The notes below the pieces were generated by a model. The model was not told the origin of the DNA, ran no database searches, and saw nothing but the letters and a program-made list of their open reading frames with translations. 26,110 nucleotides of DNA from positions 1 to 26,110 of IMG/VR virus record IMGVR_UViG_3300009413_000068. The stretch is one strand, 5' to 3'. A program made the translations under genes and the position numbers. This document shows, in pieces, positions 1-26,110 of the stretch. The DNA comes from a virus. How positions within the stretch are numbered: the first letter of the stretch is position 1; each line of letters opens with the position of its first letter.

Positions 1-1
1 A

Positions 2-2038
2 AGACGAATAGGGGATGACGGTAAACCAACTGGCCCGATATTCCCTGTCAATTATACTTATGATGGCGCTACATACAAAGCAAGAGCGGTAGGAAGTAAG
101 GATAAGACCCCGCTTATTTTTGAAGGCGATGGTATAAACGCTGTTTATACTAACGAAAAAGGCGAGACTCTGGGTTCTGGAACAGGAACCGGTGAGCCTG
201 CGGTTTATGACATGGGGTTGGCGAGAAAGTGGATCCCAGACCCTAAAAATCCAGACAAACTTATTCTTGGTCCGATTGAAGAAACGAAAGGTATGCGGGT
301 AAATGGCGTCCTGATACAGGTGGTCCCTTCCCCAGACGGTACAAAAAACGTACCTATAAAAATGGGTAACTTAATGGGCGAGTATCAATATTACGAAAAG
401 CCCACGGCAACCGCCGCACCCACGGATACGAACGACCCTAAGTTTAAGGCGACTTTTGCTGGGCTTTTGGCAAATCTGGCGGGTATGCGGCAACGTATGG
501 GTCTCGGTCAAAAAGGTATGGCTTTTGATCCCGCTAAATTCAACATAAACCGAGACTTAACACCTGGAGAGGACTTCCCCTTTACCCGTGTGGACGGCAA
601 GGATCTGACTGAGGAGCAACAGGCGAACTACGCGAGAAACTTAAAGAATGCTTACTTTAATACACTTAAAGCCATAAAAACGGGGGAAGATTATGCAGAC
701 TTAAATCGGTCTTTTGTCACAGGTTTTCTTGATTATGACGTAGAAAGTCTGGGCCTCCCCCTTGCCGATGTGGGAAAAAGACTGACAACCCGACCACAAG
801 ATATCAAAAGGGCTTATGTTGGCGCGGCGCAAGGTTTTGAAGAAAACAGAAATGCAGCGACAACAATAGATTCTTTGCCACTTCCGGTAGGACCAGCAGC
901 CCTGCGCTCCGGTATTGGAAGAGTGGTTCTTTATAACCAACTGGGTGTTCAGTTTGGAGAAACCACGCAAGCACCCAAAGCCCTTGCTCCAGATGCTTCT
1001 CCGCCAGACGTGGCTGCGCGGGCCAACGCTGTGGGAAATTTGGACCGCGCCGACATCCAGACACGGTCCTTGGCCGAACTCGAAGCGAGAAGTACAAGAC
1101 TTGGACGCAAGTTAAGACCGAGGACTGCTTACACACTGGAAACACAATTACCAATAGTCGGAGAAGCCTTGGAAGCACGACAGGATATATTAAGAGGCGC
1201 TCTGAATGATTCTGACGGAAGGGAAATAGGCGAAACTACGGGAAGGTCCCTTGATACGCTTGCGATGCTGGACAGATTAGACGCCCATCTGAAGCTGTCT
1301 GGCATTGGGGGCTTTATTACTGGTCCTTTAGAATATGTTTTCAAGTCTAGATTTAATATAGAAATTGGTGCTTGGATAAGAACACGTGAAGGTCAGGAGG
1401 CAGCCAATGAGTTAATGGCGAGTCTTCCTATTCTACAGCAATTAGTGGCCCGTGATCTTGCGAGAGGAGTCGGAGAAGAGCGCATATCCGACAGGGATCT
1501 AAGAGGCATCCAAACAACCTTGATAAACCTAAACAAGGCCGATGGTTTTAATGCGGACACCCTGCGACAGTTAAGGAATTATCTGAAGGGTTCCGTTAAG
1601 CACTCTCTGGATTATGTGGGCAGTTACTATCTTCCTGATGAAACCTTGCGCCGCGCCGCCCAGTTAGGCATTGATGTTAAAAGCATAAAGGGAAGAAACG
1701 GTTACTACAGTCCATATCTTGCGGACCAGAACTACGCCGTAACCAAACAACCTGTACCAAGTTACTCGAAGGCTTACCAAGATCAACTTCTGGATGACAG
1801 CATATTTGGTTACGTCGCTGAGAGAGGTGGTGTAGGTCAGCCAACCCAGTTCAGGTTACTTAGAACGGATGACGACGGAAACGCAATTCCAATACTGGAT
1901 AGAAAAGGCAACGCAACTGGAAAGTATAAGACGGTTACAATTCCTAAAGCAGAAGGTTGGCAGGCTGCTATAAAAGATCAAGCAATGCTAGATTTTAACA
2001 GGAAATACCTGCTACAGACGTACAGGTTAGATAGGTAA
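2..2038 (+). CDS. large virion-associated protein, 5' partial
   Basis: The reading frame is open from the first bases of the window, so the gene begins upstream and the visible part is the C-terminal 678 residues. The ATG at 212 is an internal methionine, not a supported start. The product is hydrophilic, with no signal peptide or clear membrane segment and no catalytic motif I recognise. The N-terminal visible part is Gly/Thr-rich and looks beta-structured; the rest is mostly helical and charged. It ends one base before the 1538-residue virion-like gene and both precede the M15 peptidase, the usual order for internal or ejection proteins beside lysis genes in podovirus-like phages. Role as a structural or DNA-ejection protein is inferred from size and position only. 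Confidence 0.7.
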   Translation, partial: RRIGDDGKPTGPIFPVNYTYDGATYKARAVGSKDKTPLIFEGDGINAVYTNEKGETLGSGTGTGEPAVYDMGLARKWIPDPKNPDKLILGPIEETKGMRVNGVLIQVVPSPDGTKNVPIKMGNLMGEYQYYEKPTATAAPTDTNDPKFKATFAGLLANLAGMRQRMGLGQKGMAFDPAKFNINRDLTPGEDFPFTRVDGKDLTEEQQANYARNLKNAYFNTLKAIKTGEDYADLNRSFVTGFLDYDVESLGLPLADVGKRLTTRPQDIKRAYVGAAQGFEENRNAATTIDSLPLPVGPAALRSGIGRVVLYNQLGVQFGETTQAPKALAPDASPPDVAARANAVGNLDRADIQTRSLAELEARSTRLGRKLRPRTAYTLETQLPIVGEALEARQDILRGALNDSDGREIGETTGRSLDTLAMLDRLDAHLKLSGIGGFITGPLEYVFKSRFNIEIGAWIRTREGQEAANELMASLPILQQLVARDLARGVGEERISDRDLRGIQTTLINLNKADGFNADTLRQLRNYLKGSVKHSLDYVGSYYLPDETLRRAAQLGIDVKSIKGRNGYYSPYLADQNYAVTKQPVPSYSKAYQDQLLDDSIFGYVAERGGVGQPTQFRLLRTDDDGNAIPILDRKGNATGKYKTVTIPKAEGWQAAIKDQAMLDFNRKYLLQTYRLDR

Positions 2039-2039
2039 A

Positions 2040-5000
2040 ATGGCAGAAATCACGCATCCGGATTTCCCAGATATAGTCATAGATACCGGCACTGGCCTAC
2101 AGGGGAAGGACGGTTTCTGGACATACCAGGCGAGGAAAGGAGGGGGGAATTATTTTGACCTTCCGTCTTCTACTCCTTTTGGCCCAGAGGCTTTAGAGGC
2201 CGGGATAAATAATCCAGGGACAGACGTTCCTGGAAATGTAGCGGCGCTCCTGAAAGGTCTACAGTTTTCTGAACAGGGGAGGCCGGGAATAGTTAAAGGA
2301 ACCATACTCCCCGCTATTCATAAAACACCAGCCAACATTCTCGGTCTTCCTATGGAAGCCGCGCAGGCTATGGCGCATGCTTTACTGGACACTCCGATAA
2401 ACCTTGTTGACTGGGCTTTTGGTGGTTTTGAAGGCGACATGCCGGGCACGAGGCATTTTTCTACTGCAACGCCGTTTGGGGGTGTTGGGTCCATAGCCCG
2501 TGGGATGCAGAACGTAGGGGACTGGGCCCGTAGAGGACAAGAATGGACCGAGGAAGCCGGGTGGTATGTAGAAGTTCCAAACCTTCCATATAATTTGGAT
2601 CTTGGTCTTGGGGGTACAAGGTGGGGTGCCGGAACACCTCTAAATCTTTTTACCTTTACCACGGACATTGATGAAAGCACCAAGGCCCGTAGGTATGCCT
2701 CGTTAATCACGCAAATCATAGGCGCGGCCCCCGTGGAAGGTGCCCTTATTGCCAATATGGCAATCAAATTGGCAAGAACCACAAAAAATCCTACGACGAA
2801 GCATGTTTATGAAGCCATAAGCGAGCTGCACGCAGGACATCCTCTTGCAGCGGCGGCGGCTGAAACGGCCATGGGTGCGGCTGTTGGCGGCGGGATGGTA
2901 ACTTCGATCTCGGCGCTTGAGGCGGCTTGGCCGAACGCCCCGCAATGGGCGAAGAACACAGTCATGGCGGGCGGGGGCCTTCTCCTTCCCGTAGGGGCGA
3001 TGACGGCTGCTTCAATGGCCTGGGACATAGGAATCAAGACGCCAGTTATACGTTTCCCACTGAGGGTTCTTGCCGGGATGATGGAGAGTGTGACTCTTAC
3101 TGGAGCGCAAAAAGCAGCGGCCCGAGCACTACAGTCAAAGGGCGGCGACTGGAAAGACCGCCACGAAATGCTTGGTGTTATAGGGCAATTCAGACTTGCC
3201 CTTATAGAAGGCCGGAACATGGACCCGGCAACCCGTATTGCCTTCACAACACCCCAATTGTTTCGGAACGAAGCAAGGCTTCTGGAAGCGAAATTAGATG
3301 CAGCCGCACCAGGGATGCCCCGCGACGAGGTCGATGCACAGCGCAAGCTTATAGAAGACATCCGCATGGCTGCTGACTTCCAAGAAGGGCAACTCAAAAC
3401 ACTCTCCACTGACGACGGCGTGGGGGCGGAAGCTTACGCCAAATACTCCGGGCGGATGATGGATAGAAGGGATTCTATTTTTTCTGCTTTCAATGACGCC
3501 ATTCTAAAACTGGATCTCGGTGGAAGATCCGACGCCGGGGTGGGCTATAAAATTATACAAGAAGATTATGATCTGGGTCTTGCGACAGGAGCTTTTGAAT
3601 TTAACACCAACCGCATGAGGGCCTTCCAGGAAGGGCATTTGGAGTTAAGGCCGGAGCAGATCCAGGATATGTCCAAAGCTTTTGATGCCGTTTTAACAAA
3701 GATGGAGGAAGGATCCCAGGCGGCTATAGCGGATGCCGAGAGACGGGTTGCGGCTATCCGCGATGGTATGCCGGAGAACATAAGTGCCAAGGACCGCCAG
3801 TTATTTAATATGTGGATTCGCCGCGAAATTGAAACGGCCTACCAGGAAGTGGACGCCATGGAAGACCTCCTGTGGCACAACATAAGTGGCCTCAATAGAC
3901 CAAAGACGGAGTCTTATTTCACTCCTGACGGTGATGATCTGGGTCCGCAGATACTTATAGATGGCGTTCCCATAGGCGAACACTTTGCAGCTAAAGCAGC
4001 GGCCCTCAAGGGAGGCGAGCCCGAAAACCAGAGCAAGTGGCTCTGGAAGCTGTCCGGGCGTGATGCACTGATTGACCAAGCCGCCAAGGGTGGTGGACCC
4101 AATGCAGAAAAAATTGCGAGACAAAATGTAGTAATCAAGAACAACGAAAGAATCGTCGCTCAGAGACAACAGGAACTTGACGCTGCTTCCGCAAAGTTTA
4201 AAGCAGCGGGGGATATCCCTTACGAAAGTACCGCTTACAGAAATGCTATGGCCCGAGTGAGGCAACTTGAGGCCGAATTAGAAGCTGTTCCCGCTCACCA
4301 AACCCCCCGCATAAATAGCACCAGAATAAAACTGGAAGGGGCCCGTGCAAAAGTTGTAGAGTTACTTAGGGCCGAAGCCGTGGACCCGAACCTGACCAGA
4401 GCGGAAACTGCTTTTAATACAGCCCAGACACGACTAAACGACGCACAGATAAAACTTGATACAGCGCGGGACAATATTGAAATATCTTTGAGTAAAGGCG
4501 TTGACCATGAAGGCAACCCGGTAAATCTCGACAACGAAATCGTAAACAGGAGTGTGCTGGACGTCCAAAAGGTAGGCGGCGTTCTCGTTGGACGAGAAGC
4601 TCAGGAACTTCAAAACATAATCTCCCACCTCAAAGCTGAACTGAGTTTTGAGGACGGAAGACCCAACCGGAAACCCGCCAAGATAACGGCCATAGGCGAT
4701 TTAATTGATGATCTGGAGAGAGCCATAGCGGACCCGGAGAACTTCTCCGTGGACACGATTGCACTGGATGCTGCCCGCCGCATGACGGATCTCAAGCACG
4801 GCCTATTCACGAAGGGTGCTGTTGGGGAGTTGAGAGCGCGTACCACGAGAGGCGAAGCAAAAGTCCCCCCGGAAAAAACTATTGAAAAAATAGCCCCAAC
4901 TACGGGTCAAGAAACTAACCTGCGTCAGTTGGAAACCGCTCTTGCCGGGCGGCATAGGTTAATGACCGGACAAGGAACACCTTTCCGGATGACCACGGGG

Positions 5001-6656
5001 AAAGATGGAAAGGTGGTCCCCGAGCTAGATCGAGATTTTAATCTTCAAAAATACTCAGAAGCACCTCCCGCACCGTTCGAGGCGATCCGAGTTGACGGGG
5101 GGCGATCCTTGGGTTTTCGGCTTGCCGAAGGCACCCAACCCACCCCCGTCAACATAGAAATGGTCCAAAGAACTTTGTGGGACAGGTTTAAAGGATTCGG
5201 CACCGGAGACAAGTTCAGTTCAACAGCAGCGGCCCGGTGGATCGAAAATAACGATGCTGCAATTAGATGGCTTAGAGAGGCAACCGGAAAAGACACGGGC
5301 TTCGAGGACTTAGCAAATGCGAAACGCATTGTTGAAGCTATACGGCATGCGGACATCAGTAAGTTGGACGATACCGTAAGAACCCTGAGAAAAAACGGCG
5401 CATTTAACGAAGATTTCACGGAGGAAGGCTATCGGTTATTGGTTAGAGAAGCAGCGCAAAGAGAGTCCAATCTCCAGTCCGCCGCTATATTCCTAGATAA
5501 TCCGGAACCCTTAACCATTGGTACTAAATTCCTAGCTAAATTTAGAACGAACCCCGAAGTTCTACGGAATACGCTTAAAGTCCTCGAAAGCGGCGTACTT
5601 CCAGATGGCAGCAATCCCGCTCTTGAAGGTTTTAGACAGGCGGTGGCGGAAGGTCTGATCCGCGAGGCTTTGACCAAGCCGGGATCCAGCACTAATGCTG
5701 GAAAGGTAGCAGAGCAGCTTTCAGCACATCTTGGAACAACCGTGACACTCTGGGACCCCCAAGCCCTTCTCAAGCTGGCGAAAGATCCAATAATTAGAAG
5801 GCTCCTTGGGGAAATGTACGGAGAGGCTGCGCCAAAAGTTTTTGGCGAGATTGCCGAAGCAGCGCGGCTACAGTCACCTATTGGTCCTGCCGCCACACCC
5901 GGAGTTAAAGTAAGAACTGGGGTTTCCGACACTTGGGCTGGTTTTATTGGCCGGTGGATAGGTGGAGTGGCCTCCGACATCATCCCCCTGGGCTCTCCAA
6001 GCAAGCTGTGGGCTCCGGCCACTGGGCGCCAACTCGGTATGGAGGCCCTGGCCGACGTGCGCGGAAGCAGCATAGACAGGTTACTCGTTGACCTCCTGAT
6101 GGAGCCGGAACTTGCTGTCGTCGCCATGGAAAAATTTCCCGTATCAAATCCCCAGGCCAATGCGCTATGGCAAACAAGACTGCGGCTCTATGCTCACCAA
6201 AAGTTTATCGGGGACAACGCAAGGCGTATTCAACAGCTTAGAAACGTGCCTGGAGTTCTGTATGAGGTAGGGGAACCCACAAAATATCAAGAATTCGGCG
6301 ACGACGAAGAAATCCGCTTTCGGAGGGGACCCCGGACATCTCTTCGGGAACCCACGGGAACAAGACCGCGTCGGGTGGCATCTAATGTGCCACCTAATGT
6401 GCCATCGCCGAGGGCTCCCGTTCAGGGGTCGGTGCTTAGTCGGGTCAGTCCCGTGGGACAACAGCCCATGCCAGTGGGACCACGGCCCACGGGTCCAGTC
6501 TCGCAGGAAACACTTGCTGGCCTAAGCCAAGTGGGGCTTCCACTTTTTGCAAATTATGGTGGTCATATAACCGCAGGAGCGGGTAGCGGAGTAGGCCGCA
6601 ACGAAGAATCCGGCATCATGTCTGTCCGATGCAAGCCCCGCCAGATAGTTGGATGA
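2040..6656 (+). CDS. giant internal virion / ejection-like protein (1538 aa)
   Basis: The start ATG lies one base after the preceding stop, and the stop overlaps the next gene as ATGA. Two Ala/Gly-rich hydrophobic stretches (about residues 265-290 and 307-330) could insert into a membrane. Long charged helices and coiled-coil-like heptads follow (about 700-830). The last 100 residues are Pro-rich and low-complexity (from about 1437), ending in a compact tail with SGIMSVRCKPRQIVG. No enzymatic motif was recognised. Very long proteins with internal hydrophobic segments and coiled coils next to lysis genes are typical of podovirus internal-core or ejection proteins. That role is an inference. 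A tail-fibre or tape-measure role is less likely because there is no repeat or fibre architecture. Confidence 0.8.
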   Translation: MAEITHPDFPDIVIDTGTGLQGKDGFWTYQARKGGGNYFDLPSSTPFGPEALEAGINNPGTDVPGNVAALLKGLQFSEQGRPGIVKGTILPAIHKTPANILGLPMEAAQAMAHALLDTPINLVDWAFGGFEGDMPGTRHFSTATPFGGVGSIARGMQNVGDWARRGQEWTEEAGWYVEVPNLPYNLDLGLGGTRWGAGTPLNLFTFTTDIDESTKARRYASLITQIIGAAPVEGALIANMAIKLARTTKNPTTKHVYEAISELHAGHPLAAAAAETAMGAAVGGGMVTSISALEAAWPNAPQWAKNTVMAGGGLLLPVGAMTAASMAWDIGIKTPVIRFPLRVLAGMMESVTLTGAQKAAARALQSKGGDWKDRHEMLGVIGQFRLALIEGRNMDPATRIAFTTPQLFRNEARLLEAKLDAAAPGMPRDEVDAQRKLIEDIRMAADFQEGQLKTLSTDDGVGAEAYAKYSGRMMDRRDSIFSAFNDAILKLDLGGRSDAGVGYKIIQEDYDLGLATGAFEFNTNRMRAFQEGHLELRPEQIQDMSKAFDAVLTKMEEGSQAAIADAERRVAAIRDGMPENISAKDRQLFNMWIRREIETAYQEVDAMEDLLWHNISGLNRPKTESYFTPDGDDLGPQILIDGVPIGEHFAAKAAALKGGEPENQSKWLWKLSGRDALIDQAAKGGGPNAEKIARQNVVIKNNERIVAQRQQELDAASAKFKAAGDIPYESTAYRNAMARVRQLEAELEAVPAHQTPRINSTRIKLEGARAKVVELLRAEAVDPNLTRAETAFNTAQTRLNDAQIKLDTARDNIEISLSKGVDHEGNPVNLDNEIVNRSVLDVQKVGGVLVGREAQELQNIISHLKAELSFEDGRPNRKPAKITAIGDLIDDLERAIADPENFSVDTIALDAARRMTDLKHGLFTKGAVGELRARTTRGEAKVPPEKTIEKIAPTTGQETNLRQLETALAGRHRLMTGQGTPFRMTTGKDGKVVPELDRDFNLQKYSEAPPAPFEAIRVDGGRSLGFRLAEGTQPTPVNIEMVQRTLWDRFKGFGTGDKFSSTAAARWIENNDAAIRWLREATGKDTGFEDLANAKRIVEAIRHADISKLDDTVRTLRKNGAFNEDFTEEGYRLLVREAAQRESNLQSAAIFLDNPEPLTIGTKFLAKFRTNPEVLRNTLKVLESGVLPDGSNPALEGFRQAVAEGLIREALTKPGSSTNAGKVAEQLSAHLGTTVTLWDPQALLKLAKDPIIRRLLGEMYGEAAPKVFGEIAEAARLQSPIGPAATPGVKVRTGVSDTWAGFIGRWIGGVASDIIPLGSPSKLWAPATGRQLGMEALADVRGSSIDRLLVDLLMEPELAVVAMEKFPVSNPQANALWQTRLRLYAHQKFIGDNARRIQQLRNVPGVLYEVGEPTKYQEFGDDEEIRFRRGPRTSLREPTGTRPRRVASNVPPNVPSPRAPVQGSVLSRVSPVGQQPMPVGPRPTGPVSQETLAGLSQVGLPLFANYGGHITAGAGSGVGRNEESGIMSVRCKPRQIVG

Positions 6657-7102
6657 AGCTGTCCCAGCACTTTTCTCTAAACGAGCTTACAAAATCCGGA
6701 ACGGCAATACGCAAGGGCATCGACAACACGCCAAGCGAGACAGAGGTCGAAAACCTTGTCCTGCTTTGCAGCATGGTGTTGGAGCCCGTCCGGGAACATT
6801 ACGGGATTCCTTTTGCGCCGAGCAGCGGGTTTCGTTGCCTTGAGTTAAATCGTGCCATTGGCTCCGCCGACACATCCCAGCACGTACTGGGAAAAGCCGT
6901 AGATTTTGAAATACCCGGAATTGACAACAAACGGGTTGCTCTGTGGATAAAAGAAAACTGCATCTTTGACCAGTTGATTCTGGAATTCTACAGGGAAGAA
7001 GAGCCTACCGGCGGATGGATCCACGGTAGCTATGATATAGACAGAGACCCACAGAGAATGTCGGCACGTATCTTCAACGGTAGAAACTGGACCTCCCTGT
7101 AA
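6653..7102 (+). CDS. M15-family zinc peptidase, probable endolysin
   Basis: The 149-residue product matches the D-Ala-D-Ala carboxypeptidase-like M15 fold (Peptidase_M15_3 type). The zinc-site signature SQHVLGKAVDF gives H77 and D84, and a second ligand lies in GWIH (H124). The N-terminus, with LSQHFSLNEL followed by a Thr/Ser segment, is typical of the family. Its expected reaction is cleavage of peptidoglycan peptide cross-links or stems during lysis or entry. I chose ATG 6653 because it overlaps the upstream stop as ATGA and matches the usual family start. An ATG at 6629 would add eight residues. No signal peptide is present, so a holin or other export route would be needed; none was found nearby. 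It converges with the minus-strand lipoprotein gene only 3 nt away. Confidence 0.88.
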   Translation: MKLSQHFSLNELTKSGTAIRKGIDNTPSETEVENLVLLCSMVLEPVREHYGIPFAPSSGFRCLELNRAIGSADTSQHVLGKAVDFEIPGIDNKRVALWIKENCIFDQLILEFYREEEPTGGWIHGSYDIDRDPQRMSARIFNGRNWTSL

Positions 7103-7105
7103 AAA

Positions 7106-7279
7106 CTAAAAACAGTTCCATTCTTTAAGAATTTTCTCCAGATGCTCTATCCGCTTCTCCAGATTTAACATTTCATGCTTTTGCCACAAGCCGGTTGCGC
7201 CGCCTAGAACAGCAGATTCTATCGGTGAGCATCCCAGAACTGGAAGAATTAAGGCAAAGACAACTGCTTTTGGTATCAT
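7106..7279 (-). CDS. small lipoprotein, possible outer-membrane spanin-like protein
   Basis: This 57-residue ORF begins with a lipoprotein signal peptide: MIPK, then a hydrophobic run AVVFALILPV and the lipobox-like LGC (Cys17). The mature part has a short Gly-rich stretch and then a charged amphipathic helix (about residues 38-53, LNLEKRIEHLEKILKEW). Diacylation at Cys17 and anchoring in a Gram-negative envelope are expected. It is the last gene of the SNF2 operon and ends tail-to-tail with the M15 peptidase gene. Small lipoproteins near endolysins are often outer-membrane spanins (Rz1-like), but the mature part is not Pro-rich and no inner-membrane partner is evident. The lipoprotein call is fairly firm; the spanin role is a guess. 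Confidence 0.68.
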   Translation of the reverse strand: MIPKAVVFALILPVLGCSPIESAVLGGATGLWQKHEMLNLEKRIEHLEKILKEWNCF

Positions 7280-7296
7280 TTCAGCCAGTTTTTGGA

Positions 7297-7611
7297 TTAT
7301 CCAACTACAACGTGTTTGTGTGAATAAAGTTTGCCTAACCTTTCCCAGTAGTCCTCACGGGATTCTGGGTTATCATTATACATATAAAAACTTTCACCCA
7401 ACCACACCCCCGTGAAATTAGCTGGGTTTCGTCTGAAACGAATCCTCGCTCTGGGTATTTCCTCGTAATCACGATTAAAAGCAGTTAACAGTAATTTATC
7501 ATCCTTATCTGATGTAAAACAGTATGGAACCAGCAAACGATATGCCTGCAATACAGATTCGTGTTTAATGAAGAAAGTGTTGACATTTATTTCAGAATTT
7601 ATTTCAGCCAT
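7297..7611 (-). CDS. hypothetical protein (104 aa) downstream of SNF2 helicase
   Basis: I do not recognise this protein. It is polar and aromatic-rich in its C-terminal half (GVWLGESFYMYNDNPES, then YWERLGKLY) with no signal peptide, membrane segment or Cys/His metal site. Its ATG lies inside the 3' end of the SNF2 helicase gene (13-nt overlap), implying translational coupling and co-transcription from the 9.1-kb promoter. The lipoprotein gene follows 17 nt downstream. Continuous coding on the minus strand, the overlap and the tight spacing support it as real. Function unknown. Confidence 0.7.
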   Translation of the reverse strand: MAEINSEINVNTFFIKHESVLQAYRLLVPYCFTSDKDDKLLLTAFNRDYEEIPRARIRFRRNPANFTGVWLGESFYMYNDNPESREDYWERLGKLYSHKHVVVG

Positions 7612-9038
7612 TCCCGCGCATCCTCTCCTAAAATGGTGTCAGCAATCTTAATTTTGCTGCGAAGGGCCTCCACGATCTTCTGGTCTATGGTCCCCGGAGA
7701 TATCAGGTCAATGTATGTGACCTTGTTTTCCTGCCCAATACGGTGGGCCCGGTCCTCCGACTGTATCCTAAGCTCCAGATCGTAAGAGTTGCTGTAGTAG
7801 ATGACGGTGTTGGCGGCGGTGAGGGTAAGCCCGAAGCCGCCCGTTTTAGGGTGCCCCACGAGGAAACGCAATCCTGATTGCCGATCTTGGAAAGATTCCA
7901 CGATCTGTTGGCGATCAGAATCCGGCGTCTCCCCGTGGAGCGTTGCAACCGCCTGTACGTCATGGCGGTTACGCAGGGCCTCGGCAATCGAGCGAATGTC
8001 CATGGTCCATGTCGCCCAGATGATTGCCTTACCCTGAAGCTCGCCGCAGATATCGAGAAGCTCGTTAAGCCTGTTTGATTTAATTGGGTGTACCTCACCA
8101 GCGTCATCCGTCAGATGCCCCAGGCAGATCTGTTGCAGGCGCATGATCTGGGTCAGAACATTCTGAGTGGTTGCCAATTCCCCGCTTGCGAGGCGAGCCA
8201 GCGCCAGATGCCTCATCTGCGTGTAGGCGTCGGACTGCTCCTGAGTCAACTCAACCTCACGCTTCATGTAGACCTTGTCTGGAAGATCGAGGCAGTCTTC
8301 TTTCCTCACGCGGTAAGAGTGGGCTTCCAGGACGTCTGTAAGCTCGTCCAGACGCCGAAAGCCCACGACGTGGTTAAAGCTGTGGGCTCCCATCGTGCGG
8401 CGCTGTACCACGGCATAGCGGCTCTGGAAGGTGTAATAGCTCTTGAAGCCCAGTATTTTAGGACTGAGGAAGTACATCTGGCTGAACAAATCCATCGGAG
8501 ACTTGGTGACAGGAGAACCCGTCAAAATACGACGCATTGCCGCACCACGGCCCACGGAGCAGATTGCCTTGGTCCTCTTTGCCTGACGATTTTTGATGGT
8601 GGTGGATTCGTCCACACCCATGAAAACCTTGAATTTCCCTACAAAGAACTCAGCGACATCCACGCCCTTCTTGGTGCTGAACGCCTCGACGTTCATTAAA
8701 AGAAATTTAAGCTTCCCGTTCTTTTGGTATAGGTCCTTTAGTTCCTGCCGCTTGGTTTTCGTGAGGTTCGGCTTCCACAGAACGATCTCCCGCTCTATGC
8801 GATCCGGCAGATGCGTTTCTATCTCTCTCACCCAGTTAGCGATGACGCCTTTCGGCGCTACGATAATTGCTAGGTTGATCCGCTCTTGCTCGAAGTTGTA
8901 GCCGATTGTATCCAGGCAAACCTTGGTCTTGCCGGTGCCCATGTCCATGAGAAGCGCATATGTTCCGGAATCTACGCTGGCCTCGAATGCCTCGCGCTGA
9001 TGCCGATAGGGCTTGGTTTTAAAAAGAAATTTTCTCAT
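7599..9038 (-). CDS. SNF2-family (SF2) DNA helicase / ATPase
   Basis: This 479-residue protein carries the full SNF2-type motor: Walker A MGTGKT (33-38), motif Ia around VAPKGVIANW (60-69), a DEST box (143-146) in place of DEAH, motif III LTGSP (172-176), motif V GGFGLTLTAA (400-409), and motif VI QSEDRAHRIGQ (426-436) with its arginine finger. Its length is that of the compact phage SNF2 proteins, which lack accessory chromatin domains. The likely role is ATP-driven translocation on duplex DNA during replication or recombination. It is the first gene of a minus-strand operon that diverges from the replication genes. The ATG at 9038 follows a purine-rich stretch and a good -35/-10 promoter about 35-60 nt upstream. 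Confidence 0.93.
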   Translation of the reverse strand: MRKFLFKTKPYRHQREAFEASVDSGTYALLMDMGTGKTKVCLDTIGYNFEQERINLAIIVAPKGVIANWVREIETHLPDRIEREIVLWKPNLTKTKRQELKDLYQKNGKLKFLLMNVEAFSTKKGVDVAEFFVGKFKVFMGVDESTTIKNRQAKRTKAICSVGRGAAMRRILTGSPVTKSPMDLFSQMYFLSPKILGFKSYYTFQSRYAVVQRRTMGAHSFNHVVGFRRLDELTDVLEAHSYRVRKEDCLDLPDKVYMKREVELTQEQSDAYTQMRHLALARLASGELATTQNVLTQIMRLQQICLGHLTDDAGEVHPIKSNRLNELLDICGELQGKAIIWATWTMDIRSIAEALRNRHDVQAVATLHGETPDSDRQQIVESFQDRQSGLRFLVGHPKTGGFGLTLTAANTVIYYSNSYDLELRIQSEDRAHRIGQENKVTYIDLISPGTIDQKIVEALRSKIKIADTILGEDAREWLK

Positions 9039-9070
9039 AAAGATTTCTCTTGCCGCCCCCCATAAATACC

Positions 9071-9099
9071 CATATAAGGGACGTTGACGGTTAAGTCAA
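9071..9099 (-). promoter_or_regulatory. sigma70-like promoter for the minus-strand SNF2 operon
   Basis: Reading the minus strand, TTGACT (9099-9094) is separated by exactly 17 bp from TATATG (9076-9071). That fits a vegetative sigma factor, and transcription would start about 25 nt before the SNF2 ATG. The call rests on hexamer match, ideal spacing and location only. Confidence 0.6.
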
Positions 9100-9100
9100 C
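9083..9100. promoter_or_regulatory. inverted repeat overlapping the -35 region, candidate operator
   Basis: GTTGAC and GTCAAC flank a 6-bp centre (GGTTAA). The dyad covers the minus-strand -35 box and a TTGACG on the plus strand, which has no good -10 at 17 bp. A regulator bound here could control both divergent operons. The phage encodes small HTH (12122) and ribbon-helix-helix (16485) candidates, but no link is shown. Confidence 0.35.
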
Positions 9101-9127
9101 CGCCGATGGATGAAGCAGGAGAAACGA

Positions 9128-9703
9128 ATGAAGGATTTATTACAGGAGATGGCTTCCGACGCCGGAAGCACCGCTGACAAGATAGACAGACTCGAAGACG
9201 ACCAACTCGACTCAATTGCGAAACTGGCAAATAATGCCGCGAACCTTGAGCAAATAATAGTCACGACGGAGGAACTGCTCAAGGAGCAAAAGCGGGCTCT
9301 TTATAAAATTACGGACGAGCAACTCCCGGAAGCTCTCGAAACGATGGGCCTCCAGAAGTTTACGCTTATGGACGGAGCGGAAATTTCCGTCAAACCTGTC
9401 TATGGCGCGTCCATACCGAAGAATCGAAAAGAAGAAGCTTTCAAATGGCTCCGCGACAATGATTTCGGAGACCTCGTGAAGAACAATGTCACGGTAACTT
9501 TTGGGCGCGGGGAAGATGGGGATGCAAAGACCTTTATAAACCTCTGCGGAATGAGAGGATATACCCCGAGCCAGCTTGAGAAAGTCGAGCCGATGACGTT
9601 GAAGGCATGGCTACGGGAAAGAGTCGAAGCGGGGGACGCCGTCCCGCTAGATTTATTCGGCGCATACATATCGCAACGTGCAACGATCAAGAGGAGCAAA
9701 TAG
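9128..9703 (+). CDS. conserved phage coiled-coil protein, unknown function
   Basis: The 191-residue product has an acidic helical N-terminal third (roughly residues 1-70), predicted to form a coiled coil, then a mixed alpha/beta part with a YGASIPKNRKEEAFKWLRDN segment. I recall similar proteins just upstream of ssDNA-binding or recombination proteins in many phages, without an established function. An ATG at 9110 would add six residues. I chose ATG 9128 because AGGAG at 9117-9121 sits 6 nt upstream. It is the first gene of the plus-strand replication operon and ends 2 nt before the next gene, suggesting a role in DNA replication or recombination. Confidence 0.8.
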   Translation: MKDLLQEMASDAGSTADKIDRLEDDQLDSIAKLANNAANLEQIIVTTEELLKEQKRALYKITDEQLPEALETMGLQKFTLMDGAEISVKPVYGASIPKNRKEEAFKWLRDNDFGDLVKNNVTVTFGRGEDGDAKTFINLCGMRGYTPSQLEKVEPMTLKAWLRERVEAGDAVPLDLFGAYISQRATIKRSK

Positions 9704-9705
9704 AC

Positions 9706-10524
9706 ATGGCCCGAACGGCAGTATCGAAGAAAAACGGCAAAAACGGCAAAAACGGCAAAAACGGCAAAAGCAAACAAGCGGTTGCTGTAATGAGCGCCAC
9801 GATGTTTGCGAAAGATGCAGGCAGAGGCGTAAATGATCTGAATTCAGAGGATCTTGCAATTCCTTTCCTAAAGGTTCTGCAAAAAATGTCCGATGAATTG
9901 GACGATCTGGACAATGCCAAGGCTGGAGACATTTACAACACCGTCACAAAAGAAGTGGTCAAAGGTGGGACTGGCGTCCGCGTGATAAACTGTGCGTATA
10001 ACTTACAGCACATCGAATGGGAGCCGCGTGGAACGGGCTCGAAGGCACCTCTTAATATTTATGGTGCAGGCGACGACATCCCAAAAACCGAGCGCGGCGA
10101 CGACAATAAGGATTACATCGTCGATGGAGATGGTCGTTACCTCGAAAAGACGGCACAGCACTACGTGCTCATAATTGATGAGGATGGCGTGACGCAGCAA
10201 GCTCTCCTGCCCATGAAATCGACACAGCTAAAGAAGTCGAAGCAATGGAACTCCGCCATGCGGTCTCTCAAGATGAAAGACGCCAGCGGCAATATATTTA
10301 CCCCGCCACGTTTCGGCCACATTTGGCGTCTCGAAACCGTGGCCGAGGAGAACAAGAACGGCTCCTGGCATGGCTGGCAAATCTCAAAGGATTCACAAAT
10401 CGAAGATCCCGGCCTCTATGCCGAGGCAAAGTTCTTTGCAGACTCAATTCAAGCAGGAAAGGTGAACGTGCAACATCAGCGAGAGGATTCATCCGCCTCT
10501 TCTGACGAAAACACACCCTTCTGA
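9706..10524 (+). CDS. candidate phage single-stranded-DNA-binding protein
   Basis: The 272-residue protein starts with a basic low-complexity segment (four Lys-Asn-Gly units, residues 9-20). It continues with a mixed alpha/beta core rich in short beta segments (VRVINCAYNLQHIEW, QHYVLIIDEDG) and ends in a Ser/Asp/Glu-rich tail finishing DENTPF. An acidic tail with a terminal Pro-Phe is the hallmark by which SSB proteins recruit partner enzymes. The gene lies directly before the primase. AGGAG at 9692-9696 supports ATG 9706; earlier in-frame starts overlap the upstream gene without a ribosome site. The ssDNA-binding role is inferred from tail, position and operon; I cannot identify an OB fold with certainty. 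Confidence 0.62.
   Translation: MARTAVSKKNGKNGKNGKNGKSKQAVAVMSATMFAKDAGRGVNDLNSEDLAIPFLKVLQKMSDELDDLDNAKAGDIYNTVTKEVVKGGTGVRVINCAYNLQHIEWEPRGTGSKAPLNIYGAGDDIPKTERGDDNKDYIVDGDGRYLEKTAQHYVLIIDEDGVTQQALLPMKSTQLKKSKQWNSAMRSLKMKDASGNIFTPPRFGHIWRLETVAEENKNGSWHGWQISKDSQIEDPGLYAEAKFFADSIQAGKVNVQHQREDSSASSDENTPF
9730..9765 (+). repeat. 4 x 9-bp in-frame tandem repeat (AAAAACGGC)
   Basis: Four perfect head-to-tail copies encode Lys-Asn-Gly x4 in the N-terminal arm of the candidate ssDNA-binding protein. The array is prone to slippage but stays in frame. The positive charge may help contact DNA. Confidence 0.95.
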
Positions 10525-10538
10525 GTTGGGGGGAGAGG

Positions 10539-10570
10539 GGGGGAGGTCTTGACTCCGCCTCCCCCTTTTT
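10539..10570 (+). terminator. probable intrinsic terminator between ssDNA-binding gene and primase
   Basis: GGGGGAGG (10539-10546) pairs perfectly with CCTCCCCC (10558-10565) around an 11-nt loop and is followed by five T residues. A longer G-rich tract (10528-10546) precedes it. It ends 7 nt before the primase ATG, so read-through transcripts would carry this hairpin just upstream of the start. It may therefore set the primase level relative to the ssDNA-binding protein. Confidence 0.7.
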
Positions 10571-10577
10571 CTTTGGG

Positions 10578-12122
10578 ATGAAAAAAGAAATCGAAAGATT
10601 CGCACGACTTTTCCGTGGCTTGAACCGGGCCTACGGTGCCGTAGACCTGACCGGAAAAGACGCGAGCGGCAAGTGGAAGGGCAAATACAAATTTGTCCAC
10701 GAACCACGGACCAGTGCTACTTATGCCGCACATCTAAGCGGTAAAACAAGCATTGGTGTTGTCCCGATAAACGAGAACAACGTATGTGTCTGGGGCGCAA
10801 TCGACATCGACCAGTATCCGTTGGATCATTCCGCGATACTAAAGAAACTCCAGGAACTTGACCTTCCCCTCGTTGTCTGCCGCAGCAAGAGCGGCGGAGC
10901 GCACGTCTATTTGTTTTTAAAAGAATTTGTAGAAGCCGGGAAACTCCAGTTGAAGCTGAAAGAAGTTGCAGCAGAGATTGGTTTCGGTGGGTGCGAGGTT
11001 TTCCCAAAACAAATTCAATTGGTCTTAGACCGAGGCGACAACGGCAACTTCCTGAACTTGCCTTATTTTGACCATGAAAACGGGCTCCGGTACGCGGTAA
11101 AGGATGATGGCAGCAGGGCCAGTCTGGAAGAGTTCCTCACCTACGCAGAAGCCGCCTCGATAACCGGGGAACAACTCGACAATCTCCTTGCAAAAGAGTC
11201 ACCGGAAGTGGACCAAAAGCTGAAGGATGGTCCGCCATGTTTGCAGGCACTTTTGCGACAGGGCTTTCCTCAAGGCACTAGAAACAATGGCCTATTTAAT
11301 CTGGGAGTCTATCTCAGAAAAGCCTATCCAGATGCCTGGGATAAAAAGATCCTCGAATACAATCAACAAATCATGGACCCACCTCTTGCGTTGAACGAAG
11401 TCAACATCGTTGCAGATCAGGTCAAGAAGAAGGACTACCAATACAAATGTGCCGACCAGCCCATATGTAATTTCTGCAACAAGGATCTTTGCCGCTCGCG
11501 TAAGCACGGGGTTGGCGGGGGATCAAACACTCCTTCTGTAGCTAACCTGCGGAAATACGACAGCGAGCCGCCGCTTTGGTTTCTCGACGTGAATGGGAGT
11601 CCCGTCGAACTGGACACCGAGGGCCTACAGAAGCAGATCCGGTTCCAGATGCTGTGCATGGACCAGATCAACTTCATGCCGAGAACGATGTCCAAGCAGG
11701 CGTGGGAGACACTAATCAACATGCTCTTGGGCACGATGCTCGACACAGAAGGGGCGGTCATCACGACCTCCGACGATACAAGTTTGCGCGGACAATTTTA
11801 TGATTTGCTTGAAGAATTTTCGACGCACATGCAGTCCGCGATGGACAGGGAAGAGATCCTTCTCCGCCGCCCATGGACTGATGAAGAAGAAGGACGAACC
11901 TACTTCCGGCTAAAGGATTTCGAGGCTTTCCTAAAGCGCAGCAAATTTTTTGACTATCGGTCGAACAAAATTGCCCAAAGGCTCAGAGAGATCGACGGGA
12001 GGGCAGAACAGTTCAGGATCAAAGGAAGAACAGTTCGTTGCTGGTCTGTTCCCTCTTTCGCCAAAATCGAAGACGGGTTTGAAACACGATTCAATGATGA
12101 CGCCGAGGACATACCCTTCTAA
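10578..12122 (+). CDS. archaeo-eukaryotic-type primase / primase-polymerase
   Basis: The 514-residue protein has an N-terminal AEP-like catalytic domain: metal-binding AIDID (D76, D78), then SKSGGAHVYLFL with the S-G-G-x-H nucleotide-binding signature (S105-H109), and a third acidic segment LVLDRGDNGNFLNLPYF (about 148-164). A helical primase C-terminal-like segment follows (RNNGLFNLGVYLRKAYP, about 235-251), then a Cys cluster (C291, C297, C300, C305), probably a zinc or iron-sulfur site, and a C-terminal winged-helix-like part. It would make primers for the phage polymerase. Its last residues, DDAEDIPF, closely mimic the bacterial SSB tip. No strong Shine-Dalgarno precedes ATG 10578 (only TTGGG), and a hairpin sits just upstream. 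Its stop overlaps the next ATG as TAATG. Confidence 0.87.
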   Translation: MKKEIERFARLFRGLNRAYGAVDLTGKDASGKWKGKYKFVHEPRTSATYAAHLSGKTSIGVVPINENNVCVWGAIDIDQYPLDHSAILKKLQELDLPLVVCRSKSGGAHVYLFLKEFVEAGKLQLKLKEVAAEIGFGGCEVFPKQIQLVLDRGDNGNFLNLPYFDHENGLRYAVKDDGSRASLEEFLTYAEAASITGEQLDNLLAKESPEVDQKLKDGPPCLQALLRQGFPQGTRNNGLFNLGVYLRKAYPDAWDKKILEYNQQIMDPPLALNEVNIVADQVKKKDYQYKCADQPICNFCNKDLCRSRKHGVGGGSNTPSVANLRKYDSEPPLWFLDVNGSPVELDTEGLQKQIRFQMLCMDQINFMPRTMSKQAWETLINMLLGTMLDTEGAVITTSDDTSLRGQFYDLLEEFSTHMQSAMDREEILLRRPWTDEEEGRTYFRLKDFEAFLKRSKFFDYRSNKIAQRLREIDGRAEQFRIKGRTVRCWSVPSFAKIEDGFETRFNDDAEDIPF

Positions 12123-12370
12123 TGAAAAAGAACAAAGAGAAAACAACGCGGATCTTCACGCCGTGGAAAAAGCTCTTGAAAGAACTTAGAGAGGAAGCCG
12201 GGTACAGTCAGCGGGAGCTGGCCGTGAAATGTGGGATGCCGCAGCGCACCATTGCCGAATATGAAAATTGCATGAGCGCCAGAGAGCTTTCAGTATACAA
12301 GATTGAAAAGATTTTGGACACGCTGGGCTACGAAATTGACGTTTTTTTGAAGGCCGAAGTGGGTGTTTAG
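12122..12370 (+). CDS. Cro/CI-type (XRE) helix-turn-helix protein
   Basis: The 82-residue protein contains a complete XRE-type HTH: LRELREEAG-like first helix, YSQRELAVKCGMPQRTIAEYE (helices 2-3, about residues 28-48), and a C-terminal LDTLGYEIDVFL typical of single-domain regulators and HipB-like antitoxins. It lies inside the replication operon, with TAATG overlap to the primase and an 8-nt overlap with the helicase. It may autoregulate this operon or another phage promoter. No toxin gene lies beside it, so an antitoxin role is unlikely. Confidence 0.88.
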   Translation: MKKNKEKTTRIFTPWKKLLKELREEAGYSQRELAVKCGMPQRTIAEYENCMSARELSVYKIEKILDTLGYEIDVFLKAEVGV

Positions 12371-13886
12371 GTACTTTGGTCCCCCCGGCACAGGGAAAAC
12401 TACAACGCTGCTGAACCAAGTGGACCAATTGCTGTCAGGTGGCATGTCACCGAACGAGATAGGCTATTTTGCGTTCACGCGGAAAGCGGCCCACGAGGCA
12501 CGGGACAGGGCCGTGGCAAGATTCAATCTGGACCCGGAAAAGGACTTCCAGTTTTTCCGCACCTTGCACAGTCTCGCATTTCAGATGCTGGGGCTCTCAA
12601 GCTCGCAGATTCTGAACGACAGAAATCTTAGGGATTTCGGGAAAACAACGGGTGTCGATCTTTCAAGTGGTGGCACAGAGCACGTAAGTGACGACGGTTT
12701 CATCTCGCTCAAGAGCAACAACCCCACCATGCGGGCTATCGACCTTGCGCGGAACTCCATGCGGGGACCACGATATGCTTATAACGTGACCGAGCTACAG
12801 ATTCCATTTTATGAGTTTGAGCATCTCTTTGCGGAGTACCAGCGGTTCAAGACGAGGAACGGTCTGAAGGACTTCACCGATATGATGGTGGAGCTTTCAG
12901 ACAAGCCCGCAGCCATACCAAGTTTGGAAGTGGTTTTTCTGGACGAGGCGCAGGATCTGACGCCGCTCCAGTGGAAGGTAGCCCACCACCTCAGTGATCG
13001 AAGTGACCGCATGTTTGTTGCGGGCGACGATGACCAAGGAATTTACAGTTGGGCGGGAGCCGACATAAACCATTTCGTCACCCTGGAGGGCGGTTCCGAA
13101 GTGCTCGCGCAATCCTACCGCGTCCCGCGCAGCGTCCACCGCGTGGCCGATGCAGTTGTGAACCGAATCCGTTCACGCCAGAGGAAGAACTGGTTCCCCC
13201 GAACGCAAGAAGGAAATGTCGAAAGGGTATATGACCCTAATACAATCAACCTTAACGGGGGAAATTGGTTGATCCTGGCCCAAGCCAATTACATGCTCGA
13301 CGAATTATCCGAACGCCTGACATCCAGCGGCCAGTATTTCGAGCGGCGCGGGACCCCGTCGCTGAAAAGAAATGTCCGCAACGCGATCAGCACATGGACC
13401 CACCTCCAAGAGGGCACCGGCCACGAAATTTCCCAGAAGGAAGCCCTCAACTTATATGAACATATCTCAAGCGGAAAAGGGCGCTTGAAAAGAGGCGCAA
13501 AGAAAATGTTGACTGGAACGGCGGAACAAGACCTTTTTAGTTTGGCAGCACTGCGCCAGCATTTCGGGTTGGAGGCGGAAAACGACACATGGGACGTTGT
13601 TCTTGATCGCATTAGTGACGAGGACCGCGCCTACGCCTCTGCTCTTCTCAACCGAGGAACAAACATCTTCGAGAAGCCCAAAATCAAACTCTCCACGATT
13701 CACGGGGCAAAAGGCGGGGAGGCTGATAACGTCCTCCTGTATTTAGATCTTTCCGGGAAGGCGCTCATGGAAATGGAGAAAAACCCAGACGACGCCCATC
13801 GCGTGTTATATGTCGGAATAACGAGAGCCAAAGAGAACCTCGTCCTAAAAATGCCAGAGGACTCCCAGAGGGGATGGGCCCTATGA
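12363..13886 (+). CDS. UvrD/Rep-like superfamily 1 DNA helicase
   Basis: The 507-residue protein starts at GTG 12363, overlapping the HTH gene by 8 nt. The Walker A GPPGTGKTTT begins at residue 6, so there is no room for a longer N-terminus. Other SF1 motifs are AFTRKAA (Ia), DEAQD (194-198, Walker B), GDDDQGIYSWAGAD (from 221, motif III), TIHGAKGGEADNV (motif V, about 445) and VLYVGITRAKENLVL (motif VI, about 481-495). It is shorter than bacterial UvrD (about 720 residues), as phage forms are. It probably unwinds DNA 3'-5' as the replicative or recombination helicase alongside primase and polymerase. The stop overlaps the next start as ATGA. Confidence 0.93.
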   Translation: MFRYFGPPGTGKTTTLLNQVDQLLSGGMSPNEIGYFAFTRKAAHEARDRAVARFNLDPEKDFQFFRTLHSLAFQMLGLSSSQILNDRNLRDFGKTTGVDLSSGGTEHVSDDGFISLKSNNPTMRAIDLARNSMRGPRYAYNVTELQIPFYEFEHLFAEYQRFKTRNGLKDFTDMMVELSDKPAAIPSLEVVFLDEAQDLTPLQWKVAHHLSDRSDRMFVAGDDDQGIYSWAGADINHFVTLEGGSEVLAQSYRVPRSVHRVADAVVNRIRSRQRKNWFPRTQEGNVERVYDPNTINLNGGNWLILAQANYMLDELSERLTSSGQYFERRGTPSLKRNVRNAISTWTHLQEGTGHEISQKEALNLYEHISSGKGRLKRGAKKMLTGTAEQDLFSLAALRQHFGLEAENDTWDVVLDRISDEDRAYASALLNRGTNIFEKPKIKLSTIHGAKGGEADNVLLYLDLSGKALMEMEKNPDDAHRVLYVGITRAKENLVLKMPEDSQRGWAL

Positions 13887-14239
13887 AGGTCATCATCGAA
13901 AGCCCTTACGCAGGTGATCTCGTGCGCAACGTGGGCTATGCCAGAGAGTGTCTATGGGATTCCCTCTTGCGCCAGGAATCGCCCTTCGCCAGCCATCTCC
14001 TCTACACCCAGGTTCTCGACGACAAGATCCCCGAGCAGCGAGAGATGGGACTGAGGCTCGCCCTCGCTTGGTATAATGCGGCGGACCTATGCGCGGTCTA
14101 CACGGATTTCGGAATTTCCGATGGGATGAAAATGGGCATGGAATATGCGTCGAGCATAAGCTTACCAGTGGAAGAGAGGAGCATAAGAAATGGCAGCCAA
14201 ACGAGTTTTGGAGCAAGCTTTAAATTTAGTCAGTGGTGA
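13883..14239 (+). CDS. DUF7768-like phage protein
   Basis: The 118-residue product begins with the characteristic VIIESPYAGD, followed by NVGYARECLWDSLLRQESPFASHLLYTQVLDD and a later CAVYTDFGISDGMKMGMEYA. These features match a phage family I recall as DUF7768, whose layout resembles nucleoside 2-deoxyribosyltransferase-like or SLOG-type nucleotide-binding folds. No activity is known to me. ATG 13883 overlaps the helicase stop (ATGA); an ATG at 13874 would add three residues but sits too close to the AGAGG. Its 3' end overlaps the following gene by 50 nt. Confidence 0.78.
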   Translation: MKVIIESPYAGDLVRNVGYARECLWDSLLRQESPFASHLLYTQVLDDKIPEQREMGLRLALAWYNAADLCAVYTDFGISDGMKMGMEYASSISLPVEERSIRNGSQTSFGASFKFSQW

Positions 14240-14567
14240 CCGTGCGGACGCCCACGGCCCGATATGGGAAAACCATAACAACATCGCCATGTTGTGGAAC
14301 GGTTACCTCTACAACAAAGATTATCTTCTGGCGGCTGACGTTGCCAACATGATGGAATTGCTGAAGATTGCGCGTCGGAAACTTGGCACCTTCAATGAAG
14401 ACAATTACATTGACGGCGCTGGCTATGCAGCAGTGGCACTGGAGTGCGCTGAAAACGAACCACACTTCCAGGAAGAATTAACCGAAGAGGTCTGGAAGGG
14501 CTGGAAAAAAGAAAAAGAACGCCAGAGGGACGCAGAACTGTTCGCGGATGATGAAAAAGAATCTTAA
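14190..14567 (+). CDS. DUF6378-like phage protein
   Basis: This 125-residue all-helical protein carries the family pattern VLEQALNLVSGDRADAHGP, then ADVANMMELLKIARRKLGTFNEDNYIDGAGYAA. I know this as a conserved phage family (DUF6378 by recollection), distantly reminiscent of helical MazG/dUTPase-like folds, but without demonstrated function. AGGAG at 14177-14181, 8 nt before ATG 14190, fixes the start inside the preceding gene (50-nt overlap). The C-terminus (Lys/Glu-rich, KKEKERQRD) overlaps the polymerase gene by 20 nt. Confidence 0.8.
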   Translation: MAAKRVLEQALNLVSGDRADAHGPIWENHNNIAMLWNGYLYNKDYLLAADVANMMELLKIARRKLGTFNEDNYIDGAGYAAVALECAENEPHFQEELTEEVWKGWKKEKERQRDAELFADDEKES

Positions 14568-16482
14568 ACGACCAGTGTGGGGCGTCAAGACAGAATGGGT
14601 TCCTCCCGAGGAACTCTCCCCAACGCCCAGCGGCATAAAAGAAATTGCGATAGATCTTGAGACTAAAGATCCACGCCTCAAGACCCATGGACCGGGGTGG
14701 CCCACGGGCAATGGAGATGTTGTCGGCATCGCTGTAGCCTATGACGGGTTTAACGCCTATCTGCCCATGGGCCACGAAGGTGGCGGCAACCTTGACCGCA
14801 GGCTTGTCTTGCGGTGGTTTAAAAAAGAGATAGCAAACCACCCGTCCGACAAGATTTTTTACAACGCCGCGTATGACGCAGGCTGGCTCACGCACCTTGG
14901 CATAGAACTAAAGGGCACCCTCATCGACGCCATGCTCGCCGCCCCCTTACTTAATGAGAACCGCTTCAGCTACTCCCTGAACACCGTATCCTATGATTAC
15001 ACCGGGCAAATGAAAAATGAAGCGGCGCTGCGGGAAGCCGCACAGGAATTTGGCGTTGACCCCAAAGGAGAACTGTACAAGCTCCCGGCCTGCTTTGTTG
15101 GTGAGTATGCCGAAGCAGATGCAAAGCTCACGCTGGACCTATGGCAACTCTTCAAGGTCGAACTCACCAAAGAAGACCTATGGCAGGTTTTTAATTTGGA
15201 GGCGGAAGTGCTTCCCCTCTGCATTGAAATGACGCGGCGCGGTGTCCGCGTCGATCTTGATGCCGCCGAGCGACTGAAGCAGGACATGCTCAAGGTGGTA
15301 AAGAAAATCTTGGTGCAGGTGAAAAAGGAAACCGGACTACCCGTCGAACTCTGGGCGGCGGCGTCAATTGCCAAGGTATTTGACCACTTGCAAATACCGT
15401 ATGGCAGAACAAAAACGGGGCTCCCGAGTTTCACCAGGAATTTCCTCGCCCAGCACGAACACCCGATAGCCCAGAAGATTGCCGAGGCGCGGGAATACGA
15501 CAAGATCGGCAACACCTTCCTGTCCAGCATCTTCCGCTACACCGACAATGGGCGCATCCACGGTCACATCAACCAGTTGCGATCCGAAGGCGGCGGCACT
15601 GTGTCGGGCCGCATCTCCATGGCGAACCCGAACCTCCAGCAAATCCCGGCCCGAAACCCCGACATGGCCCGAAAGATACGCGGTCTGTTCCTGCCGGAGG
15701 AAGGAGAGAAGTGGGCGTCGATAGACTTCGACCAGCAAGAGCCTCGCATCCTCGTTCACTTTGCAAGCCTAACCGGAAAGCGTGGACTGTCGGGGGCCGA
15801 GGACTTTGTCAGAGCCTACCGAGAAGACGCGGAGACCGACTTCCACCAGATGGTCGCGGACATTGCCCAGATCCCAAGGAGGCAGGCCAAGACCATCAAT
15901 TTAGGAATCATGTACGGCATGGGACAGACGAAGCTCGCGGAGCAGCTTGATGTGACCACGGACCAAGCCAAACGCCTCATGCGCCAGTACCACGAAGACG
16001 TTCCATTCGTTAAGGAACTCATGGATGCCGTGCAACGCAAGGTGGCCCATCGGGACAAGGGAGGGTTTGTCCGCTCATTGCTAGGGCGCAAGTGCCGCTT
16101 CGACCTATGGGAGCCCAATATTTTTGTCTCCGCCAAGGCGCTGCCGAAGGAAGAGGCGCACATGGAATACGGCGACAACATCAAGCGGGCGTATACTTAC
16201 AGAGCTCTCAACCGGCTGATTCAGTCCAGCGCCGCAGATCAGACTAAAGCCGCCATGGCGGCGGTGTACCGCGAAAAAGGTAAGGTGCCGCTCGTCCAAA
16301 TCCACGACGAACTGGCCTTCTCCGTGGGCGATGAAAACGAGGCTAAGGCGCTCTGCAAAATCATGGAATCCGCCGTAGCTCTGGAGGTTCCGACGCCGAG
16401 CGAGATATCGCTAGGCCAAAACTGGGGGAGCTTGACGAGACTAGGAAAGTCCGATACTTTCCCAGAAGAGAAGGAAATCTGA
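14548..16482 (+). CDS. polA: family A DNA polymerase with 3'-5' exonuclease
   Basis: The 644-residue polymerase has a proofreading exonuclease domain with ExoI IDLET (D36, E38), ExoII FYNAAYD and ExoIII YAEAD. Its polymerase domain has motif A IDFDQQEPRI (from 392), motif B RRQAKTINLGIMYG (444-457) and motif C QIHDE (H586, D587, E588). There is no 5'-3' exonuclease domain, as expected for a phage replicative enzyme. Leu452 corresponds to Phe762 of E. coli Pol I, a position that varies among Phe, Tyr and Leu in viral PolA and affects speed and fidelity. Two consecutive ATGs (14548, 14551) can start it. It follows the DUF6378-like gene with a 20-nt overlap and would work with the primase, helicase and ssDNA-binding protein encoded upstream. 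Confidence 0.95.
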   Translation: MMKKNLKRPVWGVKTEWVPPEELSPTPSGIKEIAIDLETKDPRLKTHGPGWPTGNGDVVGIAVAYDGFNAYLPMGHEGGGNLDRRLVLRWFKKEIANHPSDKIFYNAAYDAGWLTHLGIELKGTLIDAMLAAPLLNENRFSYSLNTVSYDYTGQMKNEAALREAAQEFGVDPKGELYKLPACFVGEYAEADAKLTLDLWQLFKVELTKEDLWQVFNLEAEVLPLCIEMTRRGVRVDLDAAERLKQDMLKVVKKILVQVKKETGLPVELWAAASIAKVFDHLQIPYGRTKTGLPSFTRNFLAQHEHPIAQKIAEAREYDKIGNTFLSSIFRYTDNGRIHGHINQLRSEGGGTVSGRISMANPNLQQIPARNPDMARKIRGLFLPEEGEKWASIDFDQQEPRILVHFASLTGKRGLSGAEDFVRAYREDAETDFHQMVADIAQIPRRQAKTINLGIMYGMGQTKLAEQLDVTTDQAKRLMRQYHEDVPFVKELMDAVQRKVAHRDKGGFVRSLLGRKCRFDLWEPNIFVSAKALPKEEAHMEYGDNIKRAYTYRALNRLIQSSAADQTKAAMAAVYREKGKVPLVQIHDELAFSVGDENEAKALCKIMESAVALEVPTPSEISLGQNWGSLTRLGKSDTFPEEKEI

Positions 16483-16484
16483 AT

Positions 16485-16652
16485 ATGAATCCTGCCAAAT
16501 GGAAGTCTGTCGTTATCCCTATCCGCAGCTATAAGGTCCTACGCAGAATGGCGGCGGACGAGCACCGTACTATCAGCGGCCAATTCACCTACATGCTTGA
16601 GAAGTGGTCCGACACGTTCAACGACGCCCCAACAAAGGACAAAAAAAAATGA
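16485..16652 (+). CDS. small ribbon-helix-helix-like protein
   Basis: The 55-residue ORF starts 2 nt after the polymerase stop, with AAGGA about 9 nt upstream. The order KSVVIPIRSYKVLRRMAADEHRTISGQFTYMLEKW looks like the beta strand and two helices of an Arc/MetJ-type RHH DNA-binding fold. A Lys/Asp-rich tail ends in three Lys codons within an A9 run. It may be a transcriptional regulator. Its stop overlaps the next tiny ORF (ATGATGA). Confidence 0.68.
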   Translation: MNPAKWKSVVIPIRSYKVLRRMAADEHRTISGQFTYMLEKWSDTFNDAPTKDKKK

Positions 16653-16717
16653 TGACCGCCGTCTTTGCAACCGCCGTCTTCTATACCATCTGCCTTATTG
16701 TTGCCTCACTTTCCTAG
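16649..16717 (+). CDS. possible 22-residue membrane peptide
   Basis: ATG ATG at 16649 opens a frame encoding MMTAVFATAVFYTICLIVASLS, essentially one transmembrane helix. AAAGGA about 9 nt upstream is a plausible ribosome site. The start overlaps the RHH stop and the frame overlaps the 5' end of the methyltransferase gene, so it may also serve to deliver ribosomes to that gene. It is too short to be sure. Confidence 0.35.
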   Translation: MMTAVFATAVFYTICLIVASLS

Positions 16718-17282
16718 GAAGAAGTACGGCGTAATCTACGCCGACCCACCATGGACGTTCAGGACGTGGAGCAAGGCGGGGAAGGGCCGTTCTCCCGAAA
16801 AGCATTATGGTTGCCTGAGCCTAGCGGATATCCGGGCGCTCCCTGTTGCAGAAATCGCCAAAAGGGACTGCGCCCTTTTTATCTGGGTCACCGATCCAAT
16901 GCTGCCGGAGGCATTCAAAGTCATTGATGCGTGGGGCTTCAAGTACAAAACGGTAGGCTTCGTCTGGGCCAAGCTCAACGCTACCGCGCCCAAATTCCAT
17001 TGGCACTTGATTTCCGCAACAGATTTCTTCACAGGCATGGGATATTGGACCCGAGCCAACTCAGAGTTGTGCCTTCTCGCAACGCGGGGCAAGCCCAAAC
17101 GAGAGTCCAAAGCCGTCCATAGGCTAGTTATCGACCACCGCCGCGAACATTCCCGCAAGCCCGATTCTGTGGCCGAGAAAATTGTCGAACTCATGGGGAA
17201 TGTTCCTAGAATCGAATTGTTCGCCAGGGAACACCGAGCGGGCTGGGACACCTGGGGCAACGAGGCCGGTAAATTTGATTGA
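16701..17282 (+). CDS. MT-A70-family adenine N6-methyltransferase
   Basis: The product (193 residues from TTG 16701) has the MT-A70 core: KKYGVIYADPPW with catalytic DPPW near residues 15-18, the S-adenosylmethionine-pocket segment FIWVTDPML, then FTGMGYWTRANSELCLLATRGKPKR and the C-terminal PRIELFAREHRAGWDTWGNE. It should methylate adenine N6 in DNA, often protecting phage DNA from host restriction. No ATG or GTG precedes the core: the frame is closed at 16653-16655, and only TTG codons (16665, 16698, 16701) are available. The start is therefore uncertain. TTG 16698/16701 give the N-terminus most like relatives and lie inside the 22-residue ORF, consistent with coupling. Confidence 0.9.
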   Translation: MPHFPRKKYGVIYADPPWTFRTWSKAGKGRSPEKHYGCLSLADIRALPVAEIAKRDCALFIWVTDPMLPEAFKVIDAWGFKYKTVGFVWAKLNATAPKFHWHLISATDFFTGMGYWTRANSELCLLATRGKPKRESKAVHRLVIDHRREHSRKPDSVAEKIVELMGNVPRIELFAREHRAGWDTWGNEAGKFD

Positions 17283-17310
17283 CCGAGGGAAACTTACAGG
17301 ATACCCCTTT

Positions 17311-17454
17311 ATGTCCCGCCATGGGAACCTCCCTCTGGGGCCACGCCGCGTGGGTCTACAATTTGTCGCGGCGGCGGCTTCCTCATGGAACAGGGATTGC
17401 GATTGGCGGCACAAATTACTGGCCCAGCGCCAATCGCGCCCGATGATTAACTGA
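17311..17454 (+). CDS. possible 47-residue basic microprotein
   Basis: ATG 17311 is preceded by a weak ACAGGA. The product is basic and has no motif I recognise. Its stop overlaps the next start as TGATG, the same coupling used by neighbouring genes, which is the main support. It occupies the gap between the methyltransferase and the zinc-ribbon cluster. Confidence 0.35.
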   Translation: MSRHGNLPLGPRRVGLQFVAAAASSWNRDCDWRHKLLAQRQSRPMIN

Positions 17455-17600
17455 TGGCTGAAAAAACGTACTCCGTATATACCACACCAACACCGACCAG
17501 AAGGCGAACTAGGCTACGCCCACTAAACGGCAGGAAAAAACTGGGGCCAAAATCACCATGGCGGGGCATGAAAAAGAAAAAACGGGGTCAGGGCCGCTAG
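17454..17600 (+). CDS. possible 48-residue very basic microprotein
   Basis: This frame begins at the TGATG overlap with the preceding ORF and overlaps the next gene by 43 nt. The product is strongly basic (TRRRTRLRPLNGRKK, then MKKKKRGQGR) with several prolines and could bind nucleic acid. No family is recognised. Confidence 0.35.
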   Translation: MAEKTYSVYTTPTPTRRRTRLRPLNGRKKLGPKSPWRGMKKKKRGQGR

Positions 17601-17785
17601 TCTGCTCGATTTGTGAATCAGTCTTCCATTTGCAATCTGATGGCGGAATTGTCTTCCAGGATTCGATGATTCAACGTGCGTCAGGGATCAGGCTCGTCGC
17701 CTTCTGCGCCCGGTGCTACGCATCCGTCGTCGGTCTGGTGTCCCAAGCCGAAGAGGGCGACGAACCGAACCCTACTATAAACTAG
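17558..17785 (+). CDS. zinc-ribbon-like small protein (75 aa)
   Basis: Two Cys pairs (C16/C19 in CSIC and C50/C53 in CARC), 30 residues apart, predict a zinc-ribbon or treble-clef site. The rest is polar with an acidic C-terminus. ATG 17558 lies inside the preceding basic ORF; no strong ribosome site is seen. The stop TAG overlaps the next GTG start (TAGTG). Its binding partner, DNA or protein, is unknown. Confidence 0.6.
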   Translation: MAGHEKEKTGSGPLVCSICESVFHLQSDGGIVFQDSMIQRASGIRLVAFCARCYASVVGLVSQAEEGDEPNPTIN

Positions 17786-18012
17786 TGACCGACGACGAAA
17801 GCCGCATACGGGGACGGCAATGGCTGCGGAAAGAACTAGAAAAGCCAACCAAGCTGGAGGTCAAAATTGCACGTTGCGAGAGGGCCTGTGAGGAAGCTGC
17901 CGACCCAGACATAAAAATTATCTGGGCGGCAAAGGTGCGCGAGCTACGGCGCAAGAATCCTAGGGTGTTAGGAGGTGAAAATGAAAGCCAGTCCCGAAGA
18001 ACCGAGGAATAA
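17785..18012 (+). CDS. hypothetical charged helical protein (75 aa)
   Basis: I chose GTG 17785 because it overlaps the upstream stop (TAGTG). A longer form from 17713 would run antiphase through the zinc-ribbon gene. The product is helical and highly charged (KLEVKIARCERACEEAADPDIKIIWAAKVRELRRK), suggesting a small coiled-coil hairpin. No family recognised. It overlaps the next gene by 32 nt. Confidence 0.5.
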   Translation: MTDDESRIRGRQWLRKELEKPTKLEVKIARCERACEEAADPDIKIIWAAKVRELRRKNPRVLGGENESQSRRTEE

Positions 18013-18163
18013 ACAATTTGTGGATCCGTGGGGCAAATGCTTCAGGTGCGGGGGACAAATGATCCAAGGTGGCGACCACGACGACGAGAGTGGTGACCAT
18101 CTGATTGTCTCCAACTTTCACTGCCCGGGCTGCGGCTCGGACGCACTATTTTTTTGGGGCTAA
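17981..18163 (+). CDS. zinc-ribbon small protein (60 aa)
   Basis: GGAGG at 17971-17975 sits 5 nt before ATG 17981, the best ribosome site in this cluster. Cys pairs CFRC (C20/C23) and CPGC (C48/C51) bracket an Asp/His-rich loop (GDHDDESGDH), giving a typical zinc ribbon and possibly extra metal ligands. It ends just before the promoter-like element that precedes the IS110-like gene. Confidence 0.72.
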   Translation: MKASPEEPRNKQFVDPWGKCFRCGGQMIQGGDHDDESGDHLIVSNFHCPGCGSDALFFWG

Positions 18164-18174
18164 CCAAAAAAAGA

Positions 18175-18205
18175 GTTTGACTATATGGGATCAGTCTTGT
18201 ACGTC
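18175..18205 (+). promoter_or_regulatory. promoter-like element with conserved 17-mer (copy 1)
   Basis: GTTTGACTATATGGGAT (18175-18191) differs at one base from a second copy at 23394-23410. It contains a TTGACT -35-like hexamer; 17 bp further lies a weak TACGTC. The 17-mer ends 46 nt before the GTG of the IS110-like gene; the second copy ends 47 nt before its gene. Conserved sequence and distance suggest a shared promoter or operator. Confidence 0.5.
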
Positions 18206-18236
18206 TCTCTACCAGAGAAAATTGGAGGGACAAACA

Positions 18237-19073
18237 GTGGAACCAGAACTCAATCAGTCCGTCACGCGCATGAAGCGTGACATCAGAGAAGCAGCCGCGA
18301 CGTTGTCCGACAACGAGGCACGTTTTCTTGTTGGCTCTTACCACAATATGCAAGAATCGCGCATCAGGGCGTCCAATCAGATTCGAGCACTGGGGAACTC
18401 AGAGCCGCACACCACCCTAACGTGGCTGTCGCAACAGGCCCTGATCCTGGAAAAAAATGTCGGTCGCGCACTAGATGCGTACAGTGAGGCAGATCCCATC
18501 GGCGCGGTTATCCGCGAGGTCGTCGGCATCGGACCCGTGATCGCAGCGGGCTTGCGGGCACACCTCGACATCACCAAAGCCCCAACCGCCAGCGCCTTCT
18601 GGCGATTCGCGGGTCTCGACCCAAGTTCCACATGGGAAAAGGGACAAAAGAGACCCTGGAACGCGGAGTTAAAAACTCTCTGCTGGCAAATCGGCCAATC
18701 GTTCCAGAAATTCAGCAACCATCCGAGATGCTTCTACGGGGCCCTGTACAAGGAGAGAAAGGCACACGAAGTTGCCAGAAACGAGGCTGGAGACTTTTCC
18801 GGGCAGGCCGAGGTTTTCCGCAAAAAAGTCGGCAAAACGACCGCCGCGTATAAATACTACGCAAGCGGCAAGCTGCCGCCCGCGCACGTTGATGCCAGGG
18901 CGCGGCGGTGGGTCGTGAAACTCTTCCTGTCCCATCTCCACGCGGTGTGGTACGAGCACCATCATGGTGTAGCACCACCTGTGCCGTACATAATCGCTCA
19001 AGATCCGCGCCACACGAACCGCGTAGCGCCGCCATTCCAATTACCAGAAAAAGCGGCTAGCCATGATATGTGA
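18237..19073 (+). CDS. stand-alone IS110/Transposase_20-type HhH protein
   Basis: The 278-residue product matches the C-terminal transposase domain of IS110/IS116/IS902 proteins: a helix-hairpin-helix VVGIGPVIAAGLRAHLDI (about 95-112) followed by the diagnostic FWRFAGLDP (121-129). A helical N-terminal part (residues 1-90) replaces the DEDD RuvC-like catalytic domain of true IS110 transposases, and a basic C-terminus ends near HTNR. Such proteins recur in phages without IS features, so I read it as a DNA-structure-binding phage protein rather than an active transposase. I chose GTG 18237 because GGAGG (18224-18228) lies 8 nt upstream. An unusual repeat array begins 19 nt after its stop. Confidence 0.75.
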   Translation: MEPELNQSVTRMKRDIREAAATLSDNEARFLVGSYHNMQESRIRASNQIRALGNSEPHTTLTWLSQQALILEKNVGRALDAYSEADPIGAVIREVVGIGPVIAAGLRAHLDITKAPTASAFWRFAGLDPSSTWEKGQKRPWNAELKTLCWQIGQSFQKFSNHPRCFYGALYKERKAHEVARNEAGDFSGQAEVFRKKVGKTTAAYKYYASGKLPPAHVDARARRWVVKLFLSHLHAVWYEHHHGVAPPVPYIIAQDPRHTNRVAPPFQLPEKAASHDM

Positions 19074-19091
19074 AAAAATCACACGCTTTGA

Positions 19092-19446
19092 GAGCGAGCC
19101 ACCTTGGTCGAGTACACCCAAATTAAATGAGCGAGCCAGATCTAGAGAAAGTCCAAACCCAGAGTTTGAGAGCGAGCCCAGATCAGTCGATTACACCCAG
19201 ATCAATGGAGCGAGCCTGTCGTGGTGAACGTCCAAACCCAGGTCAATGGAGCGAGCCAGACTTGTTGAGTACACCCAGATTAAACGAGCGAGCCAGCCTT
19301 GTTGAGTACACCCAAATTAAATGAGCGAGCCCGCAACGGTGACTAACACCCAAATAAGGAGAGCGAGCCCTATGTGGTGATTCAAACCCATGTACGACGA
19401 GCGAGCCAGGACTAATGATTCAAACCCCCATATTCCAAGAGCGACC
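19092..19446 (+). repeat. array of ten 37-41-bp units with bipartite ACCCA-N8-GAGCGAGCC sites
   Basis: GAGCGAGCC occurs at 19092, 19129, 19170, 19208, 19249, 19286, 19323, 19361 and 19399, with a decayed copy (GAGCGACC) at 19439. Eight of these are preceded by ACCCA with exactly 8 nt between (ACCCA at 19116, 19157, 19195, 19236, 19273, 19310, 19348, 19386). The stretch between one GAGCGAGCC and the next ACCCA varies from 15 to 19 nt. Constant internal spacing with variable linkers indicates tandem binding sites for a protein, or a repeated RNA module. No long reading frame crosses the array convincingly. It lies between the IS110-like gene and a zinc-ribbon gene whose ATG follows the last unit by 5 nt. 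Confidence 0.93.
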
Positions 19447-19451
19447 AATAA

Positions 19452-19616
19452 ATGTCTGACGACAGGCAGTGCCACCGCTGCGGCGGAACCGACGAGTTCC
19501 TCTACGAAATAGGCGGCGCGGCAATCTTTTATTGCGCTGGCTGCAAAGTTAGGACAGACTCCACGCACGAGGTTTACGGCGCGAAGGAGAAAGCGGTAGA
19601 CGAGGCTGGACGGTAA
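19452..19616 (+). CDS. zinc-ribbon small protein (54 aa)
   Basis: This 54-residue ORF has Cys pairs CHRC (C7/C10) and CAGC (C28/C31) spaced as in a compact zinc ribbon, with YEIGGAAIFYC forming the intervening beta hairpin. The C-terminal part is charged. The ATG follows the last unit of the repeat array; no strong ribosome site is present (AAGAG lies too far away). It resembles the other small Cys-pair proteins in this region. Confidence 0.65.
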   Translation: MSDDRQCHRCGGTDEFLYEIGGAAIFYCAGCKVRTDSTHEVYGAKEKAVDEAGR

Positions 19617-19666
19617 CAGCGCCCCAAAGTCCCCCTCGCCGGTACCCTTGGCGCAGGGGAATAGAC

Positions 19667-20011
19667 ATGAAACTAGCACTCACAGCTCTCTTTGTTTGTC
19701 TCGCGGTCTGCATGACAGGCGGCAGCGCGGCAGCGCAATATCTCAAGAATCCTGATCTCAAGAATCCTGGGCCGGGAAACCGAATGGTATGCGCCGAGAG
19801 GTCGGACATCCTCCGCAAACTCGCCAACAATTTCGACGAGGCCCAGATAGCCATGGGTCTAGGGGACGGTGGCAGGGTGATCGAGGTCTTCGTCTCCCCT
19901 AGCGGCAGTTTCACGGTTTTGCTCTCATTTCCAACTGGGCATAGCTGCATAGCTGCCACTGGTGAGGGCTGGAGGTCCACAGAGACACGGGCAAGCCGGG
20001 AGACTCCCTAG
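19667..20011 (+). CDS. secreted / periplasmic protein of unknown function
   Basis: The 114-residue product has an N-terminal Sec signal peptide (MKLALTALFVCLAVCMTGGSAAAQ, cleavage likely after Ala-Ala-Ala or Ala-Gln near residue 23). The mature part is about 90 residues with CAERSDILRKLANNFDEAQIAMGLGDGGRVIEVFVSPSGSFTVLL and a second Cys in GHSCIAATGEGW. The two cysteines could form a disulfide in the periplasm. Similar small exported proteins occur in phages and Alphaproteobacteria without known function. AGGGGA lies 6 nt before ATG 19667. The short KNPDLKNPG stretch arises from a duplicated CTCAAGAATCCT. Confidence 0.78.
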   Translation: MKLALTALFVCLAVCMTGGSAAAQYLKNPDLKNPGPGNRMVCAERSDILRKLANNFDEAQIAMGLGDGGRVIEVFVSPSGSFTVLLSFPTGHSCIAATGEGWRSTETRASRETP

Positions 20012-20313
20012 AGCGCCGGGACAAACCACACCGCCCTCGTGCGCTCATTTACATAAGCTATCCTCACCCTAAGCAACTTTTGCAGGGCGCTCCGTTTGCG
20101 GTAGATCCTGGACCTCTTCCTCCTGTTCGGATTCACTCGGAAGCGGTCGGTCTTAGCGTCGAATAGGTAGAGCTTCCCCACTGACGTAATGGCGATCACG
20201 TCTACCGGACCCCAGGCCGACAAGGGGCGGTAGACGTACCAGCCGCGCCGGAGGAGATTCTCGACCAGAATCAGTTCGCTGATGTCGCCAATGACGTGCC
20301 GCGAAGAACCCAT
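20008..20313 (-). CDS. PD-(D/E)XK nuclease-like protein
   Basis: The 101-residue protein has the order GDISELILVENLLRRGW (E13), GPVDVIAI (D38) and KLYLFDAKTDR (D52, K54), the E...D...(D/E)xK layout of a compact PD-(D/E)XK nuclease, similar to PDDEXK endonucleases of Holliday-junction-resolvase or homing type. A basic C-terminal segment (NRRKRSRIYRKR) would contact DNA. It is the only minus-strand gene in the right half and overlaps the secreted-protein gene by 4 nt tail-to-tail. Its upstream side faces the duplicated origin-like module. No strong ribosome site precedes ATG 20313. Possible roles are recombination, origin processing or a selfish endonuclease. Confidence 0.72.
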   Translation of the reverse strand: MGSSRHVIGDISELILVENLLRRGWYVYRPLSAWGPVDVIAITSVGKLYLFDAKTDRFRVNPNRRKRSRIYRKRSALQKLLRVRIAYVNERTRAVWFVPAL

Positions 20314-20366
20314 GGCCCATCTTTGCCTTCCAGAGGTTTGGCGTCAATGCGACCGCCCTTCAAAAA

Positions 20367-20448
20367 GTTACCCACAGAAAAATGGCGTTTGCCACAAAAT
20401 GACCTTAAAATGACCTTATTTTCGCCACAATTTCGCCACAATTATATG
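20367..20448 (+). repeat. origin-associated module, copy A (82 bp)
   Basis: This segment repeats at 20973-21043. It begins with GTTACCCACAG, a DnaA-box-like TTACCCACA (20368-20376), continues with a CAGAAAAATGGCGTTTGCCA part, then two AAAATGACCTT units, then two TTTCGCCACAA units, and ends ATTATATG. Copy A has one extra 11-bp AAAATGACCTT unit compared with copy B. It lies between the minus-strand nuclease and the gene at 20501. Confidence 0.95.
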
Positions 20449-20500
20449 CGATAATACCCATACTAAAGAATCGTGAATACAACCCATGGGAGTCAGATCA

Positions 20501-20881
20501 ATGAATGCAAAGAACATGCAGGCGGAGCACGAAATCCGATACAACGACCCCCGCCGCTCCGGCTCTTTCTCGGAAGACGTTTATGCCGAATACTGGCTTG
20601 ACCCAAAAACGCAGGATCATCGGTCCAACTGCGCGGAGTGCAATCGACCAACCCTACGATCTTACGGAAGCGTCTGGGTCGATCGCGACGCGCCGTACCT
20701 CGGCAACGCCCGCGTTGTCAGGCGGGAGCCAGACCACGCGGGGTCATACAAAGGCTTGGACCGCCTACGCCTGACGCACGGACAATGGGCATCTTTCCGG
20801 TACGGCAAATTCTGTAGGCTACGCTGTGCTGAAGCATTCGCCAATGCGGCACACGACGCTGGCTATCGCAGACGTGCGTGA
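20501..20881 (+). CDS. hypothetical Cys-pair protein (126 aa) between the two origin modules
   Basis: ATG 20501 has GGGAG (20488-20492) 8 nt upstream; the in-frame ATG at 20486 overlaps that ribosome site and is less likely. The product is polar, with NCAECNRP (C-x2-C) in the middle and FCRLRCAEAF (C-x3-C) near the C-terminus, compatible with one metal site. No family is recognised. It is flanked by direct-repeat modules A and B and followed immediately by a perfect 17-bp hairpin, so the unit module-gene-hairpin-DnaA boxes-module could work as a replication control locus. Confidence 0.68.
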   Translation: MNAKNMQAEHEIRYNDPRRSGSFSEDVYAEYWLDPKTQDHRSNCAECNRPTLRSYGSVWVDRDAPYLGNARVVRREPDHAGSYKGLDRLRLTHGQWASFRYGKFCRLRCAEAFANAAHDAGYRRRA

Positions 20882-20883
20882 GC

Positions 20884-20924
20884 GCATGGTGCGCGGAGTC
20901 TAGCCTTGACTCCGCGCACCATGC
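20884..20924. other. perfect 17-bp inverted repeat (hairpin)
   Basis: GCATGGTGCGCGGAGTC (20884-20900) pairs perfectly with its complement at 20908-20924 around the loop TAGCCTT. It starts 2 nt after a stop codon, but no T-tract follows, so it is a poor intrinsic terminator. It sits 10 nt before the DnaA-box cluster and may act as a structural element of the origin. Confidence 0.9.
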
Positions 20925-20934
20925 TCCACGGATC

Positions 20935-21043
20935 TGTGGATAACTTGTGGATAACTTGTGGATAACTTTAGAGTTATCCACAGAAAAATGGCGTTTGCCA
21001 CAAAATGACCTTATTTTCGCCACAATTTCGCCACAATTATATG
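20935..21043. other. candidate DNA replication origin (DnaA-box cluster)
   Basis: Three perfect DnaA boxes in reverse orientation (TGTGGATAA at 20935, 20946 and 20957) are spaced exactly 11 bp apart. A fourth, TTATCCACA (20974-20982), is in the opposite orientation. Boxes 3 and 4 form an 11-bp inverted repeat with a 4-nt centre. An AT-rich stretch with 11-bp TTTCGCCACAA repeats follows and could be the unwinding element. Phased boxes beside an AT-rich repeat region is the architecture of DnaA-dependent origins. No dnaA is present, so host DnaA would be used. Confidence 0.72.
20973..21043 (+). repeat. origin-associated module, copy B (71 bp)
   Basis: Direct repeat of 20367-20448, nearly identical but lacking one 11-bp AAAATGACCTT unit and with a perfect DnaA box (TTATCCACA) where copy A has TTACCCACA. 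Both copies end in CGCCACAATTATATG. Confidence 0.95.
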
Positions 21044-21053
21044 GGAAAATTCT

Positions 21054-21059
21054 TATAAT
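21054..21059 (+). promoter_or_regulatory. consensus -10 box downstream of origin module B
   Basis: TATAAT follows ATATGGGAAAATTCT at the edge of module B. No consensus -35 lies 17 bp upstream (CCACAA), so activation or an extended element would be needed. A transcript from here would run through about 170 nt of GC-rich leader (to 21237) in which I see no gene apart from a short alternative frame at 21204, and then into the gene at 21238. Confidence 0.4.
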
Positions 21060-21237
21060 GAAAGAGGCCGCCGAGCAGGGCGAAGTGGACTAGAGGCCAC
21101 CTCTCTAACCCCCGCCGGGAACCGCGCCACCGTTCTTTGACATCGTGAACAGTTGGTTGTTTGGATGATCCGTGGGCCTCCAACCTGTTATGGGAGTCAA
21201 CTCATGGCAAAACCTAACCGGAAGAGGGAGAACTACC

Positions 21238-21540
21238 ATGACTTTAGCAGTACGTATTCCAAAACGATTTTACGACGATTGCGAAGAGTGCGAAACGGAG
21301 ACACCGACGATTGTCAAAACAACGTCGCGGCACTACTGGCTTGACCTCGAAACCGAGCGAGACGCTTGGAGTGACATCCGTAGCCGCGCAAAATCCTACG
21401 CAGACAACACGGGCTTCGTGCCAGAGTCTGCGCCCATTTGTGCCGCTGCTCGGGCCTTCTTGAAGTCGTGCAGCGCCGGTGGAGTCATCGAAAACATCGA
21501 GGAGGGCAGAATACAGCCCGTCCGTGACGGGGGAGAGTGA
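21238..21540 (+). CDS. hypothetical phage protein (100 aa)
   Basis: GGGAG (21226-21230) lies 7 nt before ATG 21238. The product starts MTLAVRIPKRFYDDCEEC with a C-x2-C pair, then KTTSRHYWLDL and two more cysteines near the C-terminus (PICAAARAFLKSC), so a zinc-binding fold is possible. It is acidic overall. I have seen similar short proteins in phage accessory regions but know no function. The stop precedes the next ATG by 1 nt. A second SD-ATG pair at 21192/21204 opens an overlapping 46-codon frame. Confidence 0.65.
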   Translation: MTLAVRIPKRFYDDCEECETETPTIVKTTSRHYWLDLETERDAWSDIRSRAKSYADNTGFVPESAPICAAARAFLKSCSAGGVIENIEEGRIQPVRDGGE

Positions 21541-21541
21541 C

Positions 21542-21733
21542 ATGACCACCTACTATGATTTCCGGTGGCGCACGAACTGGGAGCTACAAATGATGGTCGA
21601 TGCTTTTGAGCATTCCGGCACCGACACACCGACCGAAGAGCAGAAACTAAAATCAGCCAAGCAAGAATTGGCTAACCGACGACACAAGCAAGAATTGGCT
21701 AACCGACGACACATCTTTCGACAACGAGACTAG
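21542..21733 (+). CDS. hypothetical protein (63 aa) with duplicated KQELANRRH
   Basis: ATG 21542 is preceded by GGGAG at 6 nt and starts 1 nt after the upstream stop. The product is helical and polar, beginning MTTYYDFRWRTNWELQMMVDAF and ending in a tandemly duplicated nine-residue segment KQELANRRH. No family is recognised; the RWRTNWEL segment resembles small phage proteins of unknown role. It is the last gene before a 392-nt non-coding stretch. Confidence 0.6.
   Translation: MTTYYDFRWRTNWELQMMVDAFEHSGTDTPTEEQKLKSAKQELANRRHKQELANRRHIFRQRD
21659..21712 (+). repeat. perfect 2 x 27-bp in-frame tandem duplication
   Basis: Positions 21659-21685 and 21686-21712 are identical and duplicate nine codons near the 3' end of the 63-residue ORF. 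Perfect identity suggests a recent slippage or duplication event. Confidence 0.97.
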
Positions 21734-22125
21734 ACAACAACCACGGCCCACGGTTCTTCCAAGCAGCCAGACGAACCGCCGTCCCGGCGTCCCACTATAG
21801 AACGGATTCTGTAAATTCAAAAAAAAAAAAAATCTACAATTCATGGTGGGATTGGTGGGACAGGCGGGACGGTTCCAATAACCCACATCCTATATAGGAT
21901 TTTTAGGCTTTTCTTGTCCCGCAGGCGATCCCCCCATATGTTGCTCACGGGACGCTATACCGGTTAGGATTAGTTCGTTTACGGCCCGGCCCGTGGTATT
22001 TTAACTTAGACTAACTGATATAGGGCTTTTCCGCGTCAGTTTACAGGTGTTTCTTAAAGCGAGCCGGTGGGACAGTGGCGGGACAGCGTTGATATCAAAG
22101 GAAGAAGAGCCTTTTGGAGGGCATT
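21734..22125. other. 392-bp non-coding region upstream of terS with repeated GGYGGGAY elements
   Basis: No convincing gene is present. Visible elements are three tandem 9-bp units TGGTGGGAT, TGGTGGGAC, AGGCGGGAC (21844-21870), two further copies CGGTGGGAC (22065-22073) and TGGCGGGAC (22076-22084), a 14-A tract (21819-21832), the palindrome ATCCTATATAGGAT (21887-21900) and several reverse GTCCC copies. Phage packaging initiation and terminase-regulatory sites often lie next to terS, so this is a candidate pac/cos or control region. Confidence 0.5.
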
Positions 22126-22737
22126 TTGGCAAAATCAAAGCTTCCGGTAAGGATTCCCCGGAAAAACTCCGATATTCGTGGGCCGACCAGGAAGCTGACG
22201 CGGCGTCAGGAAAAGTTTGTTAAAGAACTCGTAAGCAACGATGGGCTTATTACGCTGAGGGAGGCCGCGATTCGAGCGGGCTACCCTGCCGCATCGGCCC
22301 ACACTCGCGCCTTTGAACTTACCAGTCCCCGCCATTGCCCGCATGTGGTTGCGGAAATTACGCGCTACCGGGACGAACTCGATGAGCAGTACAAGGTTGG
22401 CTACAAGCGTCATGTCCGTGACTTGCAAAAGATTCGTGATCTGGCGCTCGATAACGGCGCATTCTCGGCGGCGGTACAGGCCGAGTACAGGCGGGGCCAA
22501 GCTCAGGGCGATATATATGTGAGCAAATCTGAAATTAGGACAGGGTCCATTGACCAAATGAGTAGAGAGCAGGTGGAAATTGAGCTCGCCCGGATTCGAG
22601 AAGGCTTTGAAAAAACTATCGACGTCACGCCCACAGAAGTCGAAGAACAAGATTCCGAGGGTGGCGCTAAAGAATCGGGAAGCGGGACTGTGGCGTCTGA
22701 TAAGCGACGGCCTAAAGACGACGGGCCGGAAAATTGA
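22126..22737 (+). CDS. terS: terminase small subunit
   Basis: The 203-residue product has the terminase-small-subunit pattern: LTRRQEKFVKELVSNDGLITLREAAIRAGYP (helix-turn-helix DNA-binding part, about 24-54), then SAHTRAFELTSPRHCPHVVAEI, and the oligomerisation helices around YKRHVRDLQKIRDLALDNGAFSAAVQAEYRRGQAQGDIY. A charged, disordered tail ends it. It recognises the packaging site and loads the large terminase. I chose TTG 22126, giving MAKSKLPVR, because GGAGG (22116-22120) lies 5 nt upstream; no ATG is available. The VRR-NUC-like nuclease gene overlaps its 3' end, while no large terminase follows within the window. Confidence 0.85.
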   Translation: MAKSKLPVRIPRKNSDIRGPTRKLTRRQEKFVKELVSNDGLITLREAAIRAGYPAASAHTRAFELTSPRHCPHVVAEITRYRDELDEQYKVGYKRHVRDLQKIRDLALDNGAFSAAVQAEYRRGQAQGDIYVSKSEIRTGSIDQMSREQVEIELARIREGFEKTIDVTPTEVEEQDSEGGAKESGSGTVASDKRRPKDDGPEN

Positions 22738-23071
22738 AACGACCAGACTCGAAAGCTGGGCAATCCCTGGAGTCCCCGACGTCTTACTGTGTGCAGAAAA
22801 CGGTGCGTTTAGTTTCCTCGAACTTAAAGTCACAAAGGGCCGAATTGGTAAGGTCGATCTCTCACCCCATCAGGTTGCGTGGCTTAGTCGCCATTCCCGC
22901 GCAAATTGTTTTATTGTTGTGCGCGATTCTTCTCTGGACATTAGTGTTTTTGCTGGCTCCACTGCTGTTGATTTGCGTATGGACGGTCTTGCAGCCGTAT
23001 CGCCTCTGGCTGTTTTGCAGGAACCGTACGACTGGGAAGCGTTTTTTCAGTTGACGAGTCCCACGGGGTAG
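22661..23071 (+). CDS. VRR-NUC-like endonuclease
   Basis: The product (136 residues from GTG 22661) has the PD-(D/E)XK/VRR-NUC layout: WRLISDGLKTTG, RLESWAIPGVPDV (E31, P39-D40), SFLELKV (E54, K56) and LSPHQVAWLSRH (Q71). Such phage nucleases cut branched DNA and often sit beside terminase genes. The start is uncertain: the frame stays open into terS, GTG 22661 has GAGG immediately adjacent, and a TTG at 22580 would extend it without family support. The 77-nt overlap with terS implies coupled translation. It may clear branched replication intermediates before packaging. Confidence 0.78.
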   Translation: MALKNREAGLWRLISDGLKTTGRKIETTRLESWAIPGVPDVLLCAENGAFSFLELKVTKGRIGKVDLSPHQVAWLSRHSRANCFIVVRDSSLDISVFAGSTAVDLRMDGLAAVSPLAVLQEPYDWEAFFQLTSPTG

Positions 23072-23075
23072 GTTT

Positions 23076-23091
23076 ATAGGATAAGTCCTAT
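23076..23091. promoter_or_regulatory. short inverted repeat ATAGGA-N4-TCCTAT
   Basis: A 6-bp dyad with TAAG centre lies just after the nuclease stop and 24 nt before the next start. It shares TATAGGAT with the palindrome at 21887-21900 upstream of terS, so both may be operator half-sites. Confidence 0.3.
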
Positions 23092-23114
23092 TTAACGTAT
23101 AGAGGAGTCCGTTG

Positions 23115-23183
23115 ATGGATTTTTTTGAGGAGTGGCTTCGTCGCGTGATCGAGAGGCTGGCGCGTTGGCTGGAGGCCGACTAA
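23115..23183 (+). CDS. possible 22-residue amphipathic peptide
   Basis: AGGAG at 23103-23107 lies 7 nt before ATG 23115, and the stop overlaps the next ATG (TAATG). The peptide MDFFEEWLRRVIERLARWLEAD would form one amphipathic helix with a hydrophobic face of F, W, L, V and I, suggesting membrane-surface or protein binding. A strong ribosome site and stop-start coupling support translation; function unknown. Confidence 0.5.
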   Translation: MDFFEEWLRRVIERLARWLEAD

Positions 23184-23335
23184 TGATTTGTCCGACGTGT
23201 TTCGGCAACGGCTACCTCCGGCGTGAGACTTCGGAGGTCATTCAGTGCCCAGAGTGCCGCTCGGCAGGTGAAGTGGAGGTCCGCGAGGTTCCCGTTGCCA
23301 CTCGCACAGTTGACGTGGTATCTGAATCTCCGTAG
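23183..23335 (+). CDS. DnaJ-type zinc-finger small protein (50 aa)
   Basis: The N-terminus MICPTCFGNGYLRRETSEVIQCPEC contains CxxCxGxG (C3/C6) and a second CxxC (C22/C25), the pattern of half a DnaJ Cys-rich domain. The C-terminal half is Val/Glu-rich. GGAGG (23171-23175) lies 7 nt before ATG 23183, inside the 22-residue ORF. Similar mini zinc fingers are common in phages. It is the last gene before a strong terminator. Confidence 0.7.
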   Translation: MICPTCFGNGYLRRETSEVIQCPECRSAGEVEVREVPVATRTVDVVSESP

Positions 23336-23363
23336 CTGATTGGTTGACTTCCCCCCCCCTAAC

Positions 23364-23393
23364 TAGCCCGCCACGTTGGCGGGCTATTTTTTT
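23364..23393 (+). terminator. intrinsic terminator
   Basis: TAGCCCGCCA and TGGCGGGCTA form a perfect 10-bp stem with a 3-nt CGT loop, followed by seven T residues. It ends the terS operon and insulates the promoter-like element that starts at 23394. Confidence 0.92.
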
Positions 23394-23424
23394 GTTTGAC
23401 TGTATGGGATTAATTTCATACCGT
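23394..23424 (+). promoter_or_regulatory. promoter-like element with conserved 17-mer (copy 2)
   Basis: GTTTGACTGTATGGGAT (23394-23410) matches copy 1 (18175-18191) at 16 of 17 bases. TTGACT (23396-23401) has a weak TACCGT 17 bp on. Location between a terminator and the next gene's leader supports a promoter for the 23457-25726 operon. Confidence 0.55.
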
Positions 23425-23456
23425 TGACTCCAGTGTTCATATGAGGAGTCAACCTA

Positions 23457-24167
23457 ATGCTCAACACTGTCGAAAATAGCGTTGCCAAGAAAACAGCCGG
23501 ACTCGCCGTCACCTATCGCTCTGGATTTGGGAGTATGTGGACCACGTGTCCTGATAGCTGTCCGCTCAAGCCTGAGTCAACTTCCACCACGGAAATAGAT
23601 AGGGATTACGAGTCCGCTGTGCGTCGCGCCGTACCACATAAAGGAGTCGCGTTTTTATTTACGCATTTTCTACCTGAGACTTGGGCCAAAAAAAATAAGC
23701 CTGGACTCGCCGTTTTTAATTTCAGCGCGGACTCCTTAAAGCAGGCCGCGCATTACATACGGCGCGGCGTTGCGTCCGTTGTGGTCGTTCCCGAGTCATA
23801 TTGGGACGATAAACCGAGTCACAAGGTAACGACGGCGCACGGCGTCAAGATGGTGCGGTGTCCGGATGAGTTGTCCGGCGTCGGCTGTGCCGGTTGTGGC
23901 GGCGGGACTCCGTTATGTGCTAGGCCGGAGCGCGATTATGGAATCGTATTCACCGCCCATGGCGCGTCGAGGCGCAAGGCGGGCGATAGTGAGACGCCCG
24001 GCGGTTGCTATGGCTCTGGCGGTAATGTGGCGCTGCACTGGCGACGGCTGTCGCAGGCAACGCAACCGGACGAATCCGACGCCGACAAGGTGCAACGCTT
24101 CGCCAAGTCCTTACCGCCGCGCCGGATTCTCCGCCATCATATTGTAGGGGATATCGGTAGGGCGTGA
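23457..24167 (+). CDS. Cys-rich phage protein (DUF7227-like)
   Basis: The 236-residue protein starts with LAVTYRSGFGSMWTTCPDSCPL, a CPxxCPL signature I associate with a phage family recalled as DUF7227. It continues with FTHFLPETWAKKNKPGLAVFNFSADSLKQA, then VASVVVVPESYW, and a second Cys cluster (C-x4-C-x2-C... in CPDELSGVGCAGCGGGTPLCARPERDYGIVFTAHG). Clustered Cys and a final Arg-rich segment suggest metal and nucleic-acid binding; the function is not known to me. AGGAG lies 8 nt before ATG 23457. It follows a terminator and promoter-like element and precedes the DUF932 gene, a pairing I have seen in other phages. Confidence 0.68.
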   Translation: MLNTVENSVAKKTAGLAVTYRSGFGSMWTTCPDSCPLKPESTSTTEIDRDYESAVRRAVPHKGVAFLFTHFLPETWAKKNKPGLAVFNFSADSLKQAAHYIRRGVASVVVVPESYWDDKPSHKVTTAHGVKMVRCPDELSGVGCAGCGGGTPLCARPERDYGIVFTAHGASRRKAGDSETPGGCYGSGGNVALHWRRLSQATQPDESDADKVQRFAKSLPPRRILRHHIVGDIGRA

Positions 24168-24191
24168 CTCCCGCCTTGCCGGTTGCCCGCC

Positions 24192-24232
24192 GGGCCCGCC
24201 GGACGGGAGTCCGGCGGGCCCATTGCATTTTT
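24192..24232 (+). terminator. GC-rich hairpin / probable terminator after the Cys-rich gene
   Basis: GGGCCCGCCGGA (24192-24203) pairs with TCCGGCGGGCCC (24210-24221) around loop CGGGAG; five T residues begin 7 nt later. The loop is complementary to CTCCCG at 24168-24173, just after the stop codon, so a pseudoknot is possible. Termination may be partial since the T-tract is offset. Confidence 0.6.
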
Positions 24233-24312
24233 AAAAACTGCGCTTGCTCCGCATGCCTGGATATGAGACTATTCCCAGGCGGTAATCTTGCCGCGTTATT
24301 TTGGAGTCTAAA

Positions 24313-25443
24313 ATGTCGCATGAAATTGGAACTTTTGAACACAACGGCGCGATGCTTCCCACAATCTGCTATCGGGAAGGCGGTCCGCTGCCATGGCATG
24401 GCTTGGGCAATCTTATCGCGGCGGGTGCGCCGGTCGAGCAATGGCGCACCATGGCGGGCTTGGCCTATGACGTTGAGTTGCGGCCAAATTGCCGTGCGGA
24501 TGGTACGGTGATCGATAGCTCGTTCCACATAGCCCGCACCGACAATGATGCGATTATGGGGCCGTACGTCGCCGGTCAATATCTGCCGTTCCAGACTAGT
24601 GGAGCCCTGGAACTTGCGGAGCTTATTTGCCGTGAGCATGGCTTTCGCTTCGATACGGCGGGAGCGCTGTTTGGGGGTGCCCGTGGTTGGTTCCAGGTCG
24701 TCGCGGAGTCACGCCTTGCGGAGCTTCCGGGTGGCGATTTCGTGACCGATACGCTTGTTATCACTTTCGACCACAGCGGGCGCGTTGCGGCCAAAATTAT
24801 TTCTACGCCCGTCCGCGTTGTCTGCAATAACACGTTATCCATGGCGGTTGCGTCCGCGTCTAATTCGGCTAGCTTTACGCATCGCATCCCGTTTGACGCT
24901 GGCAATGTCGTCGCGGCGATAGGTGCGGGGGCGGAGAATTTCGCGGCGTTCGCTAAGCTGGCGCAGGCCATGGCGGAGCGCGTCATTACCGATGCCGAGC
25001 GCCTGGAATATTTCCAGAATGTCATCGGCGGCAAGGAAAAGACTGACGGTAGCGGGCGCGTTGTCCGAAGCGTCGGCGTCCGCCGAGCCATGGCATTCGC
25101 CACCGGGCACGATTTTATTGCGGAAGGTAAGGCCGCCCCGGACGCGGCGCGCATAGTCGATGAAGCTATAGACAGGGCTCGGCGCGGGTCCGCGTCTGAT
25201 GCGTCGATCGTCGCGGCTGACATTGCTATTGACGCCAGCGCGATAAACCCCGGCCACGATATGGCGAGCGCGCAATCGACCCTATGGGGGGCCTTTAATA
25301 CGGTAACGTGGCTATGTGATCATCGCCCCGCTCAGAATCGCGGCGCGGAATTTGCGCTCGCAAGCAATAAGCTCGGGGAGGGTAATGGCGCTGCGGTAAA
25401 GGCTCGCGCCGCCACCGTGGCGCGGGAGATTCTTGCAGCCTAG
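24313..25443 (+). CDS. DUF932 / phage-plasmid-like protein (TIGR03299 type)
   Basis: The 376-residue product has the family hallmarks: MSHEIGTFEHNGAM, PWHGLGNLI (about 31-39), a central IIDSSFHIARTDN-like and YLPFQTSGALELAELI section, and TPVRVVCNNTLSMAVA (about 163-178), with Ala-rich helices to the end. DUF932 proteins are common on phages and plasmids; their biochemical role is unresolved. GGAG (24303-24306) lies 6 nt before ATG 24313; an in-frame TTG at 24301 overlaps that site and is rejected. The gene is more GC-rich than the virion genes at the left end. A GGGCCCGCC hairpin follows it. Confidence 0.85.
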   Translation: MSHEIGTFEHNGAMLPTICYREGGPLPWHGLGNLIAAGAPVEQWRTMAGLAYDVELRPNCRADGTVIDSSFHIARTDNDAIMGPYVAGQYLPFQTSGALELAELICREHGFRFDTAGALFGGARGWFQVVAESRLAELPGGDFVTDTLVITFDHSGRVAAKIISTPVRVVCNNTLSMAVASASNSASFTHRIPFDAGNVVAAIGAGAENFAAFAKLAQAMAERVITDAERLEYFQNVIGGKEKTDGSGRVVRSVGVRRAMAFATGHDFIAEGKAAPDAARIVDEAIDRARRGSASDASIVAADIAIDASAINPGHDMASAQSTLWGAFNTVTWLCDHRPAQNRGAEFALASNKLGEGNGAAVKARAATVAREILAA

Positions 25444-25464
25444 CTGTCCGCACTCTTGTAACCA

Positions 25465-25487
25465 GGGCCCGCCATTACGGCGGGCCC
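25465..25487 (+). other. GGGCCCGCC hairpin without T-tract
   Basis: GGGCCCGCC (25465-25473) and GGCGGGCCC (25479-25487) form a perfect 9-bp stem with loop ATTAC. No T run follows, so it is more likely an mRNA-stabilising or processing hairpin between two co-transcribed genes. About 20 nt upstream (CGCACTCTTGTAACCA) is near-identical to the sequence before the hairpin at 25748. Confidence 0.8.
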
Positions 25488-25507
25488 GCCTCTTGGGGGA
25501 TTCCCAT

Positions 25508-25726
25508 ATGAAATCTATGGAATTGTTGGCCGCGCTGCGTCGAAGCGCCGAATCTGAGGAAATTGACGCTAACGGCGATACCTGGGGTTTGGTCTACCTG
25601 GATAATGCTAGGCCGGATGACATGCGCCCGCGTGCATTCGCCGGTCACCTTGCTGCGCTGAAGTTTTCCGGGCTGTATCGACCGTACGATCATGAGGCGT
25701 TTGGCTGGGTGAAGGTAGCGTCCTAG
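25508..25726 (+). CDS. hypothetical protein (72 aa)
   Basis: ATG 25508 follows a G5 tract (TTGGGGGATTC) that can act as ribosome site. The product starts with a helix (MKSMELLAALRRSAESEEID) followed by a short beta/turn-rich part ending GLYRPYDHEAFGWVKVAS. No motif recognised. It lies between two near-identical hairpin regions and is the last gene before the terminal non-coding stretch. I have seen similar short proteins beside DUF932 genes but cannot name a family. Confidence 0.65.
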   Translation: MKSMELLAALRRSAESEEIDANGDTWGLVYLDNARPDDMRPRAFAGHLAALKFSGLYRPYDHEAFGWVKVAS

Positions 25727-25747
25727 CCGTTCGCATTCTTGCAACCA

Positions 25748-25777
25748 GGGCCCGCCATACCGGCGGGCCCTTTTTTT
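25748..25777 (+). terminator. intrinsic terminator ending the DUF932 operon
   Basis: GGGCCCGCC (25748-25756) and GGCGGGCCC (25762-25770) enclose loop ATACC and are followed directly by seven T residues. It is the third member of a family of matching hairpins in this operon. Confidence 0.92.
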
Positions 25778-25829
25778 CGCCAGCGTTTGTCATAGTGAAT
25801 CACTCAGGGGGCCGCCTTCCCCGTGGCGC

Positions 25830-25970
25830 ATGAAACTCACAGCGGGGCCCGTGGCGCTTGGCCCATGCGCCATGACGCCCGCCAGCGCCTGTAGTTTTGT
25901 CGGGCACCGCAACCCATGTCAGGTGCTCTTCGTGCGTCTGGAAGCATCCTGGGCGGTCGATTTTGGGTGA
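25830..25970 (+). CDS. doubtful 46-residue ORF before the terminal repeats
   Basis: ATG 25830 to the TGA that is also the first three bases of the terminal 10-bp repeat. The product contains three Cys but no recognisable motif, and no ribosome site is visible. A 9-bp inverted repeat, TGGCGCATG (25824-25832) with CATGCGCCA (25864-25872), overlaps its start. Otherwise 25778-25967 holds nothing I can identify. Confidence 0.15.
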   Translation: MKLTAGPVALGPCAMTPASACSFVGHRNPCQVLFVRLEASWAVDFG

Positions 25971-26057
25971 TTGAGCCTGATTGAGCCTGATTGAGCCTGA
26001 TTGAGCCTGATTGAGCCTGATTGAGCCTGATTGAGCCTGATTGAGCCTGATTGAGCC
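25968..26057. repeat. 9 perfect tandem copies of a 10-bp unit (TGATTGAGCC)
   Basis: Ninety bases consist of nine identical TGATTGAGCC units, one helical turn each, directly abutting a second array. There is no reading frame. Exact identity indicates recent expansion or active maintenance. Confidence 0.97.
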
Positions 26058-26110
26058 TTCGATGTCGCTCGCCTTCGATGTCGCTCGCCTTCGATGTCGC
26101 TCGCCTTCGA
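26058..26110. repeat. tandem 16-bp repeats (TTCGATGTCGCTCGCC) running off the window
   Basis: Three perfect copies (26058, 26074, 26090) and the first five bases of a fourth reach the window end, so total length is unknown. The array follows the 10-bp array with no gap. Confidence 0.96.

What the first reader, a model, noticed from the sequence alone, without database searches (positions are those of the whole stretch)
19092..19446. Array of eight fixed-geometry bipartite sites ACCCA-N8-GAGCGAGCC
Ten units of 37-41 bp occur. In eight, ACCCA and GAGCGAGCC are separated by exactly 8 nt, whereas the linker to the next site varies (15-19 nt) and the N8 sequence varies freely. That pattern means selection acts on a composite 22-bp site, not on the whole repeat. 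The edge units are decayed. Unit spacing is near 3.5-4 helical turns, so sites are broadly co-facing. I know of no described element with this motif. Candidates are a centromere- or enhancer-like array for a phage DNA-binding protein, or repeated RNA-binding modules.
Basis: seen in the sequence. Interest (0 to 1): 0.82.

Follow-up and report, generated by a model that had tools for sequence, protein, structure and literature searches.

The report
Phage-borne TIGR-Tas RNA-guide array
The repeats are a guide-RNA array of a TIGR-Tas system, a family described in 2025 whose short double guides lead a phage protein to matching DNA; this phage's copy is a typical member except that one of its two repeats varies in length from unit to unit.

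Summary
The repeats are a TIGR array directly downstream of, and slightly overlapping, a gene for a nuclease-free Nop-domain protein (TasA, 278 aa). The protein matches solved TasH and TasR structures by sequence (E 4e-12, 2e-7) and by fold (Z 20.9, 18.3). GAGCGAGCC is the edge repeat, nearly identical to that of the experimentally proven SpTIGR of Salicola phage CGphi29. GA…ACCCA is the loop repeat. The "N8" and part of the "variable linker" are the two spacers. Parsed this way the array (19059-19443) has ten units, and all 20 spacers are exactly 8 nt.

A motif-only search and protein searches of public viral contigs gave over 100 loci with the same gene-array pair. Pairs with 80-97% identical tas DNA keep their repeats (83-100%), but most have near-random spacers (19-41%; one pair 71%). 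That is the signature of guides.

The window is unusual only in loop length (11-15 nt against 10), giving 37-41-nt units where relatives have 36. Most likely it encodes tigRNAs that steer a TasA dimer to bind and bend DNA without cutting. No natural target was established. New member of a known kind.

The parts
18237..19073 (+). tasA-like gene (GTG start, TGA stop, 278 aa): solo Nop-domain TIGR-associated protein, no nuclease domain
   Evidence: phmmer to PDB TasH 21kl E 3.9e-12 and TasR 9mty E 2.2e-7; AF2 model pLDDT 85, pTM 0.81; structural match to TasH Z 20.9 and TasR Z 18.3 over model residues 22-270; Pfam Transposase_20
18224..18228 (+). GGAGG, probable ribosome-binding site of tasA
   Evidence: read directly, 8 nt before the GTG
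19059..19443 (+). TIGR array, 10 units of 37-41 nt; all 20 spacers exactly 8 nt
   Evidence: parse
19059..19063 (+). 5'-truncated edge repeat AGCCA, inside the tasA coding sequence
   Evidence: relatives start the array at the tas stop codon (taaCCA / tagCCA)
19059..19096 (+). unit 1: spacer TGATATGT, loop GAAAAAATCACA (box C decayed), spacer CGCTTTGA
19097..19133 (+). unit 2: CCTTGGTC, loop GAGTACACCCA, AATTAAAT
19134..19174 (+). unit 3: GATCTAGA, loop GAAAGTCCAAACCCA, GAGTTTGA
19175..19212 (+). unit 4: GATCAGTC, loop GATTACACCCA, GATCAATG
19213..19253 (+). unit 5: GTCGTGGT, loop GAACGTCCAAACCCA, GGTCAATG
19254..19290 (+). unit 6: GACTTGTT, loop GAGTACACCCA, GATTAAAC
19291..19327 (+). unit 7: GCCTTGTT, loop GAGTACACCCA, AATTAAAT
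19328..19365 (+). unit 8: GCAACGGT, loop GACTAACACCCA, AATAAGGA
19366..19403 (+). unit 9: TATGTGGT, loop GATTCAAACCCA, TGTACGAC
19404..19443 (+). unit 10: GGACTAAT, loop GATTCAAACCCCCA, TATTCCAA, 3'-truncated edge GAGCG
19092..19101 (+). edge repeat 1 GAGCGAGCCA (further full copies at 19129, 19170 [11 nt], 19208, 19249, 19286, 19323, 19361, 19399)
   Evidence: first nine bases identical in all nine copies
19439..19443 (+). 3'-truncated edge repeat GAGCG that closes the array, 8 nt before the ATG of the next gene
   Evidence: the same ending in relatives and in SpTIGR

Best explanation
It is a dual-repeat TIGR array with its TasA protein, carried by a phage. Shown here: the protein is a Tas Nop-domain protein without a nuclease domain; the array has the edge-spacer-loop-spacer plan with truncated edges at both ends; many relatives have the same pair; and relatives keep repeats while exchanging spacers. 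Inferred from the published system: tas and array are co-transcribed. Cuts in the middle of each edge repeat (GAGCG|AGCC) release ten tigRNAs, here of about 37-41 nt. Each is held by a TasA dimer, whose two protomers grip the GA (box D) and CC(A) (box C) ends of edge and loop. The two 8-nt spacers pair with opposite strands of a roughly 16-18-bp DNA target. With no nuclease, the complex would bind and sharply bend the target, most plausibly blocking transcription or replication of competing mobile DNA, or less likely acting on the host. The loop repeat varies in length because only its ends touch the protein.
For: Protein: sequence match to TasH E 3.9e-12 and TasR E 2.2e-7; fold match to TasH Z 20.9 and TasR 18.3, above IS110-family recombinases at 14 and Nop5 at 7.2. 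Array: in the published SpTIGR (L284) the edge AAGCGAGCCA matches GAGCGAGCCA at 9 of 10 positions, and the paper gives 16 nt of spacer per SpTIGR guide, i.e. 8+8 as here. Window spacers are 8 nt in 20 of 20 cases. Co-occurrence: 27 of 34 array stretches hold Tas against 2 of 38, p 3e-11; 84 of 102 loci found by protein have an array of at least 4 units by this edge motif. Guide signature: L104/L105 have 96% identical tas DNA, edges 98%, loops 97%, spacers 25%; likewise L134/L162 and L120/L123. Within the window, a two-unit duplication keeps repeats (3 of 36 positions differ) but not spacers (20 of 32), p 2e-6. tigRNAs are predicted unstructured, as in dual-repeat rather than stem-loop arrays.
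Against: No target was established. Guides match their own contigs and 36 relatives' contigs no better than wrongly built controls. No expression data exist. Loop length is not constant (11-15 nt) and no terminator follows the array, whereas published arrays are constant within a locus and usually end in one. Window spacers resemble one another more than usual. Unit 1 has a decayed loop end. Mature tigRNAs longer than 36 nt are not reported in the paper for dual-repeat arrays. No relative closer than about 61% protein identity was found, so spacer exchange was shown in relatives, not for this array itself.
Confidence: 0.92

Rival explanations
1. A protein-binding DNA site array (centromere-, enhancer- or iteron-like) for a phage DNA-binding protein.
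For: Regular tandem sites with a fixed internal spacing.
Against: The adjacent gene is a Tas protein of an RNA-binding domain family. In relatives the N8 stretches are exchanged while the repeats stay, even when the gene is 96% identical, which a protein-binding site does not predict. The array starts at the tas stop codon in most relatives and runs in the gene's direction.
Confidence: 0.02
2. A real TIGR array that is decaying and no longer works.
For: Loops of uneven length, a decayed first unit, spacers resembling each other, no terminator.
Against: All 20 spacers keep 8 nt; the nine full edges share the same first nine bases; nine of ten loops keep the GA...CCCA ends; the gene is open over 278 codons with a good ribosome-binding site and a confident fold.
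Confidence: 0.07
3. An IS110-family transposon with a bridge RNA, as the Transposase_20 and PHROG 'transposase' labels suggest.
For: Pfam PF02371 at its cut-off and PHROG 4285 named transposase; IS110-type recombinases are the next structural match (Z 14).
Against: The DEDD catalytic domain is absent (the model aligns to IS621 from residue 125 on). There are ten repeated guide units instead of one bridge RNA, and the predicted RNAs do not fold. TasH and TasR match better.
Confidence: 0.02

Closest known systems
SpTIGR-TasH of Salicola phage CGphi29 (PMC12045711; PDB 21kl, 9w04)
   Same: Tailed phage; Nop-domain Tas gene followed by the array; edge AAGCGAGCCA against GAGCGAGCCA; 8-nt spacers; truncated edges at both ends.
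   Different: TasH has an N-terminal HNH nuclease, absent here (the model matches TasH from residue 64 on). SpTIGR loops are 10 nt (AAGACAACCA) and units mostly 36 nt, with a terminator; here loops are 11-15 nt, units 37-41 nt and no terminator follows.
TIGR-TasA (FpTIGR of Flavonifractor plautii, PMC12045711)
   Same: Solo Nop-domain protein with a dual-repeat array; presumably RNA-guided DNA binding without cleavage.
   Different: FpTIGR has 18 nt of spacer per guide (9+9), here 8+8. The FpTIGR sequences were not compared here.
TasR TIGR (TaTIGR, PDB 9mty)
   Same: Nop fold (Z 18.3), dual-repeat dual-spacer plan with box D and box C ends.
   Different: TasR has a RuvC nuclease, repeats starting UG and ending CCA, and 9-nt spacers.
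IS110 / IS621 bridge-RNA recombinases
   Same: Share the C-terminal RNA-binding domain fold (Z 14).
   Different: They carry a DEDD catalytic domain and one structured bridge RNA; here there is neither.
Archaeal box C/D snoRNP protein Nop5
   Same: Nop fold, weak match (1nt2, Z 7.2); two guides between C and D boxes.
   Different: It guides RNA methylation with fibrillarin and K-turns; none of these is seen here.

Membership tests
TIGR-Tas, dual-repeat type | Nop-domain Tas protein encoded next to the array | tested here: met
   gene and array overlap by a few codons
TIGR-Tas, dual-repeat type | Two distinct alternating short repeats separated by two short variable spacers of fixed size | tested here: met
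   Edge GAGCGAGCC(A) and loop GA...CCCA alternate; 20 of 20 spacers 8 nt
[quoted passage not shown]
   AGCCA at 19059 and GAGCG at 19439; the same in relatives and in SpTIGR
TIGR-Tas, dual-repeat type | Matching box D and box C motifs at the ends of both repeats | tested here: met
   GA at the start and CC(A) at the end of edges and loops, except the loop of unit 1
TIGR-Tas, dual-repeat type | Spacers differ between related loci while repeats are kept | tested here: met
   Nine pairs of relatives with 80-97% identical tas DNA: edges 91-100%, loops 83-100%, spacers 19-41% in eight pairs and 71% in one. Shown in relatives; for the window's own array only through its internal duplication
TIGR-Tas, dual-repeat type | Repeat sequence and length constant within the locus (typical in the paper, not stated as defining) | tested here: not met
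   Edge constant; loop 11, 12, 14 or 15 nt. Relatives are 36 nt in 1267 of 1500 intervals, with a few other uneven arrays (L058, L027, L199)
TIGR-Tas, dual-repeat type | Rho-independent terminator after the array (typical, not defining) | tested here: not met
   No terminator-like site on the + strand in 17900-20100; the next ATG follows at 19452
TIGR-Tas, dual-repeat type | Array processed into tigRNAs bound by Tas | not testable with these tools
   Needs small-RNA sequencing
TIGR-Tas, dual-repeat type | RNA-guided binding of both DNA strands | not testable with these tools
   Target searches gave chance-level results, which does not exclude it
TasA subclass | Solo Nop domain, no HNH or RuvC nuclease | tested here: met
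   278 aa; residues 22-270 cover TasH 64-309; no other Pfam domain
IS110 transposase | N-terminal DEDD (RuvC-like) catalytic domain | tested here: not met
   The best IS621/ISCro4 alignments start at residue 125 of those proteins
CRISPR-Cas | Single long repeat with single spacers and cas genes | tested here: not met
   Two alternating short repeats; the Tas protein and three nearby ORFs tested have no cas-type match in PADLOC; the window has no Rfam match

The most novel reading that the evidence does not exclude
Nuclease-free TasA arrays of this phage clade are an inter-phage interference system aimed at conserved genes of competitors, with guides turned over as fast as CRISPR spacers and with loops that may stretch without loss of function. 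One guide family in relatives (TAYCACGA / GGAAGCCC) occurs in both spacer orders in different phages, meaning one double-stranded target read from either strand. With a 2-bp gap it spells the codons TAY-CAC-GAT-TGG-GCT-TCC (Y-H-D-W-A-S) of the large-terminase gene in three unrelated groups of viral contigs.
Probability: 0.2. Interest if true: 0.75.

Novelty: new member of a known kind. Interest (0 to 1): 0.4.

Why it matters
TIGR-Tas was described only in 2025, and the targets and purpose of its commonest form, the nuclease-free TasA, are open. The clade offers close pairs that separate repeat conservation from spacer turnover. It gives evidence that arrays grow partly by duplicating neighbouring units, and arrays with uneven loops that could be used to test how much loop length matters.

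Tried and rejected
Rfam: no match. Target searches: the window's guides against its own contig, and 605 guides against 37 viruses' contigs (1.26 Mb): own 0-2 mismatch counts 37, controls 35, 40 and 40; others at chance. Searches did the same with the spacers paired across GAGCGAGCC, before I saw that this is the edge and not the loop; they now serve only as further controls. One search uses that older naming too. Synonymous-site periodicity of spacer differences between arrays: none. Shared guides between arrays with unrelated tas genes: few, and those listed at up to 2 mismatches are near relatives. The swapped guide family matches terminase codons, but the viral contigs that show it were fetched with that very pattern, overall hits (46) do not exceed chance, and the swap is a single family, so I treat it as a lead only. 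Stem-loop array or bridge RNA: predicted unit RNAs are no more stable than shuffles. A single-sequence structure job was superseded by the alignment-based one and not collected.

Full report
1. Observation. Eight exact ACCCA-N8-GAGCGAGCC sites lie in the window at 19116-19407, with weaker ones on either side; shuffled windows never reach that number. Tandem Repeats Finder and the direct-repeat finder report the same array and a 79-bp two-unit repeat inside it. The exact motif occurs nowhere else in this 26-kb viral record.

2. The neighbouring gene. The gene at 18237-19073 (GTG, preceded by GGAGG) encodes 278 aa. Pfam gives only a borderline Transposase_20 match and PHROGs calls it a transposase. 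Against solved structures the hits are TasH (E 3.9e-12) and TasR (E 2.2e-7). An AlphaFold2 model built from 15 sequences is good (pLDDT 85, pTM 0.81). Its best structural matches are TasH (Z 20.9) and TasR (Z 18.3), then IS110-type recombinases (Z 14) and more distantly Nop5 (Z 7.2). The match starts at TasH residue 64, so the HNH domain is missing. This is a TasA, the nuclease-free form described in PMC12045711.

3. The array. In PMC12045711 a TIGR array is edge - spacer A - loop - spacer B, starting with a 5'-truncated and ending with a 3'-truncated edge. In the experimentally tested SpTIGR of Salicola phage CGphi29 the sequence shows AAGCGAGCCA and AAGACAACCA alternating with 8-nt spacers; the truncated elements are (A)GTCA at the start and GAGCG at the end. 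In relatives of the window the array begins at the tas stop codon (taaCCA, tagCCA) and ends in GAGCG. So GAGCGAGCC is the edge and GA...CCCA is the loop; the paper's own figures were not available to check this naming. Parsed so, the window array runs from 19059 (inside the tas gene) to 19443. It has ten units and every one of its 20 spacers is 8 nt. Edges are 10 nt (one 11) and loops are 12, 11, 15, 11, 15, 11, 11, 12, 12 and 14 nt.

4. Relatives. A scan of public viral contigs for the DNA motif alone gave 72 stretches. Of the 34 with an array, 27 also hold a Tas gene; of the 38 without, 2 do (p 3e-11). Conversely, of 102 loci found with the protein, 84 carry an array of at least four units by this edge motif. 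Several of the others carry arrays with different repeats, for example L133, L202 and L203. Some relatives have longer N-terminal regions.

5. Spacers behave as guides. In nine pairs with 80-97% identical tas DNA, edges stay 91-100% and loops 83-100% identical. Spacers are 19-41% identical in eight pairs and 71% in one; L104/L105 is the clearest, with tas 96% and spacers 25%. Within arrays, similar units cluster at neighbouring positions (0.6% of pairs at distance 1 or 2, against 0.08% at distance 6 or more), and L178/L179 differ by two whole units. In the window, units 2-3 and 4-5 are a duplication in which 3 of 36 repeat positions but 20 of 32 spacer positions differ (p 2e-6). Arrays therefore grow at least partly by local duplication, and spacers then change fast; whether by mutation or replacement cannot be told.

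6. What is unusual here. Relatives' unit length is 36 nt in 1267 of 1500 intervals; the window has 37 (3), 38 (3) and 41 (2), the least uniform of 95 arrays, though L199, L058 and L027 come close. The extra bases lie almost only in the loop, between its conserved ends (one edge has one extra base). [quoted passage not shown] The prediction is tigRNAs of 37-41 nt.

7. Targets. With the published rule (spacer A on one strand, spacer B on the other, gap 0-2; the relative order was worked out from the reported 3' overhangs) no self-target and no target in 36 relatives' contigs exceeds controls. One guide family occurs in both spacer orders in different phages (2 pairs at up to 1 mismatch, against 0.015 expected from re-pairing, but effectively one family). 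With a 2-bp gap it matches the Y-H-D-W-A-S codons of large-terminase genes in three unrelated groups of viral contigs, with the TAT/TAC difference at the tyrosine wobble base. The terminase identification rests on my reading of the encoded proteins, not on a family search. This lead was found after the fact and is not proof.

8. Mechanism and verdict. Most likely: a tas-array transcript, cut within edges into ten guides; TasA dimers each carrying one guide; binding and bending of matching double-stranded DNA without cutting; effect on competing mobile DNA or the host by blocking access. The identity is well supported; processing, binding and purpose are inferred from the published family. It is a new member of a known kind with an uneven loop.

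Noticed in passing
relatives L103/L106/L108 against L123/L124/L128/L136: One guide family (TAYCACGA / RGAAGCCY) appears with its two spacers in either order; with a 2-bp gap it matches Y-H-D-W-A-S codons of large-terminase-like genes in L287/L317, L289 and L294/L315.
   Followed up: partly
relatives L102-L181: In many relatives the TIGR array starts exactly at the tas stop codon (taaCCA / tagCCA forms the truncated edge); in the window it starts inside the coding sequence.
   Followed up: yes
window 20375-21042: Three direct TTATCCACA (DnaA-box) copies 11 bp apart plus one inverted at 20935-20982 (five in the window, 0.17 expected), next to two copies of a long repeat with AAAATGACCTT and TTTCGCCACAA iterons: a possible replication origin.
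   Followed up: partly
window 25968-26110: Nine perfect copies of TGATTGAGCC followed by 3.5 perfect copies of GCCTTCGATGTCGCTC at the very end of the record; possibly an assembly artefact.
   Followed up: no
window 21658-21713: Perfect 27-bp tandem duplication inside a short open reading frame.
   Followed up: no
window 9110-12119 and 16665-17282: Pam3-phage-like gp33 and gp34 homologues, a TOTE-type primase-domain protein and an MT-A70 methyltransferase lie upstream of the tas gene.
   Followed up: no
L043, L089, L081: Relatives with this edge repeat include proteins of 366-522 aa with the Nop domain interrupted or preceded by other sequence, possible further Tas architectures.
   Followed up: no

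Follow-up and report, generated by a model that had tools for sequence, protein, structure and literature searches.

A cluster of DnaA boxes in a phage genome fragment probably controls the promoter of an rRNA-mimicking accessory-gene cassette

Introduction

Four perfect DnaA boxes lie within 48 bp of a viral genome, and this arrangement raises the question of whether the host replication initiator is recruited there for replication of the phage, as a sequence-only reading had proposed, or for another purpose. The DNA analyzed here (the window) is a 26,110-base IMG/VR virus record and represents a fragment. Its proteins include a SNF2-type helicase, Pam3 gp33/gp34-like proteins, an AEP primase-like protein, a UvrD-type helicase, a family A DNA polymerase and an MT-A70 methyltransferase, next to which are small ORFs and, 3' of these, a terS-like gene starting at 22114. 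Positions 19600 to 22800 gave no DNA match to named phages; the named-phage relatives of the window polymerase are DSL-LC04, HTVC023P and HTVC027P (46-54%), and a search with this polymerase retrieved 35 related loci. Our data indicate that the boxes probably control a phage promoter, itself driving an accessory-gene cassette that mimics rRNA, rather than forming a replication origin.

Results

The DnaA boxes adjoin a duplicated promoter module

Motif positions bore out the four perfect boxes TTATCCACA (20935-20982), the helical phasing of the first three (spacing of 11 and 11 bp), and the dyad created by inversion of the fourth, for which we found perfect dyads of 11 and 13 nt. The AT-rich 11-bp repeats said to adjoin the boxes are likewise present (TTTCGCCACAA, with TTCGCCACA at 21016 and 21027); they have the form TTNGCCACA, i.e., that of degenerate boxes, and share the helical phase of the perfect boxes. 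The four-box cluster is far beyond chance: the whole window holds 5 strict boxes versus 0.09 per simulated window (first-order Markov), and the largest cluster in 300 such runs was 1. The earlier reading lacked this degenerate-box form of the repeats and two further features: the regulatory module is duplicated (20366-20467 and 20972-21062, 87-89% over two repeat families, copies ~600 bp apart), and directly 3' of the boxes come a promoter, then boxA, then an inverted repeat. The upstream part of the locus is as follows:

20366 to 20467, plus strand: upstream module copy, a repeat pair with TTACCCACA at 20368, TTTGCCACA at 20388 and TTCGCCACA at 20421 and 20432; promoter-like TATGCGATAAT, full rrn-like leader absent
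20486 to 20881, plus strand: 131-aa ORF 3' of this first module copy (ORF list)
20884 to 20924, no strand: 20-bp near-perfect inverted repeat between the 131-aa ORF and the boxes (repeat search)
20935 to 20965, minus strand: three perfect DnaA boxes 11 bp apart, at 20935, 20946 and 20957 (motif search, simulation)
20974 to 20982, plus strand: fourth perfect DnaA box, inverted; its end is 57 b before TATGGGA, on a 10.5-bp ladder
20994 to 21035, plus strand: three degenerate boxes, TTTGCCACA and two copies of TTCGCCACA, 37, 15 and 4 b from TATGGGA
21040 to 21059, plus strand: promoter core, with spacer element TATGGGA (21040-21046), conserved in relatives, and -10 TATAAT (21054-21059)

In the upstream copy, the corresponding ladder distances to the promoter are 68 (TTACCCACA), 48, 15 and 4. 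The window promoter has a poor -35, and a sigma-70 scan lists no promoter at 21040. A family search with the 131-aa ORF gave only a sub-threshold Pfam match, and two relatives (L027 and L037) carry a different hairpin where the window has its inverted repeat. Rfam gave one chance miRNA match, at 20956.

The promoter opens a cassette with an rRNA-like leader and trailer

Downstream of the promoter, the following elements precede terS:

21070 to 21119, plus strand: GC-rich hairpin segment of the leader (GGGCGAAGTGGA..GCCACC..CTAACCCCCG), conserved in several relatives
21133 to 21147, plus strand: boxA-like TTCTTTGACATCGTG, whose motif TTTGACATYGTGAA also occurs at alphaproteobacteria-like rRNA loci
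21154 to 21178, plus strand: leader arm of a leader-trailer helix, with boxC-like CCGTGGGCC at 21170-21178
21204 to 21540, plus strand: cargo region of overlapping small ORFs that follow GGGAGTCAACTC, one of 46 aa starting at 21204 and one of ~100 aa starting at 21238, which shares the frame of the listed ORF 21172-21540
21745 to 21769, plus strand: trailer arm pairing with 21154-21178 (inverted repeat, covariation)
21770 to 22113, no strand: noncoding stretch leading up to terS, conserved also in box-less relatives and containing an A-tract and GTCCCAC / GTGGGACAG repeats

The cargo ORFs matched neither a Pfam nor a PHROG family. The idea that the leader hairpin is a riboswitch received no support from Rfam; at the gathering threshold, Rfam gave no match in the five loci L027, L037, L042, L044 and L041.

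We gathered cassettes by two pattern scans, which yielded 31 and 23 stretches (overlapping sets with some chance matches), and found a recurring order: an operator region, a promoter whose spacer contains TATGGGA, a leader that in many cases has a GC hairpin, boxA (as YTNTTTGACATYGTGAA or a variant), a 5' arm with CCGTGGGCC, GGAGTCAACC-ATG with its small ORF, and finally a 3' arm with GGCCCACGG. Where cassette promoters have good -35s, these are usually TTGANN with a 17-bp spacer. One locus (L063) carries two consecutive cassettes, the second without a promoter. Two bacterial matches to the CGCCACAATTTCGCCACAATT pattern appear unrelated.

The helix arms were found through their conserved ends, independently of pairing. 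Leader and trailer arms pair in all 12 cassettes with a located trailer (none was located in 4 of 16), and for two of these 12, the window and L057, the duplex energy was not better than the best of 300 shuffled left arms. Across 11 arm pairs, 93.5% of cells are paired and two-sided changes occur in 13 of 25 pairs, amounting to 26 such cells; none of 500 shuffles reached the observed value, and slid controls gave 3-5 two-sided cells versus 26. The boxC-like CCGTGGGC sits in the 5' arm of this covarying helix, as expected of an rrn-type leader, where we take CCGTGGGCC to be boxC-like. In the cassettes, the boxA-boxC distance is 22-23 b after TTTGACATYGTG. For E. coli rrn operons, one study describes boxA, boxC and a leader-trailer helix containing boxC, and gives a boxA-boxC distance of 18-19 nt in Enterobacteriaceae (PMC10250234).

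The cassette boxA is identical to sequences at rrn loci. More specifically, of 58 genomes from a single class, from which the phage's own host may differ, six contain TTTGACATYGTGAA; it lies at rRNA loci in at least four of those six, with a fifth probable. It is upstream of 23S by Rfam annotation in L088, L091 and L096 (the genome of L083) and 5' of a 16S start motif in L089; L092 to L095, which come from a single genome, resemble rrn leaders truncated where the contigs end, and the copy in L090 is away from rRNA. We presume from the spacer pattern that the genomes of these loci are alphaproteobacteria-like, and the phage's host may be alphaproteobacterial as well. A phylum-wide search found the motif in 9 of 160 genomes, where among the eight loci listed L083 alone could be placed at rRNA. 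It was absent from the four whole phage records searched (CRP-901, HTVC023P, HTVC027P and DSL-LC04) and from the XM05 stretch examined.

Boxes of the surveyed loci are confined to the promoter and lie in register with it

In 28 cassette loci, 33 of 34 strict boxes fall within 320 b upstream of boxA (8,272 b of 239,940 b); because these loci were picked by their leader, duplicates included, the count describes where boxes are located in them and not how frequent boxes are. A second survey, anchored on terS and chosen independently of the leader, found strict boxes at most 4 kb upstream of terS in 22 of 82 rows, the box-less fraction of which is not a clean estimate because many rows have short upstream DNA and some phages are repeated. 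TATGGGA (TATGAGA in L165) follows a box by 12-77 b in 21 of the 22 rows with boxes, and the exception, L124, resembles a cassette-deletion remnant.

Same-strand boxes located 13-89 b from TATGGGA fall on a single 10.5-bp ladder (R 0.93), although pooled all-box p-values are inflated because the boxes of one promoter are mutually in phase, so the last-box tests carry the weight. The last plus-strand box of eight promoters is 57, 46, 55, 66, 77, 15, 36 and 36 b from TATGGGA, which at 10.5 bp gives R 0.905 (p 5e-5 versus random distances, n=8); upon thinning for relatedness, p was 0.004 in two sets of n=6 and 0.015 at n=5. The common ancestry of the promoters makes these p-values optimistic. Loci beyond the first set (L189, L203, L130, L108, L145 and L165) showed the same phase (R 0.91, n=12), and with the last box only, p was 0.003 (n=6), or 0.047 (n=4) after removal of repeated 36s. 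A free search for TTATCCACA with TATGGGAWAA 5-66 b behind it, extended to inverted boxes at 2-32 b, returned 121 distinct sites. The 15 sites with boxA/boxC downstream were phased (R 0.886, n=23 plus-strand boxes), and the 106 sites without them, which serve as a control of chance pairs from other viruses, had no phase (R 0.04, n=81 plus-strand boxes). One of the 15, L253, resembles coding sequence, and leaving it out together with L220, whose layout is that of L203, changed little (R 0.90, n=19).

A poor -35 tends to accompany multiple boxes, which points to activation

Perfect boxes in helical register with a promoter are what a DnaA-activated promoter would display. A -35 is lacking in 8 of 13 promoters with at least two boxes versus 2 of 15 with fewer (Fisher p 0.016; p 0.063 when thinned), and box number correlates negatively with the -35 (rho -0.52, p 0.005; thinned Spearman p 0.012). 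That multi-box promoters more often do without a -35 argues for activation. On this evidence, host DnaA would occupy the perfect boxes and might also occupy the degenerate TTNGCCACA sites, which share one helix face relative to the promoter; bound there, it would help RNA polymerase to initiate despite the poor -35. The transcript, a putative copy of an rRNA precursor, may then recruit the host Nus/NusB-S10 antitermination machinery through boxA; its ends, including the boxC-like stretch, would pair into the leader-trailer helix, and RNase III may cut this helix, releasing a short mRNA for the accessory protein.

The first alternative is that DnaA acts as an operator-bound repressor that silences or times the promoter, or that the boxes titrate host DnaA. 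Several minus-strand boxes 12-14 b before TATGGGA do abut good -35s, and DnaA can repress (PMC8203912). The same article presents DnaA as an activator at several promoters, ori-lambda included. We regard repression or titration as unlikely, given that multi-box promoters tend to have poor -35s, that far-upstream boxes stay in phase, and that each promoter has only 1-4 strict boxes.

Operators and cargo are exchanged, and relatives can lack both boxes and cassette

In the relative L027, whose polymerase is 75% identical, three boxes occupy almost the position they have in the window: they are 4466 b beyond where the polymerase match ends, the window's distance being 4453 b beyond the end of the gene. 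L037 has two boxes, L026 ends inside its first box region, and L041, which is the same phage as the window, ends inside the box cluster. L031 and L034 are 83-85% identical to L027 in DNA over long stretches, yet boxes are absent from both, ~1,056 b of L027 (12350-13406) being replaced by ~73 b. L022 has neither boxes nor cassette, and in L033 the cassette is present but an unrelated palindrome stands where the boxes would be. Strict boxes are likewise missing at the promoters of L033, L054, L072, L049, L063, L112, L128, L152 and L107; the boxes are thus dispensable, which counts against the activation reading. Boxes and promoter occur without an rrn-like leader in L129 and L165, although in the window and most relatives such a leader follows the promoter.

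Cargo ORFs differ between cassettes, and the same types recur under different operators. The MENH/MDNHTLKNG cargo is found under boxes (L037), a palindrome plus boxes (L057) and a palindrome alone (L049); the DKNRYCGPSVIS cargo is found under boxes (L051, L075, L077 and L078), a palindrome (L054) and neither (L047). Named phages with cargo relatives are Roseobacter phage CRP-901 and Erythrobacter phage XM05. One cargo family (L054:1512-2261 and relatives), related to CRP-901 and XM05 proteins, carries YCGPSVIS and HWQLV motifs; it has no Pfam match in L054 and its relatives, and we take its pattern to resemble the cysteine-protease type.

Two further promoter arrangements were noted. At ~1.6 kb upstream of terS, the TATGAGA promoter of L165 is preceded by a pair of phased boxes and by 11-bp TTTGTTAACC repeats; the structured leader that follows is a different one and lacks boxA. 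The window's TTTCGCCACAA repeat promoter module also occurs on a different phage contig of 49.8 kb (L044:235-290), where it has no DnaA boxes and precedes a different small ORF.

The boxes are improbable as a replication origin

According to the origin or phage-plasmid reading, DnaA is loaded at the boxes, melting follows in the adjacent AT-rich 11-mers, and replication passes to the phage's own helicase, primase and polymerase. A box cluster does adjoin AT-rich phased repeats (AT fraction 0.65-0.66), the repeats vary between phages in an iteron-like manner, and strand composition shifts in the general neighborhood. P1 oriR and other DnaA/iteron origins have DnaA boxes beside phased repeats, and the window shares this adjacency; it differs in that no Rep-like gene is recognized downstream, the cassette is dispensable, and the boxes are locked to a promoter. 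The boxes are not conserved in close relatives: syntenic L033 has the cassette without them, and L031, L034 and L022 lack the cassette entirely.

Nor does strand skew switch at the boxes. In the window plus flanks from L041, L099 and L100 (~54.6 kb, with genes nearly all on one strand), the composition of fourfold sites shifts at 24.0-24.3 kb and again around 4-8 kb, which are the edges of the early gene block. The change at 24.0-24.3 kb, ~3 kb from the boxes, lies at the early/late gene boundary near terS, and fourfold sites are few at 21-23.5 kb. L022 shows the same change of sign at its terS, on few sites; the change is less clear in L027, which has boxes, and L031 is mixed. Since the changes sit elsewhere and occur in box-less L022, skew lends an origin at the boxes no support, but neither does it disprove one. 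We consider a DnaA-dependent origin or plasmid-like replicon quite improbable: recruitment of host DnaA remains likely, as the natural reading of perfect boxes, whereas recruitment for origin initiation is disfavored.

Marginally less probable still is a combination of the two, in which DnaA-stimulated transcription here also activates a nearby origin in the noncoding stretch 21770-22113: ori-lambda offers a precedent (PMC8203912), and noncoding repeats before terS are conserved in the relatives examined, but the stretch could equally be a pac site and survives in relatives without the cassette (L022 and L031 among them, as well as in L033), and is therefore independent of the promoter. That stretch is a better candidate than the boxes for a pac site or origin.

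Discussion

The proposed control of the rRNA-mimicking cassette by the box-bearing promoter has partial counterparts in known systems. Phage morons combine an autonomous promoter with an exchangeable accessory gene at a fixed site and are absent in some relatives. The cassette resembles them in autonomous promoter, exchangeable gene, fixed site and patchy presence, and adds an rRNA-type leader/trailer and DnaA boxes. Our literature search did not find a paper on phage DnaA-box promoters with rrn-like leaders. With the bacterial rrn leader (PMC10250234), the cassette shares boxA, a boxC-like 5' arm and a covarying leader-trailer helix; unlike the rrn operon, it has the gene of a small protein where 16S rRNA would be, and its boxA-boxC spacing appears different. 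At lambda pR/ori-lambda, host DnaA has likewise been proposed to activate a phage promoter via RNA polymerase (PMC8203912). Here, in contrast, perfect boxes stand in phased upstream arrays, and the transcript is an rRNA-like accessory-gene RNA rather than that of lambda's replication genes.

More tentatively, and with appreciably less confidence than in the promoter assignment itself, we suggest that a marine phage family may possess an exchangeable accessory-gene system copying the whole expression logic of host rRNA operons, i.e., a DnaA-phased activated promoter that senses the replication state of the host, boxA/boxC antitermination and RNase III release from the stalk, with operators and cargo swapped independently. 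If so, phages would have a class of promoter that the host replication initiator tunes, in which natural variation in box distance reveals workable spacings, and nature would offer an example of a protein gene enclosed in a mimic of an rRNA precursor; whether phages borrow rRNA antitermination and processing for high, Rho-resistant expression of accessory genes would become testable.

Other repeats were observed in the window. Its right end (25800-26110) is a tandem repeat, read as SGSIRLNQAQ in a minus-strand ORF, that gives several overlapping matches to L041. Positions 19079-19422 hold at least 8 degenerate direct repeats of 37-41 nt each (ACCCARAT..GAGCGAGCC..TTGAGTAC), and at a roughly equivalent place L027, L026 and L037 carry G-rich degenerate repeats 5' of a small zinc-finger-like ORF.
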